This document shows, piece by piece, positions 1 through 64,000 of a DNA stretch of 64,000 bases. Position 1 is the stretch's first letter. Each line of letters starts with the position of its first letter. Made by a program: the position numbers and the translations under genes. The DNA lies in the NCBI RefSeq assembly GCF_900176205.1, contig NZ_LT859959.1, positions 7,367,001 to 7,431,000 of the forward strand, in the 5' to 3' direction. The notes beneath the pieces were generated by a model. The model did not search any database. It was not told the DNA's origin and saw only the letters and a program-made list of their open reading frames with translations. Source of the stretch: Bradyrhizobium sp. ORS 285. Its GTDB lineage: Bacteria > Pseudomonadota > Alphaproteobacteria > Rhizobiales > Xanthobacteraceae.

Positions 1-1
1 G

Positions 2-385
2 TGGATCGAGGGCGTGCGCCACAATCTGACCCGCCTCGCCGACGCGTTCGATCCCGAGCGGATGGACATCATGCTGCTGATGGCGCCGACCGCGAGCTCG
101 ATCGGCTATTCCGGCCAGGGTGACTACGCGATGCTCGCCGACGGCACCTTGCGCAAGCGGCGCGAGCACCAGGTGGTCCCGTTCGTCTACGCCGGCGCGG
201 CCATCATCTCGCCTTCGATCTTCGACGGCGCACCGTCGGGCGAGTTCTCGCTGACCAAGATGTTCGACAAGGCCAACGAGCAGGACCGCCTGTTCGGCCT
301 GCGCCTCGAAGGCGTCTGGATGCATGTCGGCACGCCGGCTGCGGTGGTGGAAGCCGAAGAAGCGCTGCTGGAGAGCGCGGCGTAA
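2..385 (+). CDS. Nucleotidyltransferase family protein, MurU-like, 3' end only
   Basis: Only the last 127 codons are in the window; the frame is open to the left edge. The visible part (GYSGQGDY, LRKRREH, PFVYAGAAI, WMHVGTP) is the C-terminal half of a sugar-phosphate nucleotidyltransferase. In alphaproteobacteria the gene just upstream of addB is usually the MurU-type MurNAc-1-phosphate uridylyltransferase of cell-wall recycling, paired with an AmgK-type kinase. That specific role is inferred from position, since the N-terminal nucleotide-binding signature lies outside the window. The conserved VGTP motif near the end fits the family's sugar-binding C-terminus. Glucose-1-phosphate thymidylyltransferase-like function is the alternative. 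Confidence 0.8.
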   Translation, partial: WIEGVRHNLTRLADAFDPERMDIMLLMAPTASSIGYSGQGDYAMLADGTLRKRREHQVVPFVYAGAAIISPSIFDGAPSGEFSLTKMFDKANEQDRLFGLRLEGVWMHVGTPAAVVEAEEALLESAA

Positions 386-727
386 TCTCCGACCCGACGC
401 ACAGCGTGGCCCGATGTGGCGACGTCTGCGTTCCTCTCCGTCATTGCGAGCGCAGCGAAGCAATCCAGGGCCCCGGGCGTGACTCTGGATTGCTTCGCTG
501 CGCTCGCAATGACGACGAGGTAGGCAGCTGGTTCCAACAACCTCCGCTGTGATCGCCCGGTTGAACCCGGCGATGATAGCGGAGGGCTTGGACTGCCTTA
601 CGTGGGGGCGCCATCCGACACCGGAAGATGGGTCACGCAGCTATCAACACCCATCCACACCCCGGATATGACCTTCCGTCCACCGCTCCCTATATAGACG
701 CCTAGATCCACCCGCGAATCGCAGGCC
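386..727. other. Intergenic region with one palindromic repeat
   Basis: This stretch between the MurU-like gene and addB holds a perfect 30-bp inverted repeat (439-514, listed separately). The rest shows no convincing open reading frame. A promoter for addB is expected somewhere in 540-727, but I cannot pick out a clear -35/-10 pair. Confidence 0.6.
439..514. repeat. Palindromic intergenic repeat, family A, copy 1
   Basis: Two 30-base arms, 439-468 and 485-514, are exact reverse complements (starting CGTCATTGCGAGCGC) around a 16-base centre. The second copy of the family is at 47237-47326. As RNA it would form a very stable hairpin after the MurU-like gene. REP-like elements of this sort are common in Bradyrhizobium intergenic DNA. 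Confidence 0.9.
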
Positions 728-3700
728 ATGCGCGTCTTCACCGTTCCCATCTCCGCGCCGTTCCTGCGCAGCGTGATCGCGGCGCTGGTGGACGGCCGGC
801 TGGTCGACGGGTTCGCAGCCCGCAGCGATCCCGCCCGGCTCGCGACGGCAACGCTGTATCTGCCGACACGCCGCTCGCTCCGGGTCGCGCGCGAGATGTT
901 CCTGGATGAACTGAAGACCGATGCTGCGGTGCTGCCGCGCCTCGTCGCACTCGGCGACATCGACGAGGATGAACTCGCCTTTGCCGAGGATCGCGACGCG
1001 TTCCTCGGCCCCGCGCCGCTGGAGATTCCGGAGCGTCTCGACGATCTGCAGCGCCGGCTCACCTTGGCGCGGCTGGTCGCGGCCTGGGCGAAGACGCCGG
1101 TGTCGGCGCCGCTGGTGATCGGTGGTCCCGCCTCCACGCTGGCGCTCGCTGGTGACCTGGCGCGGCTGATCGACGACATGGTCACACGCGGCGTGTCCTG
1201 GGACGCGCTCGACGCGCTGGTGCCGGATCAGCTCGACAAATACTGGCAGTACTCGCTGGAGTTCCTGCGCATCGCGCGCACGGCGTGGCCGGCCTATCTG
1301 CAGGAGATCGAGCGGATCGAGCCGGCGGCGCGGCGGGATCTGCTGATATCAGCCGAAGCCGCGCGCCTCTCGGCGCATCCCGATGGCCCCGTGATCGCGG
1401 CGGGATCCACCGGCTCGATGCCGGCGACGGCGAAGTTCCTGCTCGCGGTCGCAAAGCTGCCGCATGGCGCGGTCGTGCTGCCGGGGCTCGACACCGATCT
1501 CGACGAAGCCGCATGGAGCTCGATCGGCGGCGCCAAGGATCGTTCCGGCCGCGTGATCACGCCGCCGGCGGTCAATCATCCGCAATATGCGATGCACCTG
1601 CTGCTCAAGCGCTTCGGCCTGGAGCGGCGCGACGTCGTTCGGCTCGTGCCGCCCGGCCGCGGCGGCCGCGAGGTGCTGATCTCGGAAGCGATGCGGCCAT
1701 CCGAGGCGACCGCCGTGTGGCACGAGCGGCTGCGCCAGTTCGACATCGCCGCCAATATCGCGGAGGCGATGGACAATCTCGCCGTCGTCGCCGCGCCCAA
1801 TCCCGAGATGGAAGCCTTGGCGATCGCGATCGCCATGCGCGAGGCGCGCCATGTCGGCAAGTCCGCCGCGCTGGTGACGCCGGACCGCGCGCTCGCGCGC
1901 CGCGTGATGGCCGCCCTGACGCGCTGGCATCTGACCTTCGATGATTCCGGTGGCGACGCGCTGCTGGAAACACCGGCCGGCGTCTTCGCTCGGCTCGCCG
2001 CGGAAGCCGCCGCGCGCGGTCTGGAGCCGCCCACCTTGCTGGCGCTGCTCAAGCATCCGCTGTGCCGACTCGGCCGCGCCGCCAACGGCTGGAAGCAAGC
2101 GATCGAGACGCTGGAGCTCGCCTTGCTTCGCGGCACCCGTCCGCAAGCCGGCACCAGCGGGCTCGCGCGCGACTTCGCGCGCTTCCGCGACGAGCACACC
2201 AAGCTGCACCAAGGCGAAGCGTCGTCGCTGCACCGCGCCGAACCGCGCGCGCGGCTCAAGCCTGAGCAGCTCGACCAGGCGGCCGCGCTGATCACTCAAC
2301 TGCAGACGGCGCTGGCACCGCTTGAAAATCTCGCCTCTCCGCGACCGCAGGATTTCGCCGAGCTGGCCGCGCGGCATCGCGAGGTGCTGATCGCGCTGTC
2401 GACCGACGATGTCGGCCTCACGACTGCGTTCACTGATCGTGATGGCTCCGCGCTGGCGCGCTGCTTCGATGATCTGCTCGCATCCGGCGAGCGCTGCGGC
2501 CTGATGGCGCCGCTGTCGGACTATCCGGACCTGTTCCATACCGCCTTCTCCGACCGCGCGGTGCGCCGCCCCGAGCGCCACGGCGCGCAGCTGCAGATCT
2601 ACGGCCCGCTCGAAGCGCGCTTGATGCAGGCCGACCGCATGATCATCGGCGGACTCGTCGAGGGCATCTGGCCGCCGGCGCCGCGCATCGATCCCTGGCT
2701 GAGCCGGCCGATGCGGCATCAGCTCGGCCTCGATCTGCCCGAGCGCCGCATCGGCCTCTCCGCGCACGACTTCGCGCAGCTGCTGGGGGCGCCCGAGGTG
2801 ATCCTGACCCACGCCGCGAAATCCGGCGGCGCGCCGGCCGTGGCCTCGCGCTTCCTGCATCGCCTCGAAGCCGTCGCCGGTGCCGAGCGGTGGAAGGCGG
2901 CGGAGGCACGCGGCGACACCTATGTCCGCTATGCCGAGGTGCTGGACCAGCCCCGCGAGGTGAAGCCGGTCGAGCAGCCAGCGCCGAAGCCACCGCTGGA
3001 GGCCCGGCCGCTGCGGATGTCGGTGACCGCGATCGAGGACTGGCTGCGCGATCCCTACACCATCTTCGCGCGATACATCCTGCGGCTCGATCCGCTCGAT
3101 CCCGTCGACATGCCGCTGTCGGCGGCCGATCGCGGCTCGGCGATCCACGAGGCGATCGGCGAGTTCACGCAGACCTTTGCCAAGGAGCTTCCGCTGCACC
3201 CGGCGCATGCACTGCGCGTCATCGGCGAGAAGCATTTTGCGCCGTTGATGGAGCGCCCCGAAGCGCGCGCGCTGTGGTGGCCGCGCTTCCAGCGCATCGC
3301 CGGCTGGTTTGCTGCGTGGGAGACCGCGCGGCGCGAGCAGATCGGGGCGATCACCGCCGAGATCCGCGGCGAGATCGGCATTCCATTGGGGCCGGACCGC
3401 ACGTTCATGCTGTCAGCGCGCGCCGACCGCATCGAGCAGCGCGCCGAGGGCACCTATGCCATCCTCGACTACAAGACCGGCCAGCCGCCGACGGCGAAGC
3501 AGGTGCGCATGGGCCTGTCGCCGCAGCTCACGCTCGAAGCCGCGATCCTGCGCGAGGGCGGCTTCGAGGGCATTCCGGCCGGCAGCCTGATCAGCCAGCT
3601 CGTCTACGTCAGGCTCTCCGGCAACAATCCGCCGGGCGAGGAGCGCATCCTCGAACTGAAGATCAACAAGAGCGACACGCCGCAGCATCCGGACCAGGCC

Positions 3701-3874
3701 GCGCAGGAGGCACGCAACAAGCTGGAAGAGCTGATCCGCAGCTTCGAGGACCCCAATCAGGGCTATACCTCGCTGAACCTGTCGATGTGGGCAAACCGCT
3801 ACGGCAGCTATGACGACCTCGCGCGCATCAAGGAATGGTCGGCCGCGGGCGGACTGGGGGTGGAGGGATGGTGA
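728..3874 (+). CDS. addB: Double-strand break repair protein AddB (alphaproteobacterial type)
   Basis: AddB is the second subunit of the AddAB helicase-nuclease, which resects double-strand breaks for RecA-dependent recombination (the RecBCD counterpart). At 1048 residues it has the usual length. The N-terminus (VFTVPISAPFLRSV, YLPTRRSLR) is typical of alpha AddB, which is not an active helicase. The C-terminal PD-(D/E)XK nuclease domain shows the DYKTGQ motif with Asp914 and Lys916. The four cysteines that hold the Fe-S staple in Bacillus AddB are not seen around the C-terminal nuclease. The ATG at 728 starts the conserved N-terminus. The stop at 3872-3874 overlaps the addA start, so the two subunits are co-translated. 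Confidence 0.96.
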   Translation: MRVFTVPISAPFLRSVIAALVDGRLVDGFAARSDPARLATATLYLPTRRSLRVAREMFLDELKTDAAVLPRLVALGDIDEDELAFAEDRDAFLGPAPLEIPERLDDLQRRLTLARLVAAWAKTPVSAPLVIGGPASTLALAGDLARLIDDMVTRGVSWDALDALVPDQLDKYWQYSLEFLRIARTAWPAYLQEIERIEPAARRDLLISAEAARLSAHPDGPVIAAGSTGSMPATAKFLLAVAKLPHGAVVLPGLDTDLDEAAWSSIGGAKDRSGRVITPPAVNHPQYAMHLLLKRFGLERRDVVRLVPPGRGGREVLISEAMRPSEATAVWHERLRQFDIAANIAEAMDNLAVVAAPNPEMEALAIAIAMREARHVGKSAALVTPDRALARRVMAALTRWHLTFDDSGGDALLETPAGVFARLAAEAAARGLEPPTLLALLKHPLCRLGRAANGWKQAIETLELALLRGTRPQAGTSGLARDFARFRDEHTKLHQGEASSLHRAEPRARLKPEQLDQAAALITQLQTALAPLENLASPRPQDFAELAARHREVLIALSTDDVGLTTAFTDRDGSALARCFDDLLASGERCGLMAPLSDYPDLFHTAFSDRAVRRPERHGAQLQIYGPLEARLMQADRMIIGGLVEGIWPPAPRIDPWLSRPMRHQLGLDLPERRIGLSAHDFAQLLGAPEVILTHAAKSGGAPAVASRFLHRLEAVAGAERWKAAEARGDTYVRYAEVLDQPREVKPVEQPAPKPPLEARPLRMSVTAIEDWLRDPYTIFARYILRLDPLDPVDMPLSAADRGSAIHEAIGEFTQTFAKELPLHPAHALRVIGEKHFAPLMERPEARALWWPRFQRIAGWFAAWETARREQIGAITAEIRGEIGIPLGPDRTFMLSARADRIEQRAEGTYAILDYKTGQPPTAKQVRMGLSPQLTLEAAILREGGFEGIPAGSLISQLVYVRLSGNNPPGEERILELKINKSDTPQHPDQAAQEARNKLEELIRSFEDPNQGYTSLNLSMWANRYGSYDDLARIKEWSAAGGLGVEGW

Positions 3875-6800
3875 AGGCGCCCCGCCCCATTCCGCAGGCC
3901 GTGCGCGACGCGCAGACGCGCGCGTCGAATCCGGCCGCGTCGGCTTTCGTGTCGGCCAATGCCGGCTCGGGCAAGACGCACGTGCTGGTGCAGCGCGTGA
4001 TCCGGCTGCTGCTCGATGGCGTGCCGCCGGAGAAGATCCTCTGCATCACCTTCACCAAGGCCGCCGCCGCCAACATGGCCGAGCGGGTGTTCTCGACGCT
4101 CGGCCATTGGGTCACGCTCGACGACGACGCGCTCGACAGCGCGATCAAGTCCACCGGCATTCTCACCTCCGACAAGAAGCTCCGCGCGTCGGCGCGAAAA
4201 CTGTTCGCCAGCGCGCTGGAGACGCCGGGCGGCTTGAAGGTGCAGACCATCCACGCGCTGTGCACGCGGCTGCTGCAACAGTTTCCGTTCGAGGCCAATG
4301 TGCCGGCGCGGTTCTCGGTGCTCGACGAGCGCGACCAGACCGAGATGATGGAGCGCGCCAATCTCAAGGTGCTGCTCGACGCGGCCCGCGCGCCGGACAG
4401 CGCGGTCGGCCGCGCGCTGCAGGTCGCGATGGCCAATGCCGCCGATTCCACCTTCAAGGAGGTCGTGCGCGAGGCCTGTCTCAGCCGTGATCACTTCATG
4501 GCCTGGACCGATGGCGCCGGCCGTGTCGAGGTCGCCGCGCAGCATCTCGGCGAGGTGCTCGGCATCGGCGCTGACGAGACGCTGGAGGCGATCGAGCGCG
4601 ACATTCTCGACGGCCCCAATCTGCCGCGCGCCGATTGGACCGAGATCGCCGGCCGGCTGGACGGCGGAGCCAAGACCGACCAGAAGCAGGCCGACCAGTT
4701 GCGCGCGGCGCTGGCGTTCTCGGGCAGCGATCAGGTCGATGAATATCTTCGCGTCTTCCTCACCGACGACAAGGAACCGCGCAAATCGGTGCTGACCAAG
4801 AAGTTCGCCGAGAACAATCCCGGCCTCGCCGGCCTGTTCGACGCGGAAGCGCGCCGGCTCGACCGCCTGATCGAGAAGCGCCGCGCGGCCGTCGTGCGCG
4901 ACCGCACCGAGGCGCTGCTCCAGATCGCGACCGCGGCGGCCGCGAATTATCGGCGGGAGAAGGAAGAGCGCGGGCTGCTCGACTATGACGACCTGATCGA
5001 CAAGACGCTGGTCATGCTGAACCGCGTCTCCGCCGGCTGGGTGCACTACAAGCTCGACCGCGGCGTCGACCACGTGCTGATCGACGAGGCACAGGACACA
5101 AGCCCGCGGCAGTGGGACATCGTTGCCCACATCATCGAGGAGTTCACGTCGGGCGCCGGCGCGCGCGACGGGCTGACGCGCACGATTTTCGCGGTCGGCG
5201 ACGAGAAACAGTCGATCTTCTCGTTCCAGGGCGCCGACCCGCATGAATTCGATGCGCGACGGCGCCAGTTGCAGAAGCGCTTCACCGACGCCGGCCTGCT
5301 GTTCGATCCGGTGTCGTTCACCTACTCGTTCCGCTCCGGGCCGACGGTGCTGCATGCCGTCGACCATGTCTTCCGCGAGCGCGAGGTCTATAGCAGCATC
5401 CATTCGCCTGATATCGGCTACCCCATCCACAACGCGCTGACCGACGCCGGGCCGAGCCTGGTCGAGCTGTGGTCATTGTGCGAGCGCGACGATCGCAAGG
5501 AGATCGAGGGCTGGCGCGCGCCGTTCGACGGCGTCTCAGTGACGAGCCCGGAGGTGAAGCTCTCTAGGCGCATCCAGGCGGAGATCAAGCGGCTGATCCG
5601 CGTGGGCACCATGACCGGCCATGACGGCGCGCGGCGGCGGCTGAGCTATGGCGACATGCTGATCCTGGTGCGCCGGCGCGGCAATGCGTTCGACGCCGTC
5701 ATCCAGGCGCTGAAGCACGCCAGCATTCCCGTGGCCGGCGCCGACCGTTTAAAACTGACCGAGCACATCGCGATCATCGATTTGATGAACCTCGCCGACG
5801 CGCTGCTGCTGCCGCAGGATGACCTCGCACTGGCGACGGCGCTGAAGAGCCCGCTGTTCGGCCTCGACGATGACGATCTGTTCAAGCTGGCCTGGAAGCG
5901 TCGCGGCAGCTTGCGCGAGGCGCTGAGTGCGCATGCCGCTGATGACCCACGACTACAAGCGGTCGTTCGGCGGCTGCAGCAATGCGAGCGTCGCGCGGCC
6001 GAGGACACGCCGTTCGCGTTCTACGCCTGGCTGCTCGGCGGCGGTGGCGGCCGGCGGCGCATCCTGGCGCGGCTCGGCCACGAGGCCAACGACGCGCTCG
6101 ATGAATTCCTGGAGCTGGCGCTGTCCTACGAGCGCAAGGCGCCGGCGTCGCTGCAGGGCTTCGTCGCCTGGCTGCGCGCTGCCGACACCGAGGTGAAGCG
6201 CGACATGGAGATCTCGCGCGACGAAGTGCGCGTGATGACCGTGCACGGCGCCAAGGGTCTCGAAGCGTCCGTGGTGTTCCTGGTCGATACGACCTCGTCG
6301 CCGGCGGATTCGCAGCGGCTGCGGCTGATCCACGTGCCGCATGGCGAGCGGGAGATCGTGGTCTGGGCCGGACGCAAGGCGGACGATCCGCAAGCGGTTG
6401 CGGCGGCGCGGGTGGCGATGCTCAAGGAGACCGAGGACGAATATCGCCGGCTGCTCTATGTCGCGATGACACGCGCTGCGGACCGTCTCGTCATCGGCGG
6501 CTGCATGCCGGGCAACATGAACAACGTCCGCGGCGGAAGCTGGTACGACTTGATGGCCCGCGGCCTCGATGCGGCGGGACTGCAGGTCGAGGTGATCGAG
6601 ACCGAGGACGGGCCGGTCAAGCGCTACGCGCGGGCCGAGGACATTGCCGAGACCGCGAAGGACGAAGCGCGGCAGTTGGTGGAGACAGCGGTCGAACTGC
6701 CGTCCTGGCTGCGCACGGCGGCGATCGAGGCGCCCGGCGAGGTTGCCGTGCTCCGCCCCTCCGATCCTTCCGCAGACGAGCGGCCGGTGCGATCAGGCGA

Positions 6801-7341
6801 ATCGCTCGCCGCGCGCAGTCTCGCGATGCAGCGCGGCACGCTGGTGCACCGCTTGCTGCAGTCGCTGCCCGATGTGCCGCCGGAGCGGCGGCAGGAAGCC
6901 GCGCTTCGCTATCTGCTGCGCAATGCCCCCGACTGGGTGGAGGACGAGCGAAACAGGCTCGCTGACGGCGTGCTCAATGTGATCGGCGACCCCCGCTTCG
7001 CGGCGGTGTTCGCGCCCGGCAGCCGGGCGGAGGTCTCCATCGTCGGCCGGCTCGCACTGGCCGCGCAGCCGGCGGCGCTGGTGTCCGGCCAGATCGACCG
7101 TCTGGTGGTCACCGAGGCCGAGGTGCTGATCGTCGACTTCAAGACCAACCAGCAGCCGCCCTCAGGGCTATCCGAAGTGCCCGAGGCCTATGTCCGCCAG
7201 CTCGCGCTGTACCGGGCCGTGCTCGGCCAGTTGTACCCCGGGCGGACCGTCCGGGCCGCGCTGCTCTGGACCGAAGCCCCTGAATTCATGGAGCTTCCAG
7301 CCTCCGCGCTGGACGCCATGCTGCCATCCCAGCACGACTGA
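3868..7341 (+). CDS. addA: Double-strand break repair helicase AddA
   Basis: AddA is the UvrD/Rep-type SF1A helicase subunit of AddAB with a second RecB-like nuclease domain. Walker A is ANAGSGKT at residues 30-37 and Walker B is LIDEAQDTSP with Asp406-Glu407. The late helicase motifs VMTVHGAKGLEA and RLLYVAMTRA are present. The nuclease motif DFKTNQ (Asp1090, Lys1092) is near the C-terminus. I chose the ATG at 3868, which gives MVKAPRPIPQ and overlaps the addB stop, over an in-frame ATG at 3835 that adds a glycine/arginine tail. A GTG at 3871 is also possible. Predicted length is 1157 residues, normal for the family. Confidence 0.95.
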   Translation: MVKAPRPIPQAVRDAQTRASNPAASAFVSANAGSGKTHVLVQRVIRLLLDGVPPEKILCITFTKAAAANMAERVFSTLGHWVTLDDDALDSAIKSTGILTSDKKLRASARKLFASALETPGGLKVQTIHALCTRLLQQFPFEANVPARFSVLDERDQTEMMERANLKVLLDAARAPDSAVGRALQVAMANAADSTFKEVVREACLSRDHFMAWTDGAGRVEVAAQHLGEVLGIGADETLEAIERDILDGPNLPRADWTEIAGRLDGGAKTDQKQADQLRAALAFSGSDQVDEYLRVFLTDDKEPRKSVLTKKFAENNPGLAGLFDAEARRLDRLIEKRRAAVVRDRTEALLQIATAAAANYRREKEERGLLDYDDLIDKTLVMLNRVSAGWVHYKLDRGVDHVLIDEAQDTSPRQWDIVAHIIEEFTSGAGARDGLTRTIFAVGDEKQSIFSFQGADPHEFDARRRQLQKRFTDAGLLFDPVSFTYSFRSGPTVLHAVDHVFREREVYSSIHSPDIGYPIHNALTDAGPSLVELWSLCERDDRKEIEGWRAPFDGVSVTSPEVKLSRRIQAEIKRLIRVGTMTGHDGARRRLSYGDMLILVRRRGNAFDAVIQALKHASIPVAGADRLKLTEHIAIIDLMNLADALLLPQDDLALATALKSPLFGLDDDDLFKLAWKRRGSLREALSAHAADDPRLQAVVRRLQQCERRAAEDTPFAFYAWLLGGGGGRRRILARLGHEANDALDEFLELALSYERKAPASLQGFVAWLRAADTEVKRDMEISRDEVRVMTVHGAKGLEASVVFLVDTTSSPADSQRLRLIHVPHGEREIVVWAGRKADDPQAVAAARVAMLKETEDEYRRLLYVAMTRAADRLVIGGCMPGNMNNVRGGSWYDLMARGLDAAGLQVEVIETEDGPVKRYARAEDIAETAKDEARQLVETAVELPSWLRTAAIEAPGEVAVLRPSDPSADERPVRSGESLAARSLAMQRGTLVHRLLQSLPDVPPERRQEAALRYLLRNAPDWVEDERNRLADGVLNVIGDPRFAAVFAPGSRAEVSIVGRLALAAQPAALVSGQIDRLVVTEAEVLIVDFKTNQQPPSGLSEVPEAYVRQLALYRAVLGQLYPGRTVRAALLWTEAPEFMELPASALDAMLPSQHD

Positions 7342-7443
7342 GTGAGCGTGCTTGACCCGGCATGATGCCATTCATACTTTGACACCCACGCCGAGGCGGC
7401 GCGATATCAGCGCCGCATCCTCCAACCCAACGAGGTAAATCCC

Positions 7444-7767
7444 ATGGCCGCCGTAGCCAAGGTTTCCGACGCCGATTTCGAAAGCGAAGTGCTCAAGGCC
7501 GACGGTCCGGTCGTGGTCGACTTCTGGGCCGAGTGGTGCGGCCCCTGCCGCATGATCGCCCCTGCCCTGGACGAGATCGCGAGCGCGATGGGCGACAAGG
7601 TCAAGATCGTGAAGCTGAACGTCGACGAGAGCCCGAAGACCGCCTCGAAGTACGGCGTGATGTCGATCCCGACCCTGATGGTGTTCAAGGGCGGCGAGAT
7701 GGCCTCCCGCCAGGTCGGCGCCGCGCCGAAGGCCAAGCTGCAGCAGTGGATCTCGTCGTCGATGTGA
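7444..7767 (+). CDS. trxA: Thioredoxin 1
   Basis: A 107-residue classical thioredoxin with the redox motif WCGPC (Cys32, Cys35), the preceding VVVDFWAE strand and the cis-proline loop SIPTLMVF. It reduces protein disulfides such as those of ribonucleotide reductase and PAPS reductase in the cytoplasm. It lies 102 bp after addA with its own ribosome site (GAGG about 10 bases upstream), so it may share addA transcription or use a promoter in the gap. The 3' flank carries a palindromic repeat. Confidence 0.98.
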
Positions 7768-7770
7768 GCC

Positions 7771-7909
7771 CGTAGGGTGGGCAAAGCGGCCGCCGTCAGG
7801 CGGTAGCGTGCCCACCATCTCTCCGCGAGCTCGCAGCAGGACGGTGGGCACGGCGCAACTGCGATCTCGAATGCAGCGAAAGCACGGGCTCGCCTTTGCC
7901 CACCCTACG
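7771..7909. repeat. Gene-end palindrome, family B (TGGGCAAAG), copy 1
   Basis: The outer arms are CGTAGGGTGGGCAAAG at 7771 and its reverse complement ending at 7909. An inner pair, CGTGCCCACC and GGTGGGCACGG, is nested inside. Other copies are at 43133-43290, 51542-51637 and 63787-63925, all directly after stop codons. This one follows trxA and could act as a terminator or 3' mRNA stabiliser. Confidence 0.9.
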
Positions 7910-7993
7910 CATCGACGATTTTTCTCGAACGGCCGGCGGATTCGCCGGCCGTTTGCGTTGAGGGGGTGTGTTTTCGCGTTTCCGGATGTCGCC

Positions 7994-9058
7994 ATGCCCG
8001 CCCGCGCCCATCGCTCGCCCTCCCGCAAGTCAGGCCTCTTGGCCATGGAGGCGCGCTCGGTGGAGGCGATCCCGCGTGGCGAGGAGTGGCAGTACGAGCC
8101 GAAATGGGACGGTTTTCGTTGCCTGCTCTCGCGCGACGGCGCTCACGTGACGATGCAGTCCAAGGCCGGCGAGGATCTCGCTCGCTACTTTCCGGAGGTG
8201 GTCGCTGCGGCACGCGAACTGAAAGCCACCCGCTTCACACTCGATGGCGAGCTGGTCGTGCCGCAAGCAAAGTCGTTCTCGTTCGATGCGCTGCTGCAGC
8301 GGATCCATCCCGCCGCCAGCCGGGTGAAGAAGCTGTCGGCCGAGACCCCGGCGCTATTCCTCGCCTTTGACCTGCTAGCGACGGCGAAGGAGAAAGAGCT
8401 GATCGCGCAGACGCTGCACGATCGGCGTCCAGTGCTGGAGGCGTTCGCGAAGGCGAACTTCGCGGGACATCCGACCTTCCGGCTGTCACCCGCGACCACG
8501 CGCTACGCGACCGCGCAGGACTGGCTGTCACATTCCGGCGGCGGCTCGGACGGCGTGATCGCCAAGCGGATCGACCTGCCCTACCAGGCGGGAAACCGCG
8601 ACGGCATGCAGAAGATCAAGCGCTATCGCTCGGCGGACTGCGTGATCGGCGGCTTCCGCTACGCCACCAACAAGGGCGCAAACGGCCGCAAGCTGGTCGG
8701 CTCGCTGCTGCTTGGTCTCTACGACGACGACGGACTCCTGCATCACGTCGGCTTCACCTCAGCGCTGAAGAGGGACGAGAAGCCCGCACTGACGGACAAG
8801 CTCGAGCCGCTGATCTCGCCGCCTGGATTCACCGGCAATGCGCCGGGCGGGCCGAGCCGGTGGTCGACGGAACGCTCCGCGGAATGGTGTCCGCTGAAGC
8901 CGAAGCTCGTGATCGAGGTCTGCTACGACCACTTCTCCGGCGAACGCTTCCGCCACGGCACCTCGATCCTGCGCTGGCGCCCGGACAAGGCACCGAAGCA
9001 ATGCACCTTCGATCAGCTCAAGCAGAAGGTCGCCGATCCCCTGAAGCTGCTCGCCTGA
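7994..9058 (+). CDS. ATP-dependent DNA ligase (LigC / LigD ligase-domain type)
   Basis: A 354-residue stand-alone ligase. The adenylation motif EPKWDGFR puts the catalytic lysine at residue 37. Later motifs DGELV, FDLL, SDGVIAKR and KIKRYRSADCVIGGFRY follow, and an OB-fold domain makes up the last ~120 residues. It seals nicks and is related to ligases of bacterial end joining or short-patch repair. No Ku or primase/polymerase gene lies nearby. The start is uncertain: the ATG at 7994 begins the basic N-terminus before the first conserved block, and no strong ribosome site is visible. The frame stays open further upstream but would run into the palindromic repeat. It ends directly against the convergent phosphoesterase. 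Confidence 0.9.
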   Translation: MPARAHRSPSRKSGLLAMEARSVEAIPRGEEWQYEPKWDGFRCLLSRDGAHVTMQSKAGEDLARYFPEVVAAARELKATRFTLDGELVVPQAKSFSFDALLQRIHPAASRVKKLSAETPALFLAFDLLATAKEKELIAQTLHDRRPVLEAFAKANFAGHPTFRLSPATTRYATAQDWLSHSGGGSDGVIAKRIDLPYQAGNRDGMQKIKRYRSADCVIGGFRYATNKGANGRKLVGSLLLGLYDDDGLLHHVGFTSALKRDEKPALTDKLEPLISPPGFTGNAPGGPSRWSTERSAEWCPLKPKLVIEVCYDHFSGERFRHGTSILRWRPDKAPKQCTFDQLKQKVADPLKLLA

Positions 9059-9799
9059 TCAGCGGATCCAGCCGGTCGCTAATGCCGAAGCAAATTCGCC
9101 GTCGCCATTGGCGCGCGCCAGCTCGGCCATCGCGCTGTTATCATAGGGCACATGGCGGAAGCTCACGCTCCACCCCGCCGCCGTCAGCTCCAGGATCGCG
9201 TAGCGCGCGTCGGGCGTGCCGGCCTGCACCACATGCGGATGCGGCACGTTGTAGGAGTAGCCGGGGCTGCCGACACTGCCAGGATTGACGATCAGCCGGC
9301 CGTCACGCAGCCGCACGGCCCGCGCGGTGTGCGTATGGCCGCACAGGATCAGCGACTGCGAAATGCCGGCGGCCAGCTTCTCGATCTCATCGAGTGGTGC
9401 GCAGGTGATCGCGCCGTCAGCCGCGACACTTTCGAGCCAATAAGTATTGTCGTCCTCCGGCGTCGCATGACAGAGGAAGACCCGGTCGCGATAGACGGCC
9501 GTTGCCGGGATCGTGCGCAGCCAGTCGAGATGCCTGGTCTCAAGCTGCGGATAGGCTGGCCGCTCCCACGCGCCCATTGTCTCGAACGGACGATCGATCA
9601 GCCAGCGGTCATGATTGCCGCGGACATGAACGGCGTCGAGCGCCATCAGCCTGTCCATCGTCTTGCGCGCATCGAGCGGACCGCTCGCCATGTCGCCGAG
9701 ATCGACGATCTCGGTCACGCCTTGCGCGCTGATATCGGCGAGCACGGCCTCCAGCGCGAGATGGTTGCCGTGGACATCGGCAATCGCGGCGAACCGCAT
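9059..9799 (-). CDS. Metallophosphoesterase, calcineurin-like (YfcE/MJ0936 type)
   Basis: A 246-residue two-metal phosphoesterase with the full motif set: D8xH10, GD36, GNHD (62-65), H111 and GHTH (154-157). These ligate Mn/Fe in a phosphodiesterase or phosphatase active site; the substrate cannot be told from sequence. The ATG at 9799 has a good site (GAGGAAATC) in front. Its stop triplet touches the stop of the convergent ligase gene (9056-9058), leaving no room for a terminator between them. It precedes nothing obvious in its own operon: folC, which ends at 9811, is upstream on the same strand, so it could be the last gene of the trp-accD-folC transcript. Confidence 0.9.
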   Translation of the reverse strand: MRFAAIADVHGNHLALEAVLADISAQGVTEIVDLGDMASGPLDARKTMDRLMALDAVHVRGNHDRWLIDRPFETMGAWERPAYPQLETRHLDWLRTIPATAVYRDRVFLCHATPEDDNTYWLESVAADGAITCAPLDEIEKLAAGISQSLILCGHTHTARAVRLRDGRLIVNPGSVGSPGYSYNVPHPHVVQAGTPDARYAILELTAAGWSVSFRHVPYDNSAMAELARANGDGEFASALATGWIR

Positions 9800-9810
9800 G
9801 GTTGATTTCC

Positions 9811-11151
9811 TCAGGTCGGCGGCGTGCCGTTGAGGTCGAGCACGTGGCCTGCGAGATAGAGCGACCCCGTGATCAGAATACGCGGCGGCACCTCATAGGC
9901 AAGCCGCGCGATGCCGGCGAGCGCGGAAGCAACACCGTCGGCGATCTCGACGCGCATGCCGAGCGTGCGCGCGGCCGCGGCGAGATCGGGGGGCGCCATC
10001 GCCTTGCTCTCATTCGGGATCGGCACGACGATGATGTGCCGCGTCAGCCCGGCGAAGTTGCCGAGGAACGCTGCGGCATCCTTGTTGCCCATCATGCCGA
10101 CGATGACCACGAGCTGACGCGAGACACGCTCCTCAAGATCACCGATCGCGGCGGCGACGACGCGGCCGCCTTCGGCATTGTGCCCACCATCGAGCCAGAT
10201 CTCCGCGCCCTGTGGCGCAATCGCAGTGAACGCGCCGTTCGACAACCGCTGCATGCGCGCCGGCCATTCGGCGTTGACGATGCCGTCCTCGAACGCCTTG
10301 GTTGCCAGCTTGAACTGATCGAGCGCGCGCAAGGTCGCGATCGCGAGCCCTGCATTGTCGAACTGATGCCGGCCGAACAGTCTGGGCGCCGGGAGATCGA
10401 GAAGACCGCGATCGTCCTGATAGACGAGCCGATTGCGCTCGACACTGACGTGCCAGCTCTCCCCGGCCGCGAACAAAGGCGCGCGCTGGCGCTTGGCCTC
10501 GCGCTCGATCACCGCCATCGCGTCCGGCTCCTGCGCCGCGGAGATCACCGGACAGCCGCGCTTGATGATGGCGGCCTTCTCGGCCGCGATCAGCGCGCGG
10601 GTATCGCCGAGGAATTCCATGTGGTCCATGCTGATCGGCGTCAGCACGGAGGCCGCGACCTGCTCGACGACATTGGTGGAATCGAGCCGGCCGCCGAGAC
10701 CGACTTCGAGCAGCACGACATCAGCGGGATGCTTCGCGAACAGCACGAACGCCGCGACGGTCTTGACTTCGAAGAAGGTGATCGGCGCGCCGGCATTGAC
10801 CCGCTCGCATTCGAGCAGCGCCGCGATCAGTTCGTTGTCATCGACGAGGACGCCGCCACCGACCTGACCCAGCCGGTAGCTCTCGTTGATGCGGACCAGC
10901 CAGGGCGAGGTGAAGACGTGGACGCGCAGGCCCGCCGCTTCGAGCATCGCCCTGAGATAAGCGACCGTGGAGCCCTTGCCATTGGTGCCGGCGACATGGA
11001 TCACGGGCGGCAGTTTGCGTTCGGGATGATCGAGCTGCGCGAGCAGCCGGTGCATGCGCTCCAGCCCGAGCGAGATCTTGCTCGGATGCAGCGCCGAGAG
11101 GCGCGTGATCAGCTCGTCGAGCGAAGGCTTGGGCTGGGCAGAAGCGTTCAC
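9811..11151 (-). CDS. folC: Bifunctional folylpolyglutamate synthase / dihydrofolate synthase
   Basis: FolC adds glutamate to dihydropteroate and then to folates. The P-loop AGTNGKGS is at residues 54-61, preceded by the SLGLERM helix of the family. The Mur-ligase-like motifs [26 protein letters not shown] and GMMGNKD follow. I chose the GTG at 11151, which overlaps the accD stop as GTGA and gives 446 residues, the normal size; an upstream frame adds only alanine/arginine-rich sequence from inside accD. accD-folC is a widely conserved pair, and coupling here suggests co-translation. Confidence 0.96.
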
Positions 11152-12086
11152 GCGCTCGTTGCGACCGCCGGCGCTTCCGCCGTCTCGGCGGGCTTGGCCG
11201 GCGGCGGCAGCTGCGGCGCGGGCTTGGCATGCTCGACGGCCGGCGCCTTGGTCAGCAGGCGGCACAGCCGCGCCAGGGTCGGGCGCAGGTCATGCCGATG
11301 CACCACCATGTCGACCATGCCGTGATCGAGCAGGTACTCGGCGCGCTGGAAACCCTCGGGCAGCTTCTCGCGGATGGTCTGCTCGATGACGCGAGCGCCC
11401 GCGAAACCGATCAGCGCGCCGGGCTCGGCGATGTGGACGTCGCCCAGCATCGCATAGGACGCGGTGACGCCGCCGGTGGTCGGATTGGTCTGGACGACGA
11501 TGTAGGGCAGCTTGGCCTCGCGCAGCATCTGAACGGCGACGGTCGTGCGCGGCATCTGCATCAGCGACAGGATGCCCTCCTGCATGCGCGCGCCGCCGGA
11601 GGCCGCGAACACGATGAACGGCGACTTCTTCTCGACCGCGAGCTCCAGTCCGCGCACGATCGCCTCGCCGGCGGCCATGCCGAGCGAGCCGCCCATGAAG
11701 TCGAAATCCTGCACGGCGATGACAACGCCCATGCCTTCGAGCTTGCCGAAGCCGACCTTGACCGCATCGTTCATGCCGGTGCGCGCCCGCGCATCCTTGA
11801 TGCGGTCGGCGTAGCGGCGCTCGTCACGGAACTTGAGCGGGTCCGGCGTGACCTCGGGCAGCGCGACGTCGAACCACGTCTCGTTGTCGAACATCGACTT
11901 CAGCCGCGCCGATGCGCCCATGCGCATGTGGTAGTTGGAGCCGGGGATGACGAACTGGTTGGCCTCGACGTCCTTGTAGAACACGAGCTGTCCGGAATCC
12001 GGGCACTTGATCCAGAGGTTCTCCGGCGTCTCGCGGCGCAGGATGTTGCGGATCTTCGGCCGGACCACGTTGGTAAGCCAGTTCAT
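11148..12086 (-). CDS. accD: Acetyl-CoA carboxylase carboxyltransferase subunit beta
   Basis: AccD forms the carboxyltransferase with AccA and moves CO2 from carboxybiotin to acetyl-CoA, the first step of fatty acid synthesis. The ATG at 12086 has a GGAG site and gives [12 protein letters not shown] and 312 residues. The crotonase-fold carboxyltransferase motifs [20 protein letters not shown] and [14 protein letters not shown] are intact. The N-terminal zinc ribbon is degenerate: canonical AccD has two CPxC pairs, while here the region reads [11 protein letters not shown] and [11 protein letters not shown] with a single cysteine. As far as I recall the same loss is seen in other Rhizobiales. 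The C-terminal tail is proline/alanine-rich. Confidence 0.96.
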
Positions 12087-12180
12087 GAAAAGCTCCGTTT
12101 TGCGGTCGCCCGGATATATGGCGGGACGGCAGCGCCTCGGCAAGCCATGCCGTGGCGCTCCATACAAGGGTGGTTGATGG

Positions 12181-13017
12181 CTATTCCGCGGCCTGCTGGG
12201 CGCCGCGCACGCCCTGCGCCAGGGCTGCGGCGAGGTCGGCGACCGCGCTGACGGTCTTGGGCGTGGCCCGGCCCTCGGCGTCCAGGCTCGCCTTGAGGGC
12301 GTCGACCAGGGCCGTGCCGACCACGGCGCCGTCGGCATTGGCAGCGATGGCGCGGGCGGTCTCCGGTGTCCGGATGCCGAACCCGACGCAGACCGGAAGC
12401 GCGGTGTGGCGCTTGATCCGGGCCACGGCGGCGCCGACGGCGGAGGAGTCCGCGGCGGCCGCACCAGTGATGCCGGTGATCGAGACGTAATAGACGAAAC
12501 CGGAAGTGTTCGCGAGCACGGCCGGCAGGCGCTTGTCGTCTGTCGTCGGCGTCGCCAGGCGGATGAAGTTCAAGCCCGCCTTCAGGGCCGGGATGCACAG
12601 CTCGTCGTCTTCCTCCGGCGGCAGGTCGACGATGATCAGGCCATCGACGCCGGACGACTTGGCATCATCAAGAAACTTGTCGACGCCGTAGATGTAGATC
12701 GGGTTGTAGTAGCCCATCAGCACGATCGGCGTCGCCGCATCGCTCTCGCGGAAGCTGCGCACCAGCTGCAGCGTCTTCTTCAAGGTCATGCCCGCTTTCA
12801 GCGCGCGCAGGCCCGCCGCCTGGATCGACGGTCCATCAGCCATCGGGTCGGTGAACGGCATCCCGATCTCGATGATATCAGCGCCCGCCTGCGGCAGCGC
12901 CTTCACGATCGCGAGCGACGTCTCCGGATCGGGGTCGCCGCCCATCACGAAGGTGACGAACGCCGAGCGGCCTTCCTTCTTCAACTGCGCAAAGCGCGCA
13001 TCCATTCTCGTTGTCAT
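12181..13017 (-). CDS. trpA: Tryptophan synthase alpha chain
   Basis: TrpA cleaves indole-3-glycerol phosphate and channels indole to TrpB. The catalytic pair Glu50 (in [12 protein letters not shown]) and Asp61 matches E. coli Glu49/Asp60. The barrel motifs [18 protein letters not shown] and [11 protein letters not shown] follow. Length is 278 residues. The ATG at 13017 gives MTTRMDARF, with an alternative ATG four codons in. accD starts 94 bp downstream. Upstream, where trpB should be adjacent, a 505-bp segment with an opposite-strand DUF559 gene and two hairpins intervenes, so read-through from trpB must cross strong secondary structure. Confidence 0.97.
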
Positions 13018-13040
13018 CGGGCGGCCCAGAGCGTGCTATA

Positions 13041-13089
13041 CCTCTCCCCTGTGGGGAGAGGTCGGCTGCGAAGCAGCCGGGTGAGGGGG
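13041..13089. repeat. Left inverted repeat of the DUF559 unit
   Basis: About 49 bases made of two hairpins in series: CCTCTCCCC/GGGGAGAGG, then CGGCTGCG/GCAGCCG, ending GGTGAGGGGG. The copy at 13449-13500 is the same sequence in reverse orientation, differing at only a few loop bases. The final GAGGGGG runs directly into the ATG of the DUF559 gene and may serve as its ribosome site. Confidence 0.92.
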
Positions 13090-13437
13090 ATGGAAGACAG
13101 ATTTAAGAAGCGATCCCGCGCCCTTCGGGCGTCACAAACCAGCGCGGAAGACAAGCTCTGGCAGGCGCTGCGCAACCGCAGGCTGGCGCGATGGAAATTC
13201 CGGCGCCAGCACGCAATCGATCGGTATGTCGTCGATTTCGTCACACTGGCAGGCAAGCTCATTGTCGAAGTGGACGGAGCGCCCCATTCGACCGCGTCGG
13301 AGGTCGCAAGGGACGACGCAAGAACTGCGGTGCTCGAGGCCTGCGGCTTTTTCGTCCTTCGAGTCACGAACGTCGACATATACGAGAATCTCGACGGCGT
13401 GCTCGAGGCTATCGCGAGTACGCTTCGATCTGACTGA
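13090..13437 (+). CDS. DUF559 / Vsr-like endonuclease-fold protein
   Basis: A 115-residue member of the DUF559 family (PD-(D/E)XK fold, related to the very-short-patch repair endonuclease). The core is visible: YVVDF with Asp49, then LIVEVDGAPH with Glu60, Asp62 and His66, and the closing FFVLRVTNVDI strand. The N-terminal block TSAEDKLWQALRNRR is also typical. Biological role of the family is unsettled. The gene lies on the strand opposite to the trp genes, starts at the inner edge of the left repeat and stops 11 bp before the right repeat. That makes a compact repeat-gene-repeat unit inserted between trpB and trpA. Confidence 0.9.
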   Translation: MEDRFKKRSRALRASQTSAEDKLWQALRNRRLARWKFRRQHAIDRYVVDFVTLAGKLIVEVDGAPHSTASEVARDDARTAVLEACGFFVLRVTNVDIYENLDGVLEAIASTLRSD

Positions 13438-13448
13438 GGAGAGCAAGG

Positions 13449-13500
13449 CCCCCTCACCCGGCTGCTGCGCAGCCGACCTCTCCCCGATGGGGAGAGGTGA
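13449..13500. repeat. Right inverted repeat of the DUF559 unit
   Basis: Near-perfect reverse complement of 13041-13089, starting CCCCCTCACCCGGCTGC and ending GGGGAGAGGTGA. Differences are confined to the two hairpin loops (TGT versus ATC, and one A/C change). It lies 23 bp from the trpB stop, so on the minus strand it also follows trpB and could attenuate transcription into trpA. Confidence 0.92.
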
Positions 13501-13522
13501 AGATGCACCGAGCGAGCGGCCG

Positions 13523-14746
13523 TCACTGTGCTCTCGTCCTTCCTCGCAGGATATCACCGACCTGCGGAACGTCCTTGTCGCCGCGGCCGGACATGTTGAC
13601 CACCATCAGGTGGTCTTTCGGCTTCTTCGGCGCGAGCTCCATCACCTTGGCGATGGCATGCGCCGGCTCCAGCGCCGGGATGATGCCTTCGAGGCGCGAC
13701 AGCAGTTGGAAAGCCGCGAGCGCTTCCTCGTCGGTCGCGGACAAATAGTTCACGCGGCCGACATCGTGCAGCCAGGAGTGCTCCGGTCCGATGCCGGGAT
13801 AATCGAGACCGGCGGAAATCGAATGCGCCTCGTCGATCTGTCCGTCCTCGTTCATGAGGAGATAGGTGCGGTTGCCGTGCAGCACGCCCGGACGGCCGCC
13901 GGCGATCGAGGCGGCGTGAAGATGCGTCAGACCATGGCCGGCGGCTTCGACGCCGTAGATCTCGACCGAGGGGTCATCGAGGAACGGATGGAACAGGCCC
14001 ATCGCATTGGAGCCGCCGCCGATGCAGGCGATCAGCGAGTCCGGCAGCCGGCCCTCGGCCTCCTGCATCTGCGTGCGCGTTTCGCTGCCGATCACCGACT
14101 GGAAGTCGCGCACCATCATCGGATAGGGGTGCGGGCCGGCCACGGTGCCGATGCAGTAGAACGTGTTGTGGACGTTGGTGACCCAGTCACGCAGCGCCTC
14201 GTTCATCGCATCCTTGAGCGTCTTGGCGCCGGACTGCACCGGCACGACCTTGGCGCCGAGCATCTCCATGCGGATCACGTTCGGCTGCTGCCGCTCGACG
14301 TCGACCGCGCCCATGTAGACCACGCAATCCAGCCCGAAGCGCGCACACAGCGTCGCGGTCGCGACACCGTGCTGACCGGCGCCGGTCTCGGCGATGATGC
14401 GCTTCTTGCCCATGCGGCGCGCGACCATGATCTGGCCGAGCACGTTGTTGACCTTGTGCGAGCCGGTGTGATTGAGCTCCTCGCGCTTGAAGTAGATCTT
14501 GGCGCCGCCGAGATGCTCTGTCAGCCGCTCCGCGTAGTACAGCGGCGAGGGCCGGCCGACGTAGTTCTTGAGATAGCCGGTCATCTCGGCATGAAACGCC
14601 GGATCGGCCTTGGCCTCGGCATAGGCCTTTTCCAGATCGAGGATCAGCGGCATCAGCGTTTCCGCGACGAAGCGGCCGCCGAAGATGCCGAAATGGCCAC
14701 GGTCATCAGGACCGCTGCGGTAGGAATTGGGAATGGCTGTGGTCAT
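13523..14746 (-). CDS. trpB: Tryptophan synthase beta chain
   Basis: TrpB condenses indole and serine using pyridoxal phosphate. The PLP lysine is Lys98 in [11 protein letters not shown], and the phosphate-binding loop [10 protein letters not shown] and the GAGQHG substrate loop are present. Length is 407 residues, normal for the TrpB1 type that pairs with TrpA. The ATG at 14746 overlaps the trpF stop (ATGA), showing trpF-trpB coupling. The N-terminus reads [16 protein letters not shown], with the conserved GxFGGR segment. Confidence 0.98.
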
Positions 14747-15402
14747 TGCACGCTCAACTCTTCAGCGGCCCGCGCCGCACGAATGAAATCCCGGATCATG
14801 TCGCAATCCTTCACACCCGGCATCCGCTCGACACCGGATGACACATCGACGCCGCCGGCACGCGTCGTCCGAACGGCGTCGGCGACATTGTCGGCGCTCA
14901 ACCCGCCGGACACCATGAACGGGCGGTCCAGCTTCAGTCCCTGCAGCACATGCCAGTCGAAGGTGGCGCCGAGGCCACCGGGGCGCGTCGCATCCTTCGG
15001 GGCGCGCGCGTCGAACAGGATGCGATCGCACACCTCGGCATAGCCGGCCAGCGGCGCCAGATCGGCGGCCGTCTCGACCGGAATGGCCTTCATGACTGGC
15101 AGGCCGAAGCGCTGCTTGAGATCGCGAATGCGCGCGACGCTCTCGCGCCCATGCAACTGGAGGAGGTCCGGGCGCAGGGTCTCGACGATGTTCTCGAACG
15201 TCGCATCATCGGCATCGACCGTCAGCGCCACCTTGAGCGCACGCCCCTTTGCCTGCTGGCCGAGCTCGCGCGCGGCCGTGAGACCGATGTGACGGGGCGA
15301 CGGCGGAAAGAACACGAATCCCACCATCTCGGCACCCGCGTCGAGCGCGGCACCGAGGGTGTCGGGCGTGGTCAGGCCGCAGATTTTGACGAGCAGGGAC
15401 AT
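14743..15402 (-). CDS. trpF: Phosphoribosylanthranilate isomerase
   Basis: TrpF carries out the Amadori rearrangement of phosphoribosylanthranilate in tryptophan synthesis. The motif KICGLTTPD includes the general-base Cys8, and the general-acid Asp131 lies in RILFDARAP. The phosphate-binding strands [10 protein letters not shown] and GVDVSSGVE are near the end. The ATG at 15402 gives [10 protein letters not shown] and 219 residues; upstream in-frame sequence is basic and unconserved. It is first in the coupled trpF-trpB pair. lapA ends 79 bp upstream on the same strand. Confidence 0.97.
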
Positions 15403-15481
15403 CGGGAAAGAACGCACGTCCGGACGAAAGGGATCACCTGGAGCCGACGACTTCCGAAGGTCGTTCAGGCTTGCGCGCCTT

Positions 15482-15874
15482 CTACAACGCGACGCCCTGC
15501 TTGTCTCGCCCATAAGGGGCGAAAAGCCGGGCGGGGGCGGCCGGAACCAGGGATTGCGCCGGCCCCTGGTTTGCGCGCGCCGCCGCGGTCAGCTGGGCGA
15601 CTTGGGCCCGGGCGGCTTCGGCATCGGCCTGATGGCGGCGGGCCGCGCGGCGCCAACGGCGCTGGCCGATCCAGGTCGCGCAGCCGCCGGCGATCACGCC
15701 CAGGATCGCGACGGCGATGATCAGGGCAAACAGCGGCACGGCCACCGACAGCGCCGGATCGGTCGCATTGAACGGATCAAATGATACGGTAACGAAATGC
15801 CGGTTGGCGACCGCGAAAACGACGAACAGCACCAACAACGGCAGGACGATCACGACGGTGAAGAATTTTCGCAT
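15482..15874 (-). CDS. lapA: LapA-domain inner-membrane protein
   Basis: A 130-residue small membrane protein of the LapA/YciS (DUF1049) family. Two membrane segments are visible (FFTVVIVLPLLVLFVVFAVA and VAVPLFALIIAVAILGVIAG), followed by the basic WIGQRRWRRAARR and an alanine-rich soluble tail. In E. coli LapA works with LapB to set LPS synthesis by controlling LpxC turnover. It sits between ihfB and trpF, and ihfB-lapA linkage is also found in enterobacteria. I chose the ATG at 15874 over an upstream TTG at 15922 because MRKFFTVV is the usual N-terminus. Confidence 0.85.
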   Translation of the reverse strand: MRKFFTVVIVLPLLVLFVVFAVANRHFVTVSFDPFNATDPALSVAVPLFALIIAVAILGVIAGGCATWIGQRRWRRAARRHQADAEAARAQVAQLTAAARANQGPAQSLVPAAPARLFAPYGRDKQGVAL

Positions 15875-15951
15875 GCGCTCGCTCGTATCAGTCAGGCTGG
15901 TTTCGCCTCGATCAGCCGCCAACGACTAACACGTCCGGCGCGAGACGCGCG

Positions 15952-16275
15952 TCACTCGTCCGTATCGTCGGCGTCCTCGCCAGCGCCTGCCGGATTGTCC
16001 CGGTTCAGCCGCTCGCGCATTTCCTTGCCCGTCTTGAAGAACGGGACGCTCTTCTGGTCCACCGGGACATGCGCGCCGGTCCGCGGGTTGCGCCCGGCGC
16101 GGGCCGGCCGGTGCTTGACGGAGAACGCACCAAAGCCGCGGAGCTCGACGCGATCACCGCGCGCGAGCGCGGCCACGATCTCATCGAGGATCGCATTGAC
16201 GATGTTCTCGACATCCCGCTGGTAGAGATGCGGGTTGTGCTCGGCGATACGCTGAACCAGCTCGGATTTGATCAT
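15952..16275 (-). CDS. ihfB: Integration host factor subunit beta
   Basis: A 107-residue DNA-bending protein of the HU/IHF family. It has the IHF-beta N-terminus [15 protein letters not shown], the [15 protein letters not shown] hairpin and the minor-groove arm around [10 protein letters not shown]. The acidic tail (GEDADDTDE) extends beyond the E. coli length. IHF bends DNA at promoters and is often needed at sigma-54 promoters; rpoN is also in this window. sppA lies upstream, 169 bp away. Confidence 0.97.
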
Positions 16276-16444
16276 CGAGAAAATGTACCCGGGGAGACAG
16301 TCCCATTTCCGTGAAAATATGCAGGACTGTCAAGACGCTAAATCATTCATCGGGCCTGGGAATTGGCTTTCCGGGCTCGGCACCGTCCAATGCCGGACCA
16401 CACGCTCCACGCGAGACTCTGCGCCACGATTGTCTTGACGGGTT

Positions 16445-17425
16445 TCAATTCCCCGTTGCGGGCGTCCACAGCGCCAGCATGCCGTCGAGTCCGACCCGGT
16501 CGACCGCCTGGACGACTCCGGTGCGTTCGATTTGGCGGGCGATGCCGGACAGGCCGACGGCGTCGAGCGCGATCGAGGTGGCCGTGCGCAGGAAAGTGAG
16601 ATCACCGAAGCGCGGCACCAGCTTGTAGTCGCGCACCGGCAGGTCTTTCTTGACGTTCTTGTTGGCGACCAGCCAGGCCACTGCCGTCTTCTCATCACCG
16701 AGTTCGTCGATCAACTTGAGTTCAACCGCCTGGCGGCCGGTGAAGACGCGGCCATCGGCGACCTTCTCCAGCTGCGTGTCGTCCATGTTGCGGCGGCTCT
16801 TCACGAGACCACGGAACCAGGCGTAGGAATCCTTCACGAGGTCATCGAGCGCAGCGCGCGCTTCGGGGCTGGTCGGCTCGTAGCCGTTGGGCGCGGCCTT
16901 CAGCGGCGAGGACTTCACCTCCTCGATCTTCACGCCGACGGTCTTCAAGAGCTCGCTGACATTGGGATACTGGAACAGCACGCCGATCGAGCCGACCAGC
17001 GAGCTCTGCTGTGCGACGATGTGATCGGACGCGATGGCACCGATATAGCCGCCGGAGGCCGCGAGACCTTCGACCACAACGACGAGCGGCTTCTTGGCCT
17101 TCAGGCGAACGAGGGAATCGTAGAGCTGCTCGGAGCCGGCGGTGGTTCCGCCCGGCGAGTTGATGTGCACGATCACGGCCTCGGCCGAGGAGTTCTCGAG
17201 CCGCTCCAGCGCTTCGACCCGTTCCTGATCGCTGCGGATCAGCCCCTCGATGTTGACGCGGGCGATCGAACCGGAGGTCGACAGCGCGGTGCGGCCGCGC
17301 GGCGACATCGCCAAGCCGATCGCGGAGAGCGCAGCAATCGCGATCACCACCGCCACGACGCGCCAGAACGTCAGCTTACGGCGCAGCCTGCGGCGGTCGA
17401 CGATCACATCCGAATCTAGCGACAT
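16445..17425 (-). CDS. sppA: Signal peptide peptidase SppA, short form
   Basis: A 326-residue inner-membrane serine protease that degrades cleaved signal peptides. One N-terminal membrane segment spans about residues 19-40 after a basic cytoplasmic stretch. The crotonase-fold protease domain shows HINSPGGT, the nucleophile Ser124 in GLAASGGYIG and the general-base Lys176 in KSSPLKAAP. This is the ~36-kDa single-domain form, not the duplicated E. coli form. The ATG at 17425 begins MSLDSDVIVDRRR. Confidence 0.95.
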   Translation of the reverse strand: MSLDSDVIVDRRRLRRKLTFWRVVAVVIAIAALSAIGLAMSPRGRTALSTSGSIARVNIEGLIRSDQERVEALERLENSSAEAVIVHINSPGGTTAGSEQLYDSLVRLKAKKPLVVVVEGLAASGGYIGAIASDHIVAQQSSLVGSIGVLFQYPNVSELLKTVGVKIEEVKSSPLKAAPNGYEPTSPEARAALDDLVKDSYAWFRGLVKSRRNMDDTQLEKVADGRVFTGRQAVELKLIDELGDEKTAVAWLVANKNVKKDLPVRDYKLVPRFGDLTFLRTATSIALDAVGLSGIARQIERTGVVQAVDRVGLDGMLALWTPATGN

Positions 17426-17586
17426 GGACAGCTCCTGGAAGTCTCGGCGCGTTCTGCAGCCGCAGCCTGAATATCTCGTTATCCGATTACATCAATCGCG
17501 GCGCAATTTGAAGAAAGGAAGGCTCCGCCATGCGGCCGCCCCAGCCCTGAGCCGTGCGCTTGCATGTGGCTCGATACGCCTCAGGG

Positions 17587-17702
17587 CCTCATGGTTCGAG
17601 ACGCGCCGAAGCCGGCGCTCCTCACCATGAGGGTCAAGAATCCCGCCGCGAAAACAGGCCTCGTCCTGAGGAGCCCGCCGGAGGCGGGCGTCTCGAAGGA
17701 CG
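17587..17702. repeat. Composite palindromic repeat
   Basis: Several nested arms: CCTCATGGT (17587) with ACCATGAGG (17624-17632), CGTCCT (17662) with AGGACG (17697-17702), TCGAGACGC (17597) with GCGTCTCGA (17688-17696), and GCCCGCC with GGCGGGC in between. The pairing of distant arms suggests a single large structured element. It looks like one of the dispersed repeats of Bradyrhizobium genomes, but I see only this copy in the window. Confidence 0.75.
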
Positions 17703-17794
17703 GTGGTCGGCACGCTGTCGGCGGCGAGCTTTGCTCATATGCGACCGCTCTGCAGCAGTGAGGGAGCTGGAAGACTGCCAGAGCCGCGATTGCA

Positions 17795-17823
17795 CAAAAA
17801 AACCCCGGCCGAAGCCGGGGCTT
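17795..17823 (-). terminator. Rho-independent terminator after rpsA
   Basis: On the minus strand, GCCCCGGC-TTCG-GCCGGGG is followed by seven T residues. It lies 26 bp after the rpsA stop and is a textbook intrinsic terminator with a stable TTCG loop. Confidence 0.93.
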
Positions 17824-17848
17824 TGATCTCGTCACACGAACCGAAGGC

Positions 17849-19558
17849 TTACTTCGAGTCGCGGTTCTTGAGCGCGGTGCCCAGGATGTCGCCCAGCGTC
17901 GCGCCCGAATCGGACGAGCCGTACTGCGCGATGGCTTCCTTCTCTTCCGCGACTTCCAGCGCCTTGATCGACACCTGGACCTTGCGGGCCTTCTTGTCGA
18001 ACTGGATCACGCGGGCATCGACCTTCTCACCGACGGCGAACCGCTCGGTGCGCTGATCGTTGCGATCGCGCGCCAGCTCGGAGCGCTTGATGAAGGTGGT
18101 GAAGTCGGTGCCGGTGATCTTGACGTCGATGCCGCCGTCCTTGACGTCGAGCACTTCGCAAGTCACGACCGCACCCTTCTTGACATCGCCCGGCTCGGCG
18201 AAGGGGTCGCCTTCGAGCTGCTTGATGCCGAGCGAGATGCGCTCCTTCTCCACGTCGACGTCGAGCACCACGGCCTTGACCATGTCGCCCTTCTTGTAGT
18301 TGTCGATGACCTGCTCGCCCGGCAACTTCCAGTCGAGATCCGACAGATGGACCATGCCGTCGACGTCGCCCTCGAGACCCAGGAACAGGCCGAACTCGGT
18401 CTTGTTCTTGACCTCGCCCTCGACCACCGAACCCGTCGGATGCTTCTCGACGAAGACCTCCCACGGATTGCGCATGGTCTGCTTGAGACCGAGCGAGATG
18501 CGGCGCTTGACGCTGTCGACCTCGAGCACCTGCACTTCGACCTCCTGCGAGGTCGACACGATCTTGCCGGGGTGCATGTTCTTCTTGGTCCACGACATCT
18601 CGGAGACGTGGATCAGGCCTTCGATGCCCGGCTCGAGCTCGACGAACGCGCCGTAGTCGGTGATGTTGGTGACACGGCCGTGGAAGCGGGCCTGCAGCGG
18701 GTACTTCGCCTCGATGCCCTGCCACGGATCGTCCAGGAGCTGCTTCATGCCCAGCGAGATGCGGTGCGTCTCGTGGTTGATCTTGATGATCTTGACCTTG
18801 ACGGTCTGGCCGATCGAGAGCACCTCGGTCGGATGGTTGACACGGCGCCAGGCGATGTCGGTGACGTGCAGCAGGCCGTCGATGCCGCCGAGGTCGACGA
18901 ACGCACCGTAATCGGTGATGTTCTTGACGACGCCGTCGATCACCTGACCCTCTTCGAGGTTCTGCACCAGCTCCTGGCGCTGCTCGGCGCGGGTCTCTTC
19001 CAGCACGGTCCGGCGCGACACGACGATGTTGCCGCGGCGACGATCCATCTTGAGGATCTGGAACGGCTGCGAGTTGTTCATCAGCGGGGCGACGTCGCGG
19101 ATCGGACGGATGTCGACCTGCGAACGCGGCAGGAAGGCGACTGCGCCATCCAGGTCGACGGTGAAGCCGCCCTTGACCTGGTTGAAGATGACGCCGTTAA
19201 CCTTTTCGTTGTTCTGGAACGCCTTCTCGAGCTTGCCCCAGCTCTCTTCGCGGCGCGCCTTGTCGCGCGACAGCACGGCTTCGCCGAGCGCGTTCTCGAT
19301 GCGGTCGAGGAACACTTCGACCTCGTCACCGACCTTCAGCTCGCTGTCGCGGCCGGGACCGGAAAATTCACGCAGCGCCACGCGGCCTTCGGTCTTCAGG
19401 CCGACGTCGATGACGGCCATGTCCTTCTCGATCGCGACGACCTTGCCCTTGACGACGGAGCTTTCCTGAAGATTGCCCTTCGTGAAGGACTCGTCCAGCA
19501 TCGCGGCAAAATCATCGCGGCTGGGATTGTAGGAATTAGCAGACGTACTCGAAGCCAT
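17849..19558 (-). CDS. rpsA: 30S ribosomal protein S1
   Basis: S1 binds mRNA on the small subunit and helps start translation on structured messages. The 569-residue protein has six S1/OB repeats; repeats 3-6 are marked by the recurring NITDYGAFV, TEFGLFLGL and RISLGLKQ strings. The ATG at 19558 has a GGAG site and gives MASSTSANSYNPSRDDFAAML; sequence upstream in frame is unrelated. cmk-rpsA linkage is ancient. cmk ends 253 bp upstream, enough for an additional rpsA promoter. Confidence 0.98.
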   Translation of the reverse strand: MASSTSANSYNPSRDDFAAMLDESFTKGNLQESSVVKGKVVAIEKDMAVIDVGLKTEGRVALREFSGPGRDSELKVGDEVEVFLDRIENALGEAVLSRDKARREESWGKLEKAFQNNEKVNGVIFNQVKGGFTVDLDGAVAFLPRSQVDIRPIRDVAPLMNNSQPFQILKMDRRRGNIVVSRRTVLEETRAEQRQELVQNLEEGQVIDGVVKNITDYGAFVDLGGIDGLLHVTDIAWRRVNHPTEVLSIGQTVKVKIIKINHETHRISLGMKQLLDDPWQGIEAKYPLQARFHGRVTNITDYGAFVELEPGIEGLIHVSEMSWTKKNMHPGKIVSTSQEVEVQVLEVDSVKRRISLGLKQTMRNPWEVFVEKHPTGSVVEGEVKNKTEFGLFLGLEGDVDGMVHLSDLDWKLPGEQVIDNYKKGDMVKAVVLDVDVEKERISLGIKQLEGDPFAEPGDVKKGAVVTCEVLDVKDGGIDVKITGTDFTTFIKRSELARDRNDQRTERFAVGEKVDARVIQFDKKARKVQVSIKALEVAEEKEAIAQYGSSDSGATLGDILGTALKNRDSK

Positions 19559-19811
19559 TGGTTCTCCAGATGCGGACATTCTCGCCAGCGTGGGGTTGAT
19601 CGGCGCATCGGATGAACAGTGCCTGGAGGTCCACAAATCCCCAGACGTCCGCGCTGTCAGCGCGAAAAGCGCAAACGGCGCGGGCCGGCAATGCCTGCAC
19701 ATGCGATACATATGAAGTTTCGTCCGGCTGATCGGACCCGATTGAACTGCAATCGAGCTATCGACGGTCAAGGGCGGGAGCGGGCGGTTCCTCCAATGAC
19801 GCCAGTGGAAA

Positions 19812-20450
19812 TCAAACCCGCTGACGGCCCGCTCGAACGGCCTCGACGATGTCGATGGCGGCCCGGACGCCGCTTTCTATATCCAAATGAGAGTTATCAA
19901 GCAAGTAAGCATCCGCCGCTTGTTTCAAAGGCGCGACGGCCCGGTTCTGGTCGCGCTCGTCGCGCGCCAGGATGTCGGCCAAAATGGCCGCCTCGTCGGC
20001 CGGCTCGCCCCGCGAGCGCGCCTCGAGGGTGCGGCGATGCGCCCGGATCTTGGGGTCGGCCACGACGTAGATCTTCACCTGGGCGTCCGGGCAGATCACG
20101 GTTCCAATGTCGCGCCCGTCGAGCACGGCGCCCGGTGGCTGGCTGGCGAACTGGCGCTGGAATGCCAGCAACGCCTCGCGAACTTTGGGCAAGGCCGAGA
20201 CCACGGAGGCCGCCGACCCGACCTCGTGCGACCTGAACGCCGGATTGTCGAAGGTCGTGGGATCCAGGGTCATGGCGACCTCGGCCGCCCGCGCCTCGTC
20301 CTTCAGGTCGATTCCGGCCGTCAGCAGCGCATGCGCCACGGCCCGGTAGATCACCCCCGTATCCAGGTGCCTGAGGCCATAATGCGCGGCCAGCCGCTTG
20401 GCCATGGTGCCCTTGCCCGAGGCAGCCGGGCCGTCGATGGCGATGATCAT
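19812..20450 (-). CDS. cmk: Cytidylate kinase
   Basis: Cmk phosphorylates CMP and dCMP to the diphosphates. The P-loop GPAASGKGT is at residues 7-15 of the 212-residue form starting at the ATG at 20450. [14 protein letters not shown] and [13 protein letters not shown] (the CMP-binding segment) are also present. Normally aroA is directly upstream. Here the coupled pair at 20452-21439 lies between them, with only one base separating its last stop from the cmk start. Confidence 0.97.
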
Positions 20451-20451
20451 T

Positions 20452-20856
20452 CTAGCGATATCCTGAAGTCTCACGCGCCCGCCGCAGCGGCCGCTCGTCG
20501 GTAAAGATGTTGCGGGAGGCGAACTCTCCCGGGCTGGCGAAGGTCAAGTACTCCCGTAGCGCCGGGGACGTCGAACTGGTCGTGAACCAGGGGTCCTTCA
20601 AACGTCGCGCCGGGCCGCCGGTCCAGGGGGGTACCCGGCCCAACCGGCGCTGCTTGGCCAGATATTCGGCGATCGCGCCAGCCAGAGCATCGATCCGAGG
20701 ATCGCCGGTCAGGTCAGGTTCGGCCTCGATGGCCGCATAACGCGCCTCGTCGGAGGGAGCGAGGTCGAACGTGTCGATGAACTCGGCGAGCATGATCTCC
20801 CGCGACTCCCCACGCCCGATCCGGGCGACCGCTTCAGCGAGGGTATTTGGGCGCAT
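20452..20856 (-). CDS. Unknown protein paired with the DUF6036-like nucleotidyltransferase
   Basis: A 134-residue protein of no family I can name. The N-terminal half is acidic and helical ([25 protein letters not shown]). The C-terminal half has [17 protein letters not shown] and [22 protein letters not shown], a pattern I associate with small genes beside DUF6036 nucleotidyltransferases, so it may be their antitoxin or partner. Its ATG at 20856 lies inside the nucleotidyltransferase gene (23-base overlap) behind a GGGAG site. Its stop is one base from cmk. This arrangement shows co-translation with the upstream gene and insertion into the aroA-cmk-rpsA operon. Function is inferred, not shown. 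Confidence 0.8.
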
Positions 20857-21439
20857 CGACTGCTCCCTCTGAGTTCATGTGCTTCAGCAGAAAGCGTTGC
20901 TTCTCGGCTGATGCCGCACTCGCCGGAAAGTATCTCGCAAGGAGCGCGACCGCTGCATCCGCGTCGGTGATTCCAACGACCTTCATCAGATTGAGGATAT
21001 CGAGCCGCTCGGCCTCGCCGCGCGCGGGGTCGAGGATCCTGACCGCTTTGAGCTTCAACGCCAGCATATACTCGGCCGAGGGCACGGAGACCACCAATCC
21101 TGGCGGTGAGCCGTCTCGCGGAAAAGTGCCGAACTCCAGGTGGTCCGCCGCCTGATCCGCCAGCGGGCTCAGGTGGAAGGCGACGCCATCATTGAACCAG
21201 TCGTCCGACCAGCCATTCCGCTGGGCGATGTCATGGAGCGTCGCCGCCAGCCATGCAGGAAGCGGGCTCGGCAGCTCCGAGACGTCGACGTCTTCCGTCG
21301 CGAAACGAAAGTTACTCGCCAGCATCAGGGCTGATCCACCGTACACCGCGATCTGCAGCTTTGCCCCCGCCTGGGCCGCCGATCGTCCAATCGCGTCGAA
21401 GGCCGCCAGCAGCGCGTCGCGGTCAAAGGCGGAGGCCAT
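20834..21439 (-). CDS. DUF6036-like nucleotidyltransferase (AbiEii/MNT-type fold)
   Basis: A 201-residue protein with the nucleotidyltransferase signature GGSALML (34-40) followed by R45-x-x-T48 and the metal-binding pair D50-x-D52 in FATEDVDVS. A later LALKLKAVR lysine motif also fits the DUF6036/AbiEii-like group. These families include type IV-style toxins that modify tRNA or other targets. The catalytic residues look intact, so activity is plausible. The ATG at 21439 has a strong AAGGAG site and starts 8 bp after the aroA stop. The downstream partner overlaps its end by 23 bases. Confidence 0.85.
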   Translation of the reverse strand: MASAFDRDALLAAFDAIGRSAAQAGAKLQIAVYGGSALMLASNFRFATEDVDVSELPSPLPAWLAATLHDIAQRNGWSDDWFNDGVAFHLSPLADQAADHLEFGTFPRDGSPPGLVVSVPSAEYMLALKLKAVRILDPARGEAERLDILNLMKVVGITDADAAVALLARYFPASAASAEKQRFLLKHMNSEGAVDAPKYPR

Positions 21440-21447
21440 GGTGCTCC

Positions 21448-22785
21448 TTAAGCGAAATCCGCGCCTGCCTTGCGCATCAGCGGGATGAAATCGGGGAAGC
21501 TGGTGGCGATGAAGGCGGTGTCGTCGACCGTGACCGGCTTGTCGGAGGCGAGGCCCATGACCAGCGCGGACATTGCGATGCGGTGGTCCATGTGGGTGGC
21601 GACGAGGCCGCCGCCCGGGACGTGGCCGCGGCCCTCCACGATCAGGTCGTCGCCGGTGATCTCGACCTTGACGCCGTTGACGCGCAGCATCGCTGCGGTG
21701 GCTTCGAGCCGGTCGGATTCCTTGACGCGCAGCTCGTGCAGGCCGCGCATGATCGTCGTGCCCTCGGCATAGGCGGCAGCGACGGCGAGGACGAGATATT
21801 CGTCGATCATCGACGGCGCGCGCTCCGGCGGCACCGTGACGCCCTTGAGCTTCGAGGCGCGCACGCGCAGGCGGGCCATCGGCTCGCCGGCATCGCCGCG
21901 GACGTCGTCCTCCTCGATCGAGGCGCCCATCTCGCGCAGGGTCGTGAACAGGCCGGTGCGCAGCGGGTTGGTCATGACGTCGGAGAGCACGAGGTCCGAG
22001 CCGTCGACGATCAGAGCGGCAACCAGCGGGAACGCGGCCGAGGACGGATCGGCCGGCACGATCACCGGCGCGCCACGCAGCTCGGGCTGGCCGGTCAGCG
22101 CGATGCGACGACCGTGGCTGCCTTCCGCCGTGGTGACGATCTCGGCGCCGAAATGCTTGAGCATCAGCTCGGTATGGTCGCGGCTCGCCTCCTGCTCGAT
22201 CACGGTCGTGATTCCGGGCGCGGCGAGGCCGGCGAGCAGCACGGCGGACTTGATCTGGGCCGAGGCCACCGGCGTGCGGTATTCGATCGGAATCGGGTTG
22301 CTGGCGCCCTGAAGGGTTAACGGAAGCTTGCCCCCCTCGGCGCTGGCGGTGACCTTGGCGCCCATCAGCGCCAGGGGATCGAGAATGCGCCGCATCGGCC
22401 GGCTGCGCAGCGAGGCGTCGCCATCGAACGCGGCCGAGATCGGGCAGCCGGCGACGGCGCCCATCACCAGGCGGCAGCCGGTGCCGGAGTTGCCGAAATC
22501 GAGTGTCGCCGTCGGCTGGGCGAAGCCGCCGACACCGACGCCGTTCACCGTCCAGGCAAATTCCCCGGTGCGTTCGACCTGGGCGCCGAGCGTGCGCATC
22601 GATTTGGCGGTGTTGAGGACGTCCTCCCCCTCGAGCAGGCCGGAAATCCGGGTTTCGCCCACGGACAGCGCGCCCAGGATCAGCGCCCGGTGCGAGATCG
22701 ACTTGTCGCCGGGCACGCGAATCGTGCCCGAAAGCGGCCCGGAGGCGCGGGATTCGAGCGGAGTGGGGGCGGCTGACGTGCTCAC
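21448..22785 (-). CDS. aroA: 3-phosphoshikimate 1-carboxyvinyltransferase (EPSP synthase), class II-like
   Basis: AroA joins shikimate-3-phosphate and PEP in the chorismate pathway. The 445-residue sequence follows the class II (CP4-like) framework: [72 protein letters not shown] and DHRIAMS. In the PEP/glyphosate loop it reads [11 protein letters not shown], with glycine at residue 101 where CP4 has Ala100. It heads the aroA-NTase-partner-cmk-rpsA transcript. The ATG at 22785 begins [14 protein letters not shown]. Confidence 0.97.
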
Positions 22786-22934
22786 GGCGGGATCCTCGGG
22801 TTTTGGAGCCGGCAGGTATCACAGCGCCCGGCGGCCGTCACGGGCGTGATATCCGGTTGAAAGCGCTATTGACAGCGGCGCGGCAACTAGCCAAGTGAGA
22901 CACCGCTTTTCAGACATTGCCAGGACGCCTGCAC

Positions 22935-23342
22935 GTGGCCAAATCCGAGCTCGGAACCAAACGCATTTGCCCGACCACGGGCAAAAAGTTCTACGACCTC
23001 AACAAGAACCCGGTGATTTCGCCCTACACCGGCGAGGTCGTGCCGATCGCTCCGGTGGCGCCCACCCGCGCCATGCGCGGCGAGGCGGCGCGTGCCGCCG
23101 CGGCGCAGGACACCGTGAACGAGCCGGCCGAGGCCGAGGAGTTGGTGTCGCTCGAGGAGGCCGATGCCGAGGAGAACTCCGGCAAGGTCAAGGCCGTCGT
23201 GCCTGAGTCCGAAGACGATATCGAGATCGACGAGACCCTCGACGACGACGAGGATGACGACTCGACCTTCATCGCCGACGAGGAAGAGGGCGACGAAGAT
23301 GTCACAGACATCATCGGCGATGTCGGCGGCGACGAAGAATAA
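22935..23342 (+). CDS. TIGR02300 / FYDLN_acid family protein
   Basis: A 135-residue protein with the signature GTKRICPTTGKKFYDLNKNPVISPYTG at the N-terminus and a long, strongly acidic tail (DDDEDDDS, EEEGDED). The family is found in alphaproteobacteria and its function is unknown. The CP..C-like N-terminus hints at a small zinc or RNA-binding fold, though only one cysteine is present here. I chose the GTG at 22935, which begins right at the conserved AKSELGTKR; a TTG at 22917 is the alternative. The gene is divergent from aroA, with a promoter region of about 150 bp between them, and tRNA-Ala follows 81 bp later. Confidence 0.9.
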   Translation: MAKSELGTKRICPTTGKKFYDLNKNPVISPYTGEVVPIAPVAPTRAMRGEAARAAAAQDTVNEPAEAEELVSLEEADAEENSGKVKAVVPESEDDIEIDETLDDDEDDDSTFIADEEEGDEDVTDIIGDVGGDEE

Positions 23343-23423
23343 TCGTCGAAGCCACTTGAGATCAGCCGCGAACTGTGGTTCACGGTGCTCCCCGGCGGTC
23401 ACCCAGACCGCCGGTTCGGTTCA

Positions 23424-23496
<73 letters not shown>

Positions 23497-23499
<3 letters not shown>

Positions 23500-23525
23500 C
23501 GCTTCGCCCTCCGGGCTACGCGTGG
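23497..23525 (+). repeat. Hairpin starting in the tRNA-Ala CCA end
   Basis: A 29-base stem-loop with 13-base arms and a TCC loop, paired except for T.C and C.T mismatches at arm positions 7 and 9. The first three bases are the tRNA CCA. A homologous hairpin with compensatory changes follows tRNA-Leu at 50228-50256. A further 16-base arm at 23547-23562 is the exact complement of 23495-23510, giving an alternative, larger fold. Confidence 0.85.
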
Positions 23526-23664
23526 CGCAGCCACGACGGAGCCCTGAGGGCGAAGCGTGGTGTCCGGCGAAGCCCCTTGGCGAAGCCGGACTTAGGTCGG
23601 CTGACAAACTCTCCTTTTCGCCACAGACTGCGGACGAGCGACCCATCGCCGCGAGCGCCTCTGC

Positions 23665-23916
23665 ATGTGGTACGTCTACATCATCCGGAGCCTCGCCTTT
23701 CCCGAGCAGGAATACATTGGCGCGAGCGCGGACATCAAACAGCGCCTCAAGGATCACAACGCAGGCCGCTCAGCCCATACCTCCAAGTTCGCGCCTTGGA
23801 CGCTCGTCTGGTACTGCGCCTTCCCGGACAAGCAACGGGCATTGGCGTTCGAAGCCTATCTGAAGTCGCATTCAGGCCGCGCGTTTTCGAAGAAGCGCCT
23901 GCTCGGTCCGGCTTGA
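23665..23916 (+). CDS. GIY-YIG nuclease superfamily protein (UPF0213-like)
   Basis: An 83-residue single-domain GIY-YIG protein: YVYII (3-7), YIGAS (17-21), the catalytic arginine at Arg27 in IKQRLKDHN, and the metal-binding Glu63 in ALAFEAYLK. The closing LKSHSGRAFSKK is typical of the stand-alone subfamily, whose role is unclear; some relatives act in DNA repair or are mobile. It lies 165 bp after tRNA-Ala, just behind the palindrome that begins in the tRNA end. It is convergent with ohrR, the two stops being 5 bp apart. Confidence 0.9.
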   Translation: MWYVYIIRSLAFPEQEYIGASADIKQRLKDHNAGRSAHTSKFAPWTLVWYCAFPDKQRALAFEAYLKSHSGRAFSKKRLLGPA

Positions 23917-23920
23917 GCCC

Positions 23921-24379
23921 TCACTCCACCGCCGCCTCCAGCCGCTCCCGCAGCTTCACCAGCTTGCCGTGCAGATCGGCCAGCTCCGCGATCGAGCAGC
24001 CCGTCGCATCCAGGATCGCCGGCGGCACGATCGCGCGCGCCTTGTCCCGCAGCGCCGCGCCCTGCCCTGTCAGCGTGACCAACACCTGACGCTCGTCCTG
24101 GGCTGATCGCGTCCGTGTCAGCAGGCGCAGCGCCTCCATCCGCTTCAGCAGCGGCGTCAGCGTGCCCGAGTCCAGGAACAGCCGTTCGCCGATCTCCTTC
24201 ACAGACAGGCCGTCGCGCTCCCATAGCACCAGCATGACCAGATATTGCGGATAGGTCAGGCCGAGACGGTCGAGCAGCGGCTTGTAGACGCGGTTGAAGG
24301 CGTGGGCGGTCGAGTAGACTGCAAAGCAAAGCTGGCTGCCGAGCTGCAGCGGCACGTCGGCGGTGGTCTTCTTGGGCAT
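23921..24379 (-). CDS. ohrR: Organic-hydroperoxide-responsive MarR-family repressor
   Basis: A 152-residue winged-helix MarR protein of the OhrR type. The peroxide-sensing cysteine is Cys18 in [10 protein letters not shown], followed by the [10 protein letters not shown] dimer helix. The DNA-binding part is [24 protein letters not shown] and the wing is [14 protein letters not shown]. It represses ohr until the cysteine is oxidised. ohr is divergent from it across a 174-bp gap holding two ATTG...CAAT repeats. I used the ATG at 24379, with a GTG two codons upstream as alternative. Confidence 0.93.
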
Positions 24380-24481
24380 CGTCACACCAGGAATGGATCG
24401 TTGGGTGCATCTTGGGCGGGGCGGAAAGGGTCGGGCAACGACCTGGACGCACCGATCACGAATTTTCTACCGAACAATTAT

Positions 24482-24508
24482 ATTGTGCGCAATCGAATTG
24501 CGTGCAAT
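24482..24508. promoter_or_regulatory. Probable OhrR operator
   Basis: Two 12-base repeats, ATTGTGCGCAAT (24482-24493) and ATTGCGTGCAAT (24497-24508), each with ATTG/CAAT ends, sit 15 bp apart in the ohrR-ohr interval. Their AT-rich arms contrast with the surrounding DNA. The position fits repression of both genes; binding is inferred. Confidence 0.65.
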
Positions 24509-24553
24509 ATCAGTCTCACTGAATTCCCCTCCACCCAACCCGGGAGACACCCC

Positions 24554-24979
24554 ATGTCCGTGAACGTGCTCTACAAGACCAGCGCCAAGGCCACCGGCGG
24601 CCGCGACGGCGAGGCGGCCACCCTCGACGGCTCGCTCAGCGTCAAGCTCGCCACCCCGAAGGAGCTCGGCGGTGGCGGCGGCGCCGGCAACAACCCCGAG
24701 CAGCTGTTCGCCGCCGGTTATGCAGCCTGCTTCATCGGCGCGATGAAGTTCGTGGCCTCGCAGGGCGGCCCGAAGGTTCCTGCCGATGCGTCGGTGACCT
24801 CGACGGTCGGCATCGGCCCGCGCTCGGAAGGCGGCTTCGGCATCACCGCCGAGCTCGCGGTCTCCCTGCCCGGCCTCGCCAAGGCTGATGCCGAGGCGCT
24901 GGTCGCCAAGGCCCACCAGGTGTGCCCGTACTCCAACGCCACCCGCGGCAATGTCGACGTCAAGCTGACCGTCGTCTGA
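24554..24979 (+). CDS. ohr: Organic hydroperoxide resistance protein
   Basis: A 141-residue Ohr peroxidase that reduces organic hydroperoxides with two cysteines: the peroxidatic Cys59 (YAACFIGAM) and resolving Cys124 ([13 protein letters not shown]). The glycine-rich [20 protein letters not shown] segment is the family signature. The ATG at 24554 has a GGGAG site; the frame runs further upstream but the protein begins [13 protein letters not shown]. Regulation by the adjacent OhrR is expected. Confidence 0.97.
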
Positions 24980-25118
24980 GCCTGAATTCTGCGGCGCGGC
25001 AGATCGCCGCGCACGGCCTTGCAGCTCTCGCTTTTCCGCGAGGGCTGCATTCGCGCGAGCCGGTTTGCGCCAGTGGCGCAGCAATGCTTAATGACCGCGA
25101 GCTGCAACCAACCTCGCG

Positions 25119-26327
25119 ATGTCCATGACCCCTCAATTTGCTCCCGGCGCCATGGCCGGCCTGCGCGTGATCGATCTCACGCGCGTGCTCGGCGGCCCCT
25201 ATTGCACGCAGATCCTGGCCGACCACGGCGCCGACGTGATCAAGGTGGAGCCGCCCGCCGGCGACGAGGTGCGCGACTGGGGCCCTCCGTTCCACGACGA
25301 GGACGCGGCCTATTTCGTCGGCATCAACCGCAACAAGCGCTCGATCGGCCTCGACCTCGCCTCCGAGGGCGGCCGCGTGGTGTTGCTCAAGATGCTCGAG
25401 ACGGCCGACGTGCTGATCGAGAACTTCAAGCCGGGCACGCTGGAGAAATGGGGCATCGGCAGCGAGACGCTGCGCGAGAAATTCCCCAAGCTCGTGCACT
25501 GCCGCATCTGCGGCTTCGGCGCCGACGGACCGCGCGGCGGCAATCCCGGCTATGACGCGATCATCCAGGCGATGACCGGCATGATCGCGGCCACCGGCTC
25601 GCCCGAAAGCGGCCCGATGCGGATCGGCGTGCCGCTGGTCGACATCACCACGGGGCTCTATGCCGCAATCGGCATCCTGATGGCGCTGTCGGAACGGCAG
25701 CGCTCGGGACAGGGCCAGTTCCTCGAGGTTACGCTTTACGAGACTGGCCTTGCGATCATGCATCCGCACACCGCGAACTACTTCATGCACGGCAAGCCGC
25801 CGTCGCTGACCGGCAACGAGCATCCGAACCTCGTGCCTTACGCGATCTTCCCGACCAAGACCGACGACATCTTCATCGGCGTCGGCAATGACGGCACGTT
25901 CCGCAAGCTCGCCAAGGAGATCGGGCGTCCGGAACTCGGCACCGATCCGCGCTTCGCGCGGAACAGAGACCGCGTCGCCAATCGCGAGGCGCTGCGCGCC
26001 GAGCTCGCGGCCGTGTTCAGCGCGTTCGAGGCCGAGCCGCTGTGCGACCGCCTGCTCGCGGCCGGCCTGCCCGCAGGCCCGGTGCAGAAGATCGATCAGG
26101 CACTGACCAATCCGCACACGCTCTACCGCGGCGATGTCATCGAGAAGGATTGGTACAAGGGCGTGGCCTCGCCGATCCGGCTCGAACGCACCAAGCCGAC
26201 GTTGCGCTCCACGCCGCCGAAATACAGCGAGCACGCCGAGGAGGTGCTGAGCGAGTTCGGCTACACGCCGAGCGAGATCGACGCGCTGCGGGCCGCAGGA
26301 ACCGTCTGCACGGAACGCAAGCGCTGA
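25119..26327 (+). CDS. CaiB/BaiF family CoA-transferase (class III)
   Basis: A 402-residue family III CoA-transferase, which swaps CoA between carboxylic acids. The N-terminal VIDLTRVLGGPYCTQILAD and ADVIKVEPP blocks are standard. The catalytic aspartate is Asp146 in NPGYDAIIQAMTG. Substrate cannot be predicted; formyl-CoA, succinyl-CoA and racemase-like members share these motifs. The gene stands alone, with no acyl-CoA synthetase or dehydrogenase next to it. ugpB starts 191 bp downstream behind its own regulatory region. Confidence 0.93.
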   Translation: MSMTPQFAPGAMAGLRVIDLTRVLGGPYCTQILADHGADVIKVEPPAGDEVRDWGPPFHDEDAAYFVGINRNKRSIGLDLASEGGRVVLLKMLETADVLIENFKPGTLEKWGIGSETLREKFPKLVHCRICGFGADGPRGGNPGYDAIIQAMTGMIAATGSPESGPMRIGVPLVDITTGLYAAIGILMALSERQRSGQGQFLEVTLYETGLAIMHPHTANYFMHGKPPSLTGNEHPNLVPYAIFPTKTDDIFIGVGNDGTFRKLAKEIGRPELGTDPRFARNRDRVANREALRAELAAVFSAFEAEPLCDRLLAAGLPAGPVQKIDQALTNPHTLYRGDVIEKDWYKGVASPIRLERTKPTLRSTPPKYSEHAEEVLSEFGYTPSEIDALRAAGTVCTERKR

Positions 26328-26446
26328 TCGCATCGCACGCGCTCCGTCATCGCGTCGCACCACGACGCGGTGACGGAGAGACGCGATTTACCGCTTTTCG
26401 TGGACGCACTGCGCGTGGCTTTCCCGCGTCAGGTCATACGTCTATA

Positions 26447-26464
26447 CATTCACATAACTGTCAT
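26447..26464 (+). promoter_or_regulatory. Candidate PHO box upstream of ugpB
   Basis: The 18-base sequence CATTCACATAACTGTCAT matches the PhoB consensus (CTGTCAT-AAAW-CTGTCAY) at 14 of 18 positions by my count, with a perfect second half-site. It lies 55 bp before the ugpB ATG. ugp operons are PhoB-controlled in several bacteria, so phosphate-starvation induction is likely. Confidence 0.65.
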
Positions 26465-26518
26465 CTGGCGCTGTTAACGGCCGCCACGACCGATGACGTT
26501 CATGGGAGGATCTTTTTG

Positions 26519-27835
26519 ATGTCATTTCGACACTTTGCTGCTGCCACTGCCATTGCAGCCACCTTTGGTTTTGCTGCTTCGCCCGCACTCGCGGTGACTG
26601 AAATCCAGTGGTGGCACGCCATGACCGGCGGCAACAACGATATCGTCAACAAGCTCGCCGAAGAGTTCAACACGTCGCAGAGCGACTATAAGGTCGTGCC
26701 GACCTTCAAGGGCGCCTATCCCGACACGATGAATGCCGGCATCGCCGCGTTCCGCGCCGGCAACGCGCCGCACATCATGCAGGTGTTCGAGGTCGGCACC
26801 GCGACGATGATGAGCGCCAAGGGCGCGATCAAGCCGGTCTACGAGCTGATGAAGGAAGCCGGCGAGCCGTTCGATCCGAAGGCCTATCTGCCGGCGATCA
26901 CCGGCTACTACTCGACGTCGAAGGGCGACATGCTGTCGTTCCCGTTCAACTCGTCGTCGATGGTGATGTGGATCAACAAGGACGAGCTGAAGAAGGCCGG
27001 CGTCGCCGAGATCCCGAAGACCTGGCCGGAGGTGTTCGACGCCGCCAAGAAGCTCAAGGCCGCGGGCCACGACACCTGCGGATTCTCCAACGCCTGGGCG
27101 TCCTGGGCCAACATCGAGCAGTTCTCCGCCTGGCACAACGTGCCGATCGGCACCAAAGCGAACGGCCTCGATGGCTTCGACACCGTGCTGGAGTTCAACA
27201 GCCCGCTGCACGTCAAGCATCTGCAGAACCTCGTCGAGCTGCAGAAGGACAAGACCTACGACTATTCGGGGCGCGGCTCGGCCTCCGAGAGCCGCTTCGG
27301 CTCCGGCGAATGCGCGATCTTCCTGACCTCGTCGGGCTACTACGCCACCGCCAAGAACACCGCGAAGTTCGACTTCACCTCGGCGCCGATGCCGTATTAT
27401 CCGGAAGCCCAGGGCGCCCCGCAGAACTCGATCATCGGCGGCGCCTCGCTGTGGGTGATGGGCGGCAAGACCGCCGACGAGTACAAGGGGATCGCCAAGT
27501 TCTTCACCTTCCTGTCGGACACCAACCGCCAGGCCAAGCTGCACCAGGAATCCGGCTACCTGCCGATCACCAAGGCGGCCTATGAGAAGACCAAGGCGGA
27601 CGGCTTCTACGAGAAGAACCCGACCCTGCAGACGCCGCTGAAGGAGCTGACCAACAAGGAGCCGACCGAGAATTCGCGCGGCCTGCGCTTCGGCAACATG
27701 GTGCAGATGCGTGACGTCTGGTCGGAAGAGATCGAGGCGGCGCTGGCCGGCAAGAAGACCGCCAAGGAGGCGCTCGACTCCGCCGTCGCCCGCGGCAATG
27801 CGATGTTGCGCACCTTCGAGAAAACGGCCAAGTAA
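26519..27835 (+). CDS. ugpB: sn-glycerol-3-phosphate ABC transporter, substrate-binding protein
   Basis: A 438-residue periplasmic protein with a signal peptide ending near ASPALA and mature start VTEIQWWHAMTGG, a UgpB hallmark. Other UgpB-like strings are FNTSQSDYKVVPTFKG, AFRAGNAPHIMQVFEVGTATMM and QHESGYLP-like QESGYLPITKAAYE. It delivers glycerol-3-phosphate or glycerophosphodiesters to UgpAE. The ATG at 26519 is preceded by GGGAGGA. A PHO-box-like site lies upstream and a strong hairpin just downstream. Confidence 0.95.
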   Translation: MSFRHFAAATAIAATFGFAASPALAVTEIQWWHAMTGGNNDIVNKLAEEFNTSQSDYKVVPTFKGAYPDTMNAGIAAFRAGNAPHIMQVFEVGTATMMSAKGAIKPVYELMKEAGEPFDPKAYLPAITGYYSTSKGDMLSFPFNSSSMVMWINKDELKKAGVAEIPKTWPEVFDAAKKLKAAGHDTCGFSNAWASWANIEQFSAWHNVPIGTKANGLDGFDTVLEFNSPLHVKHLQNLVELQKDKTYDYSGRGSASESRFGSGECAIFLTSSGYYATAKNTAKFDFTSAPMPYYPEAQGAPQNSIIGGASLWVMGGKTADEYKGIAKFFTFLSDTNRQAKLHQESGYLPITKAAYEKTKADGFYEKNPTLQTPLKELTNKEPTENSRGLRFGNMVQMRDVWSEEIEAALAGKKTAKEALDSAVARGNAMLRTFEKTAK

Positions 27836-27845
27836 GTCCGTGACA

Positions 27846-27877
27846 GAGGCTTCCCCTCGGGACCGAGGGGAAGCCTC
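27846..27877 (+). promoter_or_regulatory. Intercistronic hairpin between ugpB and ugpA
   Basis: A 15-base perfect stem, GAGGCTTCCCCTCGG and its complement, with a 2-base centre and no T-run. It likely protects the ugpB 3' end or limits read-through, so that the binding protein is made in excess of the permease. Confidence 0.8.
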
Positions 27878-27904
27878 GCATCTCACCCTCTCGCGGCGCG
27901 CTCC

Positions 27905-28786
27905 ATGGAAAAGTCGGTCGTCTTCAACGGCAAGCTGTTGCCCTACCTGCTGCTGGCGCCGCAGCTCGCGATCACACTGATCTTCTTCTACTGGCCGGCC
28001 AGCCAGGCGATCTGGCAGTCCTTCCTGCGCGAGGACGCCTTCGGCCTCAATTCCGAATTCGTCGGGCTCGAGAACTACCAGGCGCTGTTCGCCCAGCCGG
28101 AATATTACACCGCCATCGGCACGACGGTGGTGTTCTCGTCGCTGGTCACCGTGCTGTCGCTCGGCGTCGCGCTGCTGTTCGCGACGCAAGCCGACAAGAA
28201 CCTCAAGGGCGCATCCGTCTACAAGACGCTGATGATCTGGCCTTATGCGGTGGCGCCCGCGATCGCCGGCGTGCTCTGGTTCTTCATCTTCCACCCCACC
28301 CTCGGCACCCTGGCCCGCCCGCTGCGCATCATGGGCTTCGACTGGAATCCGATGCTCAACGGCACCCACGCGATGGTGCTGGTGGTGATGGCCGCGGTCT
28401 GGAAGCAGGTCGCCTACAATTTCCTGTTCTTCCTCGCCGGCCTGCAGGCGATCCCGAAGAGCGTGATCGAGGCCGGCGCGATCGACGGTGCGGGGCCCCT
28501 TCGTAGGTTCTGGACCATCATCTTCCCGCTGCTATCCCCGACCACCTTCTTCCTGTTGGTCGTCAACATCGTCTACGTGTTCTTCGAGACCTTCGGCATC
28601 ATCGACGCGGTCACCGGCGGCGGACCGGCCGGCTCGACCACCACGATGGTCTACAAGGTATTTGCCGACGGCCGGCTCGGCGGCGACCTCGGTGGCTCCG
28701 CTGCGCAATCGGTCGTGCTGATGTTGATCGTGATCGCGCTGACCGCGATCCAGTTCCGCTACGTCGAGCGCAAGGTGCAGTACTGA
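27905..28786 (+). CDS. ugpA: sn-glycerol-3-phosphate ABC transporter permease
   Basis: A 293-residue inner-membrane permease of the MalF/UgpA group. About six membrane segments are visible, beginning with [19 protein letters not shown]. The EAA loop that contacts the ATPase is [22 protein letters not shown]. The N-terminus [17 protein letters not shown] is short, unlike MalF. It is separated from ugpB by the hairpin at 27846-27877 and overlaps ugpE by one base (TGATG). Confidence 0.95.
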
Positions 28787-29634
28787 TGGTTGAGCATCGT
28801 CCGCTCCGGGACCTCGTCGCCTACATCGTACTCTCACTGGGCGTGCTGATCTTCGCCTTCCCGGTTTACGTCGCCTTCGTCGCCTCGACCTATGACGCGG
28901 CGACCGTCGTCAGCGGCAACCTGCCGCTCGTCCCGGGCGGCCGCATGCTGGAGAACTACTATCGCGCGGTGTTCGTCGGCGGCTCGCGGTTCATGAACCA
29001 GCCGGTGGGCGTGCTGCTCGCCAACTCTTTCATCACCGCGATCGGGATTGCCGTCGGCAAGATCTTCATCTCGATCCTGTCGGCGTTCGCGATCGTGTAT
29101 TTCCGCTTTCCCTTTCGCAAGACGGCGTTCTGGGTCATCTTCATCACCCTGATGCTGCCGGTCGAGGTCCGCATCTATCCGACCTACAAGATCGTCGCCG
29201 ATCTGCGCATGCTCGATACCTATGCCGGCCTGATCCTGCCGCTGATCGCCTCGGCCACCGGAACGCTGCTGTTCCGCCAGTTCTTCATGACCATTCCTGA
29301 CGAGCTGCTGGAGGCGTCGCGCATCGACGGTGCCGGCCCCCTGCGGTTCTTCTGGGACACGCTGCTGCCGCTATCGATGACGACCGTGGCGGCGCTGTTC
29401 GTGATCCAGTTCATCTACGGCTGGAATCAGTATCTCTGGCCGCTGCTGATCACCACCAAGGACTCGATGCAGACCATCGTGATCGGCATCAAGAAGATGC
29501 TGACCACGACCGACGAGCTCGCCGAGTGGCAGCTCGCGATGGCGACCGCCGTGCTCGCCATGTTGCCGCCGGTCGCCGTCGTCGTCTTCATGCAGCGCCT
29601 GTTCGTGAAGGGCTTGGTGGAGACGGAAAAGTGA
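28786..29634 (+). CDS. ugpE: sn-glycerol-3-phosphate ABC transporter permease
   Basis: A 282-residue partner permease of the MalG/UgpE type. The EAA loop is [22 protein letters not shown], and the GWNQYLWPLLIT segment is characteristic of UgpE. Membrane segments include LRDLVAYIVLSLGVLIFAFP near the N-terminus. Its ATG shares a base with the ugpA stop, so the two permease halves are co-translated. ugpC follows after 110 bp. Confidence 0.95.
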   Translation: MVEHRPLRDLVAYIVLSLGVLIFAFPVYVAFVASTYDAATVVSGNLPLVPGGRMLENYYRAVFVGGSRFMNQPVGVLLANSFITAIGIAVGKIFISILSAFAIVYFRFPFRKTAFWVIFITLMLPVEVRIYPTYKIVADLRMLDTYAGLILPLIASATGTLLFRQFFMTIPDELLEASRIDGAGPLRFFWDTLLPLSMTTVAALFVIQFIYGWNQYLWPLLITTKDSMQTIVIGIKKMLTTTDELAEWQLAMATAVLAMLPPVAVVVFMQRLFVKGLVETEK

Positions 29635-29744
29635 CGGGGGCGAATTGCGAATGGCGAATAACGACTAGGATCGCGATTCCGCCTGAACATCCGCTCTCTC
29701 CTCCCCTGCTCGCACCTTCCTCTTCGCCATTCGCTAGGTAACCC

Positions 29745-30824
<1,080 letters not shown>

Positions 30825-30839
30825 GCCCTTCCACAGACG

Positions 30840-30958
30840 ACCATTCTGCCGGTTTCGCGGGTGCTTGAACGCGCGCGCATTCGTGCCCATATTGCTGCTC
30901 AAGGGGCGCCGTCAGGGCCCTGATACATCAAAGTCGCTTCGAGAGGACTTTGTAAACC
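30840..30958 (+). promoter_or_regulatory. ROSE-like RNA thermometer in the hsp20 leader
   Basis: The 3' end of the leader folds into a stem of CAAAGTC (30929-30935) with GACTTTG (30946-30952). Inside it the motif TCGCT (30934-30938) pairs with the Shine-Dalgarno AGAGG (30942-30946), leaving G30936 bulged. A U[U/C]GCU strand facing the ribosome site with a bulged G is the diagnostic of ROSE elements, which were first found in Bradyrhizobium small heat-shock genes. Heat would open the hairpin. The 5' boundary is approximate. Confidence 0.75.
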
Positions 30959-31384
30959 ATGTCTCGTGTTCCTTCGCTCTCCAGCCCGTTCCTTCTGGGC
31001 TTCGACGAGATCGAGCGTGTGCTCGACCGCGTCGTCAAAGGTGCCGACGGTTATCCGCCCTACAATATCGAACGGTTCGAACGCACCAATGGCCAGCCCG
31101 AGCGGCTGCGGATCACGTTGGCGGTGGCGGGTTTCACCCGTGACCAACTCGATGTCACCATTGAGGAAAACCAGCTCGTTATCCGAGGCCGGCAGCAGGA
31201 CGACAAGACCAGGCAATACATTCATCGCGGCATCGCCGCGCGCCACTTCCAGCGCACCTTCGTGCTGGCGGAGGGAATGCACGTGCTCGGTGCGGACCTG
31301 AAGAACGGGCTGTTGTCGGTCGATCTGGCCAGGCCTGAACCTGAGCGGATCGTTAAGACAATAGCGATCAATGAACACGAATAA
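30959..31384 (+). CDS. Small heat-shock protein, Hsp20 family
   Basis: A 141-residue class A-like sHSP (IbpA/HspA type). The alpha-crystallin domain covers about residues 35-128: YNIERFE, RITLAVAGFTRDQLDVTI, LVIRGRQ, and the closing GLLSVDLARPEPE. The C-terminal IxI-like anchor is KTIAINE. It holds unfolding proteins during heat stress in ATP-free oligomers. Expression is probably governed by the ROSE-like leader. The DUF1150 gene 58 bp downstream is a frequent companion. Confidence 0.95.
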   Translation: MSRVPSLSSPFLLGFDEIERVLDRVVKGADGYPPYNIERFERTNGQPERLRITLAVAGFTRDQLDVTIEENQLVIRGRQQDDKTRQYIHRGIAARHFQRTFVLAEGMHVLGADLKNGLLSVDLARPEPERIVKTIAINEHE

Positions 31385-31442
31385 TGGTGTGATGGAACGA
31401 GTAGCGGACTCGACCGCTTGAGTCTCAGAAGGAGTCGAGACC

Positions 31443-31706
31443 ATGACTGAAGGTAATGTTGCGTCGGAATCCCCCGTCTCCCTGGAGTCGCTGGCGACCT
31501 TGGGCGAAGGCCACATCGCTTACGTGAAGCAGATCCGCTCCGAAGACGTGCCCGGACTGTTTCCGCAGGCGCCGCAGATCGCGCCGGGACTGAAGCTGTT
31601 CGCCCTGCATGCCGCCGACGGCACGCCGATCATGCTCACCGACAGCCGCGAAGCCGCGATTGCTAACGCGTGGAGCCACGAACTCCAGGCCGTGAGCGTT
31701 CACTAA
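31443..31706 (+). CDS. DUF1150 family protein
   Basis: An 87-residue alphaproteobacterial protein with the family pattern HIAYVKQIRSEDV, LFALHAADGTPIMLTDSREAAIANAW. Function is unknown. Its usual place next to an Hsp20 gene, as here, suggests a heat-stress role. The ATG at 31443 follows a clean AAGGAG site. Two hairpins lie downstream: one at 31730-31753 and a T-tailed terminator at 31790-31826. Confidence 0.93.
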   Translation: MTEGNVASESPVSLESLATLGEGHIAYVKQIRSEDVPGLFPQAPQIAPGLKLFALHAADGTPIMLTDSREAAIANAWSHELQAVSVH

Positions 31707-31789
31707 ACGAGACCCGGAGATCACGCGCGACGGCGTCTTGCGAGAGACGCCGTTGTTGTGAGGCCCAAGCGGCTCATGCACTGATACGA

Positions 31790-31826
31790 GGGCGGTCCCC
31801 CAGCCAGGGGACGGCCCTTTTTTCTT
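31790..31826 (+). terminator. Rho-independent terminator after the hsp20-DUF1150 pair
   Basis: The stem GGGCGGTCCCC pairs with GGGGACGGCCC across CAGCCA (one mismatch near the base) and runs into six T residues. It ends just before the GNAT gene. A smaller hairpin, ACGGCGTCT/AGACGCCGT, precedes it at 31730-31753. Confidence 0.85.
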
Positions 31827-31839
31827 GCCAGTTTTTGCC

Positions 31840-32361
31840 ATGACGATCGTCGAGATGAGTCCGTTGGTCACACCGGTGAGCGCGACCGAGCTACGAAGCG
31901 ACGATTCGCTAGCGACGAGTCTCCTCGCGCTCAACAATGCGCATGCGTCCGAGCTGTCATGGCTGACGCCCGAGGCGCTCGCCCATCTGATCAGGCAGGC
32001 GTGGCGCGCCTGGCGGATCGGCGAAGCCGACGCGCTGCTGATCGCGCTGGACCAGACCGTCGACTACGACAGTCCAAACTATCACTGGTTCCGCGCCCGC
32101 TATGATCGTTTCATCTATGTCGATCGAATCGTTGTGGCCCAGAGTGCGCGCGGGCGGGGGCTCGCACGCGTGCTCTATGAGCAGCTGGTTCGTGATGCCC
32201 AGGCGGCGGATCATCAGCGCATCGTCTGCGAAGTCAATGTCGATCCGCCGAATCCGCAATCCGATGCCTTCCACGCCGCGCTCGGCTTCGAGCCGCTGGC
32301 AACAGCCAGCATCCACGGCGGCACCAAGACCGTGCGCTACCTGATCAAGCCGTTGAGCTAG
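31840..32361 (+). CDS. GNAT-family N-acetyltransferase
   Basis: A 173-residue acetyltransferase. The acetyl-CoA loop is VAQSARGRGLARVLYEQLV, followed by CEVNVDPPNPQSDAFHAALGFEPL. The YHWFRARYDRFIYVDRIVV block is typical of a widespread uncharacterised GNAT subgroup. Substrate is unknown. Start choice is open: the ATG at 31840 lies just after the terminator of the previous unit, while a second ATG at 31855 would leave more leader. Confidence 0.88.
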   Translation: MTIVEMSPLVTPVSATELRSDDSLATSLLALNNAHASELSWLTPEALAHLIRQAWRAWRIGEADALLIALDQTVDYDSPNYHWFRARYDRFIYVDRIVVAQSARGRGLARVLYEQLVRDAQAADHQRIVCEVNVDPPNPQSDAFHAALGFEPLATASIHGGTKTVRYLIKPLS

Positions 32362-32749
32362 AGCGCGCAGCTTATAGGTCAGCCTCCCGTGGGGGGCGGT
32401 GTCGCATTTGACGATCGCAGTTATGTGCTCGTCTCGCTCCACGTCGTCATGGCCGGGCTTGTCCCGGCCATCCACGTCGTCCGGCACCCTGAGAACGACG
32501 TGGATGCCCGGGACAAGCCCGGGCATGACGGAGTAACAAATGAGCAGAATCGTTCTCCGGGACAGCCGCACATCACAATTTGCGATAGCCCTCTCCCTCC
32601 AACAGAGGGACGACTGAGATCGCGGTGCCTGCCGTCGTCATAGAGGGTGGAGAAGGTTGCGCTGAGCAGCTGCCCAGCCTCAGCCCAAGAGCATCAACGG
32701 CATACGTTTGCACGCACCGCAGCGTGATCTCGGGGATAAGGAGTGCGCG
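32362..32749. other. Intergenic region with a long palindrome
   Basis: It lies between the convergent GNAT and ptsN genes. Its main feature is the inverted repeat at 32445-32530. The remainder shows no gene I can support. Confidence 0.6.
32445..32530. repeat. Palindromic intergenic repeat, family C
   Basis: Two 36-base arms, 32445-32480 (CGTCATGGCCGGGCTTGTCC...) and 32495-32530, are near-perfect reverse complements around a 14-base centre. The wording (GGACAAGCCCGGGCATGACG) is a dispersed Rhizobiales repeat as far as I recall. It is placed between two convergent genes, where it may act as a bidirectional terminator. Confidence 0.88.
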
Positions 32750-33211
32750 TCAGGCCGCGGATGCCGGCGGCAGGGCCAGCACCGAATAGATCGCCTGCGC
32801 ATCGCGCGAGGCGCGGAGCTTCTTGGCGACGTCCTGGTCGCGCAGCAGCCGGGCGATGCGCGCCAGCGCCTTCAGGTGATCGGCGCCGGCGCCTTCGGGA
32901 GCGAGCAGGAGGAACACGAGATCGACCGGCTGGCCGTCCATGGCCTCGAAATCGATCGGCCGCTCAAGCCGGGCGAACAGGCCGAACAGCTTCTCCAGCT
33001 TCGGCAGCTTGCCATGGGGAATCGCCACGCCGTAGCCCACCGCCGTCGTGCCGAGCTTCTCCCGCTGCAGCAGAACCTCGAACACGCTCCGCTCATTCTG
33101 CCCGGTCAGCGCAGCCGCACGCGCCGCCAGCTCCTGGAGCGTCTGCTTCTTACTGATGACCTTCAAAGCCGGCAGGATCGCCTCGGGTGCGACCAGATCG
33201 GTAATCGGCAT
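32750..33211 (-). CDS. ptsN: PTS IIA-like nitrogen-regulatory protein (EIIA-Ntr)
   Basis: A 153-residue phosphocarrier. The phosphorylated histidine is His66 in GVAIPHGKLPKL, with the preceding NERSVFEVLLQREKLG block. The protein receives phosphate from NPr and regulates potassium transport and nitrogen or stress responses rather than sugar uptake. rpoN-hpf-ptsN is the classic sigma-54 cluster, and all three lie here on the same strand. Confidence 0.96.
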   Translation of the reverse strand: MPITDLVAPEAILPALKVISKKQTLQELAARAAALTGQNERSVFEVLLQREKLGTTAVGYGVAIPHGKLPKLEKLFGLFARLERPIDFEAMDGQPVDLVFLLLAPEGAGADHLKALARIARLLRDQDVAKKLRASRDAQAIYSVLALPPASAA

Positions 33212-33540
33212 AGGGCGTTCCGAGGTGATTGAACCGTCAGGGTGCGAAATAGGTCGGGACAGACCGGCGTCAAGAAGCTGAGGCGGCAGGCGGGCTTACC
33301 CCGTGTCCAATGCGAGGCGCTTCTACCCCAACGCAACGGCGGTGCCAACTCCCGCAAGCATGTTCCCGCAGCCTATCCTTAAAGATCGCCGGAGCGTGGC
33401 GCCCTGAAGGCGGCAACGCGCCGGCCCGGCGGGTGGCCCCCATACGCGGCCGCGGCGTGACGCCGCAAGCGATCCGCCAAACACCTGATCAGGAACCATT
33501 TTCTCGTTCGTGGGATGACCGCGCAGCCCCGGCCGTACGA
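33212..33540. other. Intergenic region between hpf and ptsN
   Basis: Unusually long for this gene pair (329 bp). I see GC-rich short inverted motifs (GGCGTGACGCC, GCGGCCGC) but no clear terminator, repeat or gene. ptsN probably has its own promoter here. Confidence 0.5.
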
Positions 33541-34143
33541 CTACGGCTTCACGGCGGGCGGATCGACCCAACCGATGTTGCCGTCAGCGCGACGGTAGAT
33601 GATGTTCACCCGCCCGCTGGAACCGTGCTGAAAAACCATGCAGGGTGCACCCGAAAGATCGAGTTCGAGCACCGCTTCCGACACCGACAGGCGCTTCAGC
33701 GCGGTGGTGTTCTCGGCGATGATGACGGGATTGTAGCCGGTGATCTCCTCGTCGCCCTCGGCGGGCGCCTCGATCACGTAGCTCGGCGCATCGAGCAACG
33801 CGCCGTCAAGGCCGGCGAGCGCGGCGCTGGCCGCATGGGATTTGCGCGCCGATCGGTCCTTCAGCCGGCTTTTGTAGCGGCGCAGGCGCTTTTCGATCAT
33901 CAACAGCGCCTGGTCGGCGCTGGCATAGGCATCCGGCGCGTTCGATTCGGCCTCGAGGGTGATCCCCGAATCAAGGTGCAGTGCGCAATCGGTCTTGAAC
34001 CCGAAGCCGTCCTTGGAGAGCGTGACGTGGCCGGAATAATTGCCGTCGAAATATTTGCGCAACACCTCGTCGGTGCGCTCGCTGACGCGGCCGCGCAGCG
34101 CTTCGCTGACGCTGATGCTCTTTCCGGAAATCCGCAGGGTCAT
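33541..34143 (-). CDS. hpf: Ribosome hibernation promoting factor, long form
   Basis: A 200-residue long HPF. The N-terminal S30AE domain (SGKSISVSEALRGRV, HVTLSKDGFGFKTDCALHL, SADQALLMIEKRLRRYKSRL) binds the 30S subunit. A linker leads to the C-terminal dimerisation domain (VIIAENTTALKRLSVSEAVLELDLS, FQHGSSGRVNIIYRRADGNIGWVDP), which joins two ribosomes into 100S particles. It starts 72 bp after rpoN. The ATG at 34143 begins MTLRISGKSIS. Confidence 0.96.
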   Translation of the reverse strand: MTLRISGKSISVSEALRGRVSERTDEVLRKYFDGNYSGHVTLSKDGFGFKTDCALHLDSGITLEAESNAPDAYASADQALLMIEKRLRRYKSRLKDRSARKSHAASAALAGLDGALLDAPSYVIEAPAEGDEEITGYNPVIIAENTTALKRLSVSEAVLELDLSGAPCMVFQHGSSGRVNIIYRRADGNIGWVDPPAVKP

Positions 34144-34215
34144 GTGTCGCCTCGATTCATGTGAACCGATGATGACACTAAGCCTATTTGGTTAAGGCGC
34201 AATCGCGCGGCACGG

Positions 34216-35853
34216 TCAAACTGACGCGGTATCCCGGGTCCGGTCGGTGCTGGCCGGCGACGAAAGTGCATGCGCCAGCATGCTCTGCTTGTCGCGGCGG
34301 CGCTGGACCGAGGACGGGATCCGCATTGCTTCCCGGTATTTCGCGACCGTGCGGCGGGCGATGTCGATGCCGGCGGCGCGCAGCTTCTCGACGATGGTAT
34401 CGTCGGAGAGAATTGCGGAGGGATCTTCCGCATCGATCAGCTGCTTGATGTGATGCCGCACGGCTTCCGCCGAATGCGCCTCGCCGCCATCGGCCGACGC
34501 AATCGAGGCGGTGAAGAAATATTTCAGCTCGAATGTGCCGCGATTGGTCGCCATGTATTTGTTGGCGGTGACGCGCGACACCGTCGATTCGTGCATCTGG
34601 ATCGCATCCGCGACGGCCTTCAGGTTCAACGGGCGCAGATGCGCGACGCCGTGAGTGAAGAAGCCGTCCTGCTGACGCACGATCTCAGTCGCCACCTTCA
34701 GGATCGTGCGCGCACGCTGGTCGAGCGCACGCACCAGCCACGTCGCGTTCTGCAGGCAGTCGGTGAAGTAGGACTTGTCGCCGTCCTTGCGGATCGTCTT
34801 CGACAGCTCGGAGTAATAGACCTGGTTGACCAGGACGCGCGGCAGCGTGTCGCTGTTGAGCTCGACCAGCCAGCCGCCGTCGGGACCGGGACGCACATAG
34901 ACGTCGGGCACCATGGTCTGCGTGCGCGTCGTGCCGAACTTCAGGCCCGGCTTCGGATCGAGCCGGCGGATCTCGCCGATCATGTCGACGAGGTCTTCGT
35001 CATCGACGCCGCACAGCTTGCGGAGTGCTGCAAAGTCGCGCTTCGCCAGGAGATCCAGATGCTCGATCAGCGCCTGCATCGCCGGGTCGTAGCGATCGAG
35101 CTCGCGCAGCTGGATCGCGAGGCATTCGCTCAGGTTGCGCGCGCAGATGCCGGGCGGATCGAAGGTCTGCAGCACGCCCAGCACCGCGTCGACATCGGCC
35201 TGCTCGGCGCCGAGGCGATCGGCGGCCTGTCCGAGATCGACCGGCAGGTAGCCGGCTTCGTCGACGAGATCGATCAGGTACTGGCCGATCATGCGGTCGG
35301 CCGGCGAGACGAAGGCGACCGCGGCCTGTTCGGCGAGATGATCGGACAGCGTCGTCTCGGCTGCGACGAAAGCTTCGAGATTGTAGTCCTCGTCGCCGGA
35401 GGCGCCGCCGCCCCATTCCGTGTAGGTCGTGGGCGCGGCGTCCTGCGCCGTGCGCGCCGCCGCTTCCGCCGGCTCCTCGGAGAACACATTGTCGAGGCCG
35501 GTATCGAGCGTCTGTTCGATCTCCGTACGGGTGCCGAGATCACGGCTCATCCAGTCTTCTGGCGCGCTCTCATAGCTCTCGCCGCTGCTGCTGCCGCCCT
35601 CGCCGAAATCGTCGCCACCGCTCTCGCCGCCTTCGGAGAATTCGCCGCGCTCGGCCATCTGCTGCTCGCCGGCAACCGGCGCTTCCGGGCCGTCGCTCGC
35701 GCGCTCCAGCAGCGGATTGCGCTCCAGTTCCTCTTCAACGAAGGTGGAGAGATCGAGATTGGACAGCTGCAGGAGCTTGATCGCCTGCATCAGCTGCGGC
35801 GTCATCACCAGCGACTGTGACTGGCGGAATTCTAATCTCTGCGTCAACGCCAT
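34216..35853 (-). CDS. rpoN: RNA polymerase sigma-54 factor
   Basis: Sigma-54 directs polymerase to -24/-12 promoters of nitrogen, flagellar and carbon-uptake genes. The 545-residue protein has region I (LEFRQSQSLVMTPQLMQAIKLLQLS, glutamine- and leucine-rich), an acidic variable region II (about residues 55-170), the core-binding domain and, near the C-terminus, the RpoN box ARRTVAKYREAMRIPSS. The length fits a rhizobial RpoN. The gene follows lptB on the same strand after 226 bp, as in many proteobacteria. Confidence 0.98.
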   Translation of the reverse strand: MALTQRLEFRQSQSLVMTPQLMQAIKLLQLSNLDLSTFVEEELERNPLLERASDGPEAPVAGEQQMAERGEFSEGGESGGDDFGEGGSSSGESYESAPEDWMSRDLGTRTEIEQTLDTGLDNVFSEEPAEAAARTAQDAAPTTYTEWGGGASGDEDYNLEAFVAAETTLSDHLAEQAAVAFVSPADRMIGQYLIDLVDEAGYLPVDLGQAADRLGAEQADVDAVLGVLQTFDPPGICARNLSECLAIQLRELDRYDPAMQALIEHLDLLAKRDFAALRKLCGVDDEDLVDMIGEIRRLDPKPGLKFGTTRTQTMVPDVYVRPGPDGGWLVELNSDTLPRVLVNQVYYSELSKTIRKDGDKSYFTDCLQNATWLVRALDQRARTILKVATEIVRQQDGFFTHGVAHLRPLNLKAVADAIQMHESTVSRVTANKYMATNRGTFELKYFFTASIASADGGEAHSAEAVRHHIKQLIDAEDPSAILSDDTIVEKLRAAGIDIARRTVAKYREAMRIPSSVQRRRDKQSMLAHALSSPASTDRTRDTASV

Positions 35854-36079
35854 GGGAGCAAGAACATTCCCTTACTGGTCCAATTCTTGCTTATCCTAAT
35901 CTGCGCGCGATGTACACGGCTTGACGAATAAGAAAAACGGAGTATGGCGCGCCTGACAAGACGAGATTACCGTTCTCGCAAACCGCTTGGAAACAGCATG
36001 AATCGCGATGTTTCCGTCCCCTGTCGCAGGCGCGACAAAAGCCGACAAACAGCGCGTCCGTAATCCTACAGCCTGAATT

Positions 36080-37114
36080 CTACAGCCTGAACTCCTCGCC
36101 GAGATATAGCCTGCGCACGTCGGGATCGGCGACGATCTCCTCGGGGCTGCCTTCGGTGAGAATCTGCCCGGCATAGACGATGTAGGCCCGGTCGGTCAGG
36201 CCCAGCGTCTCACGCACGTTATGGTCGGTGATCAGCACGCCGATGCCGCGGTTGGTGAGATGGCGCACCAGCTGCTGAATGTCGCCGACCGCGATCGGGT
36301 CGATGCCGGCGAACGGCTCGTCGAGCAGCATATAGTTCGGCCGCGTGGCGAGCGCGCGCGCGATCTCGACGCGGCGGCGCTCACCGCCGGACAGCGCGAT
36401 CGACGGCGATTTGCGCAGCCGCGTGATGGTGAATTCTTCCAGCAGTGCGTCGAGCTCGCGCTCGCGCTTCTTGCGCGAGGGCTCGACCACTTCGAGCACG
36501 GCGCGGATGTTCTGCTCGACCGTGAGGCCGCGGAAGATCGAGGCCTCCTGCGGCAGATAGCCGATGCCGAGGCGGGCGCGCTGATACATCGGCAGTCGCG
36601 TGACGTCGTGACCGTCGAGCTCGATGGCGCCGCGATCGGCCTTGATCAGGCCGGTGATCATGTAGAACACGGTGGTCTTGCCGGCGCCGTTCGGGCCGAG
36701 CAGGCCGACGGCCTCGCCGCGGCGGACATAGATCGAGACGCCGCGCACGACTTGGCGGCTGCCAAAGCTCTTCTCGATCGAATGGACTGCGAGGAAGCCC
36801 GGACGGCGCAACAGCTGCGGGCCACCGCCATTGCCGTTGCTGCGCGGCTTGGCCGGCGTCGGCTGCGAGGCCGGCCGCTTGCGCTGGATCTGCTCGGTGT
36901 TCTGCGGCGAGCGCGGATTGATCCGCATCGACGGCTGCTGCTCGTTGCGCACGGAGTCGTTGCGAACGGAATCGGCGAGCACAGCCAGGGGATCGTCGAC
37001 CTGCGACGGGCCGAAGGGATCGTCCATGGACGTGATGTCGTCGCGACGGCGCGCGGAGCCTCGCTGGCCACGCTTGGCGGGACGCCCACGAAACATGCCG
37101 AGTAGATCCACCAT
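36080..37114 (-). CDS. lptB: LPS export ABC transporter ATP-binding protein
   Basis: LptB powers LPS extraction with LptFG. The ABC domain begins near residue 105 ([20 protein letters not shown]). Walker A is GPNGAGKTT (140-148), the signature is [15 protein letters not shown], Walker [14 protein letters not shown], and the switch [10 protein letters not shown]. Before it lies an unusual ~100-residue charged, low-complexity N-terminal extension. The ATG at 37114 gives 344 residues, but ATGs 6 and 29 codons further in are also possible. The stop region is duplicated: CTACAGCCTGAA occurs twice in 26 bp around 36066-36091. Confidence 0.94.
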
Positions 37115-37478
37115 CCCCGCTTCGCTTACGCCCTTCGAAGCTGCCGTCACCGACCGCAGCGCTGGCTCGCCCGCCCACCACGAGCGAACGCATCTCACCT
37201 GTCTCGCGGATCGACTGGAGCGCAAGACCAGCCAAAGCGCGGATCACCCGCGCTCCGGAGTTTGTCGTCTGACGGCGAGGTCACGGGTCGCATCCGACGG
37301 ACACGCGGTCGCAAAATCGCAATCGGCGCCCAGCATCACGCTCCCACACACACGCTCAGCCCGCCCCAAGGCGGCCTGGCGGCTGTGGTCCCGCAATGCG
37401 AACAGCTCGTGTCGCTAGATAGAGGCAGGTGCGGCGCGGTTCAACTGGAGCCGGAAGCGATTTGCTAAATAATTGAAG
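37115..37478. other. Intergenic region between lptA and lptB
   Basis: This 364-bp gap splits what is usually a tight lptA-lptB pair. I see no repeat or gene. If the lptB ATG lies further upstream, part of this stretch is coding, but the translated sequence upstream of 37114 looks unconserved. Confidence 0.5.
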
Positions 37479-38162
37479 TCACTTTGGTTTGTTGCCGAGC
37501 GACAACGAGCCGGATGGCCCGGGCGACGATCCGCAGCCGCCGCTGGCACCCGATCCCGATCCTGATCCTGCGTTCGGCAGCAGCACCTGCACGCCGCGCC
37601 CGCCGTCCGATTCGACCCGCGACACGCCGGTGGTCATGTCGACGGTCAGGCGGTCGCCGCGCATCACGTTCTTGCACTGGGTCATGACCACGCCGCCCTG
37701 CATCGTGATCATGTTGGTCTTGGTGTCGTAGACCGCAGTCTCGCCGGTCACGACCTGATCCTTCTGGGTCACCTTGACGTCGCCGCGCGCCTCCATGCGG
37801 CGGATCGCCGAACTGCCCTCCGGCCCCGGCGTGGCGGCCTGGGCGGCCTTCGCCGGCTTGGCGCCGCCCGCCTGGGCGCCGCCGTCATAGAACACCACCA
37901 GCGACTTCGAGGTCATGGTGGTATCGCCCTGCACGACCTTGACGTTGCCGGAGAAGGTCGCCTCCTTCTTCTTGTCGCGCATCTCCAGCGACGCCGCCTC
38001 GATCTGGATCGGCTGGTCGCGGTTCTGCGAGAAGCCCTGCAGCGCATTCTGCTGGCCGGTGATCGAGCTCTGCGCCTGTGAGGCAACGGGCAGCGCGAGC
38101 ATCGCCAGCACGGCGAAGCCGGCAGCGCGAGTGAGGGCGGACTTGAAACGGCACGGGGTCAT
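37479..38162 (-). CDS. lptA: LPS transport periplasmic protein LptA
   Basis: A 227-residue periplasmic bridge protein carrying LPS from LptC to LptD. A signal peptide (AAGFAVLAMLALPVASQA) precedes the OstA/LptA beta-jellyroll: PIQIEAASLEMRDKKKEATFSGNVKVVQGD and MEARGDVKVTQKDQVVTGETAVYD. The tail is glycine/serine-rich (GSGSGASGGCGSS). The ATG at 38162 lies 4 bp after the lptC stop, showing an lptC-lptA operon. Confidence 0.93.
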   Translation of the reverse strand: MTPCRFKSALTRAAGFAVLAMLALPVASQAQSSITGQQNALQGFSQNRDQPIQIEAASLEMRDKKKEATFSGNVKVVQGDTTMTSKSLVVFYDGGAQAGGAKPAKAAQAATPGPEGSSAIRRMEARGDVKVTQKDQVVTGETAVYDTKTNMITMQGGVVMTQCKNVMRGDRLTVDMTTGVSRVESDGGRGVQVLLPNAGSGSGSGASGGCGSSPGPSGSLSLGNKPK

Positions 38163-38166
38163 TGGT

Positions 38167-38868
38167 TCACTTCGTGTTGCGGGCCGCACGGCCGGTATCG
38201 GCGCTCGCGGTCGTGGCCGGGGCGGCATTCATGGTGTCGAGGTTCATCACCACATTGCCCTCGAAGCGAACGACATCGCCATTGTCGATGATGCGCAGGC
38301 GATCGGCGGAAAGCGTGCCGTTCGTCAGCTTGACGTCGACGCGCTCGTCCGAAGAGACCGTGCCCTTGGCCATGTCGACCGAGGCGCGGCTGAGGCGCGC
38401 CTCGTAGCCGGTCGAGGTCGTCAGCAGGATGTCCTTCTTCAATTCGAGCTGCTGCTGCTTGGTGTCGAACACGCCGGTGTTCGCCTTCAAGGTCACCGTC
38501 GACTGGTCCTCCATCAGCACCTTGGCGCGGAGGATGTTGAGCTCGACATGATCGGGATCGGTGAGATCCTGCACGGCGCTGTGAGCGACGAGATCATACG
38601 GCCGCTGGTCCGGCGTGAAGCCGGTGAGATGCGGCGTCTCCATCGTGATCTTGCGGCCGGAGATGACGAGATTGCCGGAGAGATTGTTGGTCTCGACCGT
38701 GACGCGGAAATCGTTGAAGAAGGCGACGTAGAGCACGACCGCCATCGCCAGCCCCACTGCCGTCGGCACGGCGATCCGCAACGCGCGCACGAAGCGGCTG
38801 TGGCGCGCCGCCACCGCGAAGCGCGCCTGCAAGGTGGGATCATAGACCGGGTTCTGGACCGAGTTCAC
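38167..38868 (-). CDS. lptC: LPS export periplasmic protein LptC
   Basis: A 233-residue bitopic protein. One membrane anchor (ALRIAVPTAVGLAMAVVLYVAFF) is followed by the OstA-like jellyroll (ITMETPHLTGFTPDQRPYDLVAHSA, ARLSRASVDMAKGTVSSDERV). It links LptBFG to LptA. I prefer the GTG at 38868, which has a GGAG site at proper spacing and gives the N-terminus NSVQNPVYDPTLQARF. An ATG at 38934 in the same frame adds 22 residues. Confidence 0.88.
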   Translation of the reverse strand: MNSVQNPVYDPTLQARFAVAARHSRFVRALRIAVPTAVGLAMAVVLYVAFFNDFRVTVETNNLSGNLVISGRKITMETPHLTGFTPDQRPYDLVAHSAVQDLTDPDHVELNILRAKVLMEDQSTVTLKANTGVFDTKQQQLELKKDILLTTSTGYEARLSRASVDMAKGTVSSDERVDVKLTNGTLSADRLRIIDNGDVVRFEGNVVMNLDTMNAAPATTASADTGRAARNTK

Positions 38869-39028
38869 CAGGGCTCCGACGGACACGGGACGCGTGCGAA
38901 ACAGCGGCCATCCTACCATGGCCGTGCCGGGCATTGCAGCCTGGAACTGGCGCGAAATCGCGACGCAGGGGCGTCGCGATGATTAAGAGACATTAATGAT
39001 TCTGAACGGCCGCCCTCCGCCGGCCGCA

Positions 39029-39643
39029 TCAGGAATGCGCAAAAATGTCCTCGGCCTCGAATCCGCCCAGATCGAGGGTGGCCCGGTGCGGCAGGAACGC
39101 GAAACAGGCCTGCGCCAGCGCGAGCCGGCCCTCGCGCGCCAGCATCACGTCGAGCTTCTCGCGCAGCGCATGCAGATGCAACACGTCGGAGGCGGCGTAA
39201 GCGAGCTGCGGCTCGCTCAAGGCATCGGCGCCCCAGTCGCTCGACTGCTGCTGCTTCGACAGATCGACGTTGAGCAGCTCGCGGACGAGATCCTTCAGGC
39301 CATGGCGGTCGGTGTAGGTACGGGCCAGCCGCGAGGCGATCTTGGTGCAGTACACCGGCTGCGGCATCACGCCGAAAGTATGAAACAACGTCGCGACGTC
39401 GAAGCGCGCGAAGTGGAAGATCTTGGTGATCGCGGGATTGCCGAGCAGCGCCTTGAGGTTTGGCGCGTCGGTGTGCCCCTTCGGGATCTGCACCACGTCG
39501 GCCGAGCCGTCGCCGGGCGACAGTTGCACCACGCACAGCCGGTCGCGGTGCGGATTGAGCCCCATCGTCTCGGTGTCGATCGCCACCGAGGTGGTGTAGC
39601 GGGAGAGATCGGGCAGGTCGCCACGGTGCAGGCGGACGGTCAT
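39029..39643 (-). CDS. rnd: Ribonuclease D-like 3'-5' exonuclease
   Basis: A 204-residue single-domain DEDDy exonuclease: Asp23 and Glu25 (AIDTETMGL), Asp82 (HFARFDVATL), and Tyr149/Asp153 (LAYAASDVLHLH). The HRDC domains of E. coli RNase D are absent, which is usual for this short alphaproteobacterial form. It trims RNA 3' ends, likely tRNA precursors. The ATG at 39643 begins MTVRLHRGDLPDL. It lies upstream of lptC on the same strand. Confidence 0.94.
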   Translation of the reverse strand: MTVRLHRGDLPDLSRYTTSVAIDTETMGLNPHRDRLCVVQLSPGDGSADVVQIPKGHTDAPNLKALLGNPAITKIFHFARFDVATLFHTFGVMPQPVYCTKIASRLARTYTDRHGLKDLVRELLNVDLSKQQQSSDWGADALSEPQLAYAASDVLHLHALREKLDVMLAREGRLALAQACFAFLPHRATLDLGGFEAEDIFAHS

Positions 39644-40143
39644 GGGTATCAAACCTCGGTCGAATCGATGTCGGAGCCACGCGCCGGGCGACGCCGCGGC
39701 AAGCGCTCGGGAACAGGCTGTAGCCCGACACTGGTAACCATCCGGCAAACGCGCCGCGCCCGCCCGGAGATCAGCCCAGGGAATGCCAGCCGGGCTGCCC
39801 GGACGCAAGGCCCGGCTGGCACCAGCGCTGGGATGCAAGACCGCGCCCCCGACCCCCGCAACCGTCCTTAAAGACGGACACCACGCGGCCCCCGAGGACA
39901 CGGACCGGTTGTGCGGCAACCGACGAGGACGAGCCGGACCGGCTGTTTGCGCCCCGGCCCCTCCTATCCCCTCGATCGATGCCACTCTTGCATCGATCAA
40001 TGCCGCCTTTGGCTTTGACAGAGAATGCCGCCCGCCCTAGGCACGAGATTGGCGCTTGACTACGCAGCATTTGCGGTGGAGCGACCCAAGTCGGCCCGCA
40101 GACTCTGCCCAACGACGACAAAACAAACGAGGAGGAAGCCCAG
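39644..40143. other. Intergenic region between rnd and the TRAP operon
   Basis: A 500-bp divergent gap. Short hairpins are present (CGTCCTTAAAGACGG near 39867; GATCGATGC...GCATCGATC near 39975-40000). The promoter for the TRAP operon should be in 40020-40130. No gene or repeat family is recognised. Confidence 0.5.
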
Positions 40144-41115
40144 ATGAAGACAGTCTCAGCTCTCATTGCAGCCGCCGTGCTGGCGGTCTCGTCGCCCCTG
40201 GCGATGGCGCGCGATTTCCGCTCCGCCGACGTGCATCCGGCCGACTATCCCACCGTCGAAGCCGTCAAGTTCATGGGCAAGGAGCTTGCGGCCGCGAGCG
40301 GCGGCAAGCTGGGCGTGAAGGTGTTCCCGAACGGCGCGCTCGGCTCCGAGAAGGACACGATCGAGCAGCTCAAGATCGGCGCGCTCGACATGATGCGCAT
40401 CAACTCCTCGCCGCTCAACAATTTCGTGCCCGAGACCGTCGCGCTGTGCCTGCCCTTCGTGTTCCGCGACACCCAGCACATGCGCAACGTGCTGGACGGC
40501 CCGATCGGCGACGAGATCCTGGCCGCCATGGAGCCCGCCGGCCTGATCGGCCTCGCTTATTATGATAGCGGCGCGCGCTCGATCTACACGGTCAAGGCGC
40601 CGGTCAAGTCGCTCGCCGACCTCAAGGGCCTGAAGATCCGCGTGCAGCAGTCCGACCTCTGGGTCGGCATGATCCAGAGCCTCGGCGCCAACCCGACCCC
40701 GATGCCCTATGGCGAGGTCTACACCGCGCTGAAAACGGGTCTGGTCGACGCCGCCGAGAACAACTGGCCGTCCTACGAATCCTCGCGTCATTTCGAGGCC
40801 GCCAAGTTCTACAACGTCACCGAGCACTCGCTGGCGCCTGAAGTCCTCGTGATGTCCAAGAAGGTCTGGGACACGCTCAGCAAGGACGACCAGGCGCTTG
40901 TCCGCAAGGCGGCCAAGGACTCCGTGCCGGTCATGCGCAAGCTCTGGGACGAGCGCGAGCAGGCTTCGCGCAAGGCCGTCGAGGCCGCCGGCGTGCAGGT
41001 CATCACCGTCGCCAACAAGCAGGAATTCGTCGACGCGATGAAGCCGGTCTACCAGAAATTCGCCGGCGACGAGAAGCTCCAGAGCCTCGTCAAGCGCATC
41101 CAGGACACCAAGTAA
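40144..41115 (+). CDS. TRAP transporter substrate-binding protein, DctP family
   Basis: A 323-residue periplasmic protein with a signal peptide cleaved near AMA-RD. DctP-family strings are KVFPNGALGSEKDTIEQLKIGALDMMRI, LKGLKIRVQQSDLWVGMIQSLGANPTPMPYGEVYTALKTGLVDAAENN and HSLAPEVLVMSKK. The conserved carboxylate-binding arginine is in KIRVQ. Substrate is a carboxylate, possibly a dicarboxylate or uronate; sequence alone does not decide. It heads a P-Q-M operon and is followed by a hairpin at 41169-41195. Confidence 0.93.
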   Translation: MKTVSALIAAAVLAVSSPLAMARDFRSADVHPADYPTVEAVKFMGKELAAASGGKLGVKVFPNGALGSEKDTIEQLKIGALDMMRINSSPLNNFVPETVALCLPFVFRDTQHMRNVLDGPIGDEILAAMEPAGLIGLAYYDSGARSIYTVKAPVKSLADLKGLKIRVQQSDLWVGMIQSLGANPTPMPYGEVYTALKTGLVDAAENNWPSYESSRHFEAAKFYNVTEHSLAPEVLVMSKKVWDTLSKDDQALVRKAAKDSVPVMRKLWDEREQASRKAVEAAGVQVITVANKQEFVDAMKPVYQKFAGDEKLQSLVKRIQDTK

Positions 41116-41168
41116 ACCAGACTAACGACACGACCTGACAGTACCAACTAACAACAATAGTAACCGGC

Positions 41169-41195
41169 TCCGGCGTCGTCATCGGCGACGCCGGA
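41169..41195 (+). promoter_or_regulatory. Intercistronic hairpin after the TRAP binding protein
   Basis: A 10-base perfect stem, TCCGGCGTCG with CGACGCCGGA, over a 7-base loop and no T-run, between the binding-protein gene and the small permease gene. Like the ugpB-ugpA hairpin, it may set the ratio of binding protein to permease. Confidence 0.75.
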
Positions 41196-41218
41196 TGCAG
41201 GCCAGGGGAGGGACGGGA

Positions 41219-41764
41219 ATGACAGACCCACATGTCGGCGACCACGAGCACGGTGAGGGGCGCCCATCACGCGGCCCGCTGACGCGGATCAACGCCGTCG
41301 TCGCGCGGCTGGGCATGTATCTCTCCGTCGCCGGCCTGCTCATCATCGTCACCATCGTATTCTACCAGGTGTTCGGACGCTACGTGCTGAACTCCAGCCC
41401 GACCTGGACCGAGAATCTGGCGCTGGTCCTGATCCTCTATGTCACCTTGATCGGCGGCGCCGTCGGAGTCCGCGATGCCGGGCATATCGGCATGGACAGT
41501 CTTCTCGTGATGCTGCCGGACTCCACGCGCGAGAAGATCGAGATCGTGATTCACGTGCTGGTCGCGCTGTTCGGCCTCGCCATGGCCTATAATGGCTGGA
41601 TCCTCGGCGCCTCCGTCGGCACCGTGAAGATCGCCAATCTCGGCCTGCCTGAGCTCGTCCGCTATGTCCCGCTGGTCGTCTCCGGGGTCCTGATCGTCTC
41701 CTTCTCAATCGAGCACATCATTGCTCTCCTGCGCGGTGAAGAGGTCATCCCGTCATGGAACTGA
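41219..41764 (+). CDS. TRAP transporter small permease subunit, DctQ family
   Basis: A 181-residue membrane protein with four predicted membrane segments, including LGMYLSVAGLLIIVTIVFYQVFGRYVL and NLALVLILYVTLIGGAVGVRD. VFGRYVLNSSPTWTENLAL is the DctQ signature. It pairs with the large permease subunit. The ATG at 41219 is behind GGGGAGGG. It overlaps the next gene by 10 bases, so the two subunits are co-translated. Confidence 0.93.
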   Translation: MTDPHVGDHEHGEGRPSRGPLTRINAVVARLGMYLSVAGLLIIVTIVFYQVFGRYVLNSSPTWTENLALVLILYVTLIGGAVGVRDAGHIGMDSLLVMLPDSTREKIEIVIHVLVALFGLAMAYNGWILGASVGTVKIANLGLPELVRYVPLVVSGVLIVSFSIEHIIALLRGEEVIPSWN

Positions 41765-43047
41765 TCATTCTCGGCGTCACCTTCTTCGGCTTTCTCATTC
41801 TCGGCGTCCCCGTCGCGTTTGCCATCGGCCTCTCCGCGATCTGTACCATTCTCTATGAAGGCCTGCCGGTCGCCGTCATCTTCCAGCAGATGATGTCGGG
41901 GATGAACATCTTCTCGTTCCTGGCCATCCCGTTCTTCGTGTTCAGCGGCGAGCTGATGCTGCATGGCGGCGTCGCCGACAAGATCGTGCAGCTCGCGAAA
42001 AACCTCGTCGGCCACATCCGCGGCGGATTGGGCATGTCGAACGTCGTCGCCTGTACGCTGTTCGGCGGCGTTTCCGGCTCACCTGTTGCCGACGTGTCGG
42101 CGATGGGCGCGGTGATGATCCCGATGATGAAGAAGGAAGGGTTCGACACCGACTACGCCGTCAACGTCACCACCCACGCCTCCCTGGTCGGCGCTCTGAT
42201 GCCGACCAGCCACAACATGATCATCTATGCGCTCGCGGCCGGCGGCAAGGTGTCGATCGGCGCGCTGATCGCCGCCGGCCTGCTGCCGGCCCTGGTGCTG
42301 ATGGTCTGCATGCTGGTCGCGGCCTATGCGGTGGCCGTGAAGCGTGGCTATCCCGCCGGCAAGTTTCCCGGATGGTCCGAGGTGGCCCGCTCGTTCGCGG
42401 CGGCGCTGCCGGGACTCCTGATCGTCGGCATCATCCTGGCGGGCATCCTCTCCGGCGTCTTCACCGCCACCGAGTCCGCGGCCGTCGCGGTCACCTACAC
42501 GATCGTGCTGACGTTCTTCATCTACCGCACGATGACCTTGTCTAACTTCCTGCGCGCCGCCGCCAAGGCCGTGAAGACCACCGGCGTCGTGTTGCTGCTG
42601 ATCGGCGTCTCCACCATGTTCCAGTATCTGATGGGACTCTACGAAGTCGCCGACTTCGCCGGCGACCTGATGAGCAAGGTCTCGACGCAGCCCTGGATGA
42701 TCTTCCTGCTGATCAACATCATCCTGTTCCTGCTCGGCACCTTCATGGACATGGCAGCGACCATCCTGATCTGCACCCCCATCTTCCTGCCGATCGCGAT
42801 GAAGGCGGGCATGGACCCGGTGCAGTTCGGCATGCTGATGCTGATCAACTGCGCACTCGGCCTCAACACACCGCCGGTCGGCACCACGCAATTCGTCGGC
42901 TGCGCCATCGGCGGCATCTCGGTCGGCGCCGTCATGCGCACCATCGTGCCGTTCTATGCCGCGCTGATTGCAGCACTGATGTTCGTCACCTACGTCCCGG
43001 CGTTCTCGCTATGGCTGCCGCGGCTGCTGATGGGATACAAGGGATAG
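41755..43047 (+). CDS. TRAP transporter large permease subunit, DctM family
   Basis: A 430-residue polytopic protein of the DctM type, which uses the sodium gradient. Family blocks are IPFFVFSGELM, GHIRGGLGMSNVVACTLFGGVSGSPVADVSAMG, HASLVGALMPTSHNMIIYA and NCALGLNTPPVGTTQFVGCAIGG. A dozen membrane segments are evident. It completes the P-Q-M operon; a family B palindrome lies 85 bp after the stop. Confidence 0.96.
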   Translation: MELIILGVTFFGFLILGVPVAFAIGLSAICTILYEGLPVAVIFQQMMSGMNIFSFLAIPFFVFSGELMLHGGVADKIVQLAKNLVGHIRGGLGMSNVVACTLFGGVSGSPVADVSAMGAVMIPMMKKEGFDTDYAVNVTTHASLVGALMPTSHNMIIYALAAGGKVSIGALIAAGLLPALVLMVCMLVAAYAVAVKRGYPAGKFPGWSEVARSFAAALPGLLIVGIILAGILSGVFTATESAAVAVTYTIVLTFFIYRTMTLSNFLRAAAKAVKTTGVVLLLIGVSTMFQYLMGLYEVADFAGDLMSKVSTQPWMIFLLINIILFLLGTFMDMAATILICTPIFLPIAMKAGMDPVQFGMLMLINCALGLNTPPVGTTQFVGCAIGGISVGAVMRTIVPFYAALIAALMFVTYVPAFSLWLPRLLMGYKG

Positions 43048-43353
43048 GTGGAAGCGGTCGGCAGTTTGTGGGCCAGTCCCGGCCGGCAAACCGCGCCTGC
43101 CATGGCTTGCTGACAACAACATTTGCCGACCGCGTAGGGTGGGCAAAGGCGCGCCCGATAGCCGGTGGCGTAAGAGGTCTCGCGCGCGACGTGCCCACCG
43201 CAGCATCGCGCCGAGATCAAGATGGTGGGCACGGCGCACCAGCAGCGGCGCAAGCCGTGAGATCTCGCGACGCGCCTTTGCCCACCCTACAGCCTGATAG
43301 CCACCTTCTCCGCTGTCGTCCCGGACAAGCCCGCCGACGCGACGCGTCGACGC
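43048..43353. other. Intergenic region between convergent genes
   Basis: It is nearly filled by the family B palindrome at 43133-43290. Nothing else is recognised. Confidence 0.7.
43133..43290. repeat. Gene-end palindrome, family B (TGGGCAAAG), copy 2
   Basis: Outer arms CGTAGGGTGGGCAAAG (43133) and CTTTGCCCACCCTAC (ending 43290); inner arms CGTGCCCACC and GGTGGGCACGG. At 158 bp it is the longest of the four copies. It lies between the convergent dctM-type gene and the periplasmic ClpP-fold gene. Confidence 0.9.
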
Positions 43354-44562
43354 TTACTTGACGCAGGACCGCGCGACGATGCCGATCTTGCGGCGGTCGC
43401 CGGCGAGGTCGAATTCCAGCCCCATCGCGGTCTCCGAGTCGACCTTGCCGATCCCATCATAGTCGATCTCGACCCGCTTGGCCGCTTGCAGGTCGGCCAT
43501 CGTCGCGCCGACGATCTGCGCCGATGCCTGAGGGCCGAGCGGGCCAGCCTCCAGCGCGACCAGCTTGAGCGGAAAGCTGCGCCTGCCGGACTCGCTGACC
43601 AGAAACACCGAACGGTCCTCCATGATGTCGCGCATCGTCGGCTCGAAGGTCCTGAGATCGACGTTCCAGTTCGGGATCATCGCCAGATGGACGGTCGAGG
43701 CGTCGCCGCGGCAATACAGGCGGAGGCGGAAGCTCACGAAGGTCGACCGGTTGTTGATCTCGACATAGGCGCCGCCGGCACCGAACGGCTCGATCGTCAT
43801 CGGGCTGGAATATTTGTTGCTGATCTCGATACCGAGATCAGTGATCTCCTGCCGCTTCAGCCACCTGACCTCGCGCCATGGCGTCTCGGCGGCGGCCAGA
43901 GCGAGCAGCTTCGGGCTGGCATCCATGCGCAGGACATAGGTGATCAGCGTGCCCATCATGGCCTGATCCGCGGCACGGTCGAGCGCGCTGGCGGTCTTGG
44001 CTTTCGGCTCCTTGATCGCCTCGGGATCGTGAAACTGCTGCACGCCAAGCTCCCCATCCTTGGCAGCGCGGCGGACGCCGCCAAGAAACGCGAAGACGCA
44101 GGCCGACGCACAACGTCCTGGATCTTTGCCGCCGTCGATCGTGTTGATGAAGCCGCTCTCCGCATCAAGCTTGCCGGTGGTCTTCCCGACCGAGCTATGC
44201 AGGTTCTGCTCGCGAACCATCTCACCGAGCTTCATCGCAGCGGTGAGGTCGCCGCCGGGCGAGTTGAACACGATGTCATAGGCATTCTTGCCCTTGGCGA
44301 TGAAGCGCCGAAACACCTCCGGTGTGTCGCGCTGGATGGTGCCCTCGGCCGCGATCCACGAGCAGCCGTTGCAATTGCCGGTATCGCCGGCGTTGAAGAA
44401 CTGCATCGGCTTGGACGCATCGTAGGTGAATGTCTCGTCCGCGGCGGAGGGCTGCGGACGCAGTGCGGCGACGGCAAGCAGCACAAGTGTCAACAGGCGA
44501 AGAGACGGGCGGCGGTCCGCAGCCGCAAAGGGCTTTGCGCGGGCGGGGGTGATGAACGACAT
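43354..44562 (-). CDS. Periplasmic ClpP/crotonase-fold protein (COG3904-like)
   Basis: A 402-residue predicted secreted protein. A signal peptide lies at about residues 18-41 (LRLLTLVLLAVAALRPQPSA). The protease-like core shows DIVFNSPGGDL (oxyanion strand) and the candidate nucleophile Ser153 in RCASACVFAF, flanked by two cysteines. This is the pattern of COG3904-type periplasmic proteins. The C-terminal ~170 residues are unfamiliar. Substrate and catalytic competence are unknown. Four cysteines near the start (CNGC) and around the active site could form disulfides. The ATG at 44562 begins MSFITPARAKP. Confidence 0.82.
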   Translation of the reverse strand: MSFITPARAKPFAAADRRPSLRLLTLVLLAVAALRPQPSAADETFTYDASKPMQFFNAGDTGNCNGCSWIAAEGTIQRDTPEVFRRFIAKGKNAYDIVFNSPGGDLTAAMKLGEMVREQNLHSSVGKTTGKLDAESGFINTIDGGKDPGRCASACVFAFLGGVRRAAKDGELGVQQFHDPEAIKEPKAKTASALDRAADQAMMGTLITYVLRMDASPKLLALAAAETPWREVRWLKRQEITDLGIEISNKYSSPMTIEPFGAGGAYVEINNRSTFVSFRLRLYCRGDASTVHLAMIPNWNVDLRTFEPTMRDIMEDRSVFLVSESGRRSFPLKLVALEAGPLGPQASAQIVGATMADLQAAKRVEIDYDGIGKVDSETAMGLEFDLAGDRRKIGIVARSCVK

Positions 44563-45000
44563 GGATTGGTCCGTGACACCGGAAAAAGGGGACGTGGTCG
44601 GCTGCCGGAGCCGAGGCAATGGCAGGAATGTGCGATCGACGACGGGTGGCAAAGCGTGGCGTGACCTCGCCCGGCTGCAGTGCTGGACGAAGCCGGCCTG
44701 CCGAGCGGGAGAATGCTACCGCCAGCAATCACAGATCGCAAGCGCGCCGCTCTACCCCCAAGGCCTACGTGCGCTGAAGCGAAAATCGCTTAAATTCTTG
44801 TCGTTTGGTATGATGTTCTGGATCTGCACAAGATATCTTGCCAGGGCGACGGAGCATGACCGCGCCTCCTGGCGACGAATGACGCACCATCACGCCAGCC
44901 ATGAGCACCGAATGATCCGCCTTGATGAGGACGGCCTTTCCGACAGAGCCGCTGCTCAACACGTTCTGGATCGATGGGGACGCGCCAGCAACGTGAGCAC
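44563..45000. other. Intergenic region at the left edge of the accessory stretch
   Basis: 438 bp without a supported gene. Base composition falls in places (around 44790-44830), unlike flanking genes. Short open frames here look non-coding. Confidence 0.5.
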
Positions 45001-45420
45001 ATGGTCACCCTGTCCCACTTCCTGAACCTCGATCTCGTGCTGAGATCGAAGTCCGACCTCACCGAGCTGATCGCGCATCTGGACCAGGGCGTCTACGTGC
45101 TGCATCACCAGGAGCACGAACAGGAGTTTCTGCTGGTGCTGGAGACCACGGATGCGCTCGATCCGATCGTATGCACGGAGCAGTTCCTGACCGTGATCGA
45201 AGCCCTGCCCGAGCCCGCAAAGGCGCTGTGGAACGGCTGCACGTCACGCACCTTCTCCTATGGCTCCGAAGGCGGCCGCGAATTCCCCGCGCTCGACATC
45301 ACGATCCCCGCCGATCTGGTGCTGCGGATCGCTGCGCTCGGCGCCGCCATCGGCATCACCGTGTATCCGCATGGCAATGCTGGTGCGGAGCGGAAGGACG
45401 AACCAGATGCGCTATCCTGA
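45001..45420 (+). CDS. Hypothetical protein, possibly DUF4279/immunity-like
   Basis: A 139-residue cytoplasmic protein (no signal peptide or membrane segment). The C-terminal LDITIPADLVLRIAALGAAIGITVYP resembles the last strand-helix of DUF4279-type proteins, which are often immunity proteins of polymorphic toxins; this is a weak, by-eye match. It overlaps the next, frameshifted gene by 14 bases, an operon-like arrangement. The start is uncertain: the ATG at 45001 gives MVTLSHFLNLD, while one at 44974 in frame adds nine residues. No toxin gene is seen upstream. Confidence 0.65.
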   Translation: MVTLSHFLNLDLVLRSKSDLTELIAHLDQGVYVLHHQEHEQEFLLVLETTDALDPIVCTEQFLTVIEALPEPAKALWNGCTSRTFSYGSEGGREFPALDITIPADLVLRIAALGAAIGITVYPHGNAGAERKDEPDALS

Positions 45421-45645
45421 CGGTCAGATCGCGCGGCTTGGCGACGAGGTCCGCGTCAGCGGCATGAGCGGCAGGGTCGTCTGCTCGATCGACACCGGCG
45501 AATATTCAGACGCTTTCCCAAGCAGGACTGGGCCTACCTAGAGCGCGGCGTCATGATCGAATGGGATGGCCAGGGCCTGACACATTACGAGGAGCCGGAG
45601 GCCGGTATGATCCTGGTCGGGCGTCGTCGATCAGTTCGAGCATAG
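45407..45645 (+). pseudogene. Frameshifted small immunity-like gene
   Basis: The frame from the ATG at 45407 reads MRYPDGQIARLGDEVRV and CSIDTGEYSDAFP, then shifts. One base appears to be missing in the CCC run at 45517-45519. With it restored the protein continues KQDWAYLERGVMIEWDG and THYEEPEAGMILVG to a stop at 45643-45645, about 79 residues. The joined sequence fits a small family (GVMIE, HYEEP) that I recall next to Rhs/T6SS-type toxins as immunity genes. Either the gene is broken or the base call is wrong. Confidence 0.75.
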
Positions 45646-45738
45646 CAACACCGACAGTAATTGGGCCACAGCCTCGGACAAGAAAGAAGAAGGCGCCTCG
45701 GCGTTGGGCAGCCAGGTCCGGATGAAGAGGAGCTTGCA

Positions 45739-46623
45739 ATGGTGGCGATCGGATTCATCGGTTTGGGCGTGATGGGCGAGCCGATCTGTCGGAACGTGGC
45801 GCTGAAGTCCGGCACCACGGTGCTTGGCTTCGATCGAGCGGATGCGCCGCTGCAGCGCCTCGCTGCGGTCGGCGTCATCAGGGCCGCATCGCTGGCGGAG
45901 CTGGCGCGCGAGGCGGATGTGATCTTCATGGCGTTGCCGAGCGGCAAGCACGTCCAGGCCGTGTGCGACGGCGATGACGGCCTGCTCCGCCACGCGCAGG
46001 CGCGTCACACCATCGTGGACCTCGGCACCTCGCCCGTGCAGGCCACCCGGGAGCTGGCCGCGCGTTTCGCGGCCAAGGGCGCCGCCTACGCCGATGCGCC
46101 GATCGCCCGCACGCGGCAGGCGGCCGAGGACGGCACGCTGAGCGTGATGGTGGGCGCGGACGCGGCGACGTTCGAGCGGCTGCGGCCGCTGATCGCGATG
46201 TTCGCGACCGACATCACCCATTGCGGCGGCGTCGGCGCCGGCCAGGTCGTGAAGATCCTCAACAACATGGTGCTGATGCAGACCGTGGTGGCGCTCGGCG
46301 AGGCACTGGAGACCGCCAAGCGCGCGGGCCTCGATCCCACGCTGCTGTTCGAGACTCTTGCGAAGGGCTCGGCCGACAGCTTCGCGCTGCGCAACCACGG
46401 CATGAAGGCGATGCTGCCCGACACATACCCGGAGCGCGCCTTTTCCACCGAATATGCGCGTAAGGACATCGGCTATGCGCTGGATCTCGCCAGGTCTGTG
46501 CAGATCGATCTGCCGGGCGCGGAGCTTGCGGACCGACGGCTTGGAGAGGCGATCGAGGCGGGGTATCGCGATCTGTATTGGCCGGTGCTGGCGCGCGTGA
46601 TCGCGGCGTCATGGACGGAGTGA
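45739..46623 (+). CDS. NAD(P)-dependent 3-hydroxyisobutyrate dehydrogenase family protein
   Basis: A 294-residue beta-hydroxyacid dehydrogenase. The Rossmann motif is GFIGLGVMGEPI, the substrate segment is DAPIARTRQAAEDGTLSVMVG, and the catalytic lysine is Lys172 in GAGQVVKILNNMV. The canonical DAPVSGG is altered here to DAPIARTR, so the substrate is probably not 3-hydroxyisobutyrate itself. The ATG at 45739 has an AGAGGAG site. Neighbours give no pathway context. Confidence 0.9.
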   Translation: MVAIGFIGLGVMGEPICRNVALKSGTTVLGFDRADAPLQRLAAVGVIRAASLAELAREADVIFMALPSGKHVQAVCDGDDGLLRHAQARHTIVDLGTSPVQATRELAARFAAKGAAYADAPIARTRQAAEDGTLSVMVGADAATFERLRPLIAMFATDITHCGGVGAGQVVKILNNMVLMQTVVALGEALETAKRAGLDPTLLFETLAKGSADSFALRNHGMKAMLPDTYPERAFSTEYARKDIGYALDLARSVQIDLPGAELADRRLGEAIEAGYRDLYWPVLARVIAASWTE

Positions 46624-46707
46624 GCTGGGCATCGGGCTTTGTTGGCGTGCCCCTTTCGGAAACGGTCGAGCTTCTTGCCGCATAGCCATCCGTCGCTAGA
46701 ATTGCGC

Positions 46708-47118
46708 ATGTTCACAAATGTAAAGAACTTGCTCGGAGCCGAGATGATCCGCGATGGCGGATCTCTTGCCGTGTCGTTCTGCGACGAACGTAACGCGGAG
46801 TGGATCGTTTTCCTGCCGCTTCGGTCGATCGATCACGGAAATCGAATGGAGAGACTCGGCTTCGATGAACCCTTGCTGATCGACGCATCCCCTGAAAACC
46901 GTCCGGCGGACAGCCCAGGCATTCGATACAGCAAGCTGTCTGGGCCCAACCACACTCTGAACTGGGTGGAGGCTCAAGCCTTGGCAATGGAGTTCGCCGC
47001 GCGTTCCGCTGAGTTAGATCAGCGGGCAGCGCAATACCTGAAGATGCTGTGCTTTGCCATCGATCGGCAAGGCGAGTTGCCGCCAGGCATGGATCGTTTT
47101 CTTAGAAATGGAAGGTAG
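46708..47118 (+). CDS. Hypothetical protein
   Basis: A 136-residue protein of no recognised family. Its codons are less GC-rich than those of neighbouring core genes, which suggests recent arrival. It begins MFTNVKNLLGAEMIRDGG and contains NAEWIVFLPLRSIDH and a helical C-terminus (EAQALAMEFAARSAELDQRAAQYLK). No signal peptide or membrane segment. The ATG at 46708 lacks a strong ribosome site, so expression is uncertain. Confidence 0.55.
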   Translation: MFTNVKNLLGAEMIRDGGSLAVSFCDERNAEWIVFLPLRSIDHGNRMERLGFDEPLLIDASPENRPADSPGIRYSKLSGPNHTLNWVEAQALAMEFAARSAELDQRAAQYLKMLCFAIDRQGELPPGMDRFLRNGR

Positions 47119-47236
47119 AAGCGGCGACACGACCAGCGGCTCAGACCGTGCCGCTTGCCTTATCGGGATATCACGCAGTGTGGGACCCCGCGTTCGTGAG
47201 AACGACACCGTTGGCTGCAGGTGAGCAAGCTGCCCT

Positions 47237-47326
47237 CCACCGTCATTGCGAGGAGCGAAGCGACGAAGCAATCCAGGGCGGCGCCCGGAGCCCTGGATTG
47301 CTTCGCTGCGCTCGCAATGACGGTGG
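47237..47326. repeat. Palindromic intergenic repeat, family A, copy 2
   Basis: Arms starting CCACCGTCATTGCGAGGAGC and ending CTCGCAATGACGGTGG surround a short centre, and the core CGAAGCAATCCAGG/CCTGGATTGCTTCG is the same as in copy 1 at 439-514. The left arm has an 8-base insertion relative to the right (GAAGCGAC-like). It lies 73 bp before the IS1182 element. Confidence 0.88.
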
Positions 47327-47398
47327 AGCTATCAGCATGGCTCACATGCGCCGACTGCCCGTCGTGCCAGTCTGTCGCAGCATTTCCGCTTGCACCGT

Positions 47399-49089
47399 CG
47401 AGGCTGGGCAAGAATCTCGGGCGTTTTGCGTGGCGGGATGTACGATTCGGCTTATGACGAATCGCCCGTTCAAGAGCGGTGAGAGCCGCGAGCAAGCCAG
47501 CCTGTTTCCACCGCGGATCGAGGATTACGTATCTGCGGACAATCCGGTTCGTGCGATCGATGGCTATGTCGATGCGCTCGACCTTGCCAAGCTTGGATTT
47601 CGGCACGCCGACCGGCGCGCGGCGGGAGCGGGACAGCCGCCATACGCCCCGTCCGATCTGCTGAAGCTGTACCTGTATGGCTATATCAACCAGATCCGGT
47701 CATCACGCCGGCTGGAGCGTGAAGCCTGCCGCAATCTGGAACTGATCTGGCTGCTGAAGTCTCTCAAGCCCGGCTACCGGACGATCGCCAATTTCCGCAA
47801 GGAGAACTGGGCGGCCCTGAAGGCCGCGAACCGCAGTTTCGTGCTGCTGCTTCGCGAACTCGATCTGATCGGCGGGACCCTGGTCGCGGTCGACGGGGCG
47901 CTATTCCACGGCAATGCCAGCAAGGACAGCATCTTCACGCGCGGGAAGCTCGCCAAACAGATCGCCAAGCTCGATGAGGAGATCGAGGCGTACGGCAAGT
48001 CCCTCGACACCAACGATGCAGCAGAAGCCAAGCGGCCCGACAACGGCAAGGATGGCAATGGCGGCGGCGATGTCGGGGACAGGATCAAGGAACTGATGGC
48101 GCGGCGTGAGCGCGCTCAGTCCGATCTGGAGAACCTTGACAAAAACGACAAGGGACAGGTGTCGAAGACCGACCCCGATGCGCGGCTGCTGAGCAAGGGC
48201 GATCAGACGATTGCAGGCTACAACGTCCAGAGCGTCGTTGACGACAAGAACAAGCTGATCGTCGCCAGCGAGGTCGTCAATCGCAGCGATGTCCGACACC
48301 TGCATATGATGGCGATAGCGGCCAAGGAGAACCTGGAGGTCTCGTCGCTGCAGATATTGGCCGATGTCGGCTACTACAACAGCGAGGATATCAAGGCTTG
48401 CGAGGATGATGGCATCACCGCCTATGTCCCGCTGCATCACGGCAATGGCAAGAAGCACACGCGCTTCACGCGAGCTGACTTCACCTACGATTCCGCAACC
48501 GACACCTACCGGTGTCCCGCAGGCCAGGCGCTGCATCCCACGAAGAAGCTCTGGAAGAATACGAGCGGCAGAATGGAACGCCGTTACCTGGGCTCAGTGC
48601 CGACCTGCAGCGTCTGCCCCCTCAAGGCGTCTTGCCTCTCCGCGAAGGCCAAAAGCCGCAACGTCTCTCGGTGGGAGCACGAGGAGGTGCTGGATCGTCA
48701 CCGCCAGAGAATGGCGAGCGAACAGGCTGGCCAGCTGATGCGTCGCCGCTCAGCCCTCGTCGAACATCCGTTCGGCACACTCAAGTGCCGCGCCGGGTAT
48801 CAGCATTTCCTCGTCCGCAGCTTCGACAAGGTTCGCGGGGAATGGAGCCTCATGGCGCTCTCTTACAACTTTAGCCGCGTCCTCAACATTCTCGGCCTGA
48901 ACGACTTCCTCGCCCGCATCACCGCGTGGGCTATTGCAGCTCAACACGCCGCCTCTGCCGAGGCCAACGCCGCACGAGAGGCGATTCCGCTTGCCTTGAT
49001 ACGAAACTGGACGATGATACGGCTATGGCTCGAAGTCGCACCGCGCCGAGCCCTCCTAGCCTCCTAATTTGGATTCTTGCCCAGCCTCG
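47399..49089 (+). mobile_element. IS1182-family insertion sequence
   Basis: A 1691-bp element bounded by 18-base perfect terminal inverted repeats, CGAGGCTGGGCAAGAATC at 47399-47416 and its complement at 49072-49089. It contains a single transposase gene. The flanking bases show no evident direct duplication. Both ends and the transposase are intact, so the element may still be mobile. Confidence 0.92.
47454..49067 (+). CDS. IS1182-family transposase
   Basis: A 537-residue DDE transposase. The N-terminal block (SLFPPRIEDYVSADNPVRAIDGYV; PYAPSDLLKLYLYGYINQIRSSRRLE) is the DUF772-type IS1182 signature. DDE candidates lie in LVAVDGALFHGN, ILADVGYYNSED and LVEHPFGTLK. A cysteine cluster (YRCPAGQ, TCSVCPLKASC) follows the family pattern. 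The ATG at 47454 is 37 bp inside the left terminal repeat; the reading frame is uninterrupted. Confidence 0.95.
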   Translation: MTNRPFKSGESREQASLFPPRIEDYVSADNPVRAIDGYVDALDLAKLGFRHADRRAAGAGQPPYAPSDLLKLYLYGYINQIRSSRRLEREACRNLELIWLLKSLKPGYRTIANFRKENWAALKAANRSFVLLLRELDLIGGTLVAVDGALFHGNASKDSIFTRGKLAKQIAKLDEEIEAYGKSLDTNDAAEAKRPDNGKDGNGGGDVGDRIKELMARRERAQSDLENLDKNDKGQVSKTDPDARLLSKGDQTIAGYNVQSVVDDKNKLIVASEVVNRSDVRHLHMMAIAAKENLEVSSLQILADVGYYNSEDIKACEDDGITAYVPLHHGNGKKHTRFTRADFTYDSATDTYRCPAGQALHPTKKLWKNTSGRMERRYLGSVPTCSVCPLKASCLSAKAKSRNVSRWEHEEVLDRHRQRMASEQAGQLMRRRSALVEHPFGTLKCRAGYQHFLVRSFDKVRGEWSLMALSYNFSRVLNILGLNDFLARITAWAIAAQHAASAEANAAREAIPLALIRNWTMIRLWLEVAPRRALLAS

Positions 49090-49938
49090 TCGGGCAAATC
49101 AGCTGCACATTTCCGCGCGTCCCTGCTGCCGCATGAGGGGCGTGTCGCGACCGTCACGAGACGTTGGCAGTGGGATGCGATGGGCGTGTATCGGCGCAGC
49201 GTGAGCTAATCGCGCGGACGAACGGCGAGGCACGCACGGTCAAGTCGCGCGGTCCTGACATCCCGACGCTGATGTCAACTCACGCTGGAGCTTCAGCTTC
49301 GCGTGGGGATGGTGGCCAGCAAGCCGGCGCACCAGGGAGAACGCGAAGCAGCCGTTAAAACCGTTGCGCAGGGAGGGTCGGATGATCCGGCACGTACCTG
49401 TGGTTCCTGCCGCCAGCATTTCTTATCGCTGGCGGGCCATGGGTGCGACCGGCACCCGGCCTTCCCTGCGCCCTCTGTTGTTCGAGGGCGAGACGATCGG
49501 CAAAGCTCGGGCGCAGAATGCGCCGCGAGGATGATGATGTTTGCCCAGGATGCTCCAATGGAGGGCGTTGTTCGCGGTGATGAGAATGATCTGCATGCAA
49601 CACGCCGATCGCGACCACAGACGCGTGGCGCTCGGTCTCTACGCGATTGAGCCATGCTCTCGCGCAGGTGACGGTGCGCTCCCCTCCCCCTCTTGCGGGG
49701 AGGGGTGGGGGGTGGGGGTCTCCGGGCGCTGACGCTAATGGCAAGCGCCTCACTCTCAAACGAGAGAAAACATGAGCGCATCACTCAGATCGGGAATCGC
49801 GGACCCCCACCCCCAACCCCTCCCCGCAAGAGGGGGAGGGGGGCCGACCGCGGACGCCGCGGGCGAGAATGCGCGTCGCGATACGCGACTTGAAAACGTC
49901 GCGCACCAGGACAACCATGGCTCAATTGGAGAGAACTC
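49090..49938. other. Gene-poor stretch after the insertion sequence
   Basis: 849 bp with no supported gene on either strand. It includes a pair of G/C-rich inverted repeats at 49679-49720 and 49802-49842. The segment around 49310-49600 resembles non-coding dispersed repeat DNA of Bradyrhizobium in wording, from memory only. Overlapping short frames on both strands are probably chance. Confidence 0.5.
49679..49842. repeat. Inverted G/C-rich repeat pair
   Basis: The left arm 49679-49720 (CTCCCCTCCCCCTCTTGCGG...) and right arm 49802-49842 (GACCCCCACCCCCAACCCC...) are near-perfect reverse complements about 42 and 41 bases long. Each arm also forms its own hairpin around TTGC/GCAA. The ~80 bp between them has no evident gene, so this may be an emptied version of a repeat-flanked unit. 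Confidence 0.8.
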
Positions 49939-50136
49939 ATGTCAGATGATGGCGAACTCCCAGCGACGAACGCGGTGCTGCGATCAGGCGTTCACCAGCG
50001 CGGGCGGAGCCTCGCAGCCCTTGACCGCGCAATCGCCCGCGGGCTCGCCGATGCCGACGCGGGGCGTTGGACAACGTGCGACGAGGTGTTTTCCTCGCTC
50101 GAAACGAAGATCGCGGCTAGAGCAAGGTCTGCGTGA
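49939..50136 (+). CDS. ParD-like antitoxin, probably orphan
   Basis: A 65-residue protein whose C-terminal part (LAALDRAIARGLADADAGRWTTCDEVFSSLETKI) has the form of ParD/CopG-type type II antitoxins, where this segment wraps the toxin. The N-terminal DNA-binding portion is short or altered. A GTG at 50133 overlaps its stop (GTGA), the normal toxin-antitoxin arrangement, but the toxin frame decays after about ten codons. No strong ribosome site precedes the ATG. Confidence 0.65.
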   Translation: MSDDGELPATNAVLRSGVHQRGRSLAALDRAIARGLADADAGRWTTCDEVFSSLETKIAARARSA

Positions 50137-50220
50137 CGATCGCCTACGCCGCACGGATGGCGGCAGCAGTTCTTATCGACAGATCAATCGCGGGAGGGAA
50201 TGAAACCCAAGCCTCAGCTC
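50133..50220 (+). pseudogene. Remnant of a ParE/RelE-type toxin
   Basis: From the overlapping GTG the frame reads MTIAYAARMAA, similar to the first strand of ParE/RelE toxins (for example V-Y-A-x-A-A). After that, no toxin-like sequence follows. The nominal frame continues antisense through tRNA-Leu, which cannot be a real toxin body. The end coordinate is approximate. Confidence 0.4.
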
Positions 50221-50227
50221 GGCGGCG

Positions 50228-50253
50228 CCACGCGAAGCTCGAAGAGCGTAGCG

Positions 50254-50256
<3 letters not shown>
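50228..50256 (-). repeat. Hairpin starting in the tRNA-Leu CCA end
   Basis: A 29-base stem-loop (13-base arms, TTC loop on the minus strand) whose first three bases are the encoded CCA of tRNA-Leu. It is homologous to the hairpin after tRNA-Ala (23497-23525). Pair 8 is A-T here against T-A there, pair 12 is T-A against C-G, and both keep the T.C and C.T mismatches at positions 7 and 9. Confidence 0.85.
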
Positions 50257-50340
<84 letters not shown>

Positions 50341-50566
50341 ATGTGGGGGCGGTGTGTACGGATCGAACGGCGGCTTGTCAAACCGCAGAAGGCCCAAGAT
50401 GACAATTTTTCTCGAACCATGCGCAAAAAACACGGCTCCCTTTTCCGCGGTGCGGGCGATGGGCTATACAACGGCGCAAGATGGCGGGCCGCGGGGTGCG
50501 AATCGCCGCTGACAGGCTTCTCGTCCGGGGCGGATCGACCGCCCGGCTATCCCAGGAATGATCCCA

Positions 50567-51535
50567 ATGGCATCGAATCTGGACACCCTCGTCACCGTGT
50601 TCGGCGGCTCCGGCTTCGTCGGCCGCAACGTCGTCCGTGCGCTGGCCAAGCGCGACTACCGCATCCGCGTCGCGGTGCGCCGGCCGGAGCTCGCCGGCCA
50701 TCTGCAGCCGCTCGGCCGCGTCGGCCAGATCCACACCGTGCAGGCCAATCTGCGCTATCCCGACTCGGTCGCGGCGGCGCTGCGCGACAGCCATGTCGCG
50801 ATCAACCTCGTCGGCATCCTGACCGAGAGCGGCGCGCAGACGTTCGATGCCGTGCAGGCGGAAGGCGCCGCCACCGTCGCCAAGGCCGCGGCCGCCGCGG
50901 GCGCCCGGCTGGTGCACGTCTCGGCGATCGGCGCGGACGCTGAATCGGCATCAAGCTACGCCCGCGCCAAGGCCGCCGGTGAAGCCGCGGCGCTGGCCGC
51001 GGTGCCGGAGGCCGTGATCATGCGCCCGTCGGTCGTGTTCGGCCCCGAAGACCAGTTCACCAACCGCTTCGCCGGCCTCGCGCGCATCGCGCCGTTCCTG
51101 CCGCTGGTCGGCGGCGGCGAGACCAAGATGCAGCCGGTTTATGTTGGCGATGTCGCGACCGCGGTGGCAGATGCCGTCGACGGCAAGGCGCAACCGGGCG
51201 CGACCTATGAGCTGGGCGGGCCGGAGGTGCTGAGCTTCCGCGAGATCCTCAAAATCGTCCTCGACATCACCGACCGCGACCGCATGCTGCTGCCGCTGCC
51301 GTTCGGGCTCGCCAAGCTGCAGGCGGCGTTCCTGCAATTCGCGCCGGGCCCGCTGAAGCTGACGCCGGACCAGGTCGAGCTGCTGCGCCATGACAACGTG
51401 GTGTCGGAGGCCGCGAAGGCGGCGGGGCTGACGTTGCAAGGCCTCGGCATCACGCCGGATTCGCTCGAAGCGGTCGGCCCGCAATATCTCTGGCGCTTCC
51501 GCCCGGCGGGACAGTTTCAGCGCAAGAATGCATGA
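50567..51535 (+). CDS. NDUFA9-like NAD-dependent epimerase/dehydratase family protein
   Basis: A 322-residue atypical SDR. The Rossmann motif VFGGSGFVGRNVVRAL is at the N-terminus, then NLVGILTESGAQTFDAVQAEG, HVSAIGAD, MRPSVVFGPEDQFTNRFAGLAR and QPVYVGDVA. This matches the complex I accessory subunit NDUFA9 group found in alphaproteobacteria, which may assist NADH dehydrogenase or quinone chemistry. The ATG at 50567 is 9 bases after AGGA; an ATG at 50558 directly abuts that site and is less likely. A family B palindrome follows the stop. Confidence 0.9.
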   Translation: MASNLDTLVTVFGGSGFVGRNVVRALAKRDYRIRVAVRRPELAGHLQPLGRVGQIHTVQANLRYPDSVAAALRDSHVAINLVGILTESGAQTFDAVQAEGAATVAKAAAAAGARLVHVSAIGADAESASSYARAKAAGEAAALAAVPEAVIMRPSVVFGPEDQFTNRFAGLARIAPFLPLVGGGETKMQPVYVGDVATAVADAVDGKAQPGATYELGGPEVLSFREILKIVLDITDRDRMLLPLPFGLAKLQAAFLQFAPGPLKLTPDQVELLRHDNVVSEAAKAAGLTLQGLGITPDSLEAVGPQYLWRFRPAGQFQRKNA

Positions 51536-51541
51536 GGGGTC

Positions 51542-51637
51542 CGTAGGGTGGGCAAAGCGAAGCGTGCCCACCACCTTGCTTCGGCATACGCGGTCAGAAC
51601 GGTGGGCACGGCGCTGTGCGCCTTTGCCCACCCTACG
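51542..51637. repeat. Gene-end palindrome, family B (TGGGCAAAG), copy 3
   Basis: The shortest copy, 96 bp. Outer arms CGTAGGGTGGGCAAAGC and CTTTGCCCACCCTACG; inner arms GCGTGCCCACC and GGTGGGCACGG. It occupies almost the whole gap between the convergent NDUFA9-like gene and uppP, so it is well placed as a two-way terminator. Confidence 0.92.
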
Positions 51638-51643
51638 CGGTAA

Positions 51644-52450
51644 CTACTTCCCCAGCGCCAGTGCGATCAGGCCGAGCGTGCCGACGATGACGCGCCACCA
51701 GGCGAACAGCACGAAGCCGTGGCGGGTGACGTAGCCGAGGAAGGCCTTCACCACGATCATCGCGGTGATGAAGGAGACGACGAAGCCGATCGCGATGAGG
51801 CCGAGGTGATCGGTCGTCATCTCGGCGCGGCTCTTGTAGAAGTCGTAGACGAAGGCGCCGACCATGGTCGGGATCGCCAGGAAGAAGGAGAACTCCGCGG
51901 CCGAGCGCTTGTCGCCTCCGAGCAGCATCGCCGCCACGATGGTCGAGCCGGAACGCGACACGCCGGGGATCATCGCGAGGCACTGCGCGACGCCGATCCA
52001 CAGATACATCAGCAGCGGATAGCGCGTGGCGTCGTGCTCTCTCGGCTTCAAGTCGATCTGGTCGACCCACAGCAGGATGGCGCCGCCGACGATCAGCGAG
52101 AAGCACACGACCCAGGGGTCGAACAGGAGCGCCTTGATGTATTTGCCGGCGATGAGGCCGATGATCACGGCCGGCAGGAACGCGATCAGCACGCCGATGA
52201 TGAAGCGGCGGTCGTCGGGATTGGTGAGAGCGCCGATGGCGACACGGGTGAGCTTGAAGAAGTACAGCGCGACGATCGCGAGGATGGCGCCGAGCTGGAT
52301 CAGGATCGCAAAACTCTTCCAGAATCCGTCCTCGCCGAGGCCGAAGAAGCGCTCCGCGAGCAGGAGATGGCCGGTCGAGGATACCGGAAGGAATTCGGTG
52401 ACGCCCTCGACAATGCCGAGAAGCACCGCCCGCAGCGTATCTGACATCAT
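51644..52450 (-). CDS. uppP: Undecaprenyl-diphosphatase
   Basis: UppP (BacA) recycles the lipid carrier of cell-wall synthesis by removing a phosphate from undecaprenyl diphosphate. The 268-residue membrane protein carries both signature motifs: GIVEGVTEFLPVSSTGHLLL near the N-terminus and PGVSRSGSTI in the second half, plus seven or eight membrane segments. Two adjacent ATGs (52450 and 52447) are equally likely starts. Confidence 0.96.
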   Translation of the reverse strand: MMSDTLRAVLLGIVEGVTEFLPVSSTGHLLLAERFFGLGEDGFWKSFAILIQLGAILAIVALYFFKLTRVAIGALTNPDDRRFIIGVLIAFLPAVIIGLIAGKYIKALLFDPWVVCFSLIVGGAILLWVDQIDLKPREHDATRYPLLMYLWIGVAQCLAMIPGVSRSGSTIVAAMLLGGDKRSAAEFSFFLAIPTMVGAFVYDFYKSRAEMTTDHLGLIAIGFVVSFITAMIVVKAFLGYVTRHGFVLFAWWRVIVGTLGLIALALGK

Positions 52451-52810
52451 GATCGGATCCAGGATTGCCGGCAAAAACGCCGCCCTTCTCGCCTATTCGG
52501 CCCGCGGCCGCAATTGCAAAAAGCGCTCGCAGCGGCCACATCGGATGAATGAACCGAGACGTGATCGGGTCTACGAATCAGAACGCAGACGTGCCGGGCT
52601 CGCGGACCTCCCACCTCGATTCGTGTTCCCGAGACGTCATTTCCCGCATGCCGACCCGTCGCCCTACTGCTTACACTTTCGCCGACCATGCGCTAATGGT
52701 CCGAATCGCGCCAGGCTCTCCTGCGCAGGTATTGGGACGATCCATCGGTGCGATCCGGTGGTTGATTGTTCGTTAAGTGCCAAGCCGCTGCGCGATCGTC
52801 GAAAGGCTCC
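52451..52810. other. Divergent promoter region between uppP and the GST gene
   Basis: 360 bp between two divergent genes. No repeat, RNA gene or convincing small ORF is seen; both promoters should lie here. Confidence 0.5.
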
Positions 52811-53503
52811 ATGTACACGCTCTACCACCATCCCTTCTGCCCGCATTCGCGCTTCGTCCGGCTGGTGCTCGGCGAATACGGGCTCGACCTGCGCCTGGTG
52901 GAAGAACGCGCCTGGGAGCGTCGCGAGGCGTTCCTGGTGCTCAATCCGGCGGCCACGACGCCAGTGCTGGCGGTCGAAGACATGCCGCCGGTGCCGGGCG
53001 TCGGCGTGATCGCCGAATTCCTCGACGAGACCTGCGGGGCGGAAGCGGGTGACCGCAGGCTGATGCCGGCGACGGCTGCCGAGCGCATCGAGGTGCGCCG
53101 TCTGATGGACTGGTTCAACACCAAGTTCTTCGAGGAGGCCTCGAACCTGCTGGTCACCGAGCGCATCTACAAGCGCTTCATGAGCGAGGAGGATGGCGGC
53201 GGGCCGCCTTCGACCGACGTGATTCGCGCCGCCAAGACCAATGTGCGCTATCACCTCGCCTATATCGGCTGGCTGGCGCAGCGGCGCAATTTCCTCGCCG
53301 GCGACCGCCTGACCTATGCCGACCTCGCCGCAGCGGCGCATCTCTCCGCGATCGACTATCTCGGCGACGTGCCGTGGATCGAGGACGACGCTGCGAAGGC
53401 GTGGTACGCGCGGGTGAAGTCGCGGCCGTCGTTCCGGCCACTGCTGTCCGACTGGCTGGCCGGCGTGCCGGCGTCGCGGACCTACGTGGATCTCGACTTC
53501 TGA
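52811..53503 (+). CDS. Glutathione S-transferase family protein
   Basis: A 230-residue GST. The thioredoxin-fold half begins [27 protein letters not shown] with the substrate loop NPAATTPVL. The helical half includes [41 protein letters not shown], with the family N-capping box. Detoxification or a chaperone-like role is likely; substrate unknown. It precedes queG with an apparent 4-base overlap, an arrangement that suggests co-translation. Confidence 0.92.
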
Positions 53504-54630
53504 GCGGCGCCGCGCCAGACGCCCTCAAGGCGGCGCTGGCGGCCGAGGCGCTGAAGCTCGGCTTCGACTGCATCGGCATCACCGCGCCGGTGGTGAGCCC
53601 CGAGCGCATCGCCGCCTTCGAGCGCTTCCTCGCCGAGGGCCAGCACGGCGACATGGACTGGCTCGCCCGCGAGCCGACGCGGCGCACCGATCCCAAGACG
53701 CTGTGGCGCGACGTCCGCAGCGTCATCATGCTCGGCGTCAATTACGGACCGGATGAAGACCCGCGCGCCATCCTCGCCCAGCGCAGCCGCGCCGCGATCT
53801 CGGTCTATGCGCGCGGCGACGACTATCACGACGTCATCAAGAAGAACCTCAAGGCGCTGGCGCGCTGGCTGGTCGCCAACACAGGCGGCGATGTGAAGGT
53901 GTTCGTCGATACCGCAGCCGTCATGGAGAAGCCGCTGGCGGAAGCGGCCGGTCTCGGCTGGCAAGGCAAGCACACCAACCTCGTCTCGCGCGGCTTCGGC
54001 TCCTGGCTATTCCTCGGCGCGATCTACACCACTCTCGAACTGCCGGCGGATGCGCCGGAGCGCGATCATTGCGGCTCGTGCCGGGCCTGCCTCGACAGCT
54101 GCCCGACCGCGGCGTTCCCCACGCCCTACAGCCTCGATGCGCGGCGCTGCATCTCGTATCTGACCATCGAGAATAAGGGACCGATTCCGCGCGAGTTCCG
54201 CAAAGCCATGGGCAACCGCATCTATGGCTGCGACGATTGCCTGGCCGCCTGCCCCTGGAACAAGTTCGCGCAGGAGGGGCGCGAGGCGAAGCTGGCGGCG
54301 CGCGACGCGCTGCGTGCCCCGGACCTCGGCGAGCTGGCCCATCTCGATGACGCCGCATTCCGCGCGCTGTTCACGAAGTCACCGGTCAAACGGATCGGTC
54401 GCGACCGCTTTCTGCGCAACGTGCTGATCGCGATCGGCAACTCCGGTGATGCCGCGTTGATCCCGGCGGCAGAGCGGCTCACGGCCGATCCGAACCCGCT
54501 GGTGCGCGGCGCCGCCGCCTGGGCGCTCGGAGAGCTCCTCGACCCGCAGGGCTTTACGAAATTCGCCGAGGTCGCGCTCGCCACCGAGGCCGACGACAGC
54601 GTCCGCTCGGAATGGCAAGCCCGATGCTGA
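53500..54630 (+). CDS. queG: Epoxyqueuosine reductase
   Basis: QueG reduces epoxyqueuosine to queuosine in tRNA, using cobalamin and two 4Fe-4S clusters. Cysteines are C191, C194, C197 and C201 in [12 protein letters not shown], and C244, C247 and C251 with C217 for the second cluster. The catalytic aspartate is Asp137 in [22 protein letters not shown]-terminal HEAT-like repeats are present. No ATG, GTG or TTG lies near the expected N-terminus: the CTG at 53500, overlapping the GST stop as CTGA, gives 376 residues, the family size. GTG codons at 53401 and 53374 give longer forms with unconserved N-termini. Confidence 0.9.
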
Positions 54631-54641
54631 GCGCCGCCGCC

Positions 54642-55427
54642 TCAGCCCATCTCGCCGACGGCGGCCAGCATCCGCGCGATATCCTGCGGCCGCGACAGCC
54701 GGTGATCGCCGTCCTGGATCATGGTCAGCACCACGTCCTCCGCCGGCAGCCGGTGCGCCAGCGCAAAGGCGTGCTGCCAGGGCACGTCGGGGTCCTGCGC
54801 ACCCTGCAGGATGCGGACGGGGCAGCCGACATTGATGGCGGAGCCCAGCAGGAGATGGTTGCGGCCGTCCTCGATCAGCGCCCGCGTGATCGGATAGGGC
54901 TCGCCGTACTCCGATGGCCGCATCCAGACGCCATTGGTCTCGATCTCCCGGCGGATGTCGGACGAGAAGCCCTTCCACATCAGCTCCTCGGTGAAGTCGG
55001 GCGCCGGCGCGATCAGGACCAGACCCGCCACCGAAGCCTCGCCGGGCTGCTTCAACAGCTCACGCGCCAGCAGCAGCGCCATCCAGCCGCCCATCGAGGA
55101 GCCGATCACCACCTGCGGCCCGCGGCAGAACTGCCGGAACACCGCGACGCTCTCCTCCAGCCAGCGGCCGATCGTGCCGTCGACGAAACGTCCGCCGGAT
55201 TCGCCGTGGCCGGAATAGTCGAACCGGACGCAGGCGCGGCCGCGCTCGGCGGCCCAGGCCTCCAGCGCCACCGCCTTGGTGCCCTTCATGTCGGAGTTGA
55301 AGCCGCCGAGCCAGAACAGCCCGGGCGGCGTCCCCGGACGCACCCGCACCGCGATCTGGCGCGCGGCTTCGCCGGCGCCGACGGAGATGAAGGCGGGGAG
55401 ATCGGTCGATTCGATGGCTTGGTTCAT
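54642..55427 (-). CDS. Alpha/beta hydrolase
   Basis: A 261-residue serine hydrolase similar to the ABHD10 group. The nucleophile is Ser111 in VIGSSMGGWM, the acid Asp212 or Asp214 in LQGAQDPDVPW, and the histidine His242 in DGDHRLS. The oxyanion segment is GLFWLGGFNSDMKGTKA. ABHD10-like enzymes hydrolyse thioesters or acyl-glucuronides; the bacterial substrate is unknown. It is convergent with queG, the two stops 11 bp apart. Confidence 0.92.
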   Translation of the reverse strand: MNQAIESTDLPAFISVGAGEAARQIAVRVRPGTPPGLFWLGGFNSDMKGTKAVALEAWAAERGRACVRFDYSGHGESGGRFVDGTIGRWLEESVAVFRQFCRGPQVVIGSSMGGWMALLLARELLKQPGEASVAGLVLIAPAPDFTEELMWKGFSSDIRREIETNGVWMRPSEYGEPYPITRALIEDGRNHLLLGSAINVGCPVRILQGAQDPDVPWQHAFALAHRLPAEDVVLTMIQDGDHRLSRPQDIARMLAAVGEMG

Positions 55428-55752
55428 GGATCGTTACCCCCTGGCGGACGTTGTGTGGGCGAGCCGGTCCCATCCGTCAATCGGGTCGGCCGGGACGCCG
55501 TGCGGCTTGCGAAAGCGGGGCGCGCACTCTATGTCCCCGGGCGGAACCATGAGACCCGGCCTGCGTCTATGAGCGCCCGTCCTGGTCAGTTGGTCCCTTT
55601 TGGGGGAATACGCCGTCACGCCGACTGCGCGTGCGACGCAAGTGCCGCGAAGGCTGGGCGGAATTTCGACGCACCGGGCCTGCGCGACCTTGCCCGCAAA
55701 GGCATCTTCCTTCAAACTAGCCGCCTTCTTCCACAACCTTGGAGAACTACCC
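55428..55752. other. Divergent region upstream of infC
   Basis: 325 bp between the hydrolase gene and infC. The infC frame stays open for much of it but the translation there is not conserved. The infC promoter should lie here. GGAG at 55741-55744 is the infC ribosome site. Confidence 0.55.
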
Positions 55753-56292
55753 ATTCGCCGCCCTAATCGAGCCCCGCCCGCTGCCGTCAAAGACGGGCCG
55801 CGCACCAATGATGAGATTCGCAATGCGCAGATCCAGCTGATCGACGCCGAGGGCACCAATCGCGGCACGGTCGAGACCGTCGTCGCGATCAAGATGGCCA
55901 TCGAAGCAGGCATGGACCTGGTCGAGATTTCGCCGAACAATTCGCCTCCCGTCTGTAAGATCATGGACTACGGGAAGTACAAATATTCGGCGCAGAAGAA
56001 GGCCGCCGAGGCCCGCAAGAAGCAGAAGGTCGTCGAGATCAAGGAGATCAAGCTCCGTCCGATGATCGATGACCACGACTACGACGTGAAGATGCGGGCA
56101 ATGCAGCGCTTCTTCGAAGAGGGCGACAAGGTCAAGATCACCCTGCGCTATCGCGGCCGCGAAATGGCGCACCAGGAGATCGGCACCAAGCTGCTCGACA
56201 AGGTGAAGTCCGACGTGGCGGCGTTCGCCAAGGTCGAACAGGACGCCAAGTTCGAGGGCCGTCAGGTCGTCATGGTTCTGGCCCCGCGCTGA
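55753..56292 (+). CDS. infC: Translation initiation factor IF-3, ATT start
   Basis: IF-3 keeps ribosomal subunits apart and checks the start codon. The conserved N-terminus [22 protein letters not shown] follows an ATT codon at 55753, spaced 8 bases from GGAG; no ATG, GTG or TTG is near. An AUU start is the hallmark of infC, which is autoregulated because IF-3 discriminates against it. The 179-residue protein has both domains ([36 protein letters not shown]). A terminator follows at 56320-56347. Confidence 0.96.
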
Positions 56293-56319
56293 GAGGCGAG
56301 GGACCCCGCTTCAAACCGG

Positions 56320-56347
56320 GCCCGCCACGCGTTGGCGGGCTTTTCTC
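56320..56347 (+). terminator. Rho-independent terminator after infC
   Basis: GCCCGCCA and TGGCGGGC pair over a CGCGT loop and are followed by TTTT. It lies 28 bp after the infC stop, so rpmI-rplT must be transcribed from another promoter. Confidence 0.88.
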
Positions 56348-56357
56348 TTGAGAGAGC

Positions 56358-56726
56358 TCAGGACCGCGTCGCCTGCCACCGCCCGCTGCAGGTGCCGGAC
56401 GAGCCCTTGCCGCTCCAGCGGCCTAAGCCGGACGAGTCGCCCAGCCGCCCGTGACCGCTGGCTGAGGAGCCGCCCTGCGAGACCCGCACCGTGACGGCGC
56501 CGCCGCGGCCGACCGTGCCGGTGATGTTGGCGGAGCCGGCCGAGGTCACGCGGCCGCCGCTGATCTGCACCGGGAAGCTGTAGCCCTGGTCGCAGCTGCC
56601 GGCCTCGGTGATGATCAGGACGGTCCAGGGACCATCGAACCCGGCGGCGTGGGCCGGGGCGGAATGAGAGACGGCGGTCGCGGCCAGGACAGCGGCGACG
56701 GCAGCGGGACGGATGATGCGGACCAT
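56358..56726 (-). CDS. Small secreted hypothetical protein
   Basis: A 122-residue protein with a clear signal peptide (AAVAAVLAATAVSHSAPAHA) and a mature part rich in Gly and Ser. It has two cysteines (AGSCDQGYSF and GTCSGRWQA) and beta-strand-like repeats (ISGGRVTSAGSANITGTVGRGGAVTVRV). Similar small exported proteins are frequent in Bradyrhizobium; function unknown. It lies opposite to and between infC and rpmI, which are normally adjacent in an operon. The ATG at 56726 begins MVRIIRPAAV. Confidence 0.82.
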   Translation of the reverse strand: MVRIIRPAAVAAVLAATAVSHSAPAHAAGFDGPWTVLIITEAGSCDQGYSFPVQISGGRVTSAGSANITGTVGRGGAVTVRVSQGGSSASGHGRLGDSSGLGRWSGKGSSGTCSGRWQATRS

Positions 56727-56988
56727 GAGCGGACCCCGGCTGGTTAACGAAAGCTGATCATGGGTCGGAATAGCTGATTCCATGGTTCGACGTTGCCAAG
56801 TTCGATCGTCTCTGGCATAAGCGCGGCCTTCGTCGCCCGGCTGATCAAGGGCTGCCGTGGCGATGTCCCTGTGCGGGTGGATCCTCGTTTGGGTCCGAAA
56901 CCTGAGCACAACCAACGCTCTAACGAGCATTTTCGCCTGACGGCGCCGCTTTCGCGGGCGGCTTGCCGTTGGCATCAAGGAGAGCCAA

Positions 56989-57189
56989 ATGCCCAAGCTG
57001 AAGACCAAATCCGGCGCCAAAAAGCGCTTCAAGGTGACGGGGACCGGCAAGGTCATGCACGCTCAGCGCGGTAAGCGCCACGGCATGATCAAGCGGACCA
57101 AGAAGCAGATCCGGCAGCTGCGCGGCACCCGCGTGCTGTTCAAGACCGACGGCGACAACGTCAAGAAGTACTTCTTGCCGAACGCCTGA
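56989..57189 (+). CDS. rpmI: 50S ribosomal protein L35
   Basis: A 66-residue basic ribosomal protein: [22 protein letters not shown] and [18 protein letters not shown] are diagnostic of L35. A good AAGGAG site lies just upstream. It begins the rpmI-rplT pair; the 260-bp upstream gap to the secreted-protein gene must hold the promoter. Confidence 0.98.
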
Positions 57190-57260
57190 CCGGCCTCTCG
57201 CTTCCGAACCCGGCCGCGCACGGCGCGGCTCGTCATCACCTCTGAACAAGGATTTCCGTC

Positions 57261-57620
57261 ATGTCTCGCGTCAAACGCGGTGTGACCGCCCACGCCAAGC
57301 ACAAGAAGGTCTATAAGGCCGCCAAGGGTTTCTACGGCCGCCGCAAGAACACCATTCGCGCCGCCAAGGCCGCCGTCGAGAAGGCCGGCCAGTATGCGTT
57401 CCGCGATCGCAAGCGCAAGAAGCGCACCTTCCGCGCGCTCTGGATCCAGCGCCTGAACGCCGCCGTGCGTCCGTTCGAGCTCACCTACAGCCGATTTATC
57501 GACGGCCTGTCCAAGTCCGGCATCACCGTCGACCGCAAGGTGCTGTCGGATCTCGCGATCAACGAGCCCGCCGCGTTCGAGGCGATCGTTGTGAAGGCCA
57601 AGGCAGCGCTCGCCGCCTGA
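57261..57620 (+). CDS. rplT: 50S ribosomal protein L20
   Basis: A 119-residue ribosomal protein needed early in 50S assembly. [30 protein letters not shown] and the C-terminal [21 protein letters not shown] are typical. In many bacteria L20 represses its own operon by binding the mRNA leader; I did not find a clear mimic structure here. A terminator-like hairpin follows before pheS. Confidence 0.98.
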
Positions 57621-57649
57621 TCGCCTTCCGCATCGTGAGGACTTCAAAA

Positions 57650-57677
57650 GCGGCCGACGCTCTCGGCCGCTTTTTGC
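57650..57677 (+). terminator. Terminator or attenuator between rplT and pheS
   Basis: AGCGGCCGA and TCGGCCGCT pair over CGCTC and run into five T residues, 30 bp after the rplT stop. It would end the ribosomal-protein transcript or attenuate entry into pheS. Confidence 0.88.
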
Positions 57678-57763
57678 TGTCTTGTCACATCGCTGCTTTC
57701 GCTTGACCCCTGTCGCCGTCGCGGCGACAACCCAGCCGCCTTTGCCCCGCGGAGATCTTGCCC

Positions 57764-58846
57764 GTGTCCGACCTCGCCTCGCTCGAAACCTCGATCCTCG
57801 ACCAGATCGCCGCCGCCGGCGACGAAGCCGCGCTGGAAGCGGTGCGCGTCGCCGCCCTCGGCAAGAAGGGCTCGATCTCGGCGCTGCTCGCCACGCTCGG
57901 CAAGATGTCGCCGGACGAGCGCAAGACGCAAGGCGCCGCGATCAACCTCGCCAAGGACAAGGTCACGCAGGCGCTCTCCGCGCGCCGCGAGGTGCTGAAG
58001 GCCGCCGCGCTCGACGCGCGCCTCGCCGCCGAGACCATCGACGTCACCCTGCCCTTGCAGGATACGCCGGCCGACACCGGCCGCATCCATCCGCTCAGCC
58101 AGGTGATGGACGAACTGACCACGATCTTCGCCGACATGGGCTTCTCGATCGCCGAAGGCCCCGATGTCGAAACCGACGACTACAACTTCACCAAGCTGAA
58201 TTTCCCGGAAGGCCACCCCGCACGCGAGATGCACGACACCTTCTTCTTCAATCCGAAGGAGGACGGCTCGCGCATGCTGCTGCGGACCCACACCTCGCCG
58301 GTGCAGGTGCGCACGATGTTGACCCAGAAGCCGCCGATCCGCGTGATCTGCCCGGGCCGCACCTACCGCATCGATTCGGACGCGACCCACACGCCGCAAT
58401 TCCACCAGGTCGAGGGCCTCGTCATCGACAAGGGCTCGCATCTCGGCCACCTCAAATGGATCCTGCACGAGTTCTGCAAGGCGTTCTTCGAGGTCGACCA
58501 CATCAACATGAAATTCCGGCCGTCGTTCTTCCCGTTCACCGAGCCGTCGCTGGAAGTCGACATCCAGTGCCGCCGCGACAAGGGCGAGATCCGCTTCGGC
58601 GAGGGCGAGGACTGGCTGGAGATTCTCGGCTGCGGCATGGTGCATCCGAACGTCCTGCGCGCCTGCGGCATCGATCCCGACGAATATCAAGGCTTCGCCT
58701 GGGGCATGGGCATCGACCGCATCGCGATGCTGAAATACGGCATGAGCGATCTGCGCCAGCTGTTCGAAGGCGACGTCCGCTGGCTGTCGCATTACGGCTT
58801 CAAGCCGCTGGAGGTGCCGACCCTGGCGGGAGGATTGAGCACGTGA
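57764..58846 (+). CDS. pheS: Phenylalanine-tRNA ligase alpha subunit
   Basis: PheS carries the class II catalytic core of the heterotetrameric enzyme. The coiled-coil N-terminus is followed by motif 2 ([12 protein letters not shown] with RTHTSPVQ before it) and motif 3 ([13 protein letters not shown]). The 360-residue length is standard. The GTG at 57764 lies 9 bases after GGAG and gives [14 protein letters not shown]; a TTG at 57758 is too close to the site. Its operon partner pheT is separated from it by two accessory genes. Confidence 0.97.
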
Positions 58847-58862
58847 GCGAGAGGAGAGTTGG

Positions 58863-59156
58863 ATGAATCTCGATGACGTCAAGAGCCTCACGGAAAAGAC
58901 GCTGGCGGATCTGCTCGGCCAATACGGTTTCGACCACGTCGATCTGGTCCCCGGCAAGGATCATGACGATGAGGACGCGCTGTTTCTGACCGCAAACTAC
59001 CGGGGTGGATCGACCCTTCCGGGCGGAGACGTGCTCGTCGGAGCGCTCACGGCCTTGCGAACCACGCTGCAGAAATCGGGTGAAAGCCGGTTCCCGTATC
59101 TGACTCATCACGTCGAGGGCGAGGAGGAATACGAGGAAGAGGAAACCGGGGAATGA
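58863..59156 (+). CDS. Small acidic protein, candidate partner of the HEPN-like protein
   Basis: A 97-residue protein with no family I can name. It begins MNLDDVKSLTEKTLADLLGQYG, has a mixed alpha/beta middle (VDLVPGKDHDDEDALFLTANYRGG) and ends in an extremely acidic tail ([13 protein letters not shown]). It starts 16 bp after the pheS stop behind AGGAG. Its stop overlaps the next start (ATGA). A small acidic gene placed just before a HEPN gene fits an antitoxin, but that is inference from arrangement and charge. Confidence 0.8.
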   Translation: MNLDDVKSLTEKTLADLLGQYGFDHVDLVPGKDHDDEDALFLTANYRGGSTLPGGDVLVGALTALRTTLQKSGESRFPYLTHHVEGEEEYEEEETGE

Positions 59157-59626
59157 GCGTCGTCGAAGGCAGGTTGATCGAGGTTGCGCAAGACCTCTGT
59201 CGCCGGACCGGGCGTCGGCCCCGGGAGGCCTTCATGCGCCGCGCGGTGAGCACCGCTTACTATGCGATGTTTCATGCACTGTGCCGGCTTTGCGCCGATA
59301 CCTTGATCGGCGGCACGCATTCGAAGAGTGATGCCTGGAGCCGTGTTTATCGCGGACTGAGCCACACGAGCACCAAGAAGACGCTTACGAACCAAAAAGA
59401 TCTCGCGGATCTCCCGTCTGCCGTCGCCAGCTACGGTGTCGTCTTCGCTCTTCTGCAGCAGGAGCGCGAGACCGCAGACTATGATCCTGCGCCATTTCGG
59501 CGATATTTCGTCGAGACGGAAACCCTGGTCAACCAGGCCTCCAGCGCAATTGCTGACCTCGGTCGTCTCGATGATGAGAACCGGAGAAAACTGGCAGCGA
59601 TGCTGCTCATAAGGGCTCGACAATGA
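59153..59626 (+). CDS. HEPN-like domain protein
   Basis: A 157-residue helical protein. [26 protein letters not shown] is the helix pair typical of HEPN/UPF0332-type proteins, many of which are toxin RNases. A candidate RX4-6H catalytic motif is R64-VYRGLS-H71 in [11 protein letters not shown]. It is joined to the preceding acidic gene and to pheT by 4-base ATGA overlaps at both ends, so it is translated within the pheS-pheT message. Activity is not established; a housekeeping or domesticated role is equally possible. Confidence 0.82.
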
Positions 59627-62031
59627 AATTCACGCTGTCCTGGCTGAAGGACCATCTCGACACCGATGAGCCGGTGGAGAAGCTCGCCGACAAGCTCACC
59701 ATGATCGGCCTCGAGGTCGAGCATCTCGAGGACAAGGCGAAGCTGCTCGCGCCGTATAAAATCGCGCGCGTCGTCTCCGCCGAGCAGCATCCCAACGCGG
59801 ACCGGCTGCGCGTCTGCATGGTCGACACCGGCGACGGTGGCGCACCGGTGCAGGTCGTGTGCGGGGCGCCGAATGCGCGCGCGGGGCTGGTGTCGGTGTT
59901 CTCGCCGCCGGGCACCTACATTCCCGGCAAGAACATTACGCTGTCGGTCGGCACGATCAGAGGCGTCGAGAGTCGCGGCATGCTGTGCTCGGCGGCCGAG
60001 CTGCAGATCTCGGACGATCACGACGGCATCATGGAGCTGCCGGCGGATGCGCCGATCGGCAACCCCTATGCGGAATGGGCCGGGCTCGGCGATCCCCAGT
60101 TCGAGATCAATCTGACGCCGAACCGTCAGGACTGCACCGGCGTGCACGGCATCGCGCGCGACCTCGCCGCCGCCGACATGGGCAAGCTCAAGGACCCCGG
60201 CGTCAAGCCGATCAAGGGCGAATTCCCCTGCCCCGTAAAGGTCGCGGTGGAAGATGACAAGCTGTGTCCGGGCTTCGCGCTGCGGCTGGTGCGCGGCGTC
60301 AAGAACGGCCCGTCGCCGAAATGGCTGCAGCAGCGCCTGACCTCGATCGGACTGCGTCCGATCAATGCGCTGGTCGACATCACCAACTACATGACCTTCG
60401 ACCGCGCGCGTCCGCTGCACGTGTTCGACGCCAAGAAGGTCAAGGGCAATCTGGTCGTCCGCCGCGCGCGCGATGGCGAGACCCTGCTCGCGCTCGACGG
60501 CCGCACCTACACGCTCGACCCGTCGATGTGCATCATCGCCGACGATGCCGGCGTCGAATCGCTCGCCGGCATCATGGGCGGCGAGGCTTCGGGCTGCGAC
60601 GCTGATACCACCGACGTGCTGATCGAATCGGCGCTGTGGAACGAGATCAACATCGCCCAGACCGGCCGCAAGCTCGGCATCAATTCCGACGCGCGCTATC
60701 GGTTCGAGCGTGGCGTCGATCCGGCGTTCATGGTGCCGGGCCTGGAGATGGCGACCAAGCTGGTGCTCGAGCTCTGCGGCGGCACGCCGTCGGAGAACGT
60801 CATCGTCGGCAACGCCTATGGCGACGACCGCATCATCGACTTTCCGATCTCCGAGGTGAAGCGCCTCGCCGGCATCGAGGTGCCCTTCCCGGAGATGCGG
60901 CGGATCCTGACCCATCTCGGCTTCACGCTGGCCGGCACCGGCTCGGTCATGAAGGTCGCGGTGCCCTCATGGCGCAGCGACGTCCATGGCAAGGCCGACA
61001 TCGTCGAGGAAATCGTTCGCATCGTCGGCGTCGACAAGGTGCCGATGACGCCGTTCGAGCGTGGCGATGCGCCGCGCAAGCCGGTGCTGACGCCGCTGCA
61101 GCTGCGGACCCGCCGCGCCAAGCGTGCGCTGGCGGCGCGCGGCATGGTCGAGGCCGTCACCTGGTCGTTCATCTCCAAGCCGGCGGCGGAATTGTTCGGT
61201 GGCGGCAAGACGGAGCTCGCGCTCGCCAACCCGATTGCATCGGATCTCTCCGACATGCGTCCCAGCCTGCTGCCGGGCCTGATCGCGACCGTGCAGGCCA
61301 ACGCAGATCGCGGCTTCGGCGACGCCGCGATCTTCGAGGTCGGCCAGATCTTCAAGGGCGACCGCCCGGAGGATCAGTTCGTCGCTGCGAGCGGCATCCG
61401 CCGCGGCATCGCGTCGTCGAAGGGTCTCGGCCGGCATTGGACCGGCTCGCAACCGGCGAACGCGTATGACGCCAAGGCCGATGCGCTCGCGGTGCTCGCG
61501 GCCGCCGGCGCGCCGATGGCATCGCTGCAGATCGTCAGCGGCGGTCCGGCCTGGATGCATCCGGGTCGCTCCGGCACGATCCAGATGGGACCGCAGAACG
61601 TGCTCGGACATTTCGGCGAGTTGCATCCGCGCACGCTGGAGGCGCTGAAGGCTGACGGTCCGCTGGTCGCGTTCGAGGTCATCCTCGACCGTATTCCCGC
61701 CGCGAAGGCCAAGCCGACCCGCGCCAAGCCGGTGCTGGAGCTCTCGGCGTTCCAGCCGGTGTCGCGCGACTTCGCCTTCATCGTCGATCGCAAGGTCAAG
61801 GCCGGCGATATCGTGAAGGCGGCGCAGGGCGTCGACAAGAAGCTGATCAGCGACGTCACTGTGTTCGACATCTATGAGGGCAAGGGCATCGAGGACGGCA
61901 AGAAGTCGGTCGCGATCGCCGTCACCCTCCAGCCGCGCGACAAGACCATGACGGACGAGGAAATCGACGCCGTCGCGGCGAAGATCACCGCGGAGGTGGC
62001 TAAGAAGACCGGCGGCACGCTGCGCGGATGA
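59623..62031 (+). CDS. pheT: Phenylalanine-tRNA ligase beta subunit
   Basis: An 802-residue PheT. The N-terminal tRNA-binding EMAP-like domain ([30 protein letters not shown]) is followed by B3/B4 editing domains ([36 protein letters not shown]), B5, and a C-terminal ferredoxin-like anticodon domain ([16 protein letters not shown]). It edits Tyr-tRNAPhe and completes PheRS. Its ATG overlaps the HEPN gene stop, and its own stop overlaps the next permease start. Confidence 0.97.
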
Positions 62032-62804
62032 GCCTCTCCGGGCTCATCCCTGCTGATCTCACCTTGTTCGCAACGATGGCGCTGGCCATCGTCGCCTTCA
62101 TCGCCGCGACCGCGCGCGGCTTCTCCGGCTTCGGCGCGGCGCTGATCTTCATGCCGCTGGCGAGCAGCTTCGCGGCACCGCGCCTCGTCGCGCCGCTGCT
62201 GCTGGTGATCGACTTCGTGGCGATGGCGCCGACGGTGCCCAACGCTTGGCGCAACGCCGACCGCAAGGCGACGGCCGTGATCGTCGCCGGCGCACTGGTC
62301 GGCGTGCCGCTCGGCACCTATTTTCTCACCCGGCTCGATCCGGTGACGGTGCGCTGGATCATCACGGGCTTCGTCATCGCACTGCTGGCGCTGCTGATCT
62401 CGGGCTGGCGCTATCGCGGCAGGGAGTACACGGCTTTGTCGGTCGCCGTCGGCGCGGTCTCGGGCTTCTGCAGCGGCGTGGCGCAGACCGGCGGGCCGCC
62501 CATCGTCGGCTATTGGCTGGGACGGCCGGTTCCGTCGAAGATGGCGCGCGCGAACATCGTGCTGTTCTTCGGGGCGTCGGACTGCTTCGCGATGGTCAGC
62601 TACGCCGCCAGCAGCCTGATCACCTGGGACTCGCTCAAGCTCTCCTTGCTCATTGGCCCGGTGTATGCGGTCGGCGTCGCTTGCGGCGCCTCACTATTCG
62701 GCCGCGCCAGCGAGCGCGTGTTCCGCATCATCTGCTACGCGCTGATTGCCATCGCTGTCATCTTCGGACTCCCGGCTCTCGACGGCGTGCTCGGCCGGGG
62801 CTAG
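62028..62804 (+). CDS. TauE/SafE family sulfite exporter
   Basis: A 258-residue membrane protein of about eight segments. [20 protein letters not shown] and [20 protein letters not shown] are the two half-repeats typical of TauE/SafE (DUF81). Substrates include sulfite, sulfoacetate and other small anions; which one here is unknown. The ATG at 62028 overlaps the pheT stop (ATGA), so it is the last gene of the coupled pheS-to-permease series. Confidence 0.92.
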
Positions 62805-62837
62805 CGTCCGGGCAACGAGACCGACCGGGAGGACACC

Positions 62838-63782
62838 ATGATCAACCGCCGCACGATGCTGTCGCTTGCGCTGGGCACGGCTGGAGCCGTAGCAGCACCG
62901 TCAGTTTTCGCACAAGGCGCCAAGACCGGCACGCGCATCGTCTTCCTCGGCACCAAGGGCGGCCCGCGGGTCGGCGTCGGCGCGTCGAATCCGGCCAATC
63001 TCGTCGTCGTCAACGGCACGCCGTTCGTGATCGATTGCGGCATGGGCGTCAGCCGCCAGCTCGTCAATGCCGGCGTGCCGATCCCGTCGGTGAAGTACAT
63101 CCTGATCAGCCACCATCACTCCGATCACAATCTCGAATACGGCAATCTGTTCTACAATGCCTGGGCCGCGGGACTGTCGACACCGATCCAGTCTTTCGGA
63201 CCGAAGGGGCTGGAGGCGATGACACGGAGCTTCTGGGAAACCAACAAGTTCGACGTCGACACCCGCATCGATGATGAGGGCCGCCCCGACCCACGGCCGC
63301 TGCTGGTCGCGAAGGACATCGATTCCGACGGCATCGTCGTGAAGACGGCGGACGCAACGGTGACCGCCTTCCGCACGCCGCATCCGCCGATCACCGACAA
63401 TTTTGCCTACAAGTTCGAGACGCCGGACGGCACGATCGTGTTCTCCAGCGACACCGCCTACAACCCGAAGCTCGCGGAGTTTGCGAAGGGCGCTGACGTG
63501 CTGGTGCACGAATGCCTCTACGTGCCGGCGGTCGATCGTCTCGTCCTCAAGACGAAGAACGGCTCGACGTTGAAGAAGCATCTGCTGGAGAGCCACACCA
63601 CCACGGAAGACGTCGGACGCATCGCTGCCGCAGCGGGCGTGAAAGTGCTGGTGCTCAGCCACTTCGTGCCCGGCGATGATCCCGAGGTGACCGACGAGGA
63701 CTGGACCCGCGACGTGAAGAAGAACTACACGGGCCGCATCGTCGTCGCGAAGGACCTGATGGAGCTGAAGCTGCCGGTTTGA
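62838..63782 (+). CDS. Exported MBL-fold metallo-hydrolase
   Basis: A 314-residue metallo-beta-lactamase-fold enzyme close to RNase Z/arylsulfatase-like hydrolases. The zinc motif is H92-x-H94-x-D96-H97 in LISHHHSDH, with later ligands in FSSDTAYN and VLSHFVPG. The N-terminus MINRRTMLSLALGTAGAVAAPSVFAQ is a signal peptide with a twin arginine, so Tat export of the folded metalloenzyme is likely. Being exported, it is not a tRNA-processing RNase Z. It starts 33 bp after the permease gene. A family B palindrome follows. Confidence 0.92.
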   Translation: MINRRTMLSLALGTAGAVAAPSVFAQGAKTGTRIVFLGTKGGPRVGVGASNPANLVVVNGTPFVIDCGMGVSRQLVNAGVPIPSVKYILISHHHSDHNLEYGNLFYNAWAAGLSTPIQSFGPKGLEAMTRSFWETNKFDVDTRIDDEGRPDPRPLLVAKDIDSDGIVVKTADATVTAFRTPHPPITDNFAYKFETPDGTIVFSSDTAYNPKLAEFAKGADVLVHECLYVPAVDRLVLKTKNGSTLKKHLLESHTTTEDVGRIAAAAGVKVLVLSHFVPGDDPEVTDEDWTRDVKKNYTGRIVVAKDLMELKLPV

Positions 63783-63786
63783 GTTC

Positions 63787-63925
63787 CGTAGGGTGGGCAA
63801 AGCAGCCGCCGAAGGCGGTCGCGTGCCCACCGTCGATCCGCGAACTCGTCAGCAAGATGGTGGGCACGGCGCCTCCACGATCTCGGATATGGTCGGAGGG
63901 CGGCTGCGCCTTTGCCCACCCTACG
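63787..63925. repeat. Gene-end palindrome, family B (TGGGCAAAG), copy 4
   Basis: Outer arms CGTAGGGTGGGCAAAGC and CTTTGCCCACCCTACG; inner arms GCGTGCCCACC and GGTGGGCACGGC. It begins 4 bp after the metallo-hydrolase stop, like the other copies in gene 3' flanks. Confidence 0.92.
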
Positions 63926-63940
63926 CGCCTGCGTCCGAGA

Positions 63941-64000
63941 TCAATCCTCCGGCGAGGCTGACCTCACCTTGCGACGACGACCACGCTGGCGCTCGTTCGC
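63941..64000 (-). CDS. Possible 3' end of a gene running in from the right
   Basis: On the minus strand the frame is open from the right edge and ends RQRGRRRKVRSASPED at a TGA (63943-63941). The arginine-rich tail could be the end of an RNA-binding protein. With only 19 codons visible, this is a guess supported mainly by the preceding gene-end palindrome, which elsewhere sits between convergent genes. Confidence 0.3.
   Translation of the reverse strand, partial: ANERQRGRRRKVRSASPED

Follow-up and report, generated by a model that had tools for sequence, protein, structure and literature searches.

Why should two small genes stand between pheS and pheT, which encode the two subunits of phenylalanyl-tRNA synthetase (PheRS), in Bradyrhizobium sp. 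ORS 285? A first reading of this DNA from its letters and open reading frames (the sequence-only reading) had seen in them an acidic protein and a HEPN-like putative RNase, and had called such an insertion unusual. We have followed this question through the window, by which we mean the whole stretch of 64,000 nucleotides that was analysed, and through the relatives of the two genes and of their flanks in other genomes.

Layout of the locus

The coordinates confirm that two small genes lie between pheS and pheT, joined to each other and to pheT by ATGA overlaps, and that the 97-residue upstream protein, hereafter the partner, has the acidic end that had been described (Table 1). The partner starts 16 bases past the pheS stop. 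Since pheT itself starts ATGAAA, the ATGA at that boundary is given by its sequence and a 4-base overlap requires only an open frame. A scan of 57600-59700 gave no promoter-like sites (0.2 in shuffles) and a single terminator-like one, which is on the minus strand (1.6 in shuffles), and Rfam at gathering scores had no match in 56000-62500.

Table 1. Features of the pheS-pheT locus, in window positions
Feature	Position	Strand	Basis or remark
pheS, left flank of the cassette	57758..58846	+	tblastn to relatives; start codon provisional
Partner gene, 97 aa, ATG start, predicted antitoxin-like	58863..59156	+	
Acidic hairpin DHDDED, partner residues 33-38	58959..58976	+	
Acidic C-terminal tail, partner residues 87-97	59121..59153	+	
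ATGA overlap, partner stop/HEPN start	59153..59156	+	
HEPN-T-type protein, 157 aa, predicted RNase toxin-like	59153..59626	+	
R64-H71 (RVYRGLSH), the RX6H of the sequence-only reading	59342..59365	+	
R105-xxx-D109-Y110, assigned to the canonical Rx4-6H position, with D for H	59465..59482	+	alignment to 2hsb; passages of PMC3710099
ATGA overlap, HEPN stop/pheT start	59623..59626	+	
pheT, right flank of the cassette	59623..62031	+	

The HEPN-like protein and its conserved residues

That the second gene encodes a HEPN protein is upheld by its model, which has the helical HEPN fold, and by a PF05168 signal among its relatives, of which 102 were found: 18 of 94 match this family at E <= 0.01 (best 2.1e-5). 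The HEPN profile thus recognises some of the relatives but not the window protein itself, which has no PF05168 or other Pfam HEPN match and no NCBIfam match. Foldseek alone returned nothing for the model at E <= 0.001 (best 2hsb, E 0.08), and the fold match to AbiV (9bj6) is weak.

Which residues might be catalytic? The RX6H motif proposed earlier, R64-H71, is present in the window protein, and H71 is invariant across 103 aligned rows, as are Y66, R67, Y36, Y37 and Y110. Arginine at position 64, however, occurs in only 14 of these rows (41 of the 94 in alignment A3), and we reject the motif as a catalytic RX6H, which fails the conservation check that the sequence-only reading had set for itself: because R64 is variable, the proposal was wrong in its arginine and right in its histidine. 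R105 is found in 102 of the 103 rows and D109 in 101, while H71, R105, D109 and Y110 are all invariant in alignment A3, and the profile pairs R105-xxx-D109-Y110 with R-xxx-D-Y of AF0298, in the weak second stretch of the alignment to 2hsb. The canonical Rx4-6H RNase motif was thus not found in the family, R105-xxx-D109 having an aspartate for the histidine in 101 of 103 rows. In the passages of Anantharaman et al. (2013, PMC3710099) that bear on this, Rx4-6H is the mark of the classical RNase HEPNs and not of the whole superfamily, its histidine is typically absent from AF0298-type HEPN-T proteins and AbiV, several HEPN-T cases have an aspartate in its place, and a second strongly conserved, more N-terminal histidine could build an alternative active site. 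The window family has this residue pattern, with R105 in 102 of 103 rows, no Rx4-6H histidine and H71 further N-terminal in all 103, which fits H71 and R105 as a candidate alternative active site in the AF0298/HEPN-T style. HEPN proteins without catalysis also exist, and this counts against an RNase toxin.

The partner protein

The partner has 12 relatives besides itself. Its model has the topology alpha-beta-beta-alpha-beta and may be likened to the type II KH domain of ribosomal protein S3 and Era, from which it differs in having no GXXG loop; this loop is not a feature of the partner family, since only 2 of its 77 members have GXXG in the loop that precedes the second helix. Among the acidic stretches of the family DHDDED is the best conserved, with D33 in 66 of 77 members and D or E at position 37 in 71. 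Residues 91-97 of the tail form the low-confidence end of the model (pLDDT below 50).

The acidic tail is not a hallmark of the whole partner family, a possibility that we considered and rejected, and goes instead with the clade resident at pheST: the last 20 residues have a median net charge of -6 at pheST (n=17) versus -1 elsewhere (n=85), a difference whose p-value of 1.6e-6 is not independent evidence because the partner rows are related.

The partner belongs to no recognisable antitoxin family. It also lacks any nucleotidyltransferase family, and among 77 members a single one matches DUF294 (E 0.089), so that we rejected membership in HEPN-MNT (HepT-MntA), a type VII toxin-antitoxin system (PMC11586414); the window pair differs from that system further in its small alpha-beta-beta-alpha-beta partner model and in having no Rx4-6H. 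From the HEPN-T proteins (AF0298/PF05168, UPF0332 in passages of PMC3710099) it differs in that the HEPN protein has no PF05168 match and in its dedicated partner, which by family is not a nucleotidyltransferase.

The pair in other genomes and on plasmids

The pairing of the HEPN gene with an acidic protein, which the sequence-only reading had noted in this one locus, is real and widely kept. The two-gene order, with the small partner upstream, is found in 93 of 100 loci, a count that includes near-copies and comes from the same loci on which the partner profile was iterated; no partner was found in four of the exceptions and it is non-adjacent in three. Values of dN/dS are low for the pairs L019/L020 (partner 0.13, HEPN 0.14) and L092/L097 (0.10 and 0.06, with dS above 1), whereas L021/L022 (0.30 and 0.50) are too close to use, dS being 0.03 or less. 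Between the window and L019 the partner is less constrained (0.33), and dS of the HEPN gene is saturated. The 102 HEPN relatives, the 12 partner relatives, the order kept in 93 of 100 loci and the low dN/dS make the pair more than a chance association.

Addiction modules often sit beside plasmid maintenance genes. Two Rhizobium plasmids carry the pair between repABC, which is upstream of it, and a ParB-family gene downstream, and relatives of the Rhizobium copy occur in 36 plasmid records, 33 of them from Rhizobium. An Acidisoma plasmid has a HEPN relative whose upstream end is overlapped by a small annotated gene; rep, ParA and integrase genes are nearby. The Methylobacterium bullatum record filed as “plasmid 1” (L132, NZ_LR743510.1) is 2.8 Mb long and carries pheS, the HEPN pair and pheT, and is therefore probably chromosomal sequence. 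Multiple copies also occur within genomes: a paralogous partner-HEPN pair lies 665 kb away in the window's own genome (L200, G000:C1:6754600-6768000, HEPN ORF 6456-6974), by eye between hydrolase-like and TetR-like genes, and two Dehalococcoidia loci (L068, L078) each hold three copies of the pair.

The pheS-pheT junction as a cassette site

Is an insertion between pheS and pheT unusual? Comparison of the spacing within the genus overturns that view. We surveyed 79 of 265 same-genus genomes (the 30 best pheT matches, 9 from the order search and 40 picked down the list), which gave 77 complete and 2 incomplete junctions. An insert is present in 55 of the 77 complete junctions: 34 hold DUF559, 14 ASCH, 5 both, 1 the HEPN pair (the window) and 1 an unassigned insert, and the other 22 are at most 150 bases long. 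In 45 of the 55 longer junctions pheT shares its first 4 bases with an ORF of 60 aa or more; in L122 this ORF differs from the ASCH gene. The pheS-pheT junction of the genus (L099-L128, L201-L240; window 58847-59622) is a cassette site for small unrelated genes. The DUF559 cassettes (L100, L103, L104, L110 and others) have repeated peptide ends, PLPLAGEGWGGG and APTLTLPRKRER, which look like a translated intergenic repeat and perhaps mark how these cassettes move.

Outside the genus we used a selected rather than random sample of 58 loci, 52 of them complete, in which rows with the best scores are biased towards joined genes and rows fetched individually towards separate ones. Its junctions comprise 32 short ones, 4 with DUF559, 3 with ASCH, 3 with the HEPN pair and 10 with other inserts; one of the HEPN-pair junctions, L187, also matches DUF559 and is from the same genome as L038. 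The other inserts include DUF4160 with DUF2442 (L169, G315), GIY-YIG, ABM monooxygenase and DUF2283. Further occupants of the junction are a gene with a weak likeness to the Rv2179c exonuclease and what by eye is a glycosyltransferase (L180).

Some of these genes are of no obvious toxin type (the ABM monooxygenase, DUF2283, the exonuclease and the glycosyltransferase), and, like the missing canonical Rx4-6H, they favour a second explanation, that the pair is a passive passenger with a non-toxic RNA-binding or processing role, its HEPN protein inactive or regulatory, inserted neutrally into a tolerant junction. Such a passenger would not be expected to keep H71, R67, R105, D109 and Y110 invariant or nearly so, to show low dN/dS in two pairs or to stand beside plasmid maintenance genes, and we regard this explanation as unlikely.

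The nuclease-like genes at the same site (DUF559, GIY-YIG) raise a third one: is the junction a small defence hot spot, from which the HEPN RNase would be released on infection in the manner of abortive infection? Antiphage systems do employ HEPN proteins such as AbiV (titles of 9bj6 and 9bj7; passages of PMC3710099), which by the title of PDB entry 9bj6 is an antiphage HEPN RNase belonging to a two-component system, although the fold match of the window protein to AbiV is weak. In Pseudomonas aeruginosa the core defence hot spot cDHS1 is placed in the pheS-pheT-ihfA neighbourhood by PMC10250203 and has in common with our site variable genes near pheST, but the flanks named there are ihfA and a MerR gene, and cDHS1 is therefore not between pheS and pheT as the window cassette is. 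Against phage defence, the PADLOC match is weak (PDC-S65, E 0.003), a search of 50,697 phage records found no relative at E <= 1e-5, and none was confirmed among viral contigs (6 pattern matches). The latter two results also led us to reject a phage origin, despite a match to phrog_5176, of unknown function, at 9.4e-10. A defence role is conceivable, yet we would not expect it.

Trees and possible transfer of the module

How did the pair come to this junction? All nine nearest pheT relatives that we compared have ASCH, DUF559 or a short gap there, and the window DNA aligns with these relatives through the pheS stop (58846-58849) and again from the pheT start, with no alignment between. No close HEPN relative was found in the other 264 same-genus genomes; 15 have some match (best E 5.9e-30, 40%), and these loci have no pheS or pheT within about 1.5 kb.

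The genome-contig search confirmed 174 loci, of which 80 were kept; in 14 of these 80 the HEPN gene adjoins pheT, and one of the 14 shares its genome with one of the three HEPN-pair junctions sampled outside the genus. Spacing was compared in 15 pheST copies. The distance from pheS stop to partner start is 9-79 bases in the 14 that are measurable, partner and HEPN gene overlap by 4 bases in 9 copies, and the end of the HEPN gene falls from 4 bases inside pheT to 26 before it, with a 4-base overlap in 3. In a quick tree of the HEPN proteins, which omitted matches under about 110 aligned residues as well as L130 and L187, all 19 pheST rows (15 rows from 14 loci, the window, L132 from Methylobacterium and the survey loci L164 and L178) lie on one side of one branch, with support 85. 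This grouping needs 1 change versus a shuffled mean of 17.6, and 0 of 500 shuffles were as low; the result rests on 80 of the 174 confirmed loci plus the same-genus, plasmid and survey loci. Long branches lead to L027 and to the second Blastochloris copy.

The HEPN and pheT trees conflict. By HEPN the window belongs with L019, a Rhodoplanes, and L020, which is labelled Rhodovulum (98/96), whereas by pheT (15 rows, without L029, L164 and L178) it groups with Nitrobacter (100/100), its nearest named pheT relative being Nitrobacter winogradskyi (81% over 801 columns). Constraining the window and Nitrobacter together is rejected by the HEPN data (p 1e-31), and constraining the window with L019, L020, L021 and L022 is rejected by the pheT data (p 2e-6). 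Either the module has moved between hosts and stayed at the same address in each, or ancient alleles have sorted differently. Both trees place L020 (“Rhodovulum sp. PH10”) with Rhodoplanes, and its genus label is probably wrong.

A possible trace of the route is found in Blastochloris sulfoviridis (L038 2314-4756), where two HEPN pairs share one pheS-pheT junction. Between them lie an ORF of 179 aa that by eye looks membrane-bound, a remnant resembling DUF559 and, before the second pair, a second pheS end of 172 bases. This pheS piece is 86.6% identical to the strain's own pheS and 85.4% to the pheS of another genome, L197, and could be a trace of recombination through the pheS end, with a local duplication as an alternative. 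At the window no donor flank was seen, pheS and pheT beside the insert showing no drop in identity versus nine near relatives.

Does the single pheST clade mean that the module is tied to the enzyme between whose genes it lies, for example by cutting tRNA-Phe or by sensing the supply of PheRS? The 19 rows on one branch, two of which (L164 and L178) were found by surveying junctions rather than by searching for HEPN, would suit such a guard, and so would the more acidic ends of the pheST partners (median -6, n=17, versus -1, n=85). Yet one insertion followed by transfer through pheS and pheT homology yields the same clade, unrelated cassettes occupy the same junction, and the acidic tails may be common by descent only. 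A functional link to PheRS is possible, but the persistence at pheST can be explained without one, by a single insertion and later transfer through conserved flanks, and we hold a PheRS guard to be very doubtful.

A probable toxin-antitoxin-type module between pheS and pheT

The make-up and order of the pair, its positions on plasmids, its invariant polar residues and the selection on the genes are consistent with a module of toxin-antitoxin type whose control protein is KH-like, and we think it probable that the pair is such a module in the pheS-pheT cassette site, made up of a KH-like antitoxin and an HEPN-T RNase toxin. The upstream protein would then be the antitoxin or control subunit, and the downstream one an RNase toxin using H71 with R105 and not the canonical Rx4-6H. 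Transcription would run on from pheS into the module, and its translation would be coupled to that of pheT. The module would have taken the place of a junction that was short or held ASCH or DUF559, the simplest route being recombination in the pheS and pheT flanks, and would be kept because its loss frees the toxin or disturbs pheT translation. If infection or stress halted synthesis from the pheST mRNA, the partner would be the first to decay, and the RNase would then act on host RNA. Counted against this reading are the weak Foldseek result, a partner of no recognisable antitoxin family, the lack of a Pfam or NCBIfam match for the window protein, the partner dN/dS of 0.33, the absence of a donor flank, an ATGA given by ATGAAA and the 7 of 100 loci without an adjacent partner.

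A bolder version, which we consider decidedly improbable, is that the pheST-resident clade guards the translation machinery: translation of the pheST mRNA would set the balance between the acidic-tailed, KH-like antitoxin and the alternative-site HEPN RNase, so that an attack on the synthesis or translation of PheRS would free the RNase. Were this true, the pheS-pheT junction of these Alphaproteobacteria would form a new class of defence cassette site embedded in an operon.

In the open literature searched, with subscription papers mostly outside its scope, we met no description of inserts between pheS and pheT, of a HEPN protein with a KH antitoxin or of the window's HEPN pair, and nothing of use on shotgun-found Rhizobium toxin-antitoxin pairs. 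The window presents a HEPN module with a type of partner not met in that literature. Our observations show that an essential two-gene operon can offer, at its junction, a swap-in site for small, tightly packed cassettes, and they make two questions testable: do toxin-type modules gain from coupling to an essential gene, and does an alternative-site HEPN protein cut tRNA?
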